Source of the DNA: Sphingobium yanoikuyae
GTDB lineage: Bacteria; Pseudomonadota; Alphaproteobacteria; Sphingomonadales; Sphingomonadaceae
DNA: 64,000 bases
Direction of reading: 5' to 3'
NCBI RefSeq assembly: GCF_013001025.1
Contig: NZ_CP053021.1
Coordinates: 3,934,001 to 3,998,000 of the forward strand
The translations under genes were made by a program, and so were the position numbers. Each line of letters opens with the position of its first letter. Within the stretch, counting starts at the first letter, position 1. Under the pieces are notes generated by a model. That model searched no databases and was not told where the DNA came from. It was given only the letters and a program-made list of their open reading frames with translations. Of the stretch, positions 1-64,000 are shown one piece after another.

Positions 1-2
1 CG

Positions 3-2039
3 ACCGTCATCCATTATCGTTCGCGCAGCGCGCTGCGCGAAGTCGCCAAGGTGCTGGGCCTCAGCGAAGATGTGGTGATGCGCCTGTCGGCGACCGTGTG
101 GGGCAGCTATTCGGGCGATCTTGGCGATGCCCGCTTCGTGGATGCCGGCTTTGCCCTCGACAATGGCGAAATCCAGCGGTTGCGCACCCTGGTCCAGCAA
201 TTGATCAAGACGCCTTTCCCCCGTCATCTGTCCCAGCATGTCGGCGGTTTCGTCCTCACTCAGGATCGGCTGGACGAGACCGTGCCGATCCATAATGCGG
301 CCATGGCCGACCGCAGTTTCATCGAATGGGACAAGGATGATATCGACGCGCTGAACCTGATGAAGGTCGATGTGCTGGCGCTAGGGATGCTCAGTTGTAT
401 TCGCCGGGCCTATGCGCTGATGAACCAGCATGGGCTGGGTCGCCACGACCTGACCGTCGATCTGCAATCCAGGGATCCGGCCGTCTATGACATGCTCTGC
501 AAGGGCGACAGTATCGGTGTCTTCCAGGTCGAGAGCCGAGCACAGATCAACATGTTGCCGCGTCTCAAGCCCCTCAATCTTTATGATTTAACAGTTCAAG
601 TGGCGATCGTGCGACCGGGACCGATCGAGGGTGATATGGTGCATCCCTATCTGCGACGGCGGTGCGGCGAAGAAACCATAGATTATCCTCGTCCCGACCC
701 AAATTTCGGCCCGCCAGACGAGCTTAGAAAATTGCTCAAGGACACTTATGGTGTCCCCCTGTTCCAGGAACAGGCGATGAAGCTGGCCATCGTCGCGGCC
801 GGCTTTTCCTCATCCGAAGCCAACCAGTTGCGCCGCGCCATGGCGACCTTCCGCAATGTCGGGACCATTCATCATTTCCGCGAGAAGATGATCAACGGCA
901 TGACCGCGCGCGGTTATGAGGCGGAGTTCGCCGCGCGCTGCTTCAAGCAGATCGAAGGGTTCGGCAGCTATGGCTTTCCCGAAAGCCATGCCCTGTCCTT
1001 CGCCCGGCTGGTCTATGTCTCGGCCTGGATCAAATGCCACCAGCCCGCCATTTTCGCCTGCGCCCTGCTCAATTCCCAGCCGATGGGCTTCTATGCCCCG
1101 GCCCAACTGGTCCGCGACGCGCGCGAGCATGGCGTCGCCATCCATGATGTCGACGTCAATATGAGCGGCTGGGACAATGGCCTGGAACCGTTGCTGCGCA
1201 GCCGTCGCGCGGACAAGGGCGAAGGCACCGGCCGGGCGCTGGCGCTGCGGCTTGGCCTGCGCCAGGTCGATGGCTTCCGCGAACAATGGGCGGCGCAGAT
1301 GGTGGCGGCGCGGGCGCAGGGCGGCCTTTTCACCAGCATCGAGGATATGGCCCGGCGCGCCGGCCTGCCCGCGCGGGCGCTGCGGCTGCTGGCCGATGCC
1401 GATGCCTGCCGCTCGTTGGGGCAGGACCGGCGCACCGCCCTATGGGAGGCGCGCCGTACCCCCTCGGACGAACTGCCCCTGTTCGCCGCCGCCCGCCGGC
1501 ACGACCGCGCTGCGCGCGAACTGGGGGAGGAGACGGATGCGATGCTGCCCGCCATGCCGCTCGCCGAACAGGTGATGGACGATTATGCGGTGACCCGCCT
1601 CTCGCTCAAGGGCCATCCGATGCAGTTCCTGCGTCCGGTGTTCGCGGCCGAAGGCGTGCTGAGCTGCGCCCAGACCAGCGCGGCAAAGAACGGCACCCGC
1701 GTCCGCACCGCTGGCGTGGTGCTGGTGCGCCAACGGCCGGGCAAGGGCAATGCCGTCTTCATCACCATCGAGGATGAGACCGGCATCACCAATATCCTGC
1801 TCTGGGCGCGTCTGTTCGAGCTGCAGCGCCGCCCGGTCATGGCCAGCCGTCTGATGCTGGTCGAGGGCGAGGTGCAGCGCAGCAAGGAAGGCGTCGTCCA
1901 TCTGATGGCCAGCCGCATCCACGACCGCACCGCCGACCTCAACCGATTGTCGCAATCCGAACCGCCGATACAGGCCGCCCCCGCCGCCCGTCACCCCCGC
2001 GACGTGCGCATTCTACCCAAATCGCGCGACTTCCATTGA
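3..2039 (+). CDS. dnaE2: Error-prone DNA polymerase DnaE2 (ImuC), 3' part
   Basis: This is the C-terminal ~678 residues of a C-family DNA polymerase alpha subunit. The frame is open back to the first bases, so the start lies outside the window (full-length DnaE2 is about 1,050-1,150 residues). Visible parts are the end of the palm, with the third catalytic aspartate in MKVDVLALG (codon 369-371, equivalent to E. coli Asp555), the fingers (SIGVFQVESRAQ), the HhH region and a C-terminal OB fold (TNILLWARLF). The C-terminus HPRDVRILPKSRDFH is typical of DnaE2 rather than the replicative DnaE1. DnaE2 works with ImuA and ImuB in SOS-induced translesion synthesis; those genes, if present, would lie upstream outside the window. 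Confidence 0.95.
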   Translation, partial: TVIHYRSRSALREVAKVLGLSEDVVMRLSATVWGSYSGDLGDARFVDAGFALDNGEIQRLRTLVQQLIKTPFPRHLSQHVGGFVLTQDRLDETVPIHNAAMADRSFIEWDKDDIDALNLMKVDVLALGMLSCIRRAYALMNQHGLGRHDLTVDLQSRDPAVYDMLCKGDSIGVFQVESRAQINMLPRLKPLNLYDLTVQVAIVRPGPIEGDMVHPYLRRRCGEETIDYPRPDPNFGPPDELRKLLKDTYGVPLFQEQAMKLAIVAAGFSSSEANQLRRAMATFRNVGTIHHFREKMINGMTARGYEAEFAARCFKQIEGFGSYGFPESHALSFARLVYVSAWIKCHQPAIFACALLNSQPMGFYAPAQLVRDAREHGVAIHDVDVNMSGWDNGLEPLLRSRRADKGEGTGRALALRLGLRQVDGFREQWAAQMVAARAQGGLFTSIEDMARRAGLPARALRLLADADACRSLGQDRRTALWEARRTPSDELPLFAAARRHDRAARELGEETDAMLPAMPLAEQVMDDYAVTRLSLKGHPMQFLRPVFAAEGVLSCAQTSAAKNGTRVRTAGVVLVRQRPGKGNAVFITIEDETGITNILLWARLFELQRRPVMASRLMLVEGEVQRSKEGVVHLMASRIHDRTADLNRLSQSEPPIQAAPAARHPRDVRILPKSRDFH

Positions 2040-2119
2040 GATTGCAAGGACGGCTAGCGGCGATTCACTATCGTCGGCTTGTTCGATCGTCGGTCAGAAA
2101 AGCGGACCTCGCCGGTTCC

Positions 2120-2203
2120 GTCATCCCGGACTTGATTCGGGATCCATTCAGCGCTCCCCATCCGCCATAGCGCAGAATGGATCCTGACTTTCGTCAGGAT
2201 GAC
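2120..2203. repeat. Inverted pair of REP-like hairpins
   Basis: Two arms of about 30 nt face each other (2120-2149 and 2175-2203). Both begin with GTCATCC at the outside and end with GATCCATTC towards the centre. The right arm folds on itself (ATCCTGA, 6-nt loop, TCAGGAT) and the left arm folds as TCCCG/CGGGA. This matches the layout of bacterial interspersed mosaic or REP-doublet elements between genes. No other copy was noticed in this window, so the family assignment is inferred from structure. Confidence 0.6.
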
Positions 2204-2250
2204 GCCGGCTAGAACTTGCAAGAAACGACCAGAAGCGGACGTTTCCAGTT

Positions 2251-2274
2251 CCTCCCCAAGCTTGCTTGGGGAGG
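2251..2274. repeat. Perfect 24-nt palindrome
   Basis: CCTCCCCAAGC followed by TT and GCTTGGGGAGG gives an 11-bp perfect stem. It lies about 30 nt beyond the stop of the minus-strand dehydrogenase and is bracketed by a wider GCGGAC/GTCCGC pair (2235-2240 and 2286-2291). No T-tract follows on either strand, so it is better called a palindromic repeat than a terminator. Confidence 0.6.
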
Positions 2275-2303
2275 ATTTTCGGACAGTCCGCTTCCCACCC
2301 ATC

Positions 2304-3263
2304 CTACACCACCGGCGTCAGCAGCGCCTCCCCTGCAAACCAGGCGTCCAGATTGGCGACGACCAGGTCGGCCATCGCCTTGCGGGTGTGGACGGTGGCG
2401 CTGCCCTGATGGGGTTGCAGCACGACATGGTCCATCGCGAACAGTGCTTCGGGCACATGCGGTTCGTGCGCGAACACATCCAGCCCCGCGCCGGCGATGC
2501 GCCGGTCGGCCAGCCGCTCGACCATCGCCGTCTCGTCGATCACGCCGCCCCGGCTGATATTGACGATGACGCCGTCCGGCCCGAGCGCGTCCAACATCGC
2601 GCCGTCGACCAGCTTGGCCGCTTCCGGCCCGCCCGACGTGGCGACGATGATCACATCGCTCTGGCGCGCAAAGTCGATCGCGTCGGCGACATAGCGATAG
2701 GCGGTGTCGGCCGCCGGCTTGCGGTTATGGTAGAGGATCTCGCCCGCCACCGGCTCCAGCCGTCTGGCAATGGCCCGGCCGATCCGGCCCAGCCCCAATA
2801 TACCGATGGTCGCGCCGGTCACCCGGCCCGCCAGCGCCGGCTTCTCGCCCCGCGCCCAGCCGCCCGACCGCACCAGCCGGTCATTCGCCGCGATGTTGCG
2901 CACCGTCGCATAGAGAAGGCCGACGGCCAGGTCGGCGACATCGTCGGTCAGCACGTCGGGCGTGTTGGTGACGCGGATGCCTTTCGATCGCGCATGGTCG
3001 ATATCGACCTTGTCATAGCCGACCGAGAATAGCCCGATCATCTCCAGCTTCGGCAGCGCGTCCATAATGGCGGCGGGCGCCCCGACCGATCCGAAGCTGA
3101 CCAGCGCGCGCGCCTCCAGCACCTCGGCCGGCAGCGCGGACATATCCGCGTCCGCCGCCACATTATGGACGGTGAAGCGCTGCTCCAGCTGGTCGGTCAG
3201 ATAGGGGTAGAGCGGGCCATAGGCGACGATGGTCGGACGGGTCTGATCGGTCATGCCCTCCAT
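2304..3263 (-). CDS. D-isomer-specific 2-hydroxyacid dehydrogenase (glyoxylate/hydroxypyruvate reductase type)
   Basis: A 319-residue NAD(P)-dependent enzyme that would reduce 2-keto acids such as glyoxylate or hydroxypyruvate in the cytoplasm. The Rossmann motif GLGRIG is at residues 157-162. The catalytic Arg lies in NISRGG, and the His in LQPHQGSAT replaces the more common HxGS. Length fits the family (about 310-335). Two in-frame ATGs (MEGM) are possible; the first is used here, and neither has a well-spaced Shine-Dalgarno site. It is divergent from metX, with 75 bp between the starts. Substrate cannot be told from sequence alone. Confidence 0.85.
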   Translation of the reverse strand: MEGMTDQTRPTIVAYGPLYPYLTDQLEQRFTVHNVAADADMSALPAEVLEARALVSFGSVGAPAAIMDALPKLEMIGLFSVGYDKVDIDHARSKGIRVTNTPDVLTDDVADLAVGLLYATVRNIAANDRLVRSGGWARGEKPALAGRVTGATIGILGLGRIGRAIARRLEPVAGEILYHNRKPAADTAYRYVADAIDFARQSDVIIVATSGGPEAAKLVDGAMLDALGPDGVIVNISRGGVIDETAMVERLADRRIAGAGLDVFAHEPHVPEALFAMDHVVLQPHQGSATVHTRKAMADLVVANLDAWFAGEALLTPVV

Positions 3264-3303
3264 CTAGGCACGGCGCAGGCCGATCGCCACCCCGCCCCGC
3301 CAA

Positions 3304-3332
3304 TTGACAGCCTCTTTCCCTCGTCTTAGCCC
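3304..3332 (+). promoter_or_regulatory. Candidate sigma-70 promoter of metX (near-leaderless)
   Basis: TTGACA at 3304-3309, a 17-bp spacer and TAGCCC at 3327-3332. Transcription would begin about 1-2 bases before the metX ATG at 3339. No Shine-Dalgarno site precedes that ATG, which agrees with a leaderless message. Confidence 0.55.
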
Positions 3333-3338
3333 GATGTC

Positions 3339-4469
3339 ATGGCCAGCGTTTCCCCTGACACACGTTTCGGCCTGCGCCGCCAGGCCCGCCTTCCCGGTCC
3401 GCTGCCGCTGTCGAGCGGCGCCAGCCTGTCCCCGGTCGACATCGCCTATGAAAGCTATGGGCAGATGAATGCGGACAAATCCAACGTCATCCTGATCTGC
3501 CACGCGCTGACCGGCGACCAATATGTCGCATCGGACCACCCCGTCACCGGCAAGCCCGGCTGGTGGTGGCGGATGGTGGGCGAAGGCCGGCCGGTCGACC
3601 CGGCGCGCCATTTCATCATCTGCTCCAACGTCATCGGCAGCTGCATGGGATCGTCCGGCCCCGCCAGCATCGACCCGGCGCTGGGCGATCCCTATGCGAT
3701 GCGCTTCCCGGTGCTGACCATTGCCGACATGGTGCGGGCGCAGGCGATGCTGCTCGACCATCTGGGTGTCGATCGGCTGGCGGCGGTGATCGGCGGGTCG
3801 ATGGGCGGCATGCAGGCGCTGACCTGGCCCACCTTGTTCCCCGACCGGGTCGAACGCTGCGTCGTCATCGCCTCGACCGCGCGGCACAGCGCCCAGAACA
3901 TCGCCTTTCACGAGGTCGGACGTCAGGCGATCATGGCCGATCCGCTCTGGCGCGGCGGCGACTATTATGCCGATGGCAAGGTGCCGAGCGCGGGCCTCGC
4001 CGTCGCCCGCATGGCGGCGCATATCACCTATCTTTCCGAAGCGGGCCTGACCGAGAAATTCGGGCGACGGCTGCAGGGGCGTGACGCCAAGACCTTCGGC
4101 TTCGACGCGGATTTCCAGGTGGAGAGCTATCTGCGCCATCAGGGGCTGAGCTTCGTCGAGCGGTTCGATGCCAACTCCTATCTCTACATCACCCGCGCCA
4201 TGGACTATTATGACATAGCGGAGGATCATGGCGGATCGCTGGCGCGCGCCTTCACCGCAACGCGGGCGCGCTTCTGCCTGGTCAGCTTCGATACCGACTG
4301 GCTCTATCCCACCGCCGAATCCCGCGCGATCGTCCATGCCCTCAACGCCTCGGGCGCGCAGGCCAGCTTCGTCGAACTGTCCAGCCCCTTCGGCCATGAT
4401 GCCTTCCTGCTCGAAAGCCCGGAACTCAATCGCGTGGTCGACGGCTTCCTGCGCGGTGGCCGGGCATGA
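3339..4469 (+). CDS. metX: Homoserine O-acyltransferase MetX
   Basis: A 376-residue alpha/beta-hydrolase-fold enzyme of methionine synthesis that acylates homoserine. The nucleophile is Ser154 in IGGSMGGMQ; the other triad members are in FDTDWLYPT (Asp) and FGHDAFLLE (His). The family also shows [12 protein letters not shown]. MetX proteins use acetyl-CoA or succinyl-CoA, and this cannot be decided here. The stop overlaps the metW start by 4 nt, the classic metXW operon. The very short upstream region leaves no room for the SAM-II riboswitch often found before met genes in alphaproteobacteria. Confidence 0.95.
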
Positions 4470-5059
4470 GCGATCTCCTCCGCCCCGATCTGGCGCTGAT
4501 CGCCCGCACCGTTCGGCCGGGCACGCGGGTGCTGGACGTCGGCTGTGGCGACGGCGCGCTGATGGCGGCACTGCGCGACACCAGCCAGGTCGATGCCCGC
4601 GGGCTGGAGATTGACGGCTCCAATGTCGCCGCCGCGGTCGGCCGCGGCCTATCGGTGGTGCAGGGCGACGCCGACACCGACCTCAGCTATTATCCTGACA
4701 CCAGTTTCGACTATGCGATCCTCAGCCAGACGCTGCAGACGACCCGGCGCCCCGACCTGGTGGTGGAGGAATTGCTGCGCATCGGCCGCCAGGCCTTCGT
4801 CTCCTTCCCCAATTTCGCCCATTGGCGCGGGCGCCTGTCGCTGCTGTGGGGCGGGCGCATGCCGGTGACGCGGCTATTGCCCGACACCTGGTATGACACG
4901 CTCAACATCCATCATGTGACGGTGGATGATTTCCGCGCGCTGGTGAAGGATCGCGGCTGGACCATCGACGGCCAGTGGTTCCTGAAAGGGGACAGGGAAA
5001 CCACCCATGCGAACGCCAATCTGTTCGCCGAACATGCGGTGTTCCTGCTGCGCAGATAG
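4466..5059 (+). CDS. metW: Methionine biosynthesis protein MetW
   Basis: A 197-residue class I SAM-dependent methyltransferase-fold protein. The SAM-binding motif I is [11 protein letters not shown] (residues 23-33). [13 protein letters not shown] and [13 protein letters not shown] are family-typical. MetW is the partner of MetX in alphaproteobacteria; its role in methionine synthesis is known mainly from the strict metX-metW linkage. Translation is probably coupled to metX through the ATGA overlap. The last 186 nt lie antisense to the 3' end of the convergent DJ-1/PfpI gene. Confidence 0.93.
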
Positions 5060-5677
5060 CCGATCGTCAGGCCGTTCCACGAAGGGCGCGATCACCGCCC
5101 GCGCCCGTGCGACATAGTCCGCCTTCTCGCCCACCGGCGCGACATAATGGAGCGCCGCTTCCGCATCCGCCATCGATCCGCCCCGCGCGATCATCCAGGC
5201 GGCGAGATAGGGTGCCGACAGGCAGCCGCCCGCCGTCGCGACATTGCCATGCGCAATGAAAGGCGCGTCGATCACCCGCACCCCCGCCTCCACCACCCAG
5301 GGCTTGGTGGTCAGGTCGGTGCAGGCCGGCAGGTCGCCGACCAGGCCCAGCTTCGCCAGCAGCAGCGTGCCCGAACATTGCGCCCCGATCAGCTGGCGTG
5401 CCGGGTCGAGCGCGATCCGCCCCAGCATCGCGGCATCGGCCGCAATCTCGCGCGTGCGGATGCCGCTGCCGATCAGCACCGCGTCCGCTTGCGCCGCAAA
5501 ATCCAGCGGCCGCTGCCGCTGCACCGTCACCCCGTTCATCGACGTCACCGTCTCTTCCGGCGCGGTGATATAGGCGGCCCAGCCCTGCGACTTCATCCGG
5601 TTGAGGATGGCGGCGGCGATGAAACTGTCCAGTTCGTTGAATCCCTCGAACGTCAGTATCGCAATCTGCATGGCCAT
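4874..5677 (-). CDS. DJ-1/PfpI family protein with 3' extension across metW
   Basis: A 267-residue protein of the class I glutamine amidotransferase-like superfamily. The N-terminus MQIAILTFEGFNELD and the nucleophile-elbow cysteine in GAQCSGTLLLAK mark the DJ-1/PfpI fold. Members may act as glyoxalases, isonitrile hydratases or stress proteins; the exact role is unknown. The fold should be complete near residue 205. About 62 further residues are read antisense to the end of metW because no stop codon intervenes, so the tail is probably a by-product of convergent overlap. M1 or M3 could be the start. Confidence 0.8.
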   Translation of the reverse strand: MAMQIAILTFEGFNELDSFIAAAILNRMKSQGWAAYITAPEETVTSMNGVTVQRQRPLDFAAQADAVLIGSGIRTREIAADAAMLGRIALDPARQLIGAQCSGTLLLAKLGLVGDLPACTDLTTKPWVVEAGVRVIDAPFIAHGNVATAGGCLSAPYLAAWMIARGGSMADAEAALHYVAPVGEKADYVARARAVIAPFVERPDDRLSAQQEHRMFGEQIGVRMGGFPVPFQEPLAVDGPAAILHQRAEIIHRHMMDVERVIPGVGQ

Positions 5678-5835
5678 CCTCCTGCGCCGTCACCCGCCTG
5701 CCATAGCCCCTTGCCCGCCCGCGCCCATGGCCAGTTTGCAGGCCATGGCCCGGCCAGATATCGCCACCGCGCCCGCCCCACCCCTTTACGCCGCCGTCCC
5801 CGCCGGGCCATGCTCCGCGCACAAGAGGAGAGGCG

Positions 5836-7446
5836 ATGGACCGGGATTATGGCCGCTGGGATTATATCATCCTGGGCGCGGGCAGCGCGGGATGCGTGCT
5901 GGCCAACCGGCTGAGCGCCGATCCGCGCAATCGCGTGCTGCTGCTGGAGGCCGGCGGCAAGGACGACTGGCTGTGGATAAAGATCCCGGTCGGCTATCTC
6001 TATTGCATGGGCAATCCACGCACCGACTGGTGCCTGAAGACCGAAGAAGAAGCCGGCCTTGACGCCCGTGCCATCGCCTATCCGCGCGGCCGGGTGATCG
6101 GCGGCAGCAGCTCGATCAACGGCATGATCTACATGCGCGGCCAGGCCGCCGATTATGATGGCTGGCGGCAGGCCGGCAATGTCGGCTGGGGCTGGGACGA
6201 TGTCCTGCCCTATTTCGTGCGGGCGGAGGATCATCAGGATGGGGCGAGCGCCACCCATGGCGCAGGCGGCGAGATACGGGTCGAGCGGCAAAGGCTGCGC
6301 TGGGATCTGCTCGACCGTTTCCGCCAGGCCGCCAGCCAATATGGCGTGCCCGAAACCGCCGACTTCAACGGCGGCGACAATCTGGGGTCGGGCTATTTTC
6401 AGGTGACGCAGCGGCGCGGCCGGCGCTGGAGCGCGGCCGACGCCTTCCTGCGCCCGGCGATGAACCGCCCCAATCTGCGCATCGTCACCGGCGCCACGAT
6501 CGACCGGGTGACGATCGCGCAGGGCCGCGCCACCGGCGTCCGCTTCCTGCTGGACGGCGACGCCTGCACCGCACAGGCCGAGGGCGAGGTCATCCTGTCG
6601 GCCGGGTCGATCGGCAGCCCCGCCATCCTCCAGCGATCTGGCATCGGCGACGGCGCCCGGCTGGCCGCACTCGGCATCGACGTGCTGGCCGACCGGCCGG
6701 GCGTCGGCGAAAATCTGCAGGATCATCTCCAGATACGCTGCGCCTATCGGGTGAGCGGCATCGCCACCCTTAACGGCCGGGCCGGATCATGGCTGGGCAA
6801 GGCGTGGATGGGCCTGCACTATCTGGCCAGCCGCTCCGGGCCGCTGTCGATGGCGCCCAGCCAGCTTGGCATGTTCGTCAAATCCGACCCGCGCCATGCC
6901 ACCGCCAATCTCGAATATCATGTCCAGCCCTTGAGCCTGGCCGCGTTCGGCGGTGCGCTCGACGCCTTTCCCGCCTTCACCGCCAGCGTCTGCAACCTGC
7001 GCCCGCACAGCCGGGGCGATGTGTGGATAAGGTCTGCCGATCCGCTCGCCCCGCCCGCCATCCGCCCCAATTATCTCTCCGCCGCCGAGGACCGCCAGGT
7101 TGCGATCGAGGCGGTGCGCGTCACCCGCGCGATCGTCGGCCAGCCGGCCCTCGCCCCCTATGCGCCGCAGGAGTTCCGGCCCGGCCCGGAGCGACAGGAT
7201 GACGCCGCCCTGCTCGAAGGAATCGGCGCGATCGCCAGCAGCATCTTCCATCCGGTCGGCACCGCCGCCATGGGCAGCGGCCCGCGCGCAGTGGTCGACC
7301 CGCAGCTGCGCGTTCATGGCCTCGACGGGCTGCGCGTCATCGACGCCTCGGTGATGCCGATGATCACGTCCGGCAACACCAATGCGCCGACCATGATGAT
7401 CGCGGAAAAGGGGGCGGAGATGATTCTCGCAGCCGCCCGTTCCTAA
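5836..7446 (+). CDS. GMC-family FAD-dependent oxidoreductase
   Basis: A 536-residue glucose-methanol-choline oxidoreductase related to choline and alcohol dehydrogenases. The FAD-binding motif is DYIILGAGSAGCVLANRL near the N-terminus. GMC signature 1 is RGRVIGGSSSINGMIY and signature 2 lies around GSIGSPAILQRSGIG. The C-terminal catalytic pair is the His in FHPVGTAAMG and the Asn in SGNTNAPTMM. Starts after an AGAGG-type ribosome site. A convergent SDR gene follows at once, which would fit a shared alcohol/aldehyde pathway, but the substrate is not predictable. Confidence 0.92.
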   Translation: MDRDYGRWDYIILGAGSAGCVLANRLSADPRNRVLLLEAGGKDDWLWIKIPVGYLYCMGNPRTDWCLKTEEEAGLDARAIAYPRGRVIGGSSSINGMIYMRGQAADYDGWRQAGNVGWGWDDVLPYFVRAEDHQDGASATHGAGGEIRVERQRLRWDLLDRFRQAASQYGVPETADFNGGDNLGSGYFQVTQRRGRRWSAADAFLRPAMNRPNLRIVTGATIDRVTIAQGRATGVRFLLDGDACTAQAEGEVILSAGSIGSPAILQRSGIGDGARLAALGIDVLADRPGVGENLQDHLQIRCAYRVSGIATLNGRAGSWLGKAWMGLHYLASRSGPLSMAPSQLGMFVKSDPRHATANLEYHVQPLSLAAFGGALDAFPAFTASVCNLRPHSRGDVWIRSADPLAPPAIRPNYLSAAEDRQVAIEAVRVTRAIVGQPALAPYAPQEFRPGPERQDDAALLEGIGAIASSIFHPVGTAAMGSGPRAVVDPQLRVHGLDGLRVIDASVMPMITSGNTNAPTMMIAEKGAEMILAAARS

Positions 7447-7461
7447 GCTTTCGCGCCTGAG

Positions 7462-8283
7462 TCAGCGCCCGGTCGCCGACGCCCCCGTGCGATAGCCCGG
7501 CTGGGCCGGTTCCCCGAACGCCGCCAGGATCGTATCGAACCGGCGGGCTAGGTCGTCGCGATATTCGGGATGGGTGATGATATAGGGCTGGTCCTGCTCG
7601 ACCGCGCGCACCACCGCCCGGCCCAGCCAGATCGGCTCCATCATGTTGGCGCGAATCTGCGCCAGCCGCGCCGGGTCCATCGCGCCCGGCCCGACCGTGT
7701 CGGATTCCGACATGCGGCTGCGGGTCAGGCCGGGAAACAGGGTGGAGACGCCGACGCCATGGGGCGCCAGTTCCTGCCGCAGCGAATCCGACAGGCCCAG
7801 CACGCCGAACTTGCTCGCCGAATAGGCTGCGAACAGGCCGAAGGGGTTGAGCCCGTTCATCGACGATGTGTTGACGATATGCCCCGCGCCCCGGTCGACC
7901 ATCGCCCGCGCGAAACAGGCGATGCCATTATAGACGCCGGTCAGGTTGACCGCCACCAGCCGGTCGAAATCGGCCGGGTCCATGTCGATCAGCGGCGCGA
8001 AACCGGACGCGATCCCGGCATTGTTGCAGAGAATATCCACAGGCCCGAAGCGCGCCTCCGCCGCTGCCCTGGCCTGCGCCCAGCTATCGCGCCGGGTGAC
8101 GTCGAGGGAGAGCGCCATCGCGTCCGTCCCCGCCGGCAGTTTCGCCGCCTCCGCCTCGGCAAAACCCGCGTCGATATCGGCCAGGATGATGCGCCCGCCC
8201 TGCTCGGCAAAGGCCTGGGCCATCCCTGCGCCAATGCCGCCGCCGCCCCCGGTGATGAATATCGTTCTGCCCGCGATCTGCAT
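7462..8283 (-). CDS. Short-chain dehydrogenase/reductase
   Basis: A 273-residue classical SDR. The cofactor motif TGGGGGIG is at residues 11-18, with the NNAG motif, catalytic Ser in TSSMNG and YSASK. ADIDAGFAEAE, with Asp after beta-2, favours NAD(H). It lies tail to tail with the GMC oxidoreductase (15 bp apart) and upstream of the beta-lactamase gene on the same strand order. Substrate unknown. Confidence 0.9.
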   Translation of the reverse strand: MQIAGRTIFITGGGGGIGAGMAQAFAEQGGRIILADIDAGFAEAEAAKLPAGTDAMALSLDVTRRDSWAQARAAAEARFGPVDILCNNAGIASGFAPLIDMDPADFDRLVAVNLTGVYNGIACFARAMVDRGAGHIVNTSSMNGLNPFGLFAAYSASKFGVLGLSDSLRQELAPHGVGVSTLFPGLTRSRMSESDTVGPGAMDPARLAQIRANMMEPIWLGRAVVRAVEQDQPYIITHPEYRDDLARRFDTILAAFGEPAQPGYRTGASATGR

Positions 8284-8343
8284 CCTGCTCTCCTTTACAT
8301 TTACGACAACAGTGTTGCAAATTAAGGCCAGCAGGGAAAGGGG

Positions 8344-9270
8344 CTATTGGCCCCGGCTGTAACTGCGCGTTTCCCCTTCCGCCGCCAGCTTCTTGTCCAG
8401 CATCCCGGCAGCACGGTCGGCATAGCGGCGGCAGGCGGTCGGATCGATGAAGGCATTGGGCACGCGCTTCGCCCGCAGGCGCGCCAGCTTGGCCGGGTCG
8501 GCCGGATCGGGATGGGCGGTGATCAACAGGTCGCAGTCCATTACGCCCACCTTGGCGAAGGTCGCACGAAAGGCCTCGACCACCGGCCGGCGCGCCGGAT
8601 CGGAAAACGCATAGCCGTCGGCCGCGATCGGATTGAGGCTGGAGCCGAAGACCATCGTCGCGCATTGCCGCCCCTCGCAGCTTTTCCAGCGCCAGCTCAT
8701 GCTGCCCATCGTATGGCCCGGCGTCGCGACGGCGGTGATGACCGTGTCGCCCAGCCGGATCTCCTCCCCATCCTTGACCGCGCGCAGCCGGCGCACGGCG
8801 GGAAAACGCTCCAGCCAGGCCGCCTGCGGATCGGCCGGATCGATGCCGCCGGTGCGCAGCACGGCCGCTGCCGGCGCGCTCGCTACCACCGTCGCGCCGC
8901 TGTCGCGGGCCAGCGCGGCCAGCCCGCCGGCATGGTCGAAATGCGGCTCCGTGCTCAGGATCAGCTTCACGTCGCGGATCGAAAAGCCCAGCGCCTTGAT
9001 GTTCGCCTCCACGTCGCGCACCGCCTGCGGCACCGCGCCGTCGATCAGGATCAGCCCGGCACTCGTCCTGATGAGCGCGACATTGAGGCCGCCGAACCCG
9101 ACCAGATAGGTCTGGCCATGCAGCCGGACCGGTGCCTGCGGCGCCAGCCAGCGTTTGGACGAGGCGAGCGCGATCGGCCGCAGCAACGGATCATCCGCCG
9201 CCTTCGTCCAGGCCGGCCCACCCAGAAACATCGCAGCCATGCTGATACCTACGCCCATCCAGTTGCGCAT
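8344..9270 (-). CDS. Subclass B3 metallo-beta-lactamase, Glu-ligand (B3-E) type
   Basis: A 308-residue secreted hydrolase with a signal peptide (MRNWMGVGISMAAMFLGG, cleavage near AWTKA-AD). The zinc motif reads T-E-P-H-F-D-H instead of the usual H-x-H-x-D-H, so the first zinc-1 ligand (standard position 116) is Glu, codon 8947-8949. The other ligands are present: His in ATPGHTMGS (196), His in ITAHPD (263), and a Ser in FGSSLNP at the B3-specific 221 position. Glu-116 B3 enzymes are known, the type example as I recall being SIE-1 of Sphingobium indicum. The start at 9270 is preferred because an AGGG ribosome site and a signal peptide follow it. Divergent from an AmpR-like regulator. Confidence 0.9.
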   Translation of the reverse strand: MRNWMGVGISMAAMFLGGPAWTKAADDPLLRPIALASSKRWLAPQAPVRLHGQTYLVGFGGLNVALIRTSAGLILIDGAVPQAVRDVEANIKALGFSIRDVKLILSTEPHFDHAGGLAALARDSGATVVASAPAAAVLRTGGIDPADPQAAWLERFPAVRRLRAVKDGEEIRLGDTVITAVATPGHTMGSMSWRWKSCEGRQCATMVFGSSLNPIAADGYAFSDPARRPVVEAFRATFAKVGVMDCDLLITAHPDPADPAKLARLRAKRVPNAFIDPTACRRYADRAAGMLDKKLAAEGETRSYSRGQ

Positions 9271-9377
9271 CGCCCTACCCTTACATGCTTGGTGATGGGC
9301 TGAGATTGCGGGAGATACGGGCTTGCGACAAAGCATCAATTCTCGACACAGCCATTAGCTTATCTTATGCCTGGACC
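9271..9377. promoter_or_regulatory. Divergent bla-ampR control region
   Basis: These 107 bp separate the beta-lactamase and LysR starts, the classical ampR-ampC layout in which the regulator binds between the genes. An ATTAG/CTAAT element typical of the GcvA/AmpR branch is at 9354-9358. I could not define a full T-N11-A dyad or clean -35/-10 boxes by eye. Confidence 0.5.
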
Positions 9378-10250
9378 ATGGATCGCGCCCAATTGCCGCT
9401 CAATGCCCTGCGCGCCTTCGAGGCGGCGGCCCGGCATCTCAGCTTCACCCGCGCCGGCCTCGAACTCTGCGTCAGCCAGGGCGCGGTCAGCCAGCAGGTC
9501 GCGCAGCTTGAGGCGCGGATCGGCGCACCACTGTTCCGCCGCCTGCCGCGCGGCCTCGCTCTGACCGATGAGGGGCTGGCGCTGCTCCCGGTGCTAGCCG
9601 ATGCGTTCGACCGGGTCGGCGGCACGCTGGAGCGGATCGAGGGTGGGCGGCTGCATGAAGTGCTGACGCTGGGCGTGGTCGGCACCTTTGCCGGCGGCTG
9701 GCTGCTGCCGCGCCTTGCCGATTTCGCCCGCGCCTGCCCCCATGTCGATCTGCGGCTGATGACCAACAACAATAGGGTCGACCTGGCCGGCGAAGGGCTG
9801 GACCTGGCGATCCGCTTTGGCGAGGGCGCCTGGCACGGCACCCATGCCCAGCCGATCCTCCGCGCGCCGCTCGCCCCGCTCTGCACGCCCGCCCTCGCCG
9901 CCCGCCTGGCCGATCCCGCCGCGCTCGCGCGCGAGCCGCTGCTGCGCTCCTATCGTGCCGACGAATGGCCGCGCTGGTTCGCCACCGCCGGTGCGCCCTG
10001 CCCGCCGCTGCGCGGGCCGATGTTCGACACCTCGCTGCTGATGGTGGAGGCGGCACGGGCCGGCCTTGGCGTCGCCCTCGCCCCGGTCGCGATGTTCGCC
10101 GCCGATCTGCAGGCCGGGCGGCTGGTCCAGCCTTTTCCGGAGAGCGTCGATGTCGGCGGCTATTGGCTTACCCGCCTGCTGTCCCGCCCCGACAGCCCCG
10201 CCATGGCCGCCTTCCGCGCCTGGCTGGCGGATGCTGTCCTACAGGGCTGA
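9378..10250 (+). CDS. AmpR-like LysR-family transcription regulator
   Basis: A 290-residue LysR regulator. The first 60 residues form the winged helix: LPLNALRAFEAAARHLSF and VSQGAVSQQVAQLE are close to AmpR/GcvA proteins. The C-terminal part is a periplasmic-binding-like effector domain. In the AmpR system the effectors are cell-wall muropeptides and UDP-MurNAc-pentapeptide. The ATG at 9378 is preferred over an upstream in-frame start at 9285 because AmpR proteins begin just before the LPLN motif. Its position back to back with the B3 beta-lactamase suggests it controls that gene. Confidence 0.88.
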   Translation: MDRAQLPLNALRAFEAAARHLSFTRAGLELCVSQGAVSQQVAQLEARIGAPLFRRLPRGLALTDEGLALLPVLADAFDRVGGTLERIEGGRLHEVLTLGVVGTFAGGWLLPRLADFARACPHVDLRLMTNNNRVDLAGEGLDLAIRFGEGAWHGTHAQPILRAPLAPLCTPALAARLADPAALAREPLLRSYRADEWPRWFATAGAPCPPLRGPMFDTSLLMVEAARAGLGVALAPVAMFAADLQAGRLVQPFPESVDVGGYWLTRLLSRPDSPAMAAFRAWLADAVLQG

Positions 10251-10350
10251 TCGCCCCTATAATGGGGGCGGCCGGCGCAAGGATGTTACGGGGATTGGAA
10301 ATTCTATGTCGAAATGTGCGGGAAATATGGGAAGTTAAGCGATCGAAATC

Positions 10351-10836
10351 CTATTGCGGATAGCTGATCGCCATCACCTCATATTCCTTTTCGCCGGCGG
10401 GCAGATGCACCCGGCGCAGGTCGCCGATGGCCGCCCCGCGCAGCGCACGGGCGATCGGTGATCCCCAACCGATCCGGCCGGCGTCCACATCGGTCTCGTC
10501 ATTGCCGACGATCGTCACGGTGCGATGATTGTCATCCTCGTCGGCGATGGTGACGGTCGCGCCGAAATAGACCCGGCCCTTGTCGGGCTGCTGGCGCGGG
10601 TCGACGACCTTGGCGTCCTTCATCTTCTTCGACAGGCGCTTCAGCTGCCCGTCAATCTCGCGCATCCGCTTGCGACCATAAAGATAGTCGCCATTTTCGC
10701 TCCGGTCGCCATTGCCCGCGGCCCAGCTCACCACCTCGACGATGCGCGGCCGCTCGACGCCGAGCAGATGGTCATATTCGGCGCGCAGCTTCGCAAAGCC
10801 CTCGGGGCTGATATAATTGGGATAGGGACCGCTCAT
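10351..10836 (-). CDS. greB: Transcription elongation factor GreB
   Basis: A 161-residue GreA/GreB protein that rescues backtracked RNA polymerase by stimulating transcript cleavage. The N-terminal coiled coil carries the acidic tip GDRSENGDY. YLYGRKRMREIDGQLKRLSK and VVDPRQQPDKGRVYFGATV resemble GreB more than GreA. A C-terminal FKBP-like domain follows (VGNDETDVDAGRIGWGSPI). It is convergent with the LysR gene; a small CGCCCC/GGGGCG hairpin (10252-10270) lies between them. Confidence 0.9.
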   Translation of the reverse strand: MSGPYPNYISPEGFAKLRAEYDHLLGVERPRIVEVVSWAAGNGDRSENGDYLYGRKRMREIDGQLKRLSKKMKDAKVVDPRQQPDKGRVYFGATVTIADEDDNHRTVTIVGNDETDVDAGRIGWGSPIARALRGAAIGDLRRVHLPAGEKEYEVMAISYPQ

Positions 10837-10881
10837 GCCGCCCCTTATCCACAGCCTTGGCCGACGCGCAAACCGGAAAGA

Positions 10882-12954
10882 TCAGCCCGGCGTCTGCTTG
10901 CCCAGATAGCGGCTGAGCACCGCATTGCTGCCCTTGAACTTGGCCCGCTCCGGGTTCATCGCCTCATAGACGACAGCATTTTCCAGCACCCGTTGGACAT
11001 AGTTGCGCGTCTCGAAGATCGGGATCTGCTCGATCCAGCGCAGCATGTCGGCACCCGGCAGGCGCGGGTCACCATTGGCCTTGACCCAGCGATTCACATT
11101 GCCCGGCCCGGCATTATAGGCGGCGACCGCCAGCGGATAGCTGCCGCCATAATAATCCAGCATGCGCTGGAAATAGCCCGACCCCAGCATGATGTTGTAG
11201 CTGGGATCATTGAGCGAGCCGGCGTCATAGCTCAGGCCCAGCTTGCCCGCCTGCTCGCGCGCCGTACCGGGCATCAGCTGCATAAGGCCGCGCGCGCCGG
11301 CATGGCTGACGATCTGCTTGTCGAACTGGCTTTCCTGTCGCGCGATCGCATGGACCATGGTCCAGTTATATTGCGCCGTCGGCGGCACCGGTACGCGCGG
11401 AAAGGCGCTGGCGCCATAGCCGGTCAGGCCGTTGGATACGGCGCGACGACCGACCATCACGCCCATGTCGGGGCGACCCAGATTCTGCGCCAGCTCGGCA
11501 GCCAGGAAATGATCGCCATCGCTGTCCGCGCCGTTGGCGATGGCGCGGACGAATTTGCTCTGGTCCTCCCAATAGCCCATCTGGCCCAACGCCCTGGCGG
11601 CGCGCACCACCGACCGGTTGTTGAACTCGCTGCGTTCGGCGGCCGAAATCGACACCGCCCGTTCAGGCGGCGGCGGCACCGGCCGGCCCAGCCGCTCCAG
11701 CGCCAGCTGGCCATAATATTGATCGGGGAATTGTGCCGACTGGTTGAAATAGCTGTTGGCGCTGGCGGCATCGCCCGCCTGCAGCGCCGCGCGCCCGGCC
11801 CAATAATAGCCCTTGGCCTGGACCTGGGGCGACTTGCCGCCAGTGGCATAGCGGCGGAACATCGCCACCGCATCGGTCGGCCGGTTGAGATTGTAGAAGG
11901 CGGTGGTGCCCGCCAGCCAGGCAAGGCTGGTATAATCGTCGCGCTCGCCGATCGGCCGGGTCGACACATCCGTGCCCGGCGCATAGGCATCGTCCAGTTG
12001 GCTGGCGATGCCATAGGCAAAGCTCCACTGGCTGTCGTTCGCCGACGACCGTGCTTGGGTCAGCAGCGTCTCATACCATTTTTCGGCATTGCCGGGGCGG
12101 AAGGTCAGCGGCTGGCGATTGGCCAGATATTGCCGCCCGGCGATCCAGTTGCCGCTGTTGAGCAGCCAGGTCGCCTTGTCGGCGATGAAGCCTGCATCGC
12201 TCGCCCCACCGGCCGGCTCGGCCGTCTGCATCTTGATCGCGGCGTCCGGCGACTTCTGGCGAAAGGCGATGCGCGCATCATAGATCGCCCGCCGCGCCGG
12301 GCTGACATAGGCCAGCATCCGCATCGCGCCGATCGTGTCATTGCTCCACAGCAGTATGTCGGCCCGCTGATCATGGTCGGCCACGGTAAAGCCCGATCCG
12401 AACAGCGACAGCAGCCGCGCCTCGTCAATCGGACTCAGCGTGCCGGTGATCCAGGCGGTACGCGCGGCAACCCGCGCCTCGTCCATCCGCCCGGCCTGCA
12501 TCAGCGCCACAGCATTGCGGGCATGGCCGGTCGCGGTGCGCGCCGGGAAGCGGGCGAAGAAGACGATCACCTGGCGCGGATCAAAGCTGTCGGGATTGAT
12601 CCCGGTCTCGGCCAGCCGCCGCATCCGGTCCTCGCCCGGCCAGCCGGGATTGGCCATGATGAAGCTGGCATAGGTGGAAAAGCCGAGACCATCGCTCTGC
12701 TGCAAGGCGCGCCACTGGCTGATAGTGCCGGCGATCGAGGGATCGGACGGCATGCCGACGCGGCTCGCCGCCTGGTTCCAGGCGCTGGGCTGAGTCGAGC
12801 CCGGCTGGCCCGGCAGGGGCTGCACCATCGCCTGGGCATAGACGGTGGGGGTTTCGGTCTGGGCGCCGGCACCGGCGGTTGCGAGCAATAAAGCAATGAC
12901 AGGCATGCGGATCAGGTAACTTTCGACAGTTCCGGGCTTCGGCATGCTGGACAT
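10882..12954 (-). CDS. Soluble lytic murein transglycosylase (Slt family)
   Basis: A 690-residue periplasmic enzyme that cleaves the MurNAc-GlcNAc bond of peptidoglycan to form 1,6-anhydro ends. A signal peptide covers about residues 17-31 (MPVIALLLATAGAGA); the real start may be that Met. The long middle part is an alpha-helical superhelix of the Slt70 type. The C-terminal SLT domain has the catalytic Glu in IARQESQF, then GLMQLMPGTA and AVAAYNAGPGNV. Anhydro-muropeptides made by such enzymes are the signals read by AmpR-type regulators, and one lies 1.5 kb away. Divergent from dapA. Confidence 0.92.
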   Translation of the reverse strand: MSSMPKPGTVESYLIRMPVIALLLATAGAGAQTETPTVYAQAMVQPLPGQPGSTQPSAWNQAASRVGMPSDPSIAGTISQWRALQQSDGLGFSTYASFIMANPGWPGEDRMRRLAETGINPDSFDPRQVIVFFARFPARTATGHARNAVALMQAGRMDEARVAARTAWITGTLSPIDEARLLSLFGSGFTVADHDQRADILLWSNDTIGAMRMLAYVSPARRAIYDARIAFRQKSPDAAIKMQTAEPAGGASDAGFIADKATWLLNSGNWIAGRQYLANRQPLTFRPGNAEKWYETLLTQARSSANDSQWSFAYGIASQLDDAYAPGTDVSTRPIGERDDYTSLAWLAGTTAFYNLNRPTDAVAMFRRYATGGKSPQVQAKGYYWAGRAALQAGDAASANSYFNQSAQFPDQYYGQLALERLGRPVPPPPERAVSISAAERSEFNNRSVVRAARALGQMGYWEDQSKFVRAIANGADSDGDHFLAAELAQNLGRPDMGVMVGRRAVSNGLTGYGASAFPRVPVPPTAQYNWTMVHAIARQESQFDKQIVSHAGARGLMQLMPGTAREQAGKLGLSYDAGSLNDPSYNIMLGSGYFQRMLDYYGGSYPLAVAAYNAGPGNVNRWVKANGDPRLPGADMLRWIEQIPIFETRNYVQRVLENAVVYEAMNPERAKFKGSNAVLSRYLGKQTPG

Positions 12955-13050
12955 AATCGCTATTGCATCCTTATCAGGCCCTGAATGACGCGCTATAGCG
13001 CGCCGCTTGCCCGATCATGCCCCGGTCGCCCGGAGAATTGAAGGAGTTTA

Positions 13051-13932
13051 ATGATGTTTTCCGGGTCGATTCCAGCCCTGGTGACCACTTTCCGCGACGG
13101 AGCGGTGGATGAGGCCGCCTTCCGCGCCCTGGTCGACTGGCAGATCGAGGAAGGGTCGAGCGCGCTGGTCCCCTGCGGCACCACCGGCGAAAGCGCGACC
13201 ATGACGGTCGAGGAGCATAATCGCGTCATCGCCATCTGCGTCGACCAGGCGGCCGGCCGCGTGCCGGTAATCGCCGGCTGCGGATCGAACGACACCCGCA
13301 TCGCGCTGGAACATATGTATGCGGCGCAGGCCGCCGGTGCCGACGCGGCGCTGGTCGTCGCGCCCTATTACAACAAGCCGAATCAGGAAGGCGTCTACCA
13401 GCATTTCGCCTATCTGGCGCAGCGCTGCGATCTGCCGATCGTCCTCTACAACGTCCCCACCCGCACCATCACCGACATCGGCGTGCCGGTGATGCACCGG
13501 CTGAGCCAGGAATATCAGTCGATCGTCGGGGTGAAGGACGCCACCGGGAATCTGGGGCGGGTCACCGCGCAGCGCCTCGCCTGCGGCCCGGACTTCTGCC
13601 AGCTTTCGGGGAATGACGAAACCGCACTCGGCTTCAACGCGATGGGCGGCCGGGGCTGTATTTCGGTCACCGCCAATGTCGCCCCGCGCCTGATCGCCGA
13701 TTTCCAGGCGGCCTGCGCCGCGCAGGATTGGGATGGTGCCCTGGCGCTGCAGGATCGTCTCTATCCCCTGCATGATGCCCTGTTCAGCGATTCTTCACCC
13801 GGCCCTGTCAAATATGCGCTTACCCGCGTGCGGCCCGACATGCCCGGCGAGCTTCGGCTGCCGATTACCTGGCCGTCGGAATCGAGCCGCGCCGCGGTCG
13901 ATCGCGCGCTGGAGATCGCCGGTCTGGTTTGA
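13051..13932 (+). CDS. dapA: 4-hydroxy-tetrahydrodipicolinate synthase DapA
   Basis: A 293-residue (beta/alpha)8-barrel aldolase that condenses pyruvate with aspartate semialdehyde in the lysine/diaminopimelate pathway. The Schiff-base lysine is in IVGVKDATGN. GTTGESATM and the catalytic Tyr in VLYNVPTRT are present. A strong GAAGGAG site precedes a double ATG (MMFSG), and either Met may be used. Length matches the family. smpB follows 44 bp downstream, a linkage common in alphaproteobacteria. Confidence 0.95.
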   Translation: MMFSGSIPALVTTFRDGAVDEAAFRALVDWQIEEGSSALVPCGTTGESATMTVEEHNRVIAICVDQAAGRVPVIAGCGSNDTRIALEHMYAAQAAGADAALVVAPYYNKPNQEGVYQHFAYLAQRCDLPIVLYNVPTRTITDIGVPVMHRLSQEYQSIVGVKDATGNLGRVTAQRLACGPDFCQLSGNDETALGFNAMGGRGCISVTANVAPRLIADFQAACAAQDWDGALALQDRLYPLHDALFSDSSPGPVKYALTRVRPDMPGELRLPITWPSESSRAAVDRALEIAGLV

Positions 13933-13976
13933 CGCGCCGGCGTCCCTATATGATGAATTGAGTTAAGTAGCAGAAT

Positions 13977-14459
13977 ATGGCCCGCCCCCGCCCCGCAACC
14001 TTCGACAAGAAGAAGATCGTCGCCGAGAACCGGCGCGCCCGTTTCGATTATTTCATCGAGGACGTGTTCGAAGCCGGCATCGCGCTGCAGGGCACCGAGG
14101 TGAAGGCCCTGCGCGGCGGCGAGGGCAATATCGCCGAAAGCTATGCCGAGGTGAAGGGGAACCAGGTCTTCCTGGTGAACAGCAACATCCCCGAATATAG
14201 CCATGGCAACCGCGAAAATCACGAGCCCAAGCGGGTGCGCAAGCTGCTGCTGCACGAGCGTGAGATCGAGAAGATGCACAGCGCGGTGTCGCGCAAGGGC
14301 ATGACGCTGGTGCCGCTGATGGTCTATTTCAACAGCCAGGGCCGGGCCAAGGTCGAACTGGCGCTGGCCAAGGGCAAGCAGAATCACGACAAGCGCGACA
14401 CGATCAAGGAACGTGACTGGAAGCGCGATCAGCAGCGCATCATGAAGGCACATAGCTGA
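13977..14459 (+). CDS. smpB: SsrA-binding protein SmpB
   Basis: A 160-residue tmRNA partner for trans-translation on stalled ribosomes. It shows the OB-fold signature [15 protein letters not shown] and the basic C-terminal tail ([19 protein letters not shown]) that enters the decoding centre. It sits directly after dapA and 3 bp before the DUF2062 gene. Confidence 0.96.
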
Positions 14460-14462
14460 TCC

Positions 14463-15056
14463 ATGGACAATCGCTTCTCCCGCTGGTGGCACGCCAACGC
14501 GCCGACCCGTGAATCGCTGGAGAAGAGCCGCGTCCTTGCCCCCGTCGCCCATCGCGTGCTGGAACCTTCGCTGTGGCGCTTCACCCGTCGGTCGGTACCG
14601 CGCGGCGTCGCGCTCGGCCTGTTCGTCGGCATCTTCCTGCTGATCCCCGGCGTCCAGATCGCCGGCGCTGCTATCTTCGCCCTGCCCTTCCGCGCCAATA
14701 TCCCGGTGGCGGCGGCGATGACCTTCCTGTCCAACCCGGCCACCACGCCGCTGATCCTGATGGCGTCGGTATGGCTCGGCAACTGGATGCTCGGCCGCAG
14801 CGCTGACGCCTCCGGCTTCATGGCACTGGTCGATGGCCATGCCTCGATCGGCCAATGGTGCGCCTGGCTCTTTTCCGAAGCCGCCCCGGCCATGCTGCTC
14901 GGCCTCTTCCTCATCTCGCTCGCCAGCGCGGTGGTCGGCTATGTCGGCGCCGACTGGTTCTGGCGCCGCCGCATGGGGCGCAAGTGGCAGGCGCGCAAAT
15001 TGAGGATTGGCAAGCGCACCGAAAGCAGCGCATTGGAAGAGATCGCCCGGGTCTGA
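14463..15056 (+). CDS. DUF2062 membrane protein
   Basis: A 197-residue protein with three or four hydrophobic segments (about residues 48-66, 70-90, 94-112 and 143-163). The motif AAMTFLSNPATTPLI is typical of DUF2062, a family of small inner-membrane proteins of unknown function. The basic C-terminus (RRRMGRKWQARKLRIGKR) is probably cytoplasmic. It is probably cotranscribed with smpB and ends 47 bp before cckA. Confidence 0.85.
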   Translation: MDNRFSRWWHANAPTRESLEKSRVLAPVAHRVLEPSLWRFTRRSVPRGVALGLFVGIFLLIPGVQIAGAAIFALPFRANIPVAAAMTFLSNPATTPLILMASVWLGNWMLGRSADASGFMALVDGHASIGQWCAWLFSEAAPAMLLGLFLISLASAVVGYVGADWFWRRRMGRKWQARKLRIGKRTESSALEEIARV

Positions 15057-15103
15057 TCCGTGGCGTCATGGTTCCATTGTAAGGGCTTAAGGGGACGGCG
15101 CCG

Positions 15104-17524
15104 ATGGTCGCGCGGGTAAACAGGGATGATGAGGCGTGGATGGGGCAGGCCCCGTCGCGCAGCTTCGTGCCTCTGCTCGCGCTCGCCGCAGCAGCCTCCG
15201 CCGCGATCGTCCTCTATGCCATCGGCGACTGGGCGCTGGCCGCCGGCTTTGCCGCCACGGTCATCACCATCGCCGCGCTGCTCGCCTGGTATCGCCGCCT
15301 CTATCCCCCGCCGCTGTCCGCCAGTGATGCCGTGCCCGACTGGACCGTGGCGCGCGCCGCCGCCGACGCCTCCAGCATGGCGATCGCCGTCACCGACCGC
15401 GCCGGCCGGCTGGTCTGCGCCAGCGACCTGTTCGGCGAATGGTTCCCCGGCTATCCCTCGCCTCCGGCCGTCAATGCCGATGCCTCGCTGATCGAGAGCC
15501 TGACCGCCGCCGCCCGCGCCGCCTGGCGCGATGGTGAGGCCAAGGTGGAGGCGATCGCCCATGCGACCCTGCGCCTCGACGTCGACATCACCCGCACCGG
15601 TCGCTCGGAAGATTATCTGCTCTGGCGCTTCACTCCGATGCGCCAGCCCAGCGCGCTCGACGATGTCCATCGCGTCCTGACGGGCGAGGCCGGGCGACAG
15701 TTGGGCGAAGCCGGCATCATGGCGGTGATGATCGGCGGCGAGGGGCGCATCCGCGCCGCCAACGGCGCCTTCCTGCTGCGCGCCGCCGGACGGATCGATG
15801 CCAACATCACCGGCCGCGATTTCGCCGCCCATATGCGGGTCGATGACAAGGGCCGGCTGTTCCTGGCGCGCGAGGAAAGCGGCGGCCTGCCGCTGCGCCT
15901 GCTGCAGGTGCCGCTGCGCCGCGCCACCCAGCCGGGCGGCATCCAGAATGGGGCGCAGGACGGCCCGATGCTGCTGCTGCTGATCGACGAGCCGGCCGGC
16001 GGCGGCGGCACATCGGCCCTTTCCTATATCGAAACCCTGCTCTCGCTGCTGCCCTTCGGCCTCGCCATGGCCGATCGCGACGGCCGGGTGCTGTTCGTCA
16101 ACAAGGCGTTCGCCCGCGCCGCCGGCATCAAGGATGCCGAAACGCCCAGCTATCCCGGCGACCTTGTCGTGCGCGAGGATCAGGCGGCGGTGGCCGACGC
16201 GGTGCGCCGCTTTGCCGTCGGCCCGCAAATGTCGGGCGACATCGCCGTGCGCATGCGCGAACAGCCCGAAGAACCGATCGCGCTCAGCCTTGCCGGCGTG
16301 CGCGGCCTGGGCGAGGCCGCTGTGCTGCTCAGCCTCAAGGACAATAGCGAGGAATCGAAGCTCAAGCGCCAGGTCGCACAGGCGACCAAGATGCAGGCGA
16401 TCGGCCAGCTGGCGGGCGGCGTCGCCCATGACTTCAACAATATCCTGACCGCCATCATCGGCCATTGCGACCTGATGCTGATGCGCCATACGCCGGGCGA
16501 CAGCGACTATGACGACATCACCCAGATCAAGTCGAACAGCAATCGCGCCGCCGGCCTCACCCGCCAGCTGCTCGCCTTCTCGCGCCAACAGACGCTGCGC
16601 CCGCAGATATTGCAACTGCCCGACATCGTCGCCGACGTCTCCAACCTGCTGAAGCGCCTACTCGGCGAGAATGTGAAGCTCGACGTCAGCCATGGCCGCA
16701 ACCTCGGCGCGGTGCGCGCCGACCCCGGCCAGCTCGAACAGGTCATCATCAACCTGGCGGTCAATGCCCGCGACGCCATGCCCGAAGGCGGCACGCTCAA
16801 TATCCAGACCTATGGCGTGCCGGCGAACCGCGTGCGCGAGATGCGGCAACAAATTCTGCCGATCAGCGACTATACCGCGCTGCGCGTGTCCGACACGGGC
16901 CTCGGCATCCCGCCCGACATCTTGTCCAAGATCTTCGAACCCTTCTTCACCACCAAGGAACTGGGCAAGGGCACCGGTCTTGGCCTCTCCACCGTCTACG
17001 GCATCGTAAAGCAGTCGGGCGGCTATATCTTCGCCGAATCCGAACTGGGCCGGGGCGCCAGCTTCGTCATCTATCTGCCGGTCTATGCCGGCGGCGACAT
17101 CGAGCAGGCCAAGCCCAAGACGCCGATCAAGCGCAGCGAAACCTGGGGCACCGGCACGGTGCTGCTGGTCGAGGATGAGGATATGGTCCGTGCCGTGGCC
17201 GAACGCGCCCTCACCCGGCAGGGCTACAAGGTGCTGACTGCCAGCGACGGCGAACAGGGGCTGGAAGTGCTGGGCGGCGGCGAGAAGATCGACCTGCTGA
17301 TCTCCGACGTGGTGATGCCCAATATGGATGGGCCGGCGATGGTGGCGCAGGCGCGACGCAGTTTCCCCGACCTCCCCGTGCTGTTCATGTCCGGCTATGC
17401 CGAGGAGCAACTGCGCAAGTCGATCGACATCGCCAATGTCGCCTTCCTGCCCAAGCCCTTTTCCGTCAACCAGTTGGCCGAAGCGGCGCGCGACGCGCTG
17501 GCGATGCGACCGGCGGTGGAATGA
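15104..17524 (+). CDS. cckA: Hybrid sensor histidine kinase CckA
   Basis: An 806-residue membrane kinase/phosphatase that in alphaproteobacteria feeds the ChpT-CtrA phosphorelay controlling cell cycle and motility. Two transmembrane segments lie in the first ~65 residues, followed by PAS domains (clearest at [19 protein letters not shown]). The HisKA box [17 protein letters not shown] has the phospho-acceptor His442. The ATPase domain has [21 protein letters not shown] and [11 protein letters not shown]. The C-terminal receiver carries Asp735 in LISDVVMPN. Domain order and the HDFNN box match CckA. An alternative start is Met13. Confidence 0.92.
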
Positions 17525-17608
17525 ACTTGCCCGCCGGCAAACGATTATGCTGGGCATCGCCTGCCCCTTTGGCTAGCGATGGGAAGCAAGAACAAGGGAC
17601 AAGGGCGC

Positions 17609-17965
17609 ATGGCTGACGGCAAGTCCATCCTCATCGTCGAGGATGAAGCGATGATCGGCATGATGCTGGAAGATTATCTCGACGCGCTCGGCTATCGCCT
17701 CCACGCGACCGCCGCGTCGGTGGACGAGGCGTGCGCCCTGGCGCGCGAGGGCGGGTTCGACGCCGCCCTGCTCGACTGCAATCTCCAGGGTGAAAAAAGC
17801 TGGCCGGTCGCCGACATATTGGCGCAGCAGTCGATTCCCTTCCTGTTCGCCACCGGCGGCATGGCGGATGATCTGCCGCAGGGCCATGCCGATCGGCCGA
17901 CGCTGGCCAAGCCCTTCACCATCGGCGCCGTGGAGCGCGCGCTGGAGAAGATTCTCGCCGACTGA
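17609..17965 (+). CDS. Single-domain response regulator
   Basis: About 118 residues forming one receiver domain: the acidic pair in LIVEDEAMIG, the phospho-acceptor Asp in ALLDCNLQGE, and the conserved Lys in LAKPFTIG. There is no output domain. It lies 84 bp after cckA. A start at 17579 is possible but lacks a ribosome site, while GGGAC precedes 17609. It may act as a phosphate sink or shuttle; a link to CckA is suggested only by position. Confidence 0.85.
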   Translation: MADGKSILIVEDEAMIGMMLEDYLDALGYRLHATAASVDEACALAREGGFDAALLDCNLQGEKSWPVADILAQQSIPFLFATGGMADDLPQGHADRPTLAKPFTIGAVERALEKILAD

Positions 17966-17987
17966 ATAGGCAGGATAGGAAATTTCC

Positions 17988-18002
17988 GTTCCCCTCTTGT
18001 TC
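17988..18002 (+). promoter_or_regulatory. LexA (SOS) box of recA
   Basis: GTTC-CCCTCTT-GTTC is an exact match to the alphaproteobacterial LexA operator GTTC-N7-GTTC. It overlaps a possible -35 element (TTGTTC 17997-18002), with TACATC at 18020-18025 after 17 bp. The recA start is about 75 bp downstream. Confidence 0.85.
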
Positions 18003-18077
18003 CGCAGGAACAAACGGGATACATCATTGGCAGGCGCCGAGTGACTCGACGCGATCCGCTTGACAGGGGATAGGCCG

Positions 18078-19148
18078 ATGACCGCTATGCTCTCACTCAT
18101 CGATTCCAAGAAGACAGGCACAATGGACAGACAGAAAGCATTGGAGGCGGCGCTCGCCCAGATTGATCGCGCCTTCGGCAAGGGCAGCGCGATGAAGCTC
18201 GGCAGCCGTGAGAAGATCGAGATTGAATCGATCTCGACCGGCTCGCTCGGCCTCGACATCGCGCTCGGCATCGGCGGCCTGCCCAAGGGCCGCATCATCG
18301 AGATTTACGGTCCCGAAAGCTCGGGCAAGACCACGCTGACGCTGCATGCGATCGCCGAAGCCCAGAAGGCCGGCGGCACCGCCGCCTTCGTCGACGCGGA
18401 ACATGCGCTCGACCCCATCTATGCCAAGAAGCTGGGCGTCGACATTGACGAACTGATCGTGTCGCAGCCCGACACCGGCGAACAGGCGCTGGAAATCGTC
18501 GACACGCTGGTCCGCTCCAACGCCATCGACATCCTCGTCGTCGACTCGGTCGCCGCGCTGGTGCCGCGTGCCGAGATCGAGGGCGAGATGGGCGACAGCC
18601 ATGTCGGCCTGCAGGCGCGCCTCATGAGCCAGGCGCTGCGCAAGCTGACCGGGTCGATCGCCCGCTCCAAGTGCATGGTGATCTTCATCAACCAGGTGCG
18701 CATGAAGATCGGCGTGATGTACGGCAATCCGGAAACCACCACCGGCGGCAACGCGCTCAAATTCTACGCCTCGGTCCGTCTCGACATCCGTCGCACCGGC
18801 CAGATCAAGGATCGCGACGATATCGTCGGCAACGCGACCCGCGTGAAGGTGGTGAAGAACAAGGTCGCCCCGCCCTTCAAGCAGGTCGAATTCGACATCA
18901 TGTATGGCGAGGGCATTTCCAAGATCGGCGAAATGCTCGACATCGGCGTCAAGGCCGGGCTGGTCGAGAAGTCGGGCTCCTGGTTCTCCTATGACTCGGT
19001 CCGCATTGGTCAGGGTCGCGAAAACGCCAAGACCTTCCTCAAGGAAAATCCCGAAATGGCAGACCGCCTGGAAAAGGCGATCCGCGGCAAGACCGAGGAA
19101 GTCGCCGAAGGGATGATGGCCGGACCCGAAGCGGGGGATGACGACTAA
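18078..19148 (+). CDS. recA: Recombinase RecA
   Basis: A 356-residue strand-exchange ATPase and LexA co-protease. Walker A is GPESSGKTT, Walker [11 protein letters not shown], and the DNA-binding loop L2 region is around [17 protein letters not shown]. The acidic C-terminus (EAGDDD) is usual. The start at 18078 gives the usual family length; an upstream in-frame ATG at 18060 and a downstream one at 18123 also exist. SOS control is shown by the upstream LexA box, and a strong terminator follows at 19224. Confidence 0.98.
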
Positions 19149-19223
19149 GCAGGACGACCGCGCCCGACCGGATCAACCGGGCGCCTGATCCTGCCTTTCG
19201 TCCACCTCTGGCTTCACGCTCTG

Positions 19224-19259
19224 AAAAGGCCCGTTGCGCGATGGCGCGGCGGGCCTTTT
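19224..19259 (+). terminator. Intrinsic terminator of recA
   Basis: AAAAGGCCCG at 19224-19233 pairs with CGGGCCTTTT at 19250-19259, giving a 10-bp stem ending in four Ts. The A/T symmetry means it could also stop transcription arriving from the minus-strand small gene beyond. Confidence 0.85.
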
Positions 19260-19325
19260 ACCTGCCGGGCGCGCGACAGGGCTGTCGCCATGCAGGCACA
19301 ACGGAGGGGAAGAGGGAAAAGACCG

Positions 19326-19511
19326 CTATTCGTGCGGCCGCAGGGCGCGGTTGAGCGAATCCAGCACCTCGGCGATCGGTTCGGTCACGGTGACGCTGCG
19401 GCCTTCGCCAAAGCGGATGCGGGTGCCGTCGGTCACGGATGAGACGAAGGTCACCTGGGTAGGGTTGACCGCGGTTTCGGTGCGATCGACGCCGACGAAC
19501 ATGACGAGCAT
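19326..19511 (-). CDS. Small conserved-looking protein, FlbD-like pattern
   Basis: A 61-residue protein beginning MLVMFVGVDRTETAVNP and ending NRALRPHE. GGGAGA precedes this ATG by 8 nt, so it is preferred over a start 15 nt upstream. The pattern of a short beta-rich protein with VNPTQVTFV and EPIAEVLDSL is vaguely like FlbD-type small flagellar regulators, but this is a weak, by-eye resemblance. It is convergent with recA. Function unknown. Confidence 0.6.
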   Translation of the reverse strand: MLVMFVGVDRTETAVNPTQVTFVSSVTDGTRIRFGEGRSVTVTEPIAEVLDSLNRALRPHE

Positions 19512-19599
19512 GATCTTCTCTCCCATTTTCGGCCCGTGCCGGACCCATTGGGTGCAAGACTAGCTGCTTTTTGCGCCGTTACCAGAGGCTTTGTGCGGT

Positions 19600-20928
19600 T
19601 CAACCTGCCTGGATCGCCTGCAGGAACCGGCTCGCCCGATCGTCCAACCGATGCGCGACCGTTGCCAGTTGCCCCGCCGCAACGCCGATGTCATGGGCGC
19701 CTGCTGCCGCCGCGCTTGCATTATCGCTGATCTGGCGCGCACTCTGGCGGATATGGTCGCTCGACGATCCGGCTTCCGACAGGCTCGCGGCGATCGACCG
19801 GCTGAAGGCACCATGGCGCGCCACCGCCGAGAAGACCGATGCCGACACCTCGTTCGCGGTCGCCATCGCCGCGTCCATGTGCAGATGCCCCTGCGCCACC
19901 GTCTCCACCGCCAGCCGGACATGGCCGATGCGCTGGCCGATCTCGGCCGCCGCCTCACGCGTCTGGCTCGCCAATGTCTTCACCTCGCGCGCCACCACGG
20001 CAAAGCCCTGCCCGGCCTCACCGGCCCGTGCCGCCTCGATGCTGGCATTGAGCGCCAACATGCTGGTCGCCCGCGCAATATCGTCGATCAGGGTGATGAC
20101 CGCGCCGATCCCGTCCGCCTCGACCCGCAGCGCCGCCGTCTGCTCGGCCCCGACCTGCGTCTGCGCCACCGCCGCGCGGATCGCTTCGCCCGCCGCGCGC
20201 ACCTGGCTTTCCATTGCCTGGAACAGCCCGCCCAGTTCCTGCCCGCCGCTGGCAATGCCGTGCAGGCTGTCGGCCGTCTGTTCCGCCGCGACCGCCATGC
20301 CGGCCGCCGCCTCGCCATTGCCCGACGCCCGCTCCACCGCCTGTTCAGCGCGCGCCGACAGCATGTCGGCCATGCCGACCAGATCCGCGATCAGCGCCTC
20401 GACATCCGCGCGAAATGCGCCGCTCTCGCGCGTCACATGTTCCAGCCGCCGGGTGCGGGCCAGCGCATCGCGCGTATCCCGCTCCGCCGCCAGCCGCAGC
20501 AGCAGCGGGCCGTCGACCACGCCGGCATAATGGCCGCCCTGCGTCACGATCAGCCCCTCGCAATCACTCCCCTGCGCCGCATAAAGATCGATCAGCCGCT
20601 CGACGCTGGCACTCTGCTCCACCATCGCACACGGCCGCACATGCTCATCCAGCCGCCCGCCGAAACTGGGATTGCGCAGCAGCGCATGACCGAAGGGGTT
20701 GAAAAGGATGCGTCGCATGTCGCGCTCATAAATGGCCCCCACCGGCCGATCGGCGGCGTCCACCACCGGCAGCAGCCGCAGCGCCGCATCGTCCTGGAAG
20801 CGGTCGACCGCCTGGCTGAGCGGCTGGCCCAGCCGGACCGCAGCGCAGCCCTGCGCAAAGGGCAAGGCGGTGCCGGCGGCAACATGCGGCTCCGGGTCGG
20901 GCCGATCGAGCATCTGGGGCGCGTACAT
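19600..20928 (-). CDS. Soluble CBS-domain methyl-accepting chemotaxis-type protein
   Basis: A 442-residue protein without a membrane segment. The first ~150 residues look like a CBS pair ([36 protein letters not shown], then [18 protein letters not shown]). The rest is a chemoreceptor coiled-coil hairpin with the conserved tip [20 protein letters not shown] and [13 protein letters not shown]. It would sense an adenine-nucleotide-like ligand or energy state in the cytoplasm and signal to CheA or another kinase. No che genes lie nearby, so its partner is unknown. Confidence 0.85.
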
Positions 20929-21009
20929 GGCGCCCGGCCTAGAAGAAAAGGGTAAATGACCGCTTAGTATTTGATGACGCTTTTGTTACAGATCGTTGTT
21001 TTTACGGAA

Positions 21010-21795
21010 TTATTTGGCCGGTTTATAGCCAAATGCCTCGCGTGCCAGCTTGACCACCTCGGGATCGGGCGCCGGGAAATCCATCGGCACCAGTTTCTCC
21101 AGCCGCTCCGCCACATAGGTTAGCGCCGCGATTCGTCCGGCCTTGCGATTATTATTGTCGATCACCTTCCAGGGCGCCTGCTTGGTGTCGGTCTTCTCGA
21201 ACATGTCGTGCATCGCATCCCAATATTCGGCCCGCCTGGCCCGGTTGCGATAATCGTCGGTGCCGGTCTTCCACCGCTTCCACGGCGTATCCAGCCGCTG
21301 CGCCAGTTGCTCGTCCTGCGTCTCCTGGGTGATGTGGACGAACAGCTTGATGATGTTGGTGCCGGTCTCGACCTGCTGCGCCTCGAACGCGTTGATATCC
21401 TTGTATCCGCGCTTCCATTCCGCCTTGGTGGCATATTTCTCCACCCGCTCGACCAACACCCGGCCATACCAGCTGCGGTCGAACAGGCCGATATTCTGGC
21501 TGGCGGGTAACCGGGTCCAGAAGCGCCAGAGGAAATGATGGTCCAGTTCCTCGCGTGTCGGCGCGGCAATCGGATGGACCTGATAGTAACGCGGGTCCCA
21601 GTCCGCGGTCATCCGCTTGATGATCCCGCCCTTGCCCGCGCCATCCCAGCCTTCCAGCATGATGACGGTCCGGCGGCGATGCAGGATATGGGCGACCTGG
21701 ATCTTCGACAGGCGATGCTGCAGCGCCAGCAGCGCCGCATCATAATCACCCTTGAACTTCGCCCCGGTCTCATAGTCCGACAGATTGATCGTCAT
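21010..21795 (-). CDS. ppk2: Polyphosphate kinase 2 family protein
   Basis: A 261-residue PPK2-type P-loop kinase that transfers phosphate between polyphosphate and nucleotides. Walker A is EGWDGAGKGG, followed by the lid and base motifs DRSWYGR and APWKVIDNNNRKAGR. The ATG at 21795 has a GGAGAG site 6 nt upstream and begins MTINLSDYETG; longer in-frame starts add Arg-rich sequence unlike the family. Whether it makes GTP/ATP or phosphorylates NMP cannot be judged. Confidence 0.92.
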   Translation of the reverse strand: MTINLSDYETGAKFKGDYDAALLALQHRLSKIQVAHILHRRRTVIMLEGWDGAGKGGIIKRMTADWDPRYYQVHPIAAPTREELDHHFLWRFWTRLPASQNIGLFDRSWYGRVLVERVEKYATKAEWKRGYKDINAFEAQQVETGTNIIKLFVHITQETQDEQLAQRLDTPWKRWKTGTDDYRNRARRAEYWDAMHDMFEKTDTKQAPWKVIDNNNRKAGRIAALTYVAERLEKLVPMDFPAPDPEVVKLAREAFGYKPAK

Positions 21796-21860
21796 GCGCC
21801 GCTCTCCTGCAAGGGGACGGCCGATTAGATCGAACCCTGCCGCCAAGAGCAAGCGCGGCC

Positions 21861-22937
21861 TCAGTGCAGTATGGCGTCGGTATCGACCAGCCGCACATCG
21901 TGCATCATGTCGAGATAGGCCTGGAGATAGAATTTGTGCGAGGCGCCGACGATCACCAGCATCCGCTGGCCCGGCGCGGCGGCGAAGACGTCGCGAATAT
22001 TGGCCGCCATGCGCAGGTTGCGCACCTCCCAATAGCCGGCATAGCCGCGCCCGAAACGCTCGGGCGAAGGCTCCGTGAGCGCCGCGCCGAAATCGCTGTC
22101 ATAGATGGTCTGCGCCTGATCCGGCGCATTATAGGCGCGATAGAGCGCCAGCACGCCGGCCCCCGTCCGGATGCCGGGCTGCAGCGCCGCATCGGCCGCC
22201 TTGCGCCGCGCCGTCGCTTCATTGTCCCACGCCTTCATGATCGCCGCGCCCACTGCCTTCTCCTCCTCGGCATTGCGATAGAGCCGGTCGGCGCTGTGGT
22301 CGTCCATCGGTTCCAGCCGCTCCAGCCCCAGCCTGGCAGCCAGCGGCGCGGCAATCAGGAACTCCTCGTTGCGACGCTGGCGCAGCGTTTCCAGCCGCGC
22401 CACCAATATGGCGTCCAGCCCATCCCCCACATGACGGTCCGCGCCGTCCAGCCGCAGCCATTGCACCAGCGCCGATCCCTGATCCGCCGCCGCCAGGAAC
22501 AAGGCCGCCAGATGGCGCCGATCCGATGCCGTCGGTCGCTCCGGCCAGGCGGCCAGACGCCGCTCGACCTCGGTCGTGGCAGCCGGTACGTCCAGCCCGG
22601 TCGCCTGGCGCGCCGGCGTCGCGTCCCAGCAATAGGTTTCCACCGTCTCCGCATAGCGGAACGGCGCGCGGCGCAAGGCGTCGCATTGCAGGCCAGACAG
22701 GGACTCGACCGCGATTGATTGCGGCTTCCACGCCCCCAGCCGGTCGATCAGCGGCCCCAGCGCCTTTGCATCGAAATCCTTTGGCCAGCCCGACAGATGG
22801 GGCGTGCCCAGCACCATCACCTCATTGGGCGGCCCCGCCACCGCCTTCAAAGCGCGCGGATCGAAACCGGGACCAGCCGCCTGCACCGACACCGCCGCAA
22901 GCCCCGCCGCCACCATTGCCATGATCGTCCGCATCAT
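21861..22937 (-). CDS. Secreted DUF5694 family protein
   Basis: A 358-residue protein with a signal peptide (MMRTIMAMVAAGLAAVSVQA). NEVMVLGTPHLSG near the N-terminus and the C-terminal MLVIVGASHKFYLQAYLDMM are typical of DUF5694, which resembles the TraB/erythromycin-esterase-like fold. Function is not established. Start chosen at a GGGAGCAGGG site before a double ATG. It is preceded by the aspS terminator and followed by ppk2. Confidence 0.8.
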   Translation of the reverse strand: MMRTIMAMVAAGLAAVSVQAAGPGFDPRALKAVAGPPNEVMVLGTPHLSGWPKDFDAKALGPLIDRLGAWKPQSIAVESLSGLQCDALRRAPFRYAETVETYCWDATPARQATGLDVPAATTEVERRLAAWPERPTASDRRHLAALFLAAADQGSALVQWLRLDGADRHVGDGLDAILVARLETLRQRRNEEFLIAAPLAARLGLERLEPMDDHSADRLYRNAEEEKAVGAAIMKAWDNEATARRKAADAALQPGIRTGAGVLALYRAYNAPDQAQTIYDSDFGAALTEPSPERFGRGYAGYWEVRNLRMAANIRDVFAAAPGQRMLVIVGASHKFYLQAYLDMMHDVRLVDTDAILH

Positions 22938-23000
22938 CCGCCCTGCTCCCTTGCCGCCACGTGTGTTATCACAACAATACAGCAAGGCAAGACGGCAAAG

Positions 23001-23029
23001 AAAAAGGCCCCTGCCGGATGGCAGGAGCC
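23001..23029 (-). terminator. Intrinsic terminator of aspS
   Basis: On the minus strand GGCTCCTGCC, loop ATCC and GGCAGGGGCC form a 10-bp stem with one G-T pair, followed by five Ts. It lies 27 nt past the aspS stop. Confidence 0.9.
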
Positions 23030-23055
23030 CTGTTCTTTCCAGCCTATGGAAAGGC

Positions 23056-24840
23056 TTATGCCTTCGCTTGCGGCTCCACCACGCGGACATGCAGTTCGCG
23101 CAGCTGCTTGAACTCGGCGGCGCTCGGCGCCCCCATCAGCAGGTCTTCGGCGCGCTGGTTCATCGGGAACAGCGTGATCTCGCGCAGATTCTGCGCGCCG
23201 CACAGCAGCATCACGATACGGTCGACACCGGCGGCCATGCCACCATGGGGCGGCGCGCCATATTGGAACGCGCGATAGAGACCACCGAACCGCTCTTCCA
23301 CGTCGGCCTGGCTGAGGCCGACCAGCTCGAACGCCTTGACCATCGCCTCGGGCGACTGGTTCCGGATCGAACCCGACGCGATCTCATAGCCGTTGCAGAC
23401 CATATCATACTGGTACGCCTTGAGGCTCAGCGGATCCTGGTTGTTGAGCGCGTCCAGCCCGCCCTGCGGCATCGAGAAGGGGTTGTGGGCGAAGTCAACC
23501 TTCTTCTCGTCCTCGTCATATTCATAGAAGGGGAAGTCGACGATCCAGCACAGGTCGAACCGGTCCTTGTCGATCAGGTCGAGCGTCTCGCCGACGCGGA
23601 TACGGGCGAGGCCGGCGAGCTTGGCCGCCTGGCCTTCCTTGCCTGCGGCGAAGAACACGCCGTCGTTCGGGCCAAGGCCCAGCGCTGCGATCAGCTTGGC
23701 GGTCGCTTCCTCGCCATGATTCTTGGCGATCGGGCCGCCGGGCACGCCATCCTTGATGTTGATATAGCCAAGGCCCGAATAGCCTTCGCCGCGCGCCCAA
23801 TTGTTCATGTCGTCGAAGAATTTGCGGCTGCCCGCGCCCGCACCCGGCGCCGGGATCGCACGGATCACATTGCCGCTCTCGACCAGCGAAGCGAAGATGC
23901 CGAAGCCCGAGCCGTGGAAATGCTCGGTCACGTCCTGGATGATGATCGGGTTGCGCAGGTCCGGCTTGTCGCTGCCATATTTCAGCATGGCTTCGGCATG
24001 CGGGATGCGCGGGAAGCTGCCGGCCGGGGTGACCGGCTTGCCTTGGGCAAATTCCTCGAACACCGATGCGATGACCGGCTCCATCGTGTTCCAGACATCT
24101 TCCTGGGTGACGAAGCTCATTTCCAGGTCGAGCTGGTAGAATTCGCCCGGCAGGCGATCGGCGCGCGGATCTTCGTCGCGGAAGCAGGGGGCGATCTGGA
24201 AATAGCGGTCGAAACCGGCAACCATCAGCAGCTGCTTATATTGCTGCGGCGCCTGCGGCAGGGCGTAGAACTTGCCCGCATGGATGCGGCTGGGCACCAG
24301 GAAGTCGCGCGCGCCTTCGGGCGAGGACGCGGTCAGGATTGGCGTCGAATATTCGGTGAAGCCGGCATCTTCCATGCGGCGACGCATGTCGCGGATGATC
24401 TTGGTGCGGGTGACGATATTGGCGTGCAGCGTCTCGCGGCGCAGATCCAGGAAGCGATAGCGCAGGCGGATATCCTCGGGATATTCCTGCTCGCCCGCCA
24501 CCGGCAGCGGCAGTTCGGCCGCGGTCGACAGCACGGTGACCTTGTCAGCCACGACCTCGATCGTGCCGGTCGCCATCTTCGGGTTGGTCGCTTCCGGGCC
24601 GCGCGCAACGACGGTGCCGTCGATCGTCACGACCGATTCCGCACGCAGGCCGTCCAGGATGCGCAGCGGCTCGCTGTCCGCCTTGGCGACGATCTGGGTC
24701 AGGCCATAATGGTCGCGCAGATCGATGAAGAGAACGCCGCCATGATCGCGCTTGCGATGCACCCAGCCGGACAGGCGCACATTCGCGCCGACATCGGCTT
24801 CACGAAGGGCGCCGCAATTGTGGGTGCGATAGGCGTGCAT
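23056..24840 (-). CDS. aspS: Aspartyl-tRNA synthetase
   Basis: A 594-residue class II synthetase. An N-terminal OB-fold anticodon-binding domain ([23 protein letters not shown]) is followed by the class II core ([10 protein letters not shown] as motif 2, GVDRIVMLL as motif 3) with the bacterial insertion domain between. The ATG at 24840 (MHAYRTHN) is preferred to an upstream in-frame TTG. Alphaproteobacterial AspRS is often non-discriminating and used with GatCAB; that is not tested here. Divergent from rnd. Confidence 0.97.
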
Positions 24841-24968
24841 GGCGTTTCGATCTTTCAAATTCGTTTTACGGAAATGACAAATTGTTGCGGCCCGGCTATG
24901 GGCTTGCCTTGTCGACTATCGACCAGCCCGCAGGACGCGGGCCAGCCCATAATAAGATCGAAGACCAT

Positions 24969-26135
24969 ATGCAAATTCATCCGCTGATTACCGACAGCAA
25001 GACGCTTTCCGATTTCTGCGCCCGCATGGCCAAATCCCCCTATGTCGCGGTGGATACCGAGTTCATGCGCGAGAATAGCTACTGGCCCGAACTCTGCCTG
25101 GTCCAGGTTGCCGACTCCAACGAGGCCGCGGCGATCGACCCCAAGGCGCCGGGCATCGACCTGAAGCCGCTGCTCGACCTGCTGGTCCATAATGAAGACG
25201 TGCTCAAGGTCTTCCATGCCGGCGGCCAGGACATCGAGATCGTCCATAATCTGACCGGCAAGACGCCGCATCCGATGTTTGACACCCAGATCGCCGCCAT
25301 GGCGCTCGGCCTTGGCGAACAGATCGGTTACGGCAACCTCGTCGATGCCTGGCTCGGCGTGCAGCTCGACAAGGGCGCGCGTTTCACCGACTGGGCGCGC
25401 CGCCCGCTCGACAAGCGCCAGATCGACTATGCGATCGGCGACGTCACCTATCTGATCGAAATCTTCCCCAAGATGCTGGAAGAACTGCGCAAGACCGGGC
25501 GCGGCGACTGGCTCGACCAGGAAATGGAGCGGATCAGCGATCCGTCCAATTACGAGAATGATCCGTCCGAAGCCTGGAAGCGCGTCCGCATCGCCAGCCG
25601 CAAGGCCGATGTGCTGGGTCGCCTCAAGGCGCTGGCCGCCTGGCGCGAGAAGGAAGCGCAGGACAAGAATCTGCCGCGCGGCCGCATCGTCAAGGACGAG
25701 ACGCTGGCCGACATCGCCAGCCACCCGCCGCGCGCGCAGGAGGATCTGGGCAAGGTGCGCGGCCTGTCCGCCACCTGGAAGAGCAACGACATTGGCGGCC
25801 GGCTGATGGCGGCGCTCGGCGCGCACAAGCCGCTCGGCAAGGATGAGATGCCCGAGCGCGATCCCAAGCGTCCGGGCCTGGGCAAGGATGGCGCACTGGT
25901 CGCCGACCTGTTGAAGCTGTTGCTCAAGATTCGCTCGCGCGACATCAATGTCGCCCCGCGCCTGCTCGCCCGCACCGACGATATCGAGGCGCTGGCCGCC
26001 GGCGTGCGCGACGATCTCGCGATCCTGGAAGGCTGGCGCTATGACCAGTTCGGCCGGGACGCGGTGGACCTGGTCGAAGGGCGCCTTGCCTTTGCGGTCA
26101 AGAATGGCCGACTCAAGATGACGCGGACCGAATAA
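24969..26135 (+). CDS. rnd: Ribonuclease D
   Basis: A 388-residue 3'-5' exoribonuclease for tRNA and stable RNA maturation. The DEDDy catalytic residues are in VDTEFMRE (Exo I), HAGGQDIEI (Exo II) and YAIGDVTYL (Exo III). A C-terminal HRDC domain begins near residue 205 (ASRKADVLGRLKALAAWRE). The start at 24969 (MQIHPLITD) gives the usual length; longer in-frame starts exist. Divergent from aspS with 128 bp between. Confidence 0.95.
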   Translation: MQIHPLITDSKTLSDFCARMAKSPYVAVDTEFMRENSYWPELCLVQVADSNEAAAIDPKAPGIDLKPLLDLLVHNEDVLKVFHAGGQDIEIVHNLTGKTPHPMFDTQIAAMALGLGEQIGYGNLVDAWLGVQLDKGARFTDWARRPLDKRQIDYAIGDVTYLIEIFPKMLEELRKTGRGDWLDQEMERISDPSNYENDPSEAWKRVRIASRKADVLGRLKALAAWREKEAQDKNLPRGRIVKDETLADIASHPPRAQEDLGKVRGLSATWKSNDIGGRLMAALGAHKPLGKDEMPERDPKRPGLGKDGALVADLLKLLLKIRSRDINVAPRLLARTDDIEALAAGVRDDLAILEGWRYDQFGRDAVDLVEGRLAFAVKNGRLKMTRTE

Positions 26136-26146
26136 GGAGACGGACG

Positions 26147-26464
26147 ATGCGGATGGCGATGCCCATGCCGATGATGGCGATGATATTCCTGCCCCTGGCC
26201 GCCTGTGCCGGAACCGGCAGCGAAGGCCCCGGCTCCGCATCGCCGCCAGCCATGGCACAAGGGCCGTGCAGGAATGACGGGCTCGACCGCTTCACCGGCC
26301 AGAAGGCGACGGCCGATCTGGGCGCGGACCTGCTCAAGGCATCGGGCGCCAAGACGCTGCGCTGGGGCGGCCCCAATATGGCCATGACCATGGACTTCCG
26401 CCCTGACCGGCTGACCGTCAGCTATGACGATCAGATGGTCGTCACCAGCGCCCGCTGCGGCTGA
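26147..26464 (+). CDS. I78-family peptidase inhibitor lipoprotein
   Basis: A 105-residue secreted lipoprotein with signal peptide and lipobox LAAC (Cys at residue 20). The mature part, CRNDGLDRFTGQKAT to TSARCG, fits inhibitor family I78 (elastase/subtilisin inhibitors): GQ-A near the start, MDFRPDRLTVSYDDQ and a C-terminal Cys-Gly. An AAGGAGA site precedes the ATG. It is 11 bp after rnd and may be cotranscribed. Confidence 0.8.
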   Translation: MRMAMPMPMMAMIFLPLAACAGTGSEGPGSASPPAMAQGPCRNDGLDRFTGQKATADLGADLLKASGAKTLRWGGPNMAMTMDFRPDRLTVSYDDQMVVTSARCG

Positions 26465-26476
26465 CCCGCGCCCGCC

Positions 26477-27475
26477 TCATTCGGCGGCGCGCGGCAGTTC
26501 CACCACCGTGCTCCCATCGAGTGCGGTGATCAGCACCACCGCCCCCTCGGCGCCATAGGCGCCGTGCAGGGCGACGATAGAGGCCTTCACCGCCACCGCC
26601 TCGCCGCGATTGCTCAGCAGCATGGTCTGCACGCATTGCGCGCCCTGCCCCTGCATCGCCCGCTCCAGCGCCTGGCGGAACGCCGCGCGGCCATGGGTGA
26701 GGACCAGATCGGTCAGTTGCACGCCCATCACCCGCTCGCGCGGCAGGCTCAGCATGTCGGTGAAGGGCACATCGACCGCGTCGATCGTGCCGCGCACCGA
26801 CAGGCGGACATAGCCGACATCGCCATGGGCGGTCATCGCCTCGATGATCGCGGCCTTGGCATCGGCCAGCCGATGGCGGCGCACATCCTCGGTAATGTCG
26901 CGGAACATGATGACGGTTGACCTTCCAAGGGGAAAACTCTGCAGCCGCAGCCAGGCGCCGTCGGCGAAGGGGGAGGGAATATCGGCCGCGCTCGGCTCGC
27001 CGCCGCTCACGGTGCGGCGCACATGCACTTCCATCAGGCTGCCGCTGATCGACGGCAGGACGACGTCCAGCTTGGGGCCGACCATCTGTCCCACCGGCTT
27101 GCGACAGATGGCGCTGGCGACCCGGTTGACGAAGTCGACGCGCATGTCCTGGTCGCAGATGATCACCGCCTGATCGACCCAGTCGGCCAGCGCGAACAAT
27201 TTCTCCTCGGCGCTCTCCTGACCGGCGTTGCCCGACTGGGCTTTGAGCGCCCGGAACTCGTTGACGCCCAGCAGCACATGGGTCGCCCGGCCATGATGGG
27301 TGATGTAAAGTGGCGTCCGTGTCGCCATGTCGCGACATTCGGAAAAGCCGCGGACCAGGTCGGCCGCGGTGACGACCGGACTTTCGGCCGGATAACCACC
27401 CTCTCCCTCCATTCCATCACTCCCTACTGGGTTCAGATGGCGCGTAACGCGCTGGGTCATGTCCCTTGATGCCAT
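26477..27475 (-). CDS. PAS-domain protein with N-terminal Phd/YefM-like domain
   Basis: A 332-residue soluble protein. Residues ~34-80 (VVTAADLVRGFSECRDMA to HVLLGVNEFRALK) match the fold pattern of Phd/YefM antitoxin DNA-binding domains: a short helix pair, the 'PLYITHHGRATHVLL' hairpin and a NEFRAL helix. Two PAS-like domains follow (FALADWVDQAVIICDQDMRVDFVN and GYVRLSVRGTIDAVDVPFTDML). No kinase, cyclase or toxin-like partner is adjacent. It may be a PAS-regulated transcription factor. Start at 27475 has a GGAGG site 10 nt upstream. Confidence 0.75.
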   Translation of the reverse strand: MASRDMTQRVTRHLNPVGSDGMEGEGGYPAESPVVTAADLVRGFSECRDMATRTPLYITHHGRATHVLLGVNEFRALKAQSGNAGQESAEEKLFALADWVDQAVIICDQDMRVDFVNRVASAICRKPVGQMVGPKLDVVLPSISGSLMEVHVRRTVSGGEPSAADIPSPFADGAWLRLQSFPLGRSTVIMFRDITEDVRRHRLADAKAAIIEAMTAHGDVGYVRLSVRGTIDAVDVPFTDMLSLPRERVMGVQLTDLVLTHGRAAFRQALERAMQGQGAQCVQTMLLSNRGEAVAVKASIVALHGAYGAEGAVVLITALDGSTVVELPRAAE

Positions 27476-27584
27476 AATTATCGGCCCTCCATCAATCGGA
27501 CAAAAACAGAAACGATATGCCTTTCACCGGCCGGCGCTGCCGCAAGAGGGAATAGCGGACATTTCCGCATCCTGTTTCCCTTGT

Positions 27585-27998
27585 TCAGGCCGGAAACGCG
27601 TGTTTCCGGTCCATCTGCGTGCCCATGGCCATCACGACCAGCACCGGCACCGCCCAGATTGTCGACATGGCGTAGAAGAATTTGGTCAGGTAGGCGGGCG
27701 ACACGATCACCGCGACCTGAACCGCAGCCACATTCAGCTGGAAGGCGGCGACGATGATCGGCCAGCGCCGGCTGCTCAGCATCGAAATGATGATCTTGAA
27801 CAGCAGCGAGGCGCATTCGATCGCCAGGATCGTGCGGATCAGCACCGCCTCCGGCCGGATGGTCAGGACCGCCGTCTGGGCCAGGATGAACCCCGCCCAG
27901 ACGCCGACGATGCTCCAGCGCCCGGTCGCGCCGCCATAGCGCACCACGAAGATCGAGGTGGCGATCAGCGCGATCGTATAAGCGAGGAAGATCTGCAC
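27585..27998 (-). CDS. Four-helix membrane protein, unknown
   Basis: A 137-residue very hydrophobic protein with four predicted membrane helices (about residues 2-20, 28-46, 54-72 and 82-124, the last region possibly two). No domain recognised. It lies between the PAS protein and a small conserved-looking gene, all on the minus strand. The ATG follows a GGAAGGCAGG site. Confidence 0.65.
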   Translation of the reverse strand: MQIFLAYTIALIATSIFVVRYGGATGRWSIVGVWAGFILAQTAVLTIRPEAVLIRTILAIECASLLFKIIISMLSSRRWPIIVAAFQLNVAAVQVAVIVSPAYLTKFFYAMSTIWAVPVLVVMAMGTQMDRKHAFPA

Positions 27999-28023
27999 GA
28001 TCCTGCCTTCCGGTCCGGTCGCG

Positions 28024-28407
28024 TCAGGCGACCAGGCGCAGGGCGTCGGCCTGCTTTTCTTCCAGCGCGCTCCACGGGCTGTAGCAGCCGTCGGCGCGTT
28101 CGGCCTGGTTGGTCTTCATGCGGATCTTGGTCGCTTCCAGATGGGCGCCCAGCAGCTGCTCGCGACTCTGCATCATCGTGTCGATGCAGCCATGGAAGCG
28201 CTTGAACAGCTTCTGTCCCTGTTCGGGGGCCAGGCCGATGGTGCGGGCGGTGTCGATCATGTCGGCGCTCATCCGCAGCGTATGGGCCAGAACATCGTCC
28301 AGCTTCACATAGGCATCGCGGACCTGGCCGCTCAGGTTGAAGAAGGTGTCGTCCGACATGTGCATTTCGCTCTTGGCGGCGCGCTCGGCGCGGCGGGCAT
28401 TGGACAT
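28024..28407 (-). CDS. Hypothetical helical protein
   Basis: A 127-residue soluble, mostly helical protein (FFNLSGQVRDAYVKLDDV, MIDTARTIGLAPEQGQKLFKR). I recognise no family. It follows the membrane-tethered LuxR gene on the same strand after a hairpin (GGCCAGCG/CGCTGGCC, 28426-28443). An AAGGGAG site precedes the ATG. Confidence 0.65.
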   Translation of the reverse strand: MSNARRAERAAKSEMHMSDDTFFNLSGQVRDAYVKLDDVLAHTLRMSADMIDTARTIGLAPEQGQKLFKRFHGCIDTMMQSREQLLGAHLEATKIRMKTNQAERADGCYSPWSALEEKQADALRLVA

Positions 28408-28471
28408 GGCAAGGCTCCCTTTTTAGGCCAGCGCTCGCTGGCCCATCAGATGGTTGGATTGTTGGAGACCG

Positions 28472-28981
28472 TCAGCCGAACAGATGATTGAGCCAATATC
28501 CCATCGTGATCAGCGCGGCCAGGGAACCCCCTGCCCATAACGCGACCCGGAAGATGGTCGTCAGGATCTGCCATCGATTCAGCCCATGCGGTTCCCCTCC
28601 CATGGTTGCCAGAATCCGGTTACCCAATTGGCGCAAACGACCCTTTTCCTGCCGCTCTGCACCAGCCGGGATGTCGCCGGTCCGGGTCGGCCTGCTTGGT
28701 GCCGACGCCTCCTTCTCACCCGCCATCGCCGGTTCAACAAGCGGCTCCGGCTTTAATTCAAATTGCTTGAATTGCGCGTTTTTCTCGGCCTCTACCAATA
28801 TCCGGGCGGCTTCGCGCCGATCCTTGGCGCCCAGCGCCACGGTCGCGCGATAGACATATTGGTCGACCGTGCCGGGGGTCAGCGATGTGCGCTGCGCGAT
28901 CTGCTTGGAGGTATAGCCCTGTGCCACCAGCCGCAGGCATGCCCGCTGATTATCGTCCAGACTGGCAACCGCATTCGACAT
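28472..28981 (-). CDS. Membrane-tethered LuxR-type HTH protein
   Basis: A 169-residue protein with a LuxR/GerE helix-turn-helix at the N-terminus (LDDNQRACLRLVAQGYTSKQ, then SLTPGTVDQYVYRATVALGA), a proline- and charge-rich linker, and one C-terminal membrane helix (IFRVALWAGGSLAALITMGYW). This is the reverse of usual regulators, where the HTH is C-terminal. It suggests a DNA-binding domain anchored to the inner membrane by its tail. Confidence 0.8.
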   Translation of the reverse strand: MSNAVASLDDNQRACLRLVAQGYTSKQIAQRTSLTPGTVDQYVYRATVALGAKDRREAARILVEAEKNAQFKQFELKPEPLVEPAMAGEKEASAPSRPTRTGDIPAGAERQEKGRLRQLGNRILATMGGEPHGLNRWQILTTIFRVALWAGGSLAALITMGYWLNHLFG

Positions 28982-29113
28982 TCCAACCCCTCTGATCGCC
29001 CACAGGGAATCATGCCCCGGAACGGATGTAAACTTCTTCTATGATCAATTTTTTATGATGCCGGCCAAGCCATTGATTTATATCAGATACACTTCATCCA
29101 TATCGGTGAGACG

Positions 29114-29140
29114 AAAAAGGCGACGCCTGTGGGCATCGCC
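29114..29140 (-). terminator. Intrinsic terminator after the HNH-like gene
   Basis: Minus strand GGCGATGCC, loop CACA and GGCGTCGCC (one G-T pair), followed by five Ts at 29114-29118. It is 88 nt past the stop of the minus-strand gene at 29228. The rest of 28982-29227 holds no gene I can support. Confidence 0.8.
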
Positions 29141-29227
29141 TGTTTCCGTTACGGAATCCAGTCATGACATGACTCGATCCGCAATAGCTGCAATCGGGAA
29201 CCCGGATAGCGCCCCGAAAGGCGCCGT

Positions 29228-29929
29228 CTACAGTTCCAGGCCGATCAGCGTACCGCTGCCGATCCGGTCGACATAGCGCTTGCCATCGACCTCCAGCCAG
29301 TCCGGCGTCACTTCCAGCCGGCGCCCGTTGATCGTGGTCCGCAGATGCTCGACCGCAAGCCGGTTGCGCGCAACGATACGCAAAACGCACAATCCGTCGC
29401 CCCGCGCCGCCATCATCGAATAGCGGTCGCCACGCAACAGGAAATGCCAGCTGCCGTCATGCGGCTTCCATTCATTGCCATCGATCACCTGCATCGGCGT
29501 GCCGTCGGCCGCGCCCAGTCTGACGCTGATCCGCGTCGCCCCCATGGATCGGCGCGGCGGCGCGAAGATCAGGATCGGCTCGCCGTCCAGGGTGATGGGA
29601 ATCGGCGTATCGCGCAGCATCCGCGATCCACCGACGATCAACTGCGGCAATTCGTTGGAGAAAGGCAGGCGATCGCGCGCGAAGTGGCGCTGGCGTACCA
29701 CCGGATTGGCATGGAAGCTGTGGACCTGATTCGCGGTCAGCCGCCCTTCCTCCACCAGTCCGTGACAGGTCGGGCAGAGCAGCGTCGCCCCCGGCCCGTC
29801 TGGCAGCCCCAGATAACGATAGATGGTCACCCCGCAGCGCACGCAGGCAAAGCCGCAGGACTGCCGAATCTCGGCCCGCTGATCGGCCGTCAATTCCGGC
29901 AACAGCGGCATTACGCGCAAACCCACCAT
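29228..29929 (-). CDS. HNH/zinc-ribbon-like protein
   Basis: A 233-residue protein. Residues ~23-55 show an HNH-like zinc site (CGFACVRCGV ... LLCPTCHGLVEEG), so C-x2-C pairs flank a short core and a His follows the second pair. The C-terminal ~150 residues are beta-rich (DGEPILIFAPPRRS, RISVRLGAADGTPM) with no family I recognise. It may be an HNH endonuclease or a degenerate one. The ATG at 29929 is preferred (AAGGGGG site, 7-nt gap) over a longer in-frame start. Confidence 0.65.
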   Translation of the reverse strand: MVGLRVMPLLPELTADQRAEIRQSCGFACVRCGVTIYRYLGLPDGPGATLLCPTCHGLVEEGRLTANQVHSFHANPVVRQRHFARDRLPFSNELPQLIVGGSRMLRDTPIPITLDGEPILIFAPPRRSMGATRISVRLGAADGTPMQVIDGNEWKPHDGSWHFLLRGDRYSMMAARGDGLCVLRIVARNRLAVEHLRTTINGRRLEVTPDWLEVDGKRYVDRIGSGTLIGLEL

Positions 29930-30136
29930 CAAGGCGCCCCCTTTTTCCCGCCGTCCGCCTGATGCGGATCGACGTTGCTTGTTCCTGGCGTCCTCGTGCG
30001 GGTGGAAAGCTCTGCCGGCCCCTGGGCTCCTATTGGTTAAAATAAATGCGCCCAAGTCAAGGGCCTAGACATTATGTTCGACAAGAAAATGGCGGATTTC
30101 GTGCGCTTTCCGTGCGCGCCGCCCCTGCCCGAGCGT

Positions 30137-30523
30137 TCAGCGCTGGGGCAGCAGGTCCAGGTTGCGGGCCGCCGCAATCGCCCGAATCCGGCCCGGTCGC
30201 GGCATGTTGCGGATCGCGATTTCCGCTACGTCACCGGCGCTGAACAGCTCGACATTGCCGACGTCGAACAGCCGCTGGCCGAAGGTCTGCGTGATGCGCA
30301 CGCTGCGGATGCTGGACAGCGCCACCTCGGTCCGCTGCTTGGCCAGCAAGCCACGCTCCAGCAGCACCTCGCGCTCGCTCAGCGCCAGCCGCTCGCCCTT
30401 GTGCATCACCCACCACACGCCGATCGCCAGGATACCGACCACCGAAACCAGCAGCAGCAGGAACAGGAAGGGATGCGCCCGGACCATCGCCGGATGCTCG
30501 TCATACAGCCATGCTTCGCTCAC
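30137..30523 (-). CDS. Bacterial PH-domain membrane protein
   Basis: A 128-residue protein with one long hydrophobic region (residues ~17-40) and then a bacterial PH domain of the YdbS/YdbT type (ERLALSEREVLLERGLLAKQRTEV and SIRSVRITQTFGQRLFDVGNVEL). Function of these proteins is poorly known; they sit in the inner membrane with the PH domain in the cytoplasm. Confidence 0.8.
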   Translation of the reverse strand: MSEAWLYDEHPAMVRAHPFLFLLLLVSVVGILAIGVWWVMHKGERLALSEREVLLERGLLAKQRTEVALSSIRSVRITQTFGQRLFDVGNVELFSAGDVAEIAIRNMPRPGRIRAIAAARNLDLLPQR

Positions 30524-30669
30524 GCCGCCTCCTTCATCTGGCTTCCGCGGTTTTCACCATGCTCCCGGCGCGGCGTCAAGGCGCCGTCCGACGCCCCCTG
30601 CGCGACCACCATGGTTAACCAAAAATTTCCAAATATTTACTAGCGATAGCCTCCGATTGGGGATGAATC

Positions 30670-31227
30670 ATGGCCTATAGCCTGCATGATATTGGTGACG
30701 AAGACCGGGACCGGTCGGACCATTGGCTGAATGACAAGCAGGATCAGCGCCGCGCCATCGTGCCGCTACGCCTCATCCTCATCGCCCTGTTGATGGGGGC
30801 GCTCCTCCTGGTCCTGATGCGCCATGTGCTGCCCGCGTCGACGACGGCTTCAGCACCATCCATCGACGCCCCCGCCACCATATCCACCCGTTTTGCCGCT
30901 TGTGACGATCTGGACGGCCAGGCCTGCGTCCTTGCCACCGACGCCTATGCCTATCAGGGCCGTCGCTACCATCTCGCCGACATCAGCGCGCCGCGTCTCG
31001 AAGGCGCTGCCTGCCCGCAGGAAGCCGCCCTTGCCCGCGCCGGCCGCACCGCGTTGCAGGGCATGCTGAACGGCGGCAGCTTCGAAGCCCATGCCGACCC
31101 CGCCGACAGTGACCCGACCGACCGCATCCTGCTGCGCGACGGTGTCTCGCTGGGCCAGCTTCTCATTCTCAAACATTATGCCCGTCCCTGGTCGGCCAAG
31201 CCAATCGACTGGTGTGCGGCCGGCTAA
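30670..31227 (+). CDS. Membrane-anchored SNase-like protein, probably degenerate
   Basis: A 185-residue protein with an N-terminal charged tail, one membrane helix (residues ~34-53) and an outer domain like staphylococcal nuclease (ACVLATDAYAYQGRRYHLADISAPRL, CPQEAALARAGRTALQGML). The catalytic Arg and Asp arrangement of true nucleases is not clearly preserved (ISAPRLEG instead of IDAPE), so it is probably not an active nuclease. Confidence 0.6.
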   Translation: MAYSLHDIGDEDRDRSDHWLNDKQDQRRAIVPLRLILIALLMGALLLVLMRHVLPASTTASAPSIDAPATISTRFAACDDLDGQACVLATDAYAYQGRRYHLADISAPRLEGAACPQEAALARAGRTALQGMLNGGSFEAHADPADSDPTDRILLRDGVSLGQLLILKHYARPWSAKPIDWCAAG

Positions 31228-31361
31228 GACCGCGATCCCGCAAGGAGGCAAAGGCGGGACGTTCCAGATTGGGACCGACAGCGCCCGTATCCGCCATTTG
31301 CCCATTGCGCGTTAACCAAGAAAATATCCCATTCGTTGCTCTATCATTGCTATGAAGCATC

Positions 31362-32405
31362 ATGGTCGAAACGAAGCCGAAACGGACAAGGCTGACGGAG
31401 CTGGACGCGTTGCGCGGGATCGGCGCCTTGTGCGTGCTGGTCTTCCATTATTCGACCCGCTTCCATGAGTTGTTCCCGCAGGCCAGCCATGTGCCCTTCA
31501 GCTTCCCCGGCGGCAATTACCGCGTGCTGCTGTTCTTCACCATTTCGGGCTTTGCGATCTTCTTCACGCTGGATCGGATCGGCACGGTCGCCGACTTCAT
31601 CGTCAACCGCTTCGCCCGCCTCTACCCCGCCTATCTGGTGGCGATGCTGGTGACGCTGTCGATCGAATATCTGGCCCAGGCGACCCAGTTGCTGGTCGGC
31701 CCCTTTGCGATTCTCGCCAATCTGACGATGCTTCAGGGCTTTGCCTTCATTCCTGAAGTGGATGGCGCCTATTGGACGCTGACGGTGGAGATCGCCTTCT
31801 ATTTCTGCATGGTCTCGATCTGGAAATGGATCGGCCTGCGGCATCTGGAACCGACGCTGGTGGCCTGGCTGATCCTGCGCTGGGTGATGCAGCTCTGGCC
31901 CGACATCGTGCCCGAACGGGTCGTGATGCTGCTGGTGCTGCGCTACACGCCCTTCTTCATCATCGGCATGCTGGCCTATCGCATCTGGGCTGGGCAACGC
32001 AGCTGGCAGCAGCAGGCCCCCTATGCCGCGCTGGCCCTGCTGTCGATCGCGACCATGGAAACATGGGACGTGACGATTGTCGGCCTGGTGCTGATGGCGA
32101 CCTTCGCAGCGCTGGTCCGCAATCATCTGCGCTTCCTGGCGATCCGGCCGCTCGTCTGGATGGGCGGGATCAGCTACAGCTTCTACCTGATCCACCAGCA
32201 TGTCGGTTTCGTCGTCATGCTGGAAATTGCCAGGGCCGGCTATAGCCCCTGGATCGGCTTTGCCGCCGCCTTCCTCGTCGCGCTGACGCTCGGCACGCTG
32301 ATCAACCGCCTGGTCGAACGACCGGCGGGAGAGATCATCCTGCGCTGGTGGAAGAAGCGGCGACGGGCGCCAGGCCCACTTGCGGAAATCGCGCCGAGCA
32401 GATGA
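31362..32405 (+). CDS. Acyltransferase 3 family membrane protein
   Basis: A 347-residue multi-span protein (about ten helices) of the OafA/acyltransferase-3 family, which O-acylates surface polysaccharides or glycans. The N-terminal signature ELDALRGIGALCVLVFHY contains the conserved Arg and His, and RFARLYPAYL carries a second typical Arg. No glycan gene cluster is adjacent, so the acceptor is unknown. Convergent with the CsgG-like gene. Confidence 0.88.
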   Translation: MVETKPKRTRLTELDALRGIGALCVLVFHYSTRFHELFPQASHVPFSFPGGNYRVLLFFTISGFAIFFTLDRIGTVADFIVNRFARLYPAYLVAMLVTLSIEYLAQATQLLVGPFAILANLTMLQGFAFIPEVDGAYWTLTVEIAFYFCMVSIWKWIGLRHLEPTLVAWLILRWVMQLWPDIVPERVVMLLVLRYTPFFIIGMLAYRIWAGQRSWQQQAPYAALALLSIATMETWDVTIVGLVLMATFAALVRNHLRFLAIRPLVWMGGISYSFYLIHQHVGFVVMLEIARAGYSPWIGFAAAFLVALTLGTLINRLVERPAGEIILRWWKKRRRAPGPLAEIAPSR

Positions 32406-32432
32406 GGGCGCTGCCGCAGCGGCAGCGCCCTC
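32404..32432. terminator. Strong convergent hairpin
   Basis: GAGGGCGCTGCCG and CGGCAGCGCCCTC form a perfect 13-bp stem with a 3-nt loop exactly at the acyltransferase stop, between two convergent genes. No long T-tract is present on either side, so terminator function is likely but not certain. Confidence 0.65.
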
Positions 32433-32438
32433 TCGCCA

Positions 32439-33212
32439 TCAGGGCTGCGCGACCGGCGCGGCTGCGGCCGCATTTTCGGGCAGACCACCCAGCTGCGTCA
32501 CCAGTTTCGTATAGGCGTCGAGATAGGCGAGCACGATCACTTGGCCGATCTCGGTATTCTGATAGCCGCCGCCACCGGCGCCGGCAAAACCGCCCCACCA
32601 GCTCGACCCGCCGCTCGCGTTGAAGCTCAGGTCTGACTTGCGGGCATAGCCTTCGGTCAACGCCTCTTCCTCGGTGGTGCGGGCATTGACGACCGAGAGG
32701 GTGACATTGGCCTCGCTCTTCTTGACGTTGATGCCGCCGGCGATCCGGCCCCAGGTGCTGCCACCCATGAAGCCGCCGAGCACGCCGCCCAGCGAATTGC
32801 CGCCGCTGTTGCGGTTGGAGGAGACGATATCCGGCTCCAGGAAATAATCCGCCGCCTTCACCTGGCCACGGCCCAGATTGCTGTTCGCCTGCAATTCGCC
32901 ATTGTCAGCCATGGCGCGTTCCATGTTGCGGCTCGCCATCGACCGGCCTCGATTGACGAGGCCAAAGCAGCCCGACTGCTGCACGAAGATCTTCAGGATC
33001 GCCTCGGGGCTGCCCAGATTGAGTTCGCGCCACCACTGATTGTCGGGCTCGACGATTGCGACGGTACCAAGGCGGCGGGTGCAGCGCGGGATTTCCGCCT
33101 GCTTTCGCGACTGTTCCTGACGGGCCGACGAACCCTTTTCGGCGGCCATCGCCATCGGCGCGGCCGAACCAAGGCAGACCGCAGCCGCAGTCAGCATCTT
33201 CAATACACGCAT
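32439..33212 (-). CDS. CsgG/HfaB-family secreted protein
   Basis: A 257-residue exported protein (signal peptide MRVLKMLTAAAVCLGSAAPMAMA). The core has the CsgG pattern: VAIVEPDNQW, a Gln/Gly-rich region, ADYFLEPDIVSS and SEANVTLSVVNARTTEEEAL. CsgG forms the curli pore and HfaB anchors holdfast; no lipobox is visible here, so it is not a standard lipoprotein. Gly-rich tracts (GGVLGGFMGGSTWGRIAGG, GGFAGAGGGG) mark loops. No curli or holdfast genes are adjacent. Confidence 0.75.
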   Translation of the reverse strand: MRVLKMLTAAAVCLGSAAPMAMAAEKGSSARQEQSRKQAEIPRCTRRLGTVAIVEPDNQWWRELNLGSPEAILKIFVQQSGCFGLVNRGRSMASRNMERAMADNGELQANSNLGRGQVKAADYFLEPDIVSSNRNSGGNSLGGVLGGFMGGSTWGRIAGGINVKKSEANVTLSVVNARTTEEEALTEGYARKSDLSFNASGGSSWWGGFAGAGGGGYQNTEIGQVIVLAYLDAYTKLVTQLGGLPENAAAAAPVAQP

Positions 33213-33407
33213 TTTCAAAAACCCCGTTTCCTGTCTGGTCGAGAGAAATTGGTGCGCCCCGGATATTTTTCTGGAACGTAACACAGCCGCAAGGGGCTTC
33301 CAAGCAAAGGGGGTTAATGACGATGCTTGTCATCGCACGGCAATTTCGCATGCCATGCACTACGTGATCCTGCTGACAGCGCCCGCAACTGCTGCTATCG
33401 GGCGCCG

Positions 33408-35213
<1,806 letters not shown>

Positions 35214-35222
35214 GCATCATCC

Positions 35223-35256
35223 ATCGGGGTGGAGGCCATCGGGCTTCCACCCCGAT
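35223..35256 (+). terminator. Intrinsic terminator of lepA
   Basis: ATCGGGGTGGA pairs with TCCACCCCGAT (11 bp, inner GC pairs around the loop), followed by TTGCTTTTG. It lies 10 nt past the lepA stop. Confidence 0.75.
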
Positions 35257-35285
35257 TTGCTTTTGCCTGCCGGCGCTGTCGCGTG

Positions 35286-35837
35286 TCAGCCCTTGCTGTC
35301 GATCGCCCGCTTATAGCCGTCGAGCTGCTCCACCAGCACCTTGTCGACGATCGGCGCGATCGGCACCAGGCCACCGCGCATATAACCGCCAACGGAATAG
35401 GTCAGCGTCACATGGCTGCCGCCCGGCCTGGCCGCGATGGCGAAGTCCAGCACACCGGTCACCGCTTCGCTCTGCAGCGGCCCCAGAGCCCCGCTCAGCC
35501 GCAATCGCTGGCCCGGCGCGGCATAGATGACCCGCGCATGTTCGATGCTGCCGGAGAACCCCTTTCCGTTCTTGTCAGGAAGGGTCTCGCAGAAGCAGCC
35601 GCCGGCCTTCGCCTCCAGCACCATGTTGCGCGCATCGCCGCTATAGGTGTGGGCGCTGTTCCACCAGCGCCCCGGCTCTGCCAGCAGCGCATAGGCCGCG
35701 CCGGGCGCCATAGCCACGTCCACGCTCGCCTGCACGACAAAGCCGGCATCGCTGCTGGCAACCACCCCACCCTGTCCGGGCGCGGCCGCCAGCGCCATGC
35801 CGGCGCCTGTCAGTATCGATCTGATTGGATAGGCCAT
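35286..35837 (-). CDS. Secreted SRPBCC-fold protein
   Basis: A 183-residue protein with a likely signal peptide (first ~20 residues, cleavage near ALA-AA). The remainder fits the SRPBCC/START-like lipid-binding fold: VDVAMAPGAAYALLAEPGRWW and EAVTGVLDFAIAARPGGSHVTLTYSVGGY. Ligand unknown. It sits 38 bp after adk where the rpsM-rpsK-rpoA-rplQ genes are often found, and is convergent with lepA. Confidence 0.75.
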   Translation of the reverse strand: MAYPIRSILTGAGMALAAAPGQGGVVASSDAGFVVQASVDVAMAPGAAYALLAEPGRWWNSAHTYSGDARNMVLEAKAGGCFCETLPDKNGKGFSGSIEHARVIYAAPGQRLRLSGALGPLQSEAVTGVLDFAIAARPGGSHVTLTYSVGGYMRGGLVPIAPIVDKVLVEQLDGYKRAIDSKG

Positions 35838-35875
35838 GTTCCCTCCCCGCCTTGTCGCCGGGGAGGGAGAATAGC

Positions 35876-36532
35876 TCAGGCCGGAACGCCGTCCAAGATG
35901 GCGACGATCGCGCCGCTGACATCGTTCATGTCGGCCATGCCGTCGACGCGGCTGACGATGCCGCGCGCTTCGTAGATCGGCAGGATCGGTGCAGTCTTGG
36001 CGCGATATTCGGCCATGCGGGTCCGCACCGTTTCCTCATTGTCGTCGGGACGACGCTTGAATTCGTGCCCGCCGCACTTGTCGCACGTACCCTCGACCTT
36101 GGGCTGCTTGAAGGCATCATGATAGCCCTCGCCGCAGGTCGCGCAGGTGAAGCGACCGGTGATGCGCTCGACCAGCGCATCCTCGTCCACTTCCAGCTCG
36201 ATCACATGATCGAGCGTGCGGCCGCGATCGGCCAGGATGGTGTCGAGCGAATGGGCCTGGGCCTCGGTCCGCGGATAGCCGTCGAAGATCACGCCGGTAT
36301 CGGCCGCCAGCGCATCAAGCGCTTCGCCGATGATGCCCGAGACGACCTCGTCCGGCACCAGCGAACCCGATTCCATCAGCGCCTTGGCCTGAAGGCCGAC
36401 CGGAGTCCCCGCCTTCACCGCAGCCCGCAGCATGTCGCCGGTCGACAGCTGAACCATGCCACGGCTGTCGACGAGCCGCGTGGCCTGGGTGCCCTTGCCG
36501 GCACCCGGAGGACCAAGCAGAATGATATTCAT
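35876..36532 (-). CDS. adk: Adenylate kinase
   Basis: A 218-residue long-form kinase (ATP + AMP to 2 ADP). P-loop GPPGAGKGTQA, FDGYPRTEAQA, and a zinc-type LID with CATC and CDKC. The ATG at 36532 (MNIILLGPP) has GGGGAG 10 nt upstream; an earlier Met is too close to that site. It follows secY, as in many spc operons. Confidence 0.96.
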   Translation of the reverse strand: MNIILLGPPGAGKGTQATRLVDSRGMVQLSTGDMLRAAVKAGTPVGLQAKALMESGSLVPDEVVSGIIGEALDALAADTGVIFDGYPRTEAQAHSLDTILADRGRTLDHVIELEVDEDALVERITGRFTCATCGEGYHDAFKQPKVEGTCDKCGGHEFKRRPDDNEETVRTRMAEYRAKTAPILPIYEARGIVSRVDGMADMNDVSGAIVAILDGVPA

Positions 36533-36578
36533 TGCGCGCATTCTCCCCTTGTACTTGCGCTTGTCTGTCTGCGCCCCC

Positions 36579-37925
36579 TTAGCGCAGACGGCCCTTCAGC
36601 TTCGCCTTCTTGATCAGATCCCCATATTGATGGGCAAGCAGATGGCTCTGGATCTGGGTCACGGTATCGACCGTAACATTGACGACGATCAGCAGGCTAG
36701 TCCCACCAAGGTAGAAGGGAATTCCCGCCCGGGCGATGGCAAATTCCGGCACCAGACAGATAAAGGCCAGGTAGGCGGCGCCGATCACGGTGATCCGGGT
36801 CAGGACATAATCGAGATAATTCTCGGTATTCTTGCCCGGACGGATGCCCGGAATGAAGCCGCCATTGCGCTTCAGATTGTCGGCCGTCTCTTCCGGATTG
36901 AACACCACGGCGGTGTAGAAGAAGCAGAAGAAGACGATGCCCAGGCCATAAAGGCCCATGTAGAAGGGGCTGCCGTGCGACAGATACTGGTTGATCGTCA
37001 GCACGATGCTGCTCCAGCGGCTGTCATCGTCCGCCTTCACGCCCATGAACTGCGAGATGGTCAGCGGCAGCAGCAGCAGCGAGCTGGCGAAGATCGGCGG
37101 GATCACGCCCGCGGTGTTGACCTTCAGCGGCAGGTGGCTGCGATCGGCCTGCATCAGGCCCTGGCGCGTCTGGCGCTTGGGATACTGGATCAGCACCCGG
37201 CGCTGCGCGCGTTCCATGAAGCAGATGAAGGCAATCAGACCAAAGCCCAGCACGACGACCAGGAAGATGACCAGGCCCGAGATCGAGCCTTCGCTGCCCG
37301 ACTTGAACAGGTTGCTCAGCGTCACCGGCAGCTGCGCGACGATACCGGCCATGATGATCAGCGAGGTGCCGTTGCCGATGCCGCGCGAGGTGATCTGCTC
37401 ACCCAGCCACAGCAGGAACATGGTGCCGCCGATCAGCGAGATGATCGCCGAGACGACGAACAGCATGCCGGGGTCCACAACCACGCCCTGCGCCTGCCAG
37501 TTGGCGGCGGCGGCATAGCCCTGCACGGCGGTCAGGCCGACGGTGCCATAGCGGGTATATTGGTTCAGCTTCTTGCGGCCGCTCTCGCCTTCCTTCTTGA
37601 TCGCCGCGAGCTGCGGCGAGAGGGAGGCGGCCAGCTGCACCACGATCGACGCGGTGATATAGGGCATGATGCCGAGCGTGATGAGGCTCGCGCGCGACAA
37701 TGCACCACCCGAGAAGGTGTTGAAGATGTCGAGGATGCCACCGGCCGACTTCTGCGACCAGGCCGCGAGCGCGGTGGGATCGATACCCGGCAGCGGCACG
37801 AAGCTGAGGAAGCGGAAGACGATCAGCGCGCCGAGGGTGAACCACAGGCGCTTCTTGAGGTCGGTCGCCTGGCTGAACTTCGCGAGGCTGAGATTGGATG
37901 CGAGCTGGTCGGCTCTCGATGCCAT
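36579..37925 (-). CDS. secY: Protein translocase subunit SecY
   Basis: A 448-residue, ten-span channel of the Sec translocon. Plug and lateral-gate regions include LPGIDPTAL and FNTFSGGALSRASLITLGIMPYI; the cytoplasmic loop with the conserved Arg for SecA/ribosome contact is in YPKRQTRQG. It is separated from rplO by 195 bp that carry hairpins, and adk starts 46 bp after its stop. Confidence 0.97.
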   Translation of the reverse strand: MASRADQLASNLSLAKFSQATDLKKRLWFTLGALIVFRFLSFVPLPGIDPTALAAWSQKSAGGILDIFNTFSGGALSRASLITLGIMPYITASIVVQLAASLSPQLAAIKKEGESGRKKLNQYTRYGTVGLTAVQGYAAAANWQAQGVVVDPGMLFVVSAIISLIGGTMFLLWLGEQITSRGIGNGTSLIIMAGIVAQLPVTLSNLFKSGSEGSISGLVIFLVVVLGFGLIAFICFMERAQRRVLIQYPKRQTRQGLMQADRSHLPLKVNTAGVIPPIFASSLLLLPLTISQFMGVKADDDSRWSSIVLTINQYLSHGSPFYMGLYGLGIVFFCFFYTAVVFNPEETADNLKRNGGFIPGIRPGKNTENYLDYVLTRITVIGAAYLAFICLVPEFAIARAGIPFYLGGTSLLIVVNVTVDTVTQIQSHLLAHQYGDLIKKAKLKGRLR

Positions 37926-38120
37926 TGTGGCTGCCCTTCAAATCATTCTTGCCGGAGCCATCGGGCTCCGTGGCGGAATCGCTACCCCCTTAGCGGGGCG
38001 GGAAGACCATGTCGAACGGGAGTTGCCGCCGTTGCGACGAACATATGCTCCCCCCGATACACATAGCCCCGCCAACCCATATCGGGCAGCGGGGCCGTGC
38101 TTGCAAGTCTCGGGCGAGAC
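37926..38120 (-). other. Hairpin-rich rplO-secY spacer
   Basis: These 195 bp contain no gene. Visible inverted repeats are AAGTCTCG/CGAGACTT just at the rplO stop (38104-38121), GCCCCGC/GCGGGGC (within about 38068-38096) and CGGAGCC/GGCTCCG (37954-37971). No T-tract follows on the minus strand, so I do not call a terminator. Confidence 0.5.
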
Positions 38121-38651
38121 TTAGGCCTTGGCGGCCTTCTTGGCGGCAAGGGCGGTGCCCTTCTTCGCCTTGGCCTTCTCGGCAGCCGGGACGACTTCGA
38201 TCACGTCCAGCTTGCCACCAGCCTTGGCGACCGCTTCGACGGCGCTCTTCGAGGCACCGGCGACCAGGAAGCTGACCTTGGTGGTCAGTTCGCCCTTGGC
38301 CAGGACGCGGACGCCATCCTTGCCACCACGGGCCAGGTTGGCGGCCTTCAGAGCCGCATGGTCGATGACGGCAGCGGCGTCCAGCTTGCCGGCGTCGATC
38401 GCGGCCTGCACTTCACCCAGGTTCACGATCGCATAATCGTTGGCGAAGATGTTGTTGAAGCCGCGCTTCGGGATGCGCATGTGGAGCGGCATCTGGCCAC
38501 CCTCGAAGCCGTTGATGCTGACGCCCGAGCGTGCCTTGGCACCCTTCTGGCCGCGACCGGCGGTCTTGCCCTTGCCCGAGCCGATACCGCGGCCGACGCG
38601 CATACGGCCCTTGCGGGCACCGGCATTGTCGTTGATTTCGTTCAGTTTCAT
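38121..38651 (-). CDS. rplO: Ribosomal protein L15
   Basis: A 176-residue 50S protein that begins [18 protein letters not shown], with the glycine/arginine-rich [18 protein letters not shown] region contacting 23S rRNA. It is about 30 residues longer than E. coli L15 through an Ala/Lys-rich tail ([19 protein letters not shown]). It lies after a 260-bp spacer that holds an intrinsic terminator. Confidence 0.97.
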
Positions 38652-38681
38652 GTTCGCACTCGCTTTCGCTTTTGTCGCGCT

Positions 38682-38726
38682 GATCCCGTGCGGGATCATC
38701 TAAAGGAAGCGCCCGTTAGCGCTTCC
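38682..38726. repeat. Two short palindromes before rplO
   Basis: GATCCCG-TG-CGGGATC (38682-38697) and GGAAGCGC-CCGTTA-GCGCTTCC (38705-38726). They lie between the rpmD-side terminator and rplO. The second repeats the GGAAGCGC/GCGCTTCC core also found at 38810-38828. Confidence 0.6.
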
Positions 38727-38730
38727 GCTG

Positions 38731-38762
38731 AAAAAACGAAAGAGGGGTTTCCCCCTCTTTCG
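38731..38762 (-). terminator. Intrinsic terminator inside the spc operon (rpmD/rplO)
   Basis: On the minus strand CGAAAGAGGGG, a 4-nt loop and CCCCTCTTTCG form a perfect 11-bp stem, immediately followed by six Ts (38731-38736). By sequence this is a textbook Rho-independent terminator between rpmD and rplO, so rplO-secY-adk would need read-through or its own promoter. Confidence 0.85.
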
Positions 38763-38788
38763 CTTCATTTCGTCGGATCGAAAGGGCT

Positions 38789-38852
38789 TAGAGCCTGATC
38801 GTTTGAGGTGGAAGCGCTTCGCGCTTCCGCCGATAACGTGAATCAGGCTCTA
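38789..38852. repeat. Nested palindromic element, copy A
   Basis: Outer arms TAGAGCCTGAT (38789-38799) and ATCAGGCTCTA (38842-38852), inner GGAAGCGC/GCGCTTCC (38810-38828). On the minus strand its arm reads CCTGATTCACGTT and the other AAACGATCAGG, nearly the same as copy B, so both belong to one repeat family. Confidence 0.7.
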
Positions 38853-38863
38853 TTCCTATATTC

Positions 38864-38914
38864 TAAACCTTGATTCACGTTTCAGACAATTCTGTCTGAA
38901 ACGATCAAGGTTTA
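38864..38914. repeat. Nested palindromic element, copy B
   Basis: Outer arms TAAACCTTGAT (38864-38874) and ATCAAGGTTTA (38904-38914), inner CGTTTCAGACA/TGTCTGAAACG (38878-38903): effectively a 51-nt cruciform. Its end overlaps the rpmD stop codon. It is in opposite orientation to copy A, 11 bp away. Confidence 0.75.
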
Positions 38915-39091
38915 GCCCTCGACCACTTCCACCATGTGGGGGAGCTTCTTGATGGCACCGCGGACTTCCGCCGTGTCTTCCAGCTCGACCACGCGATGCA
39001 TCTTGCCAAGGCCCAGGCCGATCAGAATCTTCTTCTGGCTTTCGGGGCGACGGATCGGCGAACCGATCTGCTTGATCTTGATCTTCGCCAT
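38912..39091 (-). CDS. rpmD: Ribosomal protein L30
   Basis: A 59-residue 50S protein, [15 protein letters not shown] to [26 protein letters not shown] is the L30 signature. The gene is too short for most length cut-offs but is clear from family sequence and position, 5 nt after rpsE. Confidence 0.96.
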
Positions 39092-39096
39092 GTCAG

Positions 39097-39807
39097 TTAC
39101 TCCGCAATCGCTTCGGCGTCAGCCTGCGCGACTTCGGCCGAGGCACCACCGCGACGCAGAAGGTCAGCGACCTTCTTGCCACGACGCTGCGCCACCGACT
39201 TGGGGCTGGTCTGCTCGCCCAGCGCCGCGAAGGTCGCACGGATCATGTTGTAGGGGTTCGAGGTGCCGTTCGACTTGGTCACGACGTCAGCGACGCCGAG
39301 GCTTTCGAACACGGCGCGCATCGGACCGCCGGCGATGATGCCGGTACCGGCCGGAGCCGAACGGACAGTCACCTTGCCAGCACCGAAGTGGCCGAGGCCG
39401 TCATGGTGCAGGGTGCGGCCTTCCTTCAGCGGAACGCGAACCATGGCCTTCTTGGCCGAAGCGGTCGCCTTGCTGATGGCTTCAGGCACTTCGCGCGCCT
39501 TGCCATGACCGAAACCGGCGCGGCCCTTGCCGTCGCCGACGACGACCAGAGCAGCGAAACCGAAGCGCTTACCGCCCTTGACGGTCTTCGAGACGCGGTT
39601 GATGTGAACCAGCTTCTCGATCAGCTCTTCGCCCTGTTCCTCGTCACGGTTGCCGCCACGGCGGTCGTCGCGACGGCCACGGCCGCCACGCTCGCCACGG
39701 TTGCGGTCACCGCCACGGCCACGGCCACGGCCGGGACCACGACCTTCGGTCTGAGCCTCGGCACCCTCGACGGGCGCGACGACTTCGTTGGTGTTTTCGT
39801 CAGCCAT
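39097..39807 (-). CDS. rpsE: Ribosomal protein S5 with RG-rich N-terminal extension
   Basis: A 236-residue protein, about 70 longer than E. coli S5. Residues ~22-55 are an RG/RGG-rich basic tract ([30 protein letters not shown]), then the normal double-stranded-RNA-binding core ([18 protein letters not shown]). An Ala/Glu-rich tail ends the protein. The spectinomycin-loop region [11 protein letters not shown] looks normal. Confidence 0.96.
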
Positions 39808-39809
39808 GA

Positions 39810-40175
39810 TCAGAACTCCAGCCCGCCTTCACGGGCGGCATCGGCCAGCGCCTTGACGCGGCCATGGAACAGGAAGCCACCGCGGTCGAACACGACCTTG
39901 GTGACGCCGGCCGCCGTAGCAGCGGCAGCGACGCGCTTGCCGACATCGGCAGCGGCTTCGGAAGAGGCGCCGGTCTTGCCCAGAGCCTTCGAACCAACAT
40001 CCTTGTCCAGGGTCGAAGCGGCGGCGACAGTGGTACCGGCGACGTCGTCGATGATCTGGGCGTAGATGTGACGGCCCGAACGATGGACGCTGAGGCGCGG
40101 GCGGGTGCCCGAAACAGCCTTGAGCGCGGTGCGAACGCGGCGACGACGCCGCGCGAAGAGGGAAAGCTTAGCCAT
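39810..40175 (-). CDS. rplR: Ribosomal protein L18
   Basis: A 121-residue 5S-rRNA-binding protein. [39 protein letters not shown] and [21 protein letters not shown] are typical. It lies 1 bp after rplF and 2 bp before rpsE. Confidence 0.97.
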
Positions 40176-40176
40176 C

Positions 40177-40710
40177 TTACTTCTTCTTCCCTTCCTTGCG
40201 GAAGATGAATTCGCCGGCGTACTTGATACCCTTGCCCTTATAGGGTTCGGGCTTGCGCCAGCGGCGGATCTCGGCGGCGACCTGGCCTACCTGCTGCTTG
40301 TCGATGCCGCTGATCTCGACCGTGGTGTTATCCGGGGTCTTGATCTCGATGCCTTCCGGAATCTCGAAATCGACGTCGTGGCTGTAGCCGAGCTGCAACT
40401 TCAGGGTCTTGCCCTGCGAGTTCGCACGGTAGCCGACACCGGTGATCAGTAGCTTCTTCGAGAAGCCCTGGGTCACGCCGGTGATCAGGTTCTGGATCAG
40501 GGTACGCTGCATGCCCCAGAAAGCGCGGGCGCGCTTGCCGTTGTTGGCGGGCTTTACAGCGATGCTGCCTTCTTCGACGGTGTAGGTCACTTCGTCGGCC
40601 AGCGGCATGGCGAGGGTGCCCTTGGGCCCCTTCACCGACAGCTGACCGTCAGCGATCGACGCGGTCACGCCCGCAGGCACGGTGACCGGCTTCTTGCCAG
40701 TGCGGCTCAT
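40177..40710 (-). CDS. rplF: Ribosomal protein L6
   Basis: A 177-residue 50S protein; [31 protein letters not shown] and the C-terminal signature [14 protein letters not shown]. Its ATG shares one base with the rpsH stop (TGATG), implying coupled translation. Confidence 0.97.
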
Positions 40711-41105
40711 CAGAACACCTCCGCCAGCACTTCGCCGCCGACATTCTGTTCACGCGCTTCGGCGTCGGACAGAACGCCCTTGGGCGTCGAGACAATGGTG
40801 ATGCCCAGGCCGTTGCGGATCACCGGCAGTTCCTTGGAACCGGAATAGACGCGGCGACCAGGCTTGGACACGCGGGCAACATGCTTGATCGCAGGCTGGC
40901 CCTCGAAATACTTCAGCTCGATGCGCAGGCCGGGGTGATTGCCGAGGGTTTCCTCGGAATAACCACGGATATAGCCTTCGCGCTGCAGCACGTCGAGCAC
41001 GCGGGCACGGAGCTTGCTGGCGGGGGACACAACGCTGTCCTTCTTCGCCTGCTGCCCGTTACGGATGCGGGTGAGCATATCACCCAGGGGATCGGTCAAT
41101 GCCAT
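40710..41105 (-). CDS. rpsH: Ribosomal protein S8
   Basis: A 131-residue 30S protein; [14 protein letters not shown] and the C-terminal [19 protein letters not shown]. In enterobacteria S8 is the repressor of the spc operon and binds a site near rplE; no such site was identified here. Confidence 0.97.
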
Positions 41106-41117
41106 CTCAAATGATCC

Positions 41118-41423
41118 TTACCAGCTCGACTTGGTGACGCCGGGGATCAGGCCCTTGTTGGCCAGATCACGCAGCTGCACGCGGCAGAGACGGAATTTGC
41201 GGTAGTAAGCGCGCGGGCGGCCCGTCAGTTCGCAGCGGTTGCGAATGCGGGTCGGGTTGCCGTTGCGGGGGACTTCCGCCATCTTCAGACGCGCAATCAG
41301 ACGCTCGGTGTCGTCGAGAGCGGTATCGGCTGCGATCGCCTTGAGCTTCGCATAGCGGCCGGCATACTTCTTCACCAGCTTCTTGCGGCGCTCGTTCTTG
41401 TTGATCGAACTCAGTTTCGCCAT
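41118..41423 (-). CDS. rpsN: Ribosomal protein S14 (zinc-free long form)
   Basis: A 101-residue 30S protein ending [21 protein letters not shown]. The zinc-binding CxxC pairs of the short form are absent ([20 protein letters not shown] has only single cysteines). Confidence 0.97.
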
Positions 41424-41473
41424 GACTTAAGTTCTCTTCCTTAGCTTAAGCGTTGGGAGAGAAGCGGGGCCTA

Positions 41474-42046
41474 TTAGACCGCCTGCTTCTCTTCAATCGG
41501 GAAGGGGAAGCCGAAGAGGCGCAGCAGTTCGCGCGCTTCGTCGTCAGTCTTCGCCGTGGTGGTCACGATGATGTCCATGCCACGCACCTTGTCGATGCGG
41601 TCATAGTTGATCTCGGGGAAGATGATCTGCTCCTTGATGCCGAAGGCATAGTTGCCACGGCCGTCGAAACTCTTCGGGTTGAGACCACGGAAGTCGCGCA
41701 CGCGCGGCAGGGCAATGTTGATCAGGCGATCAAGGAATTCATACATGCGCTCACGGCGCAGCGTGACCTTGGCACCGATCGGCATGCCTTCACGCAGCTT
41801 GAACTGCGCGATCGACTTCTTCGCCTTGGTGATGACCGGCTTCTGGCCGGCGATCAGTTCCATTTCCTCGGCGGCCGAAGTGACCTTCTTCTTGTCCTGC
41901 GTGGCTTCACCGACGCCCATGTTGAGCGTGATCTTCTCGATCTTCGGGATTTCCATCACATTCTTGTAGCCGAACTTCTCGACCATCGCCTTCACGATGG
42001 CGTCGTCGTAGATCGACTTCGAGCGCGGAATATACTTGTCGGCCAT
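41474..42046 (-). CDS. rplE: Ribosomal protein L5
   Basis: A 190-residue 5S-rRNA-binding protein; [36 protein letters not shown] and [20 protein letters not shown]. Its ATG shares one base with the rplX stop (TAATG). Confidence 0.97.
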
Positions 42047-42357
42047 TACAGCACCTCACCGGACTTGACGGCGACGCGGACCTTCTTGCCGTCGCGGTCC
42101 TCGAAACGGACGCGGGTCGGCTTGCCATCCTTGTCGGCGACAGCGACGTTCGAAATGTGCATCGGGGCCGGCTTGCGGTCGATGCCACCCTGCGGGTTCG
42201 ACTGGTCGGGCTTGCGATGCTTCGCATGCACGTTGATGCCTTCGACCAGGACCTTGTCGTCCTTGGGCATCACCTGGAGGACGGCGCCGGTACGGCCCTT
42301 GTCCTTGCCAGCCAGGACGACGACCTTGTCGCCCTTCTTGATCTTAGCAGCGCTCAT
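42046..42357 (-). CDS. rplX: Ribosomal protein L24
   Basis: A 103-residue 50S assembly-initiator protein with the KOW motif [20 protein letters not shown]. One-base TAATG overlap with rplN upstream and with rplE downstream. Confidence 0.97.
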
Positions 42358-42725
42358 TACAGCACCTCGGGAGCGAGCGAGATGATCTTCATGTGCTTCT
42401 TGGCGCGCAGCTCGCGAACGACCGGGCCAAAGATACGGGTGCCGATCGGCTCCTCGTTCTTGTTGATAAGCACAGCGGCATTGCCGTCGAAGCGAATCAC
42501 GCTGCCATCAGCGCGACGCACGTCCTTGGCGGTGCGCACGATGACGGCGCGATGCACGTCACCCTTCTTCACCTTACCGCGCGGAGCAGCTTCCTTGACG
42601 GAGACGACAATGATGTCGCCCACGCCGGCGAAACGCCGCTTCGAGCCGCCCAGCACCTTGATGCACTGGACGCGCTTGGCGCCGCTGTTGTCCGCGACGT
42701 CAAGATTGGATTGCATCTGGATCAT
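42357..42725 (-). CDS. rplN: Ribosomal protein L14
   Basis: A 122-residue 50S protein; [39 protein letters not shown] and [20 protein letters not shown]. It opens the spc part after a 168-bp spacer from rpsQ. Confidence 0.97.
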
Positions 42726-42893
42726 GGATCCGGTTCCTTCTTATTTGGCCTACCGGGACTATCCCGGCGGTTCCGAATTTCGTGAGTCGACCCGGTGAAT
42801 CGAAATGCACGAAGCGCGGGCCTGTACCTCCTCCCGAAGGAAAAGGCCAGCCCCGCGTCCGAACTTTTTCGACTCTAGAGTCGGTGACTGCCC
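42726..42893 (-). other. rpsQ-rplN spacer
   Basis: These 168 bp separate the S10-type block from the spc-type block and carry no gene. They hold a 14-nt palindrome CGACTCTAGAGTCG (42868-42881) just past rpsQ and a small GGGA/TCCC stem-loop nearer rplN. I could not recognise a promoter with confidence. Confidence 0.4.
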
Positions 42894-43157
42894 TTAGCCC
42901 GCCGATTCCGGCGACTTGTGGGTGTCCACACGCTCGATGACCTTCCAGGTCTTGAGCTTGGAAATCGGAGCGGTCTCTTCGATACGGACCGTTTCGCCTT
43001 CCTTGTAGACATTGCCCTCGTCATGGGCATGGTACTTCTTCGACCGGCGGATGATCTTGCCGTAGAGCGCATGCTTAACCTTGCGCTCCACGCGAACCAC
43101 CACCGTCTTGTCGGTCTTGTCGGAAACCACCGTTCCCGTCAGCACGCGCTTGGGCAT
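42894..43157 (-). CDS. rpsQ: Ribosomal protein S17
   Basis: An 87-residue 30S protein; [20 protein letters not shown] and [20 protein letters not shown]. Last gene of the S10-type block here, 12 bp after rpmC. Confidence 0.97.
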
Positions 43158-43169
43158 CGTGTGTTTCCT

Positions 43170-43373
43170 TTACTTCGCGGCCGAGCGCGAACGCTCGGTC
43201 TGCAGGGTCTTGATCTGCGCGATCGAACGACGGACTTCACGAACGCGGCTGGGCTTTTCCAGCTGGTTGGTGGCCGCCTGGAAACGCAGATTGAACTGCT
43301 CGCGCTTCAGGTTGTTCAGCTCGGTCGACAGCTCGTCGTCCGACTTGGTCTTGAGGTCTGCAACGTTGGCCAC
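43170..43373 (-). CDS. rpmC: Ribosomal protein L29
   Basis: A 67-residue helical 50S protein near the peptide exit; [20 protein letters not shown] and [14 protein letters not shown]. Three bases after rplP. Confidence 0.96.
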
Positions 43374-43376
43374 AGC

Positions 43377-43808
43377 TTAACCCTCCAGGTGCGAGGTGTC
43401 GCCGAGGCGGGCAACGACCTTCGTCTTGATGGGCAGCTTCATCGCGGCGCGCGAGAAGGCCTCTGCTGCGAGCGGACCGGGAACGCCGTCCAGTTCGAAC
43501 AGGATACGGCCGGGAGCGACGCGAGCCGCCCAATATTCGACCGAACCCTTGCCCTTGCCCTGGCGGACTTCAGCCGGCTTCTTGGTGACCGGAACGTCGG
43601 GGAACACGCGGATCCACAGACGACCCTGACGGCGCAGGTGGCGCTGGATCGCGCGGCGAGCCGCTTCGATCTGGCGCGCGGTGATCCGCTCGGGCTCCAG
43701 AGCCTTGAGACCGTAGGCGCCGAAGTTCAGCGCAGTGCCGCCCTTCGCATCGCCCTTGATCCGACCCTTGAAGGTCTTGCGGAACTTCATCTTCTTCGGT
43801 TGCAGCAT
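43377..43808 (-). CDS. rplP: Ribosomal protein L16
   Basis: A 143-residue 50S protein at the A-site side; [35 protein letters not shown] and [20 protein letters not shown]. Confidence 0.97.
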
Positions 43809-43829
43809 GACGCTATTACCTTCTTATTC

Positions 43830-44525
43830 TCAGCGCGCCGGGCGCACGCCGGAGGTCTGAGCCTCCAGCATCAGCCGGTCGGTAGCCATCGGATCATGGC
43901 CGAGGATCTCGCCCTTGAAGATCCAGACCTTGATGCCGCAAACGCCATAGGCGGTGTGCGCCGTGGCTTCGGCATAGTCGACGTTCGCACGCAGGGTGTG
44001 CAGCGGAACGCGGCCTTCACGATACCATTCGACACGCGCGATCTCCGCGCCGCCCAGACGGCCGCCGCAGGTGATCTTGATGCCTTCGGCGCCCAGACGG
44101 AGAGCCGACTGCACCGCACGCTTCATGGCGCGACGGAAGGCAACGCGGCGTTCCAGCTGGTCGGCGATGCCCTGTGCGACGAGCTTCGAATCGATTTCCG
44201 GCTTGCGGATTTCGACGATGTTCAGCGACACGTCCGACGAGGTGAAGGCACCCAGCTTCTTGCGAAGCTTTTCGATGTCTGCACCCTTCTTGCCGATGAT
44301 GACACCGGGGCGGGCAGCGTAGATCGACACGCGGCACAGCTTGGCCGGACGCTCGATCACGACCTTCGAGATCGCGGCCTGCGGCAGGTTCTTCATGATG
44401 TACTGGCGGATCTTGAGATCTTCCAGCAGCAGGCGACCATAGTCGGCGCCTTCGGCGAACCAGCGGCTGTCCCAGGTACGGTTGATCTGCAGACGCAGAC
44501 CGATCGGGTTGCTCTTGTGACCCAT
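43830..44525 (-). CDS. rpsC: Ribosomal protein S3
   Basis: A 231-residue 30S protein with a KH domain ([20 protein letters not shown]). The ATG at 44525 ([12 protein letters not shown]) is the family start; an upstream in-frame Met lies inside the end of rplV. Confidence 0.97.
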
Positions 44526-44529
44526 GTGC

Positions 44530-44916
44530 TTACGCCTCCGCTTCTTCGCCAGCTTCACGCACGACGATGCGCACGCGGCTGAAGGGCTTGAGGATCCGGG
44601 TCGACTTGCCGCGGCCGCGAGCGTGGAAGCGCTTCAGGGTGAAGCTCTTGCCCACCGATGCTTCCGCGACGACCAGGGCGTCGACGTCCAGATTGTGGTT
44701 GTTTTCCGCATTGGCGATGGCCGAAGCCAGCACCTTGCGCACGTCGACAGCCATCGCCTTCTTCGAGAAGGCGAGGATGTTGAGCGCGTCCTCGACCTTG
44801 CGGCCGCGGATCAGCGTGGCGACCAGGTTCAGCTTCTGGGCCGAACCACGGATCTGCGTGCCGACGGCGAGCGCTTCATTGTCGGCGACGCGACGGGGAG
44901 CCTTTTCCTTGCTCAT
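44530..44916 (-). CDS. rplV: Ribosomal protein L22
   Basis: A 128-residue 50S tunnel protein; [20 protein letters not shown] and the C-terminal hairpin around [19 protein letters not shown]. One-base TAATG overlap with rpsS. Confidence 0.97.
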
Positions 44917-45194
44917 TAGCGCTTGCCCTTCTTGTCGGCAGCGTGACCGGGGAAGAAGCGGGTCGGAGCGAATTCGCCCAGCTTGTGACCCACCATATCC
45001 TCGTTCACGAGAACCGGAACATGCTTGCGGCCGTTATAGACGTTGAACGTCAGACCAACGAACTGCGGCAGGATGGTCGAACGGCGCGACCAGGTCTTGA
45101 TCGGACCCGAGCGGCCATTGCTTTCCTGCGCGACTTCCGCCTTCTTCAGAAGGCTGAGGTCCACGAACGGACCTTTCCAGACGGAACGAGCCAT
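44916..45194 (-). CDS. rpsS: Ribosomal protein S19
   Basis: A 92-residue 30S protein; [36 protein letters not shown] and [15 protein letters not shown]. Confidence 0.97.
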
Positions 45195-45199
45195 CTCGC

Positions 45200-46036
45200 T
45201 TACCTCTTCTTCTTCGCGTGGCGGCTACGGATGATGAACTTGTCCGTTGCCTTGTTGTGACGGGTGCGCGCACCCTTGGTCGGCTTGCCCCACGGGGTGA
45301 CCGGGTGACGGCCGCCCGAGGTCCGGCCTTCACCACCACCATGCGGGTGATCGACCGGGTTCTTCGCAACACCGCGCGTCAGAGGACGGATGCCGTTCCA
45401 ACGGTTGCGGCCAGCCTTGGCAAGGTTGGTGTTGCCATTGTCGGGGTTCGACACGGCGCCAACGGTGCCCATGCAGTCCGAACGGATGTAGCGCTGCTCA
45501 CCCGACGACAGACGCACCATGACCATGCCACGGTCGCGACCGACCAGCTGGGCATAGGTGCCTGCCGAACGGCAGAGCTGCGCGCCCTTGCCCGGCTTCA
45601 TCTCGATGTTGTGGATGATCGTGCCGACCGGCATCTGACCCAGTTCCATCGCATTGCCCGGCTTCACGTCGGTCTTCTTGCCCGCGATGACCTTGTCACC
45701 GGGCGCCAGACGCTGCGGCGCAATGATGTACGCCTGCGTGCCGTCGGGATAGTTCACCAGCGCGATGAAGGCGGTGCGGTTGGGGTCATATTCCAGACGC
45801 TCGACCGTACCTTCAACATCCCACAGGCGACGCTTGAAGTCGATGATACGATAGCGCTGCTTGTGACCGCCACCGATACCACGCGAAGTGACATGGCCCT
45901 TGTTGTTACGACCACCGGTCTTGCGCTTGCCTTCGGTCAGCGCCTTGACGGGCTTGCCCTTGTGCAGGCTCGACTTGTCGACGAGGATCAGGCCGCGCTG
46001 GGCCGGGCTCGTCGGATTATAGTGCTTGAGTGCCAT
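45200..46036 (-). CDS. rplB: Ribosomal protein L2
   Basis: A 278-residue 50S core protein; [15 protein letters not shown] and the conserved C-terminal His loop [14 protein letters not shown] next to the peptidyl-transferase centre. Confidence 0.98.
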
Positions 46037-46046
46037 CTATCTCGCC

Positions 46047-46361
46047 TCAAATACCGGTGGTGACGTCGATGGACTGACCTTCGGCCAGCGTGACGATCGC
46101 CTTCTTCACGTCGTTGCGCTTGTAGGGCTTGCCCTTCCAGCGCTTGACCTTGCCCTTCTGCACCAGCGTGTTGACCGCCTTGACGGTCACGCCGAACAGC
46201 GCCTCGACGGCAGCCTTGATCTCAGGCTTCGATGCGTCGTTGGCGACCTGGAAAACAACGGCGTTGTTTTCCGAGAGAAGGGTCGACTTCTCGGTGATGA
46301 CCGGCGCGACAACGACGTCGAAGTGACGGTTGTCCACGGTCGCGGCTTCTTTCTTAGCCAT
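46047..46361 (-). CDS. rplW: Ribosomal protein L23
   Basis: A 104-residue 50S protein at the tunnel exit, dock for trigger factor and [18 protein letters not shown] and [19 protein letters not shown]. Its start overlaps the rplD stop by 8 nt. Confidence 0.97.
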
Positions 46362-46977
46362 TGAAACGGGCCTCCAGCTTTTCGACCGCGGCGCGGGTGA
46401 GCACCAGCGAGTCGGCCTTCAGGATGTCGTAGACGTTGGCACCAACGGCCGGCAGCAGGTTGACGCCGACGATGTTGGCCGAAGCCTTGGCGAAGCTGAC
46501 GTTCACGGCGTCGCCGTCGATGAACAGAACCTTGTTCAGGTTCAGCTTGGCCAGGTTGGCGACCAGCGCCTTGGTCTTGCCTTCGGCAACGTCGAGATTG
46601 TCGAGAATGATCAGCGAACCATCCTTGACCTTCGACGACAGCGCCATCTTCAGACCCAGCGCGCGAACCTTCTTGTTCAGCGAGGGGTTGAAGTCGCGAA
46701 CGCGGGCACCGTGAGCCTTACCACCGCCGATGAAGACGGGAGCGCGGCGATCGCCGTGACGAGCGGTTCCGCCGCCCTTCTGGCGACCGAACTTCTTGCC
46801 GGTGCGGGCGACATCCGAACGCTCGCGCGTGCCGCGGGCAGTGCCACGACGCTTTTCGAGCTGCCAGGTGACGACGCGGTGCAGAATGTCGGCGCGGGGC
46901 TCGAGGCCGAAAACGGCATCGTTGAGCTCCAACTCACCGGCAGCTGCGGCGTCGAGGGTCTGTACATTGACCTTCAT
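46354..46977 (-). CDS. rplD: Ribosomal protein L4
   Basis: A 207-residue 50S protein; [20 protein letters not shown] and [20 protein letters not shown] form the tunnel loop. In enterobacteria L4 represses the S10 operon through a leader before rpsJ; here the long spacer is between rpsJ and rplC. Confidence 0.97.
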
Positions 46978-46980
46978 GGT

Positions 46981-47733
46981 TTAGCCCTCCTGGCCTTCGG
47001 TCGCTTCGGGAGCGGCCGCTTCCGCGGGCGTCTCGGCCGGCGCGGCATTGCTGTTTGCAGCCTGCTTCAGGCTGGCGGGATAGGGCGCGTCGGCGTGACG
47101 GGGAACCTTCACGGCGTCGCTGACGGTCAGCCACGTGCCCTTGGCGCCCGGAACCGAACCCTTGACGAACAGCAGACCACGCTCGACGTCCGTGCGGACG
47201 ATCTCGAGATTCTGCTGGGTCCGCTCACGATCACCCATGTGACCGGCCATCTTCTTGTTCTTGAAGACGCGGCCCGGATCCTGACGGTTACCGGTCGAAC
47301 CATGCGCACGGTGGCTGATTGACACGCCGTGGGTGGCGCGCATACCGCCGAAGCCCCAGCGCTTCATAGCACCGGCAAAGCCCTTACCCTGGGTGTGACC
47401 GGCAACGTCGACCAGCTGGCCAGCGACGAAGTGGTCAGCGGCGATTTCAGCGCCGACGTCGAGGAGCGCATCCTCGGCGACGCGGAATTCGACCAGACGC
47501 GCCTTGGGCTCAACTTCCGCCTTGGCGAAGTGACCGCGCTGCGGCTTGGCGACATTCTTGGCCTTGGCAACGCCAGCACCCAGCTGAAGGGCGACATAAC
47601 CGTCGCGCTCGACTTCCTTACGTGCGACGACCTGCGTACCCTCAAGGCTGAGGACCGTGACGGGGACGTGACGTCCGTCGTCCTGGAACAGGCGGGTCAT
47701 CCCGACTTTCTTAGCGATCACGCCAGTGCGCAT
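46981..47733 (-). CDS. rplC: Ribosomal protein L3 with acidic tail
   Basis: A 250-residue 50S protein; [16 protein letters not shown] and the loop [20 protein letters not shown]. About 40 residues longer than E. coli L3 because of an Ala/Glu/Pro tail ([17 protein letters not shown]). An in-frame GTG precedes the ATG; GGGAG is well spaced for the ATG. Confidence 0.96.
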
Positions 47734-47736
47734 CAC

Positions 47737-48020
47737 TGATTACTCCCATAGAGGCCCGCCATAGCAGCGGGCGTATCCAACGAAAAAACCGCTCAGCATC
47801 TCTGCTTCGCGGCCCAACCCAATGCATAGATCACCCCGTCCGGGTTGGATGCCGATCCCTCTCGGGAAAGGCGACGGGGGACCAGGACCACGCGCCTTGG
47901 CCGGTTCACCGGCGGGCCGTGCGGTATCCCTTGTGTCGTTTGAGCTTCCGCCTCTCCAGAGAAGAGGAACAGAATACCCGATACCCCGCCTACCTTACGG
48001 AAGGCGGGGACTTGCCGACC
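47737..48020 (-). promoter_or_regulatory. Long structured rpsJ-rplC spacer
   Basis: This 284-nt region replaces the usual ~30 nt between S10 and L3 genes. In minus-strand order it holds CCCCGCCT/AGGCGGGG (47984-48009), CCTCT/AGAGG (47951-47967), GCCGG/CCGGC (47899-47912), CCAACCC/GGGTTGG (47814-47848) and GCCCGC/GCGGGC (47754-47772), with a T6 tract between the last two. No gene is seen. It could be an attenuator or protein-binding leader for rplC and the genes after it. Confidence 0.5.
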
Positions 48021-48329
48021 TTAGGCCAGCTTGATTTCGACGTTCACGCCGGCAGCCAGGTCCAGCTTCATCAGCGCGTCGACCGTCTGCGGCGTCGGCT
48101 GCACAATGTCAAGCATACGCTTGTAGGTGCGGACTTCGAACTGCTCGCGCGACTTCTTGTCGATGTGCGGACCACGGTTGACCGTGAACTTTTCGATGCG
48201 CGTCGGAAGAGGAATCGGACCGCGAATGAGGGCGCCGGTGCGGCGGGCGGTTTCGGCGATGTCGCCGGTCGCCTGATCGAGCACGCGATGATCGAACGCC
48301 TTGAGGCGAATGCGGATGTTGCTGTCCAT
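48021..48329 (-). CDS. rpsJ: Ribosomal protein S10
   Basis: A 102-residue 30S protein, also NusE in antitermination; [37 protein letters not shown] and the C-terminus VNVEIKLA. It is separated from tuf by 207 bp with the tuf terminator. Confidence 0.97.
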
Positions 48330-48485
48330 TGTTCCTGTACCGATGCGAAAGAGCCAATAACCAGCGCATTTTCATGAATCAGCCGGAGCAGCCGTTGATT
48401 TACAAAAACACGCCAACAAAAAAATATCCGCCCCGTTTTGCCCTTCTAGCTCATTCGAGCCGGAGAAAGGCGATCCGGGGCGGGT

Positions 48486-48525
48486 AAAAAACTTCAGCGG
48501 CGCGAATCGGGCGATTCGCGCCGCT
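48486..48525 (-). terminator. Intrinsic terminator after tuf
   Basis: Minus strand AGCGGCGCGAATC / GATTCGCGCCGCT, a perfect 13-bp stem with a 4-nt loop, then GAAG and six Ts (48486-48491). It ends the str operon 12 nt past the tuf stop, so rpsJ needs its own promoter in 48330-48485. Confidence 0.92.
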
Positions 48526-48536
48526 GCGGTCCTATA

Positions 48537-49727
48537 TTACTTCGAGATCGTGCCGACAACCCCTGCGCCGACGGTACGACCGCCTTCACGGATGGCGAAG
48601 CGCAGACCCGAGTCCATGGCGATCGGAGCGATCAGCTTGACGCCGAGCTTCACGTTGTCGCCAGGCATGACCATCTCGGTGCCCTCGGGGAGGATCACTT
48701 CGCCGGTCACGTCGGTGGTGCGGAAGTAGAACTGCGGACGATAGTTCGCGAAGAACGGGGTGTGACGGCCGCCTTCTTCCTTCGACAGCACGTAGACTTC
48801 GGCGTCGAATTCGGTGTGCGGGGTGACCGAGCCGGGCTTGGCCAGAACCTGACCACGCTCAACTTCTTCACGGCCCACGCCACGGATCAGCGCACCGATG
48901 TTGTCGCCGGCCTGGCCCTGATCGAGCAGCTTGCGGAACATTTCGACGCCGGTGACGGTGGTCTTCTTGGTGGGCTTGATGCCGACGATTTCGACTTCTT
49001 CACCAACCTTGACGATGCCGGTTTCGACGCGGCCGGTCACGACGGTACCACGACCCGAGATCGAGAACACGTCTTCGATCGGCATCAGGAAGGGCTTGTC
49101 GACCGGACGGTCGGGCTGCGGGATCCAGCTGTCGACGGCAGCCATCAGCTTCAGAACGGCGTCGTGGCCGATTTCCGGGGTCTTGTCCTGCAGGGCAGCG
49201 ACAGCCGAACCGGCGATGACGGGAATGTTGTCGCCGTCGAAGTCGTACGAGCTCAGCAGCTCGCGGATTTCCAGCTCGACCAGCTCGAGGATTTCGGCGT
49301 CGTCGACCAGGTCGACCTTGTTCATGAACACGACCAGCTGGGGAACGCCGACCTGCTTGGCGAGCAGGATGTGCTCACGGGTCTGCGGCATCGGGCCGTC
49401 GGTAGCCGAAACGACCAGGATCGCGCCGTCCATCTGGGCGGCACCGGTGATCATGTTCTTGACGTAGTCAGCGTGACCCGGACAGTCGACGTGCGCGTAG
49501 TGACGGGCTTCGGTCTCATACTCGACGTGGGCGGTCGAGATGGTGATACCGCGCTCGCGCTCTTCGGGAGCCTTGTCGATGTTGTCGTACGAGGTGAAGG
49601 TCGCACCGCCGGTTTCGGCGAGAACCTTGGTGATCGCCGCGGTCAGCGAGGTCTTACCATGGTCAACGTGACCGATGGTGCCGATGTTGCAGTGCGGCTT
49701 ATTCCGCTCAAACTTAGCCTTAGCCAT
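48537..49727 (-). CDS. tuf: Elongation factor Tu
   Basis: A 396-residue GTPase that delivers aminoacyl-tRNA. P-loop [25 protein letters not shown] and the C-terminal barrel with [11 protein letters not shown] are all intact. Only one copy is visible in this window; a second tuf elsewhere would be common. Confidence 0.98.
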
Positions 49728-49864
49728 TTTATCCTACCTTCTAATCAAAATCAGCTTGGGTCTGACCGCTCGGCCGCGCCTCGCGAAGGCGCGTCCATAG
49801 CAGCATATTCACAGATTACCAGCCCCTATCCGAGCCGATTGCACGGCCCGGACAGGGAAACTCG
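49728..49864 (-). other. fusA-tuf spacer
   Basis: A 137-bp gene-free spacer. It holds a CGCGCCT/AGGCGCG hairpin (49775-49793) with a 5-nt loop. No T-tract follows on the minus strand. Confidence 0.4.
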
Positions 49865-51937
49865 TCAGGCCATCTTCGCCTTGACTTCGTCCGCAACATT
49901 CTGCGGCACTTCGTCATAGTGCGAGAAGATCATCGAGTAGTTCGCGCGGCCCTGGGTGAAGGAACGCAGCGAGTTCACATAGCCGAACATGTTGGCCAGC
50001 GGGACCATCGCCTCGACCACCTGCGCGTTGCCGCGCGTATCGGTGCCCTGGATCTGGCCACGACGGCTGTTCATGTCGCCGATGACGTCGCCCAGATATT
50101 CTTCCGGGGTCACGACTTCGACCTTCATGACCGGCTCGAGCAGGGTGATGCCCGACTTCTGCGCCGCTTCGCGCATTGCGGCGCGGCCGGTGATTTCGAA
50201 CGCCAGCGCCGACGAGTCGACGTCATGGTACGCACCGTCATAGAGCAGCACTTCGAAGTCGATGATCGGGAAGCCGATCAGCGAACCGGTGGCAGCGGTT
50301 TCGCGCATGCCCTTTTCGATCGCGGGGATATATTCCTTGGGAATGTTACCGCCCTTGATCTCGTCCTTGAAGACGAAGCCCGAACCACGCTCGCCGGGGG
50401 TCAGCTTGACCTTGATACGGCCGAACTGACCGGTACCGCCCGACTGCTTCTTGTGGGTGTAGTCGACGTCGACGGCCTTCTTGAGATACTCGCGATAGGC
50501 CACCTGCGGCGCACCGACATTCGCCTCGACCTTGAACTCGCGCTTCATGCGGTCGACCAGGATTTCGAGGTGAAGTTCGCCCATGCCCTTGATGATGGTC
50601 TGGCCCGATTCGTGATCGGTCGAGACGCGGAACGAGGGATCTTCAGCGGCCAGGCGGTTGAGGGCGACGCCCATCTTTTCCTGGTCGGCCTTGGTCTTGG
50701 GTTCCACCGACAGTTCGATGACCGGCTCGGGGAATTCCATCCGCTCCAGGATGATCGGCTGGCGCTCGGCGCACAGCGTATCACCGGTGGTGGTTTCCTT
50801 CATGCCGGCCAGCGCGACGATGTCGCCGGCATAGGCGGTGTCGATGTCTTCACGGCTGTTCGCATGCATGAGGAGCATACGGCCGATCTTTTCCTTCTTG
50901 TCCTTCACCGAGTTCAGGTAGGTGCCCTTGGTCAGGGTGCCCGAATAGATGCGCAGGAAGGTCAGCGAGCCGACGAACGGGTCGTTCATGATCTTGAACG
51001 CCAGGCCCGAGAAGGGCGCGTCGTCCGAGGTCGGACGGCTGTCGGGGGTTTCGCCGTCCATCTTGACGCCCTGGACGTCTTCGATGTCGAGCGGGCTCGG
51101 CAGATAGTCGACGACGGCGTCGAGCAGCGGCTGAACGCCCTTGTTCTTGAACGCTGAACCGCACAGCACCGGCACGAAGGCGTGACCCAGCGTACCCTTG
51201 CGGATCAGCTTCTTGAGGGTCGCGGTGTCGGGCAGATTGCCTTCCAGATAGGCTTCCATCGCGGCATCGTCCTGCTCGACGGCAAGCTCGATCAGCTTTT
51301 CGCGATATTCGGCAGCCTTGTCGGCGAGGTCGGCCGGAATTTCTTCATAGTAGAATTCGGCGCCCAGGCTCTCATCCTTCCAGATGATCGCGCGGTTCTC
51401 GACCAGGTCGACCAGGCCCTTGAAGTCCGACTCTGCGCCGATGGGCAGATACAGGACGGCCGGGGTCGCGCCCAGACGGTCGATGATCGTCTGCACGCAA
51501 TAATAGAAGTCGGCACCGGTGCGGTCGAGCTTGTTGATGAAGCACATCCGCGGAACCTTGTACTTGTCCGCCTGGCGCCACACGGTTTCCGACTGCGGCT
51601 CAACGCCGGCAACGCCGTCGAACGCGGCAACCGCACCGTCGAGCACGCGCAGCGAGCGTTCGACTTCAATGGTGAAGTCGACGTGGCCGGGGGTGTCGAT
51701 GATGTTCAGGCGATGGTCGTTCCAGATGCAGGTCGTTGCAGCCGAGGTGATGGTGATACCACGCTCCTGCTCCTGCTCCATCCAGTCCATGGTCGCGGCG
51801 CCGTCATGGACTTCGCCGATCTTGTAGGACTTGCCGGTGTAGTAAAGGATACGCTCGGTCGTGGTGGTCTTGCCGGCGTCGATATGCGCCATGATACCGA
51901 AATTGCGATAGCGTTCGAGCGGATGGCTGCGGGCCAT
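49865..51937 (-). CDS. fusA: Elongation factor G
   Basis: A 690-residue translocase GTPase. P-loop [27 protein letters not shown], and the long domain IV region ([19 protein letters not shown]). It follows rpsG after a 157-bp spacer with two hairpins. Confidence 0.98.
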
Positions 51938-52006
51938 GATGCTTCTCCGTTGCCGGCGCGCCGGCGGTTGGGGATTCGTTAATTCTGCGCGTGGCCCCTA
52001 AACCAA

Positions 52007-52042
52007 TCCGTTCGCCATGGGTAGCCACCCACGGCGAACGGA
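52007..52042 (-). repeat. Hairpin in the rpsG-fusA spacer
   Basis: TCCGTTCGCC at 52007-52016 pairs with GGCGAACGGA at 52033-52042, a perfect 10-bp stem whose loop holds a further GGGT/ACCC stem. It lies 70 nt before the fusA start. A 14-nt palindrome (GCCGGCGCGCCGGC) lies at 51954-51967. Confidence 0.6.
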
Positions 52043-52066
52043 CCGATTTTGGAAACCAAATAACAA

Positions 52067-52088
52067 GGCGGGCACATAAGCGCCCGCC
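52067..52088 (-). terminator. Terminator- or attenuator-like hairpin after rpsG
   Basis: Minus strand GGCGGGC, loop GCTTATGT, GCCCGCC, then TTGTTATTTGG. The stem is strong but the T-tract is broken, so it would only partly reduce read-through into fusA. Confidence 0.55.
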
Positions 52089-52094
52089 CTGCTG

Positions 52095-52565
52095 TTACCA
52101 GCGGTAGTGCGAGAAGGCGCGGTTCGCTTCCGCCATGCGGTGCGTATCTTCGCGCTTCTTGACGGCATTGCCGCGGTTGTTGGCAGCGTCCAGCAGCTCA
52201 CCCGACAGACGGGCAGCCATGGTGGTTTCGCTGCGGTTGCGCGAAGCCGTGATCAGCCAGCGGATCGCCAGCGCCTGGGCGCGCTCGGGGCGCACTTCGA
52301 CGGGGACCTGGTAAGTCGCACCGCCGACGCGGCGGCTGCGGACTTCGATGCCGGGCTTCACATTGTTCAGCGCGTCATGGAACATGCCGATCGGGTCCTT
52401 CTTGGACTTCGCTTCGACAGTGTCGAGCGCACCGTAAACGATGGACTCGGCGACGGCCTTCTTGCCGTCCTGCATGATGCTGTTCATGAACTTCGACAGC
52501 ACGATATCACCGAACTTGGGATCCGGCAGGATAACGCGCTTTTCGGGGCGACGACGACGTGACAT
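52095..52565 (-). CDS. rpsG: Ribosomal protein S7
   Basis: A 156-residue 30S head protein; [40 protein letters not shown] and [12 protein letters not shown]. It is 15 bp after rpsL. Confidence 0.97.
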
Positions 52566-52580
52566 ATTACTGTTCTCCCC

Positions 52581-52952
52581 TTACTTCGGACGCTTGGCGC
52601 CGTACTTCGAACGGCTCTGCTTGCGATCCTTGACGCCCTGGGTATCCAGAACGCCGCGAAGAACGTGATAGCGCACGCCCGGAAGATCTCGCACACGGCC
52701 GCCACGGATCAGCACGACGCTGTGTTCCTGGAGGTTGTGGCCTTCACCCGGGATGTAGGTGATGACTTCGCGCTGGTTGACCAGACGCACCTTCGCCACC
52801 TTACGGAGAGCCGAGTTCGGCTTCTTCGGGGTCGTCGTGTAGACGCGGGTGCAAACGCCACGCTTCTGCGGGTTCGCATCCATCGCAGGGACCTTGGACT
52901 TGGTCTTCTGCAGTTCGCGGCCCTTACGGACCAGCTGGTTGATTGTTGGCAT
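52581..52952 (-). CDS. rpsL: Ribosomal protein S12 with Arg88
   Basis: A 123-residue decoding-centre protein. Lys43 is normal ([10 protein letters not shown]), but the second streptomycin hot spot reads [13 protein letters not shown]: Arg instead of Lys at position 88 (codon CGA, 52689-52691). Lys88Arg is a classical streptomycin-resistance change in E. coli and mycobacteria. The ATG at 52952 ([11 protein letters not shown]) is the family start. Confidence 0.97.
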
Positions 52953-53158
52953 GAAGCCCTTCACCTTTTCAGTTACTTTACCGGACGCCACCTGCGTTCC
53001 TGACCGGCCGGAATCACGAAAATTCCGAACGGCAAAGGCCCCCGACGGACAAGATCCGCCCGGAGCCGCAGGGACAGCCGATAATGTTCAGCTCTAGTGC
53101 TTGCCCCGGAAAGCGGCGGGAAAACGAGTCTTCCAGACGCATAGCGCGGGGCAGCGGC

Positions 53159-53187
53159 CCTATAGCGACGGGGGACGGAAGGGTCAA
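53159..53187 (-). promoter_or_regulatory. Promoter of the str operon
   Basis: On the minus strand TTGACC (53182-53187), a 17-bp spacer and TATAGG (53159-53164). This is the best sigma-70 match in the region and leaves a 5' leader of about 200 nt before rpsL. The rest of 52953-53232 has no gene; the GGDEF-EAL gene starts on the other side. Confidence 0.7.
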
Positions 53188-53232
53188 GCACGGCGCCCGA
53201 AGGCGCACGGAGATGCGCGCGCCACATAGTGA

Positions 53233-55587
53233 ATGACATTTTATCATTTTGCTAACATGCTGCAGATTATGGGATCTTTCCCCGCAGCCCCATATCCAGA
53301 TGGACCAGTCGTGATTGCACTTTCCCGCATTAGCGGCGAGTTCCACAGCCCGGAACGGGAGGCCGCCTTCCAGGCCGATCGACTGCCCGAATCGCGTCGC
53401 CACGCCCATCTGCTCTTCGCCTTGTCGGCGCTGCTCAACACCCTCTTCCTGCTGAGCGACTGGCGCTTTGCCGGGACGCCCCATTTCTGGGTCGCGGTGC
53501 CCGCCCGCCTGGTCGTGGTGTTCTGGTCACTCGTCAGCCTGGGCCTGTGCCGCTACATGCACAGCTTCAAGGCAGTCGAGCGCATCTGTTTCGTCTGGCA
53601 ATGCATCACCGCCATCGGTGTCGCCTTCCTCGTCTCCTCGCGCAGCGACATCGCCATCTTCGTTCTGGTGATGCTGCCGCTCGTCTTCTACCTGGTGGTG
53701 CCGACCAGCTTCCGGGGAAATGTCGGCGGCGGCCTGGGCTGCGGCGTCGCGCTGCTGATCGGTTATCTGGCCCCTGCGCCTCTATCGCCGACCATGCCCG
53801 GCATGATCATGGCGGTGCTGATGCTCCATTGCGGCATGTGGATCGCGATCGCCCGCACCAACCGGTTGCAGCGCCTGGAATGGACCGCCAGCCAGGACGC
53901 GCAGGCCGCCCGCGTCGCCCTCGCCGCCAATGGCGAAGCGCTCGAACGGCTGTTCATGACGGTGCCGTTGCCGCTGATCGTTATCCGCGACGACGGCACC
54001 GTCCTGCGCATGAACGATTCCGCCACACGCAACCTGGGCACCGCAGACGATGTCGCCCGGCTGGCGCTGATCGTCGACCATGCCCCGCCGCTGCGCCTGC
54101 TTGACCGACTGACGCGGGGCGACAGCATCGACAATGACGAATGCTGCCTCGCCAATGACGAAGGCATCATCCGCGATGTCCTGCTGGGTGCCCGCCCGAT
54201 CCTGCTCGCCGGCGAACAATGTATCCTCGCCAGCATCGTCGACATCACCGACCGCAAGCAGGCCGAACGCCATCTTGCCCATCTGGCGATGACCGACGCC
54301 CTGACCGGCCTCGCCAACCGATCCCATTTCATGGCCAGCCTGATGCAGGCGGCCCAGTCGACCGAACGATCCGGCGGCCAGATGGCGGTCGTGCTGATCG
54401 ACGTCGACGAATTCAAGCGGATCAACGACAGCGCAGGTCATGATGCGGGCGACGCTCTGCTGTGCGCCGTGGCGGAACGGCTGCGCGACTCGGTGCGCCC
54501 CGCCGACATGATCGCCCGGATGGGCGGCGACGAGTTCGCCGTCATCCTCACCCGCCTGCGCGGCCTGGCCGACCTCGACACCATCCTCAGCCGCATGATC
54601 GCGCGCCTGCACATGCCGCTGCGCCATGGCGGGCGCGACATTGATTGCCGCGTCAGCATGGGCGTCGCCCTCTATCCCGACCATGCCGGCGACATGATCG
54701 ACCTGATGAAGCATGCCGACATCGCGCTGTATGAGGCGAAGAATAGCGGACGCGGGCGCGCCTGCCTGTTCGAGCCCGGCCTGCTGGAAAGCTGGCAGAC
54801 CGAGGCGCGGATGCTGGAGCGGGCACGCGATGCGCTCGCCCATGCCCAGCCCGTGCCCTGGTATCAGCCCAAGGTCGACCTGCAAGACGGCCGCGTCATC
54901 GGCTTCGAGGCGCTGCTGCGCTGCGTCCGTCCGGACGGCACGCTGATGATGCCCGACCAGATATTGGCCGCCTTCGAACATCCCGAACTGGGCCGGAAGA
55001 TCACCGAACGGATGATCGACCAGGTGCTGGCCGATTGCCGGGCCTGGACCAGCGCCGGCATCGATTTCGGCCATGTCGCGGTCAATGTCCCCGGCGTCGA
55101 ACTGCACGACCGCGCCTTCCCCGACCGGTTGCTCGCCCGCCTCGCCCATGCCGATGTCGAACCGCGCCGGATCGAGCTGGAAGTCACCGAATCCGTCTTC
55201 CTTGGCCGCAATGTCGATGTGGTGGAACGCAATCTTCAGCGCCTCAGCCAGGCGGGCATGGCCATCGCCCTCGACGATTTCGGCACCGGCTATGCCTCGC
55301 TGTCCCACCTCAAGCAGTTTCCGATCGACGTCATCAAGATCGACAAGGGCTTCGTGCGCGACCTGGAAACCGACCCGGACGATGCCGCCATCGTGCGCAC
55401 CGTGCTCAATCTCGCCTACAGCCTGGGCGTGAAGACCGTCGCCGAAGGCGTCGAAACGATTGAACAACTGGAATATTTGCGATCAGGTGGTTGCCATTAT
55501 GGCCAGGGCTATTATTGGAGCGCTGCCGTTCCGGCATCGCAATTACCCAGCTTTCTTGAGCCTTCCCGCTTCGCCCGCCGAAGCTGA
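53233..55587 (+). CDS. Membrane GGDEF-EAL protein (cyclic di-GMP turnover)
   Basis: A 784-residue protein. Six or so membrane helices occupy residues ~55-215 (FALSALLNTLFLLSDW onwards), then a PAS-like region (ERLFMTVPLPLIVIRDDGTVL), a GGDEF domain with intact MGGDEF and an EAL domain with intact GFEALLR, LEVTES, DDFGTGYASL, KIDKGFV and AEGVET. Both domains look catalytically able, so it could make and break c-di-GMP. The true start may be Met13 (53269) or later. Confidence 0.9.
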   Translation: MTFYHFANMLQIMGSFPAAPYPDGPVVIALSRISGEFHSPEREAAFQADRLPESRRHAHLLFALSALLNTLFLLSDWRFAGTPHFWVAVPARLVVVFWSLVSLGLCRYMHSFKAVERICFVWQCITAIGVAFLVSSRSDIAIFVLVMLPLVFYLVVPTSFRGNVGGGLGCGVALLIGYLAPAPLSPTMPGMIMAVLMLHCGMWIAIARTNRLQRLEWTASQDAQAARVALAANGEALERLFMTVPLPLIVIRDDGTVLRMNDSATRNLGTADDVARLALIVDHAPPLRLLDRLTRGDSIDNDECCLANDEGIIRDVLLGARPILLAGEQCILASIVDITDRKQAERHLAHLAMTDALTGLANRSHFMASLMQAAQSTERSGGQMAVVLIDVDEFKRINDSAGHDAGDALLCAVAERLRDSVRPADMIARMGGDEFAVILTRLRGLADLDTILSRMIARLHMPLRHGGRDIDCRVSMGVALYPDHAGDMIDLMKHADIALYEAKNSGRGRACLFEPGLLESWQTEARMLERARDALAHAQPVPWYQPKVDLQDGRVIGFEALLRCVRPDGTLMMPDQILAAFEHPELGRKITERMIDQVLADCRAWTSAGIDFGHVAVNVPGVELHDRAFPDRLLARLAHADVEPRRIELEVTESVFLGRNVDVVERNLQRLSQAGMAIALDDFGTGYASLSHLKQFPIDVIKIDKGFVRDLETDPDDAAIVRTVLNLAYSLGVKTVAEGVETIEQLEYLRSGGCHYGQGYYWSAAVPASQLPSFLEPSRFARRS

Positions 55588-55628
55588 AGCGCATCACGAA
55601 AAATATTTTCAAAGCCAGGGAACCAAAT

Positions 55629-55676
55629 GGGACGAAGATCATTTCGTCCCGGTTTAGCTTCGACTCGTCACGAGTC
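55629..55676. other. Two hairpins between GGDEF-EAL and M23 genes
   Basis: GGGACGAA/TTCGTCCC (55629-55650) and GACTCGT/ACGAGTC (55662-55676). They lie in the 167-bp gap and probably end the upstream transcript, although neither has a clear T-tract. Confidence 0.4.
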
Positions 55677-55754
55677 CGCGGCTGCGGATTCGCGCGTCCG
55701 ATCTTCTTTTGCTACCGGCCCGACTCACCGAAATAAATAGTTACGGGGTCGCAA

Positions 55755-56945
55755 TTGTCGCAGCGCAAGAAGAAGGGGGTCGCCACCCTCTGGGCCAGGC
55801 TCAGTGCCTTGTGCCCGGAGCGGGAAATCTTCCTGCGCTCGGGCGGCCAGGTAAAGTTCATCCGCATTTCCAAGCGCGCCCAGTTGCTGGCGCTCGGCAT
55901 CCTGTCGACCGGCCTGGTCGGCTGGGGCGCCGTCACCGTGTCGATGTTGGCGAGCAGCGCTGCCGTCGCTCATGACCGCGCGATGCTGGATGCCAAGGGC
56001 GCGGCCGTGGCCAGCAAGGCACGCAAGGTCGATGGCTATCGCAAGTCGGTGAACGACCTCGCCCATGACCTGGAAGCGCGCCAGGACTTCATCGACGATC
56101 TGTACAAGACGCATTTTGGCGAGCCCGGCGACGCTGCGGCCAATGCCCCGGTCGGCAAGGCCGACGCCGCGACCGACAAGGCCGCCAATGGCAAGCTCGA
56201 CACCAAGATCAGCATGGCGCCCGAAGCCGCACCGCTGATGCAGGTCGATGCCCGCCAGCGTCGCTTCGCAGCCCTGCTGACCAGCGCCGTCGAAGCCCGC
56301 GCGCAGAAGGCCGCCGCCGCGATCCGCAGCTTCGGCCTCAATCCCGACGCGCTCGCCCGCAACGCGGCCCGCGCCCAGGGTGGCCCGTTCGTCCCCTGGC
56401 ATGGCGACGAGGATGCGATGCCGGCCGAGCTGGAAAAGCTCGCCACCGCGCTTTCTCGCATGGAATTTCTGGAAACCAGCCTGCTGCGCATCCCGTCGGG
56501 CCAGCCGACCGGCACGCCGATGCTCAGCAGTTCCTATGGCTATCGTCGCGACCCGTTCAACGGCCACGCCGCCTTCCATGCCGGGCTCGACTTTCCCGGC
56601 CGCTATGGCCAGCCGATCCTGGCCGCCGCCCCCGGCAAGGTCAGCTATGTCGGCCAGCGCAGCGGCTATGGCAATGTCGTGGAGGTCACCCATGGCAATG
56701 GCATCATGACCCGCTACGCCCATCTGTCCGGCTTCAACGCCCGTGTCGGCCAGCAGGTCGCGCGCGGTGACCAGATCGCCCGCATGGGCTCCACCGGCCG
56801 CTCGACCGGCACGCATCTTCATTTCGAGGTGCGCGTCAACGGCGATCCCATCAATCCCCGCCGTTTCCTCGAGGCCCGCAAAGATGTTCTCCAAGTCCAG
56901 CAAATCGCCACGGCCCGTCTCGCCGATGTCGGCAACCGGGGCTAA
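55755..56945 (+). CDS. M23 (LytM) metallopeptidase with DUF5930-like N-terminus
   Basis: A 396-residue inner-membrane-anchored peptidase. One membrane helix lies at ~43-65, then a helical stalk. The C-terminal LytM domain carries the zinc ligands His/Asp in HAGLDFPG and the HLHFEVR motif, so it should be an active peptidoglycan endopeptidase. The only in-frame start after the preceding stop is a TTG at 55755. It overlaps the bactofilin gene by 62 bp, matching known peptidase-bactofilin operons that shape cells. Confidence 0.88.
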   Translation: MSQRKKKGVATLWARLSALCPEREIFLRSGGQVKFIRISKRAQLLALGILSTGLVGWGAVTVSMLASSAAVAHDRAMLDAKGAAVASKARKVDGYRKSVNDLAHDLEARQDFIDDLYKTHFGEPGDAAANAPVGKADAATDKAANGKLDTKISMAPEAAPLMQVDARQRRFAALLTSAVEARAQKAAAAIRSFGLNPDALARNAARAQGGPFVPWHGDEDAMPAELEKLATALSRMEFLETSLLRIPSGQPTGTPMLSSSYGYRRDPFNGHAAFHAGLDFPGRYGQPILAAAPGKVSYVGQRSGYGNVVEVTHGNGIMTRYAHLSGFNARVGQQVARGDQIARMGSTGRSTGTHLHFEVRVNGDPINPRRFLEARKDVLQVQQIATARLADVGNRG

Positions 56946-57312
56946 GCACACCCCCTTCTCGCTGATCGGCAGCGACGTGACGATCACCGGCAATCTCGCC
57001 GCGACCGTCGACCTGCATGTCGACGGCGTGATCGACGGCGACATTCGCTGCGCCGCGCTGGTCCAGGGCCCCGACAGCCGCATCATCGGCCATGTCACCG
57101 CGCAGAGCGCGCGCTTGGCGGGCCTCGTCGACGGATCGATCAGCGCCGAGGAACTGGTGGTCGAAAGCACCGCCCGCATCACCGGCGACGTGACCTATGA
57201 GCGGATCACGATTGAGGCCGGCGGCCGGGTCGAGGGTCGCTTTGCCCATAAGGATAATGGCCCGGTCGCGGCCGCCGACCTCAAGCTCATTACCAGCGAC
57301 AGCGCAGCCTAA
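56884..57312 (+). CDS. Bactofilin
   Basis: A 142-residue cytoskeletal polymer protein. The central beta-helix of repeated GxI/V units (FSLIGSDVTITGNLAATVDL, VDGVIDGDIRCAALVQG, GLVDGSISAEELVVES, ARITGDVTYERITIEAGG) is diagnostic. Start at the ATG inside the end of the M23 gene. Bactofilins often scaffold the M23 peptidase encoded next to them. Confidence 0.9.
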   Translation: MFSKSSKSPRPVSPMSATGAKHTPFSLIGSDVTITGNLAATVDLHVDGVIDGDIRCAALVQGPDSRIIGHVTAQSARLAGLVDGSISAEELVVESTARITGDVTYERITIEAGGRVEGRFAHKDNGPVAAADLKLITSDSAA

Positions 57313-57316
57313 GCAC

Positions 57317-57812
57317 TCAGTTGACCGGCGCCCGCCGCCGGTAGCTCAGCGCCTCGGCCACATGCACCCGGCCGACCTGCTCCGCGCCGGCCAGGTCGGC
57401 GATCGTGCGCGCCACCCGCAACACCCGCGTATAGCCGCGCGCCGACAGCTTCATCGCGGCGGCGGCCTGTGCCAATAATTGCCGCCCGGCCTCGTCCGGC
57501 CCGGCCACATCCTCCAGCCGCTCGCCATCCACCTCGGCATTGGTCCGCACCTTGCTGCCGGCATAGCGCCGGGTCTGTAGCGTGCGCGCCGCCGCGACGC
57601 GCGCGGCCACCTCCGCCGATCCCTCGGCCGGCGGCGGCAGCACCAGGTCGGCCGCCGTCACCGCCTGCACCTCGACATGTAGGTCGATGCGATCGAGCAG
57701 CGGTCCGGACACCTTCGCCTGATAATCGCTGGCGCAGCGCGGCGCGCGCGAACAGGCCAGGGCCGGGTCGGACAGATGGCCACAGCGACAGGGATTCATC
57801 GCCGCGATCATC
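57317..57812 (-). pseudogene. comM: comM (yifB), separated 3' fragment
   Basis: About 165 C-terminal residues of the Mg-chelatase-like AAA+ helicase ComM: IAAMNPCRCGHLSDPALACS, YQAKVSGPLLDRIDLHVEV and the C-terminal domain AMKLSARGYTRVLRVARTIAD to SYRRRAPVN. Similarity begins abruptly at AAMNPC; upstream sequence is the foreign insert. The matching N-terminus is 3.5 kb away at 61312-61543. ComM promotes branch migration during natural transformation. Confidence 0.92.
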
Positions 57813-58784
57813 CCTATAAACAACAGGAACTACTTTGCCTTTGTCCGCTGGAGGCACGCCCGCGGGATTGAGCGCAACGCGGAGCTCACTAAGGACGATA
57901 TTGATGACCTCGTTAAAGACCTGGAAGTCGGCGGCATCGTCGGATTGCCCCCATATCGGCAGCGGCTCGGAGAACTCATCCAGAAAATTGAGACGGGTGA
58001 GTTCGAAATTCCCTTCTATTGCAAAGGGAACAAGAAGTACGCCCGGAAAGAGCCGCTCGCCAATGCGCTCGGCGCACCTCACACACGGAGTCTTCCGGCA
58101 TCCGTTTCGCATGATTTGGATGACTTCATCCGCGGACAAGGCCTTTCAATCCAACCTCGCAAAGGCGCGGGCCAAGACGATGAGGAAGATGATCTGGTCA
58201 ACGAAATCGAGGAAGGTGCGCTTTCGGAGAATCGGATAATATCATTCCTGACTGCGCCGCAGTTACTATTCTATTATCGAAAATATCTTACCCATGATCC
58301 GATCAAATTCGAGCCGTTTGAAGGCGAGGATGGCATCTCGAAGATTGCTAAATCGATCTGCCGTGTCGCTGCGGAGCGATCTTTTACCACACCAGCATAT
58401 CAGGCCTGCTTTCTCGTCAATCAAGCAATAACCTGGATCACAACGTATTTTGATGAGATTCGAGATTTTACTAATGATCTCGATGAAACTATTAAAAAGT
58501 ACGAGGCGCTCAATCATTGGCGGCCCACAGAAGCGGCTTTCAATGAGCGGCTAAGAGAGGATCGGGACAAATACACCACGGCGCCGGGCAGTTGGTGGCC
58601 GATCCACCCGTCTTACTTCGCGGCACCTGGTTGGACAACGAATGTCAGTGAATACCGACCGGCGCTGCGTCCGGTCTTATTTGAGTTGCTCGCTACACCT
58701 ATTTGCGCACTTTGCTCATCCATGGCGCCCGGGCAGCATTACCGTCACTGGCGCGCAGCGAAACCCCGCTGGGACGTTGGTTGA
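57813..58784 (+). pseudogene. 5'-truncated island ORF running into an IS110 remnant
   Basis: The frame is open from inside the comM junction (NNRNYFAFVRWRHARGIE) through about 290 plausible residues to LRPVLFELLATP, after which it reads an IS110 fragment in the wrong frame. No ATG or GTG starts it; the first possible start is a TTG at 57945. It has an acidic patch (GQDDEEDDLVNEIEEG) and a helical C-terminal half (ACFLVNQAITWITTYFDEIR). I recognise no family. Low GC points to transfer. Confidence 0.55.
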
Positions 58785-58808
58785 CAGGAATGATCGAGCG
58801 AGGAGTTC
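58685..58808 (+). mobile_element. IS110-family transposase remnant
   Basis: In this frame VARYTYLRTLLIHGARAALP and RWLTGMIERG match the conserved C-terminal region of IS110/IS1111 transposases (YLRTLLIHGARA). Only about 40 codons are left, with no catalytic N-terminus and no element ends, so it is a dead fragment. Confidence 0.7.
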
Positions 58809-58872
58809 ATACGGCCGATCTCGAAAGCGGCCTGTTCGTCCCCGCCAGGCCAAATTTCTATCCGAACGACCA

Positions 58873-59487
58873 TCATCCCGGAATGACGTCGCTGAAATTC
58901 TTTGGCGGCTTTGCTCGCTTGAAATCTGGAGTAAATACCTCTGCTGTGACTTGCCGGCGAAATTCGCGAAGGGTGCGAAACGCTTCCAGCATAGCGATAA
59001 TCTGCCCCTCTGCGGAACTCTCCGTCCATCTTCGAAGAAACGTCTTGAAGCCGATGCCTTCAGCCACCTCAATCCGAAGTTCGTCAAAGAGTGCATACGC
59101 GTCGCCTACCGCGCGAAGCCAAGAAGGCTTAACCTGAGCCTCCTCATGGAACGACGTTTCTGGGCTACTATTTGGTCGATAGTCGGTCTTCTCTATGACC
59201 ACGCCGCGGAGGCGCCGATTGAGGGCGTTCGCGGCATTCCGATAGAGGCGGAGCTTTTCCGCCTCACTTGTCGGACTGGCTTCTAGGTTCTTCCACTTAA
59301 TAGTGATGGTCCCGGACGTTATGCTTCCAGCGTCGTCGAGCGTCCCCCAACTGATGTCCGCGACGAGCCGCTGACTGTTTCGTCTCACATTTATGAGGCC
59401 GATCTTTGCGCCCGGAGGCAATGCTCCGACCCAATCCGGTCTGAAAGGCGACGTCACGTACTCGTAACTTAAAAAGTCGGTTTTCAT
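58873..59487 (-). CDS. Island hypothetical protein, 204 residues
   Basis: MKTDFLSYEYVTSPFRPDW to KPPKNFSDVIPG. Mixed alpha/beta in appearance, with a beta-rich first half (ISWGTLDDAGSITSGTITIK) and a helical second half (SAEGQIIAMLEAFRTLREF). No signal peptide or membrane helix and no family recognised. The ATG overlaps the stop of a small upstream ORF by 4 nt (ATGA), which suggests coupled expression. Confidence 0.55.
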   Translation of the reverse strand: MKTDFLSYEYVTSPFRPDWVGALPPGAKIGLINVRRNSQRLVADISWGTLDDAGSITSGTITIKWKNLEASPTSEAEKLRLYRNAANALNRRLRGVVIEKTDYRPNSSPETSFHEEAQVKPSWLRAVGDAYALFDELRIEVAEGIGFKTFLRRWTESSAEGQIIAMLEAFRTLREFRRQVTAEVFTPDFKRAKPPKNFSDVIPG

Positions 59488-59687
59488 TGCGTGGACCTGA
59501 GTGTGCGGCGCGTCGCCTCAGGCATCAGGAATGCCAAACAGGAGGTGGACCCCCACGATGCATGCTCAAGGCGTGTTTCTTGAGAAGTGTCCGCGACGAG
59601 ATTCATCTTGAGGCTCCCACTATTTTCCTGTGCATCGGCTTGCCGAAGCGATGGCCGACATTCCCTACGGCCCACGAGGATCAGCAC
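59484..59687 (-). CDS. Possible small island ORF (67 residues)
   Basis: A GTG-started ORF that ends in an ATGA overlap with the 204-residue gene. It contains ENSGSLKMNLVADTSQETRL and no known motif. The overlap argues for coding, but there is no similarity evidence and the opposite strand is also open. Low confidence. Confidence 0.3.
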   Translation of the reverse strand: MLILVGRRECRPSLRQADAQENSGSLKMNLVADTSQETRLEHASWGSTSCLAFLMPEATRRTLRSTQ

Positions 59688-59777
59688 GATGAGCGCCTCT
59701 TCCCAAACGAGTGGGTGTGAGGCTGTTCGCTAGGAAGTGTCGGTCCGACCTGCCTATCGAGTGTGCTAACACATAGC

Positions 59778-59804
59778 GCCATATATGGCGTGGCTATATA
59801 TGGC
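59778..59804 (+). promoter_or_regulatory. Tandem palindromic operator before the XRE gene
   Basis: GCCATATATGGC (59778-59789, a perfect 12-nt palindrome) and GCTATATATGGC (59793-59804) repeat with a 15-bp period, about one and a half helical turns. They include TATATA, which could serve as the -10 of the regulator gene whose likely GTG start is 59811. Typical of an autoregulated controller. Confidence 0.65.
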
Positions 59805-59810
59805 GTTGCC

Positions 59811-60113
59811 GTGATTGCAAGTATTTCGTTGAACGGCCAAGTGTACAGCACGGCCCAAAAGAAGCTCGCAGCGACCATTCGCAGCCTGAGAGAAGCCAAA
59901 GGCGTCTCTCAGGAGCGATTCGCGCAACTCGCAAACGTGGAACGCGCTCGTTACGGACGTATCGAGCGAGGGGAGCTCAACATCTCGCTCAACGTCCTAT
60001 TCGCGTTAGCGGCGGGCCTGGGTGTGAAGCCTTCCGAAATCCTCGGAGAGATCGAGCTCACCGATTGCCAGCCCGACTCGGTTGGTCTTGAACCTGAAGA
60101 AACTCGGGCATAG
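59811..60113 (+). CDS. XRE-family controller-like regulator
   Basis: About 100 residues with a helix-turn-helix (KKLAATIRSLREAKGVSQER to YGRIERGELNISLNVLFAL). The GRIERGELNISL segment resembles restriction-modification controller (C) proteins and related XRE factors. An upstream in-frame GTG at 59763 would place the palindromic operators inside the coding region and yield the repeat IYGVAIYGVA, so the GTG at 59811 is preferred. No restriction or methylase gene is adjacent; its targets may have been lost or may be the divergent ORFs. Confidence 0.75.
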   Translation: MIASISLNGQVYSTAQKKLAATIRSLREAKGVSQERFAQLANVERARYGRIERGELNISLNVLFALAAGLGVKPSEILGEIELTDCQPDSVGLEPEETRA

Positions 60114-60443
60114 CTTGAGTCTGGGCGGACTTTCGGCGGGAACCAGGGGCTCAAGAGAGCCGGCAGCACGATCGTTGTCGTGATCCGTGGCTAATCGATG
60201 GCGAACACCAATGTCCCACCATCTATCAAGAAGTAGAATCCTTCTGACTTGAAGGGAATCGCCAATCGCCAAATCGAAGTTGCGCGACAAGGCAAATCGA
60301 CGATCTTGTCCGTGGCATCTGACGCTGGATCCGCAACAAGTGCTGCGCGAATTATGCCGCACCACATGGAAACGGGAGGTTGCGGGACGACAGGTATTTC
60401 TCGTGGATCAGGTTAGTTGCCGCCCCTGGCCATCCGGCTCGTG
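60114..60443. other. Gene-free island segment
   Basis: 330 bp without a supportable ORF, between the XRE gene and the stop of the minus-strand 141-residue gene. I see no promoter, repeat or known element here. Confidence 0.4.
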
Positions 60444-60869
60444 CTACTGTTCGCTGTCATCCGTATTAAACAGGTCACGCAGTTGGCCGAGTTCAAGACC
60501 GACGAATTCATCGATTGAAAAAACGTTTGGACGGGCGATCGCATACTCGGGTGAACCAACCACAACCAGGACTGGCGGATATCCGCCGTAAGCGGCGGGG
60601 TCAGACATATCTCTCCCCAAACTCGCCGCAAACGCGTCGGATCGCATCAGCCCTTCCAAAGAATCTGCTGAAATAATTTGCACCTGCGTCGGATTGATGG
60701 AGTTTTCAGCAATCTGTTCAATCATCTTCGCGCCAGCTTCGACAATATCATTTTGCCCGCCAGCGTCGACTATTATCGCCTTAAAGTCAGATTCCAACAA
60801 CTTCCTTTCGACTTGCTTCAGCGCGATGTCATTGCCTGTGGATGAGACTATCTGGATTAGGTCTAGCAT
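60444..60869 (-). CDS. Island hypothetical protein, 141 residues
   Basis: Starts MLDLIQIVSSTGNDIALKQ with GAGG 8 nt before the ATG; a GTG 30 nt upstream is possible but less well placed. Alternating strands and helices (FKAIIVDAGGQNDIVEAGAK, PVLVVVGSPEYAIARPNVF) and an acidic C-terminus (LRDLFNTDDSEQ). No family recognised. It has a clean frame and a good ribosome site, so it is probably a real gene. Confidence 0.6.
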   Translation of the reverse strand: MLDLIQIVSSTGNDIALKQVERKLLESDFKAIIVDAGGQNDIVEAGAKMIEQIAENSINPTQVQIISADSLEGLMRSDAFAASLGRDMSDPAAYGGYPPVLVVVGSPEYAIARPNVFSIDEFVGLELGQLRDLFNTDDSEQ

Positions 60870-60899
60870 TTCGAAAACCTCAAAAATTTCGAGTGCCAC

Positions 60900-61311
60900 C
60901 TTAGTCGCTAATTAGAGCATCTGCGGCCAGACCTCTAAATGTCCCAAAATGAGAAAAGCAACCGCCAACGTTGATCGACAACAAAACCCGCTCAGGCGCT
61001 GCCTCATCTCACGTCTGTGACCCCGCCTGTCACAGGTTCTTGAGCGGCACCAGGTGTCTGATGTGTAGCCTCAATGACAAAGTGGCCCCATGGAGCCGTC
61101 TTCAGCCCCCTCAGGCCTTGCCGCACACGTTGGCTGTGGCGCTAAGGAAGTGCCGCCTTCGGCGGTTGCGACCAGGGAAGTTCGAATATAAAATTCGAAC
61201 TTCCCTGGTCACTCAGATTTTATGGCAGCCTATCAATTCGGCGGTGTCAAAAAAAACAGGCTTTTCCGATACCTTAACCCAAATTGATAGGTTTCAGAAA
61301 CGTGAGAGGCA
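60900..61311. other. Hairpin-rich right end of the comM island
   Basis: About 410 bp with no supportable gene. It contains the perfect 18-bp hairpin (61170-61210) and a second inverted repeat CCTATCAATTCGG (61229-61241) / CCAAATTGATAGG (61279-61291) that ends 20 bp before comM sequence resumes. A run of eight As lies between the arms. Confidence 0.55.
61170..61210. repeat. Perfect 18-bp stem-loop in the island
   Basis: The arm 61170-61187 starts GACCAGGGAAG and is exactly complementary to 61193-61210, with a 5-nt ATAAA loop. There is no T-tract, so it is not a simple terminator. Confidence 0.85.
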
Positions 61312-61543
61312 CGCCTTCCTTGGGCAGGTCGGCGGGGGAGAGATTGACGGTGATCCGCTTGGGCGGCAGCGACAGGCCGATCGCGGCGATCGCATTGCGC
61401 ACCCGCTCGCGGCTTTCGGCCACCGCCTTGTCGGGCAGGCCGACGACGATGAAGGCGGGCAATCCCGGAACAAGCTGGCACTGCACCTCGACCGTGCGCG
61501 CCTCCAGGCCCAGATAGGCCACCGTCGAAACCGTCGCTACCAA
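61312..61543 (-). pseudogene. comM: comM (yifB), 5' fragment
   Basis: The first ~77 codons of ComM: a TTG start (61543) then VATVSTVAYLGLEARTVEV, PGLPAFIVVGLPDKAVAESR and KRITVNLSPADLPKEG. In intact proteins SH(F/Y)DLPIALA follows; here the frame runs into foreign sequence and stops 13 codons later. It lies 50 bp after rlmE on the same strand. Confidence 0.92.
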
Positions 61544-61593
61544 AGGCCCCGCCCCCTTCTTCCCCCATGAAGGCGGCCGATCGCTTGTCCCCG

Positions 61594-62268
61594 TTACTCT
61601 TGCGCGTCCGGCCGTCCCTTGAATCCCTGCGCCACGACATACCATTCGACGCTGCCCTTGCGGCTCGCCGGCGGCTTGGCATGCTTGATCGTGGTGAAAT
61701 GCTTCTTGAGCACCGCCAGCAACTCCGCATCGGTGCCGCCGGCAAAGACCTTGGCGACGAAAGTGCCGCCCTTGCGCAGATTCTGCACGGCGAAATCCGC
61801 CGCGGCCTCGACCAGCCCCATGGTGCGCAGATGGTCGGTCTGGGCATGGCCCACCGTATTGGCCGCCATGTCGGAAATCACCAGGTCCGGCTCCTGCCCC
61901 AGCGCCTCGCGCAGCAGGTCCGGCGCCTTGTCGTCCATGAAGTCCATTTCGAACAGGGTGACGCCGGGAATCGGATCGACCGGCAGCAGGTCGATGCCGA
62001 CCACGGCCGCCTTGGGCGCCATCTTGCGGATCACCTGTGCCCAGCCGCCCGGCGCCACGCCCAGGTCGACGACCGCGCGCGAGCCCTTCACGAAATGGAA
62101 TTTCTCGTCCAGCTCGATCAGCTTGAAGGCGGCACGGCTGCGCCAGCCTTCCTGCTTGGCCTTGTGGACATAGGGGTCGTTCAGGTGCCGCTCCAGCCAG
62201 CGCACCGACTGCGCGGTGCGACCCTTGGCGGATTTCACCCGCACCTTGCCTGCGCCAGAACCCCTCAC
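61594..62268 (-). CDS. rlmE: 23S rRNA 2'-O-methyltransferase RlmE (FtsJ)
   Basis: A 224-residue SAM-dependent enzyme that methylates U2552 of 23S rRNA. SAM motif VVDLGVAPGGWAQV, catalytic K-D-K-E set including Asp in ISDMAANTVGHAQTDH and Lys in FVAKVFAGG. It starts with GTG overlapping the ppx stop (GTGA), so the two are translationally coupled. Confidence 0.95.
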   Translation of the reverse strand: MRGSGAGKVRVKSAKGRTAQSVRWLERHLNDPYVHKAKQEGWRSRAAFKLIELDEKFHFVKGSRAVVDLGVAPGGWAQVIRKMAPKAAVVGIDLLPVDPIPGVTLFEMDFMDDKAPDLLREALGQEPDLVISDMAANTVGHAQTDHLRTMGLVEAAADFAVQNLRKGGTFVAKVFAGGTDAELLAVLKKHFTTIKHAKPPASRKGSVEWYVVAQGFKGRPDAQE

Positions 62269-63383
62269 GTCGTTGCTCCATGGCGGTCCATCAGGCCGCG
62301 CAATATGCCCTCGCGAATGCCGCGGTCGGCGACGCCCAGTCGCTCGGCCGGCCAGATGTCGAGGATCGATTCCAGAATGGCACAGCCCGCGACCACCAGG
62401 TCCGCGCGCTCCGTGCCGATGCAGGGCAATCGTTGCCGATCCGCCAGCGCCATGGTCGACAGCCGTTCGGAAATCGCGCGCATCGAACTGCTCGGCACGA
62501 TCAGCCCGTCGATCGCCTGCCTGTCATAGCGCGGCAGGTCAAGGTGCAGGCTGGCCAAAGTCGTCACCGTGCCCGACGTGCCCAGCAGCCTGATGCCGGC
62601 TTCGCCCTGCGGCAGGCGGCGGGCGAGCGGCGCGAACGCCTCGGCCACGCGCGCGCGCATCCGGCCATAGGCGGCCAGCCGCTCGGCCGGATTGGCATGG
62701 TCGAACAATTCACTCTCGGTCAGCGACACCACGCCCCAGGGCGCGCTCACCCAATCGACGATGCGCGGCGCGCCGTCGCAATGGGAATCGACCAGCACCA
62801 GTTCGGTCGATCCACCGCCAATGTCGAAGATCAGCGCCGGGCCATTGCCCTCTTCCAGCAGCGCGTGGCACCCCAGCACCGCCAGTCGCGCCTCTTCCTG
62901 CGCGCTGATGATGTCGAGCGCGATCCCGGTCTCGCGATAGACGCGCTGGATGAACTCGGCGCCATTGCTCGCCCGCCGACAGGCCTCGGTCGCGACCGAC
63001 CGCGCCAGCGTCACATGGCGCCGCCGCAGCTTGTCGGCACAGACCGACAGCGCGGCGATGGCCCGGTCGATCGCCGCATCGCTGATCCGCCCGGTGGCCG
63101 CCAACCCCTCGCCCAGACGCACGATCCGGGAAAAGGCATCGACCACGATGAAACCGTCCGCTGACGGCTTGGCGATCAGCAGACGGCAATTATTGGTACC
63201 CAGATCGATTGCCGCATAGGATCGGCGGTCACGCGCCGTGTAGGGATAAAGGCCCCGTTGCTTCGACGGGGGCGTAATGGCCGCAGCCTTGCTCCCATTA
63301 CCCGAACCGGAACGGGCGGACTTGCCCGAAACGCGGCCAACCGGGCCGGAACTCTGCGGCGATGGGCGGCTATGCTGCACCAA
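62265..63383 (-). CDS. ppx: Ppx/GppA phosphatase family protein
   Basis: A 372-residue exopolyphosphatase or pppGpp phosphatase of the ASKHA fold: AAIDLGTNNCRLLIA (phosphate 1), catalytic Glu in ISAQEEARLA, FDIGGGSTELV (phosphate 2) and GTSGTVTTLA. It is a short form without the C-terminal HD-like domain. The first ~50 residues are a Ser/Gly/basic stretch that may be non-coding; a later start near the conserved region is possible. Confidence 0.88.
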   Translation of the reverse strand: MVQHSRPSPQSSGPVGRVSGKSARSGSGNGSKAAAITPPSKQRGLYPYTARDRRSYAAIDLGTNNCRLLIAKPSADGFIVVDAFSRIVRLGEGLAATGRISDAAIDRAIAALSVCADKLRRRHVTLARSVATEACRRASNGAEFIQRVYRETGIALDIISAQEEARLAVLGCHALLEEGNGPALIFDIGGGSTELVLVDSHCDGAPRIVDWVSAPWGVVSLTESELFDHANPAERLAAYGRMRARVAEAFAPLARRLPQGEAGIRLLGTSGTVTTLASLHLDLPRYDRQAIDGLIVPSSSMRAISERLSTMALADRQRLPCIGTERADLVVAGCAILESILDIWPAERLGVADRGIREGILRGLMDRHGATT

Positions 63384-63719
63384 GGCCGTATCTCACTTCA
63401 TCAATCGCCGATCGCGCAAATCCGATCGGAACTTGCCTTCATGCTTAAGCGGAACCGTTCGCTTCCGCAAGTGGGCGGGAAACAAGCCGAAAATCCCCGG
63501 CATTTCTTCAACCCATTACATTTGCATAAATTACATAATCGATACCGTTAACATAGAAAACGGCATGACCGCCGGATCAGTCAATCAACGCTGGATATTC
63601 ATAACGCAAAGATAACATTGTGTCTTTTTGGATACATGACAGAAACTTTCATTTTTGGGCAATTGTCTTGCGCCGAATAGCTGCATAGCCTCGCCAACGG
63701 TCTTTGGGGAGTTAACATC
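63384..63719. other. Intergenic region before the secreted protease gene
   Basis: 336 bp, AT-rich near 63520-63660, with no supportable gene. It should contain the divergent promoters of ppx and of the protease, but I could not identify -35/-10 boxes with confidence. Confidence 0.4.
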
Positions 63720-64000
63720 ATGCGCATTCGTAAGAATGGCGCGGGCCCGTTGGCACGCGCCGGTCGTTCTGCCCTTTTGGCATCGGCCGCTCTGTCCGCT
63801 CTGAGCATCGCACCGGCAGCCCATGCCGTCGTGCCGAACGACAATAATACGCCGGCCGACATCGTCGATGGCACCGATGTGAACGGCGTCGGCATCATGT
63901 ATCGCGCCGACGGCTATGTCTGCACCGGTACGCTGATCAATCCGCGCACCGTCATTTTCGCCGCCCACTGCGTCAATGACTATGACCCCAGCACCTACAG
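63720..64000 (+). CDS. Secreted trypsin-like serine protease, 5' part (possibly autotransporter)
   Basis: The first 93 residues of a larger protein cut by the window end. A long signal peptide (ALLASAALSALSIAPAAHA) precedes a chymotrypsin-fold domain with the catalytic His in TVIFAAHCVND and GYVCTGTLINPRTV before it. The ATG follows GGGGAG by 8 nt. Sphingomonads often carry such domains on autotransporters; the C-terminal barrel cannot be seen here. Confidence 0.8.
   Translation, partial: MRIRKNGAGPLARAGRSALLASAALSALSIAPAAHAVVPNDNNTPADIVDGTDVNGVGIMYRADGYVCTGTLINPRTVIFAAHCVNDYDPSTY

Follow-up and report, generated by a model that had tools for sequence, protein, structure and literature searches.

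The comM gene of Sphingobium yanoikuyae (genome G000 of our set; the window is the whole analyzed stretch of 64,000 nt) is split by 3,503 bp of foreign DNA, which replaces 785 bp (about 262 codons) of the gene. Comparison with related genomes indicates that this DNA is very probably what is left of a site-specific integrative element, now dead, after its arrival, the loss of its interior, and a deletion that took its right end together with a part of comM. The comM gene as a target of mobile elements has already been published for other bacteria, and the S. yanoikuyae locus is a new case. The pattern is known, but its breadth in Sphingobium, where several machineries converge on one gene, is unusual.

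The broken comM gene

The breaks were placed by alignment with comM of close relatives, in which the gene is intact (G029, G050, G017 and G021). The 5' break is at position 61314, corresponding to nt 230 of the 1,506-nt reference, and the 3' break is at 57810, corresponding to nt 1016. The two parts of the gene are:

61314..61543, minus strand: comM 5' part, reference nt 1-230, codons 1-77; 230 bp at 99.1% identity to G029; PF13541, E 4.5e-19
57317..57810, minus strand: comM 3' part, reference nt 1016-1506 plus the stop codon; 490 bp at 95.1% identity to G029; PF13335, E 9.2e-31, and PF01078, E 2.7e-17

Thus, the ChlI domain falls to the 5' piece, and the Mg_chelatase and Mg_chelatase_C domains to the 3' piece, while the Walker motifs of the reference, GPPGAGKS (codon 216) and FLDEL (codon 298), are both within the gap. 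The earlier note had described an island of about 3.5 kb, the absence of about 260 codons with Walker A and B, and low GC content between the comM parts, and all three descriptions agree with the alignment and with the composition of the locus (GC 0.48-0.57 in the island vs. about 0.66-0.72 in the flanks). It had also proposed a search of the genome for another comM or for the missing middle. In the whole genome (5.94 Mb, four contigs) neither a second comM nor the missing 785 bp was found, the sole matches being to ComM codons 1-80 and 332-502. Two other PF01078 matches in the genome were considered as comM copies and rejected, as they belong to RtcR and a TadA-type ATPase. Since both Walker motifs are gone, loss of the ComM ATPase activity follows, and ComM is likely to be inactive in this strain, as judged from the sequence. 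The earlier note predicted from this that natural transformation with divergent DNA would be lower. The matches to comEC, dprA, radA and recN in the same genome have uninterrupted frames.

Probable origin and decay of the insert

The DNA between the two parts of comM consists of the following features:

58808..61313: left element end (2,506 bp); no mismatches to G044, 100% identity to G002, 96% to G025 over 1,653 query bases
61170..61212: palindrome close to the end of the element; the copies of G044, G002 and G025 match themselves here over 41-43 bp at 93%
60444..60899, minus strand: 151-aa element ORF; no Pfam, NCBIfam or PHROGs match
59763..60113, plus strand: 116-aa ORF with a Cro/C1-type helix-turn-helix (PF01381, E 3.6e-13)
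58873..59487, minus strand: 204-aa element ORF; no Pfam, NCBIfam or PHROGs match
58692..58810, plus strand: 119 bp from within an IS110-family transposase gene, located at the presumed internal-deletion scar; a few end bases overlap the adjoining blocks
57811..58696, plus strand: fragment of a 779-aa gene of a recombinase module, residues 100-394; 99.3% over 295 residues by tblastn, the first residues overlapping the junction

The counterpart of most of this DNA can be recognized in Sphingobium chungbukense DJ77 (G044, NZ_LBIC01000001.1), whose comM carries a 55,396-bp (55.4-kb) element at the same nucleotide as the S. yanoikuyae insert. The stretch from 61313 down to 58808 is one end of the DJ77 element, and the stretch 57809-58696 (888 bp, two of them shared with comM) is found exactly in the DJ77 copy, about 2.9 kb from its other end. 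The element end abuts the identical comM base (nt 230) in four genomes (G000, G044, G002 and G025). The comM parts themselves are only 84.3% (5' part) and 85.4% (3' part) identical between G000 and G044. As the element is identical while comM is diverged by about 15%, the element was gained separately in these two species, and vertical inheritance of a shared island was rejected.

The IS110 fragment is 98.3% identical to positions 22936-23054 of an S. yanoikuyae plasmid (NZ_CP139981.1), within the CDS 22128-23159, and more copies are present elsewhere in the genus. Plasmid relatives of the locus comprise nine records, whose matches are limited to the IS110 piece or to short stretches. No serine recombinase or IS1595 gene was found in the insert, either among ORFs of at least 60 aa or among the seven scanned proteins (five of them from the insert).

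The right end of the DJ77 element contains four co-directional genes, encoding proteins of 691, 779, 162 and 412 aa. The 412-aa product weakly matches a tyrosine-recombinase model (NF040815, E 4e-5), scoring under the curated cut-off, and among its seven homologues found, one distant homologue carries PF00589. The 691-, 779- and 162-aa products have no family match in Pfam, NCBIfam or PHROGs, although by our own reading the 691-aa product contains motifs resembling those of recombinases; neither it nor the 412-aa protein has a match in PDB. Relatives of the 779-aa protein are few (eight among 8,000 scored candidates, and two loci in a pattern-limited scan). The module may act in integration, a role that we infer, given that three of its genes match none of the families tried. 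The 412-aa gene is absent from the S. yanoikuyae remnant. The statement of the earlier note that no integrase remains holds for a complete integrase, but positions 57811-58696 encode residues 100-394 of a recombinase-module protein.

No Tn7-type transposition genes were found among the four module genes of DJ77 or the seven scanned proteins of the window (five of them island ORFs). Tn6022 is Tn7-like and inserts near Walker B of comM (PMC10293859); the S. yanoikuyae element is at codon 77, and its type has a tyrosine-recombinase-like gene at the end. Tsy, described as consisting of YRec, HTH and TnsF, is a non-Tn7 element that has a tyrosine recombinase with companion genes and inserts in comM (PMC10293859), and the S. 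yanoikuyae type may resemble it, with its putative tyrosine recombinase and companion genes. However, TnsF/Tsy target Walker B (PMC10293859), and the insertion at nt 230 (codon 77) is not at the FLDEL motif (codon 298), unlike the Walker B insertions described for both Tsy and Tn6022.

The proposed history of the locus is as follows. An element of the DJ77 type sits at codon 77 of comM, and comparison of the four genomes shows that the nucleotide is the one occupied in three other species. The interior of the element would have been lost, leaving a piece of the IS110 transposase gene at the scar. Either before or after that, a deletion would have taken the 785 bp of comM and, on the side of the element, about 2.9 kb at its right end, with the 691-aa gene and the first part of the 779-aa gene; the junction itself is seen in the sequence and has 2 bp of perfect microhomology (CA). 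What remains would be unable to excise by itself. The interior of the DJ77 copy, in turn, may never have been present in the S. yanoikuyae lineage. Among ten chosen proteins of that copy, PADLOC models identify a CBASS effector, cyclase and E1-E2 protein, ZorA, ZorB, ZorC and ZorD, DruH and DruE, and a GajB-like helicase. The DJ77 copy thus carries CBASS, Zorya and Druantia genes, and none of the genes named here is within the remnant. AbaR and Tn6022-type islands of Acinetobacter baumannii likewise break comM, often carrying defense systems (PMC11472951, PMC10293859); 22% of A. baumannii strains are reported to have an inactive comM, and the loci that interrupt it include CBASS and Zorya (PMC11472951), two systems that the DJ77 copy carries as well.

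Two other explanations have to be weighed against the decay of a single element. Two elements might once have been present in comM, one at site B (nt 230; sites listed below) and another near site E, the middle of the gene being lost when they recombined or when the DNA from one to the other was deleted. The 3' break (nt 1016) is indeed near site E1 (nt 998-1014), where the inserts of G043 and G001 are located, and G001 lacks nt 96-1008 of comM between two serine-recombinase genes. However, the DNA at the 3' break comes from the inside of the 779-aa gene of the element at nt 230, not from any element end, which weakens this explanation, and we consider it very unlikely. A misjoining of unrelated contigs by the assembly would account for the 3' junction being present in the S. 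yanoikuyae genome alone, but the locus lies inside a 5.2-Mb contig of a four-contig genome, and the gene order of relatives is kept on both flanks. Moreover, the 5' junction base is shared, together with the element end, by three further genomes, of which two are identical in this place, which makes an assembly error at the 5' end unlikely, and misassembly of the locus as a whole seems very improbable. We retain the reading of the locus as the remnant of one integrated element.

Interruptions of comM in the genus and the family

In a survey of 94 Sphingobium genomes, one per species, comM runs into non-comM DNA in 25. Both comM parts are on one contig, at least 3 kb apart, in 15 of the 94 (G000, G001, G003, G004, G023, G027, G034, G043, G044, G049, G053, G064, G072, G079, G092); in G049 they are separated by 1.25 Mb, making a rearrangement likely there. 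The parts are on two contigs in five genomes (G002, G030, G045, G065, G074), and a single part was found in five more (G025, G028, G041, G068, G083). Of the remaining 69 genomes, G048 has a single internal stop, G058 lacks the initial 716 nt of comM, up to the end of rlmE, and the other 67 each give a single unbroken match of approximately full length. As in S. yanoikuyae, comM sequence has been lost beside the inserts in G001 and G003.

Reading of the junctions in all 25 interrupted genes yielded six recurrent sites and one single site:

Site A, nt 94-101: G065, G001
Site B, nt 227-235: G000, G044, G002, G025; G074 with a different element
Site C, nt 628-644, at the Walker A region: G079, G064, G049, G003, G023, G045, G053, G068
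Site D, nt 718-725: G004, G034, G092, G027, G072, G079
Site E1, nt 998-1014: G043, G001
Site E2, nt 1033-1045: G030, G041, G083
Single site, nt 884: G028

One comM gene (G079) has two insertions, at sites C and D. The machineries differ between the sites. Nine genes of large serine recombinases (523-594 aa) are located at island ends, two at site A, four at C, two at E1 and one at E2; 32 of their 36 pairs align, with 22-56% identity, and the four that were scanned all match models of serine recombinases, XisF or CcrB for example, with scores under the curated cut-offs. Large serine recombinases are reported to prefer magnesium-chelatase genes (PMC10083194), and phage WO (sr1WO) inserts in the Wolbachia magnesium-chelatase gene (PMC9203015); the parallel with both concerns the sites A, C, E1 and E2 of the relatives, not the element of S. 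yanoikuyae.

In six species, site D holds a transposon of the IS1595 family, which has inverted repeats of 24 bp and is accompanied by a target duplication of 8 bp. The transposase of the G004 copy matches NF033547 (E 2e-42), and the other five site-D copies are 84-94% identical to it. The repeat is found in 16 of the 94 genomes, namely six in comM, five with both ends elsewhere, and five with one end elsewhere. All 11 insertions with both ends found (six of them in comM) have the terminal inverted repeats and the 8-bp duplication. Relative to comM, the transposon is in the opposite orientation in four cases and in the same orientation in two. The island of G003 contains a Mutator-type transposase; islands with no recombinase assigned are those of G064, G049, G003, G068, G074, G041 and G083.

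As both the sites and the elements differ, comM has probably been struck in many separate events. The earlier note had explained the split gene by arrival of an island plus a deletion; this is right, and the island has been traced to a known element type, but the event is not one-off, as comM has been struck at several fixed sites by unrelated elements in the genus and the family. In the family search, covering 199 genomes, 195 of them outside Sphingobium, 30 of the 195 were picked because comM was matched in two pieces or only weakly and in part, and five more had no match. Two comM parts at least 3 kb apart on one contig are present in 18 of the 195: six at site C, one at D, two at E, three around codons 301-310, and three around codons 389-406, while in the last three the losses are larger or the parts overlap. 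Further genomes among the 30 resemble frameshifts or contig ends (e.g. G209, G219, G222, G251, G266, G274).

Possible reasons for the choice of comM

Insertions in comM are known from several genera and have been interpreted as a defense of the element against removal by transformation (PMC4774983). The cases named there include gammaproteobacteria with related integrases (PMC4774983), while in Sphingobium several unrelated machineries act within one alphaproteobacterial genus. Magnesium-chelatase genes are reported to be the target of 12.4% of the site-specific integrases predicted, and competence genes are enriched among the targets (PMC10083194). Among the matches listed, the literature contained neither interruption of comM in Sphingobium, nor the codon-77 module, nor IS1595 in comM, and nothing on natural competence of Sphingobium.

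Other genes were analyzed for comparison, two of them, radA and recN, as controls. The radA gene was matched in 93 of the 94 genomes (92 in one piece of about full length, and G068 in two overlapping adjacent pieces resembling a frameshift), and recN also in 93 (91 of about full length, with two partial matches in G041 and G038). The dprA gene was matched in 91 genomes, a few matches being partial and one (G055) being in two pieces on two contigs. For comEC, matched in 92 genomes, four genes are split at one shared position (G001, G032, G056, G064), and G005 resembles a frameshift. By the Fisher test, comM (25/94) differs from a control with 0/93 at p of about 9e-9, and under the strict definition (15/94 vs. 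0/93) at about 3e-5; these p values are rough, since species are not independent and comM was searched by protein, the controls by profile models.

Our tentative explanation is that elements converge on comM as a landing gene in Sphingobium and the family. Three or more unrelated chemistries might have adopted fixed sites in it independently, namely large serine recombinases, a transposon of the IS1595 type that reuses one site, and tyrosine-recombinase modules of several genes, among them a presumably new type at codon 77. They would have done so because a broken comM protects the resident element from removal via homologous recombination with incoming DNA, and the S. yanoikuyae locus would be the aftermath, with the element dead and the host devoid of ComM. 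The reason for the choice of comM is what we infer here. It has to be set against the possibility, to which we give an even chance, that comM is just conserved and dispensable, so that its sequence is a stable target, and that the elements gain nothing by breaking it. Such a view is consistent with sites falling in conserved coding sequence, e.g. site C at the Walker A region, and with the IS1595 transposon not being exclusive to comM (five of the 11 two-ended insertions are elsewhere). Moreover, in none of the 91 genomes with dprA is this gene in two separated pieces on one contig, which speaks against a competence-wide effect. On the other hand, radA and recN are conserved and dispensable too, yet each is interrupted in 0/93 genomes, and the competence gene comEC is split at one position in 4/92, though with p of only 0.06 compared to radA (0/93).

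The idea that mobile elements knock out the competence genes of a host is an existing hypothesis, and the Sphingobium survey offers a comparative test of it in an environmental genus, with one genome per species and comM interrupted at separate fixed sites in more than a quarter of them, compared to no interruptions in two controls. The S. yanoikuyae locus adds that such an element can decay, leaving a permanent loss of comM behind.

The full-length relative and a conserved palindrome

A full-length relative of the element that splits comM in the window is held by S. chungbukense DJ77 (loci L059-L061), where it constitutes a defence island carrying CBASS, Zorya, Druantia and a GajB-like helicase. 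About 100 bp inward from the element end in the window there is a long palindrome (window 61170-61212), conserved in the element copies of DJ77 and of two further genomes of the genus survey (G002 and G025), which may be a terminator or a recombinase site.

Other elements in comM

Transposons of the IS1595 type, with 24-bp inverted repeats, occupy comM site D (nt 718-725) in six species, and five more species carry them elsewhere. The loci concerned are:
L034-L038, L040, L074-L078: IS1595-type transposons

The transposon flanks are similar among genomes G062, G073 and G086, perhaps representing one common second target. In two genomes broken at site E2 (comM nt 1033-1045), G041 (L067) and G083 (L066), the ends of the inserted element match and are mutually inverted, the sequence at the break being CTTGTGTGGCTTTCGC. 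Another four-gene module (L068 1327-7688), with products of 184, 639, 905 and 404 aa, the last being a PF00589 integrase, starts at the comM break of G028 (nt 884), which adjoins Walker B; blastp gave no clear match between this module and the four-gene module of site B.

Probably rearranged comM and split comEC

In four genomes comEC is broken at one common profile position (approximately 72 of 270):
G001, contig 2: split comEC
G032, contig 5: split comEC, 46 kb between the parts
G056, contigs 13 and 32: split comEC
G064, contig 1: split comEC, 8 kb between the parts

In G001 and G064, comM is broken as well. The comM parts of G049 (contig 1, 2225945 and 3477915) lie on one strand, 1.25 Mb apart, which points to a large rearrangement that followed the insertion into comM.
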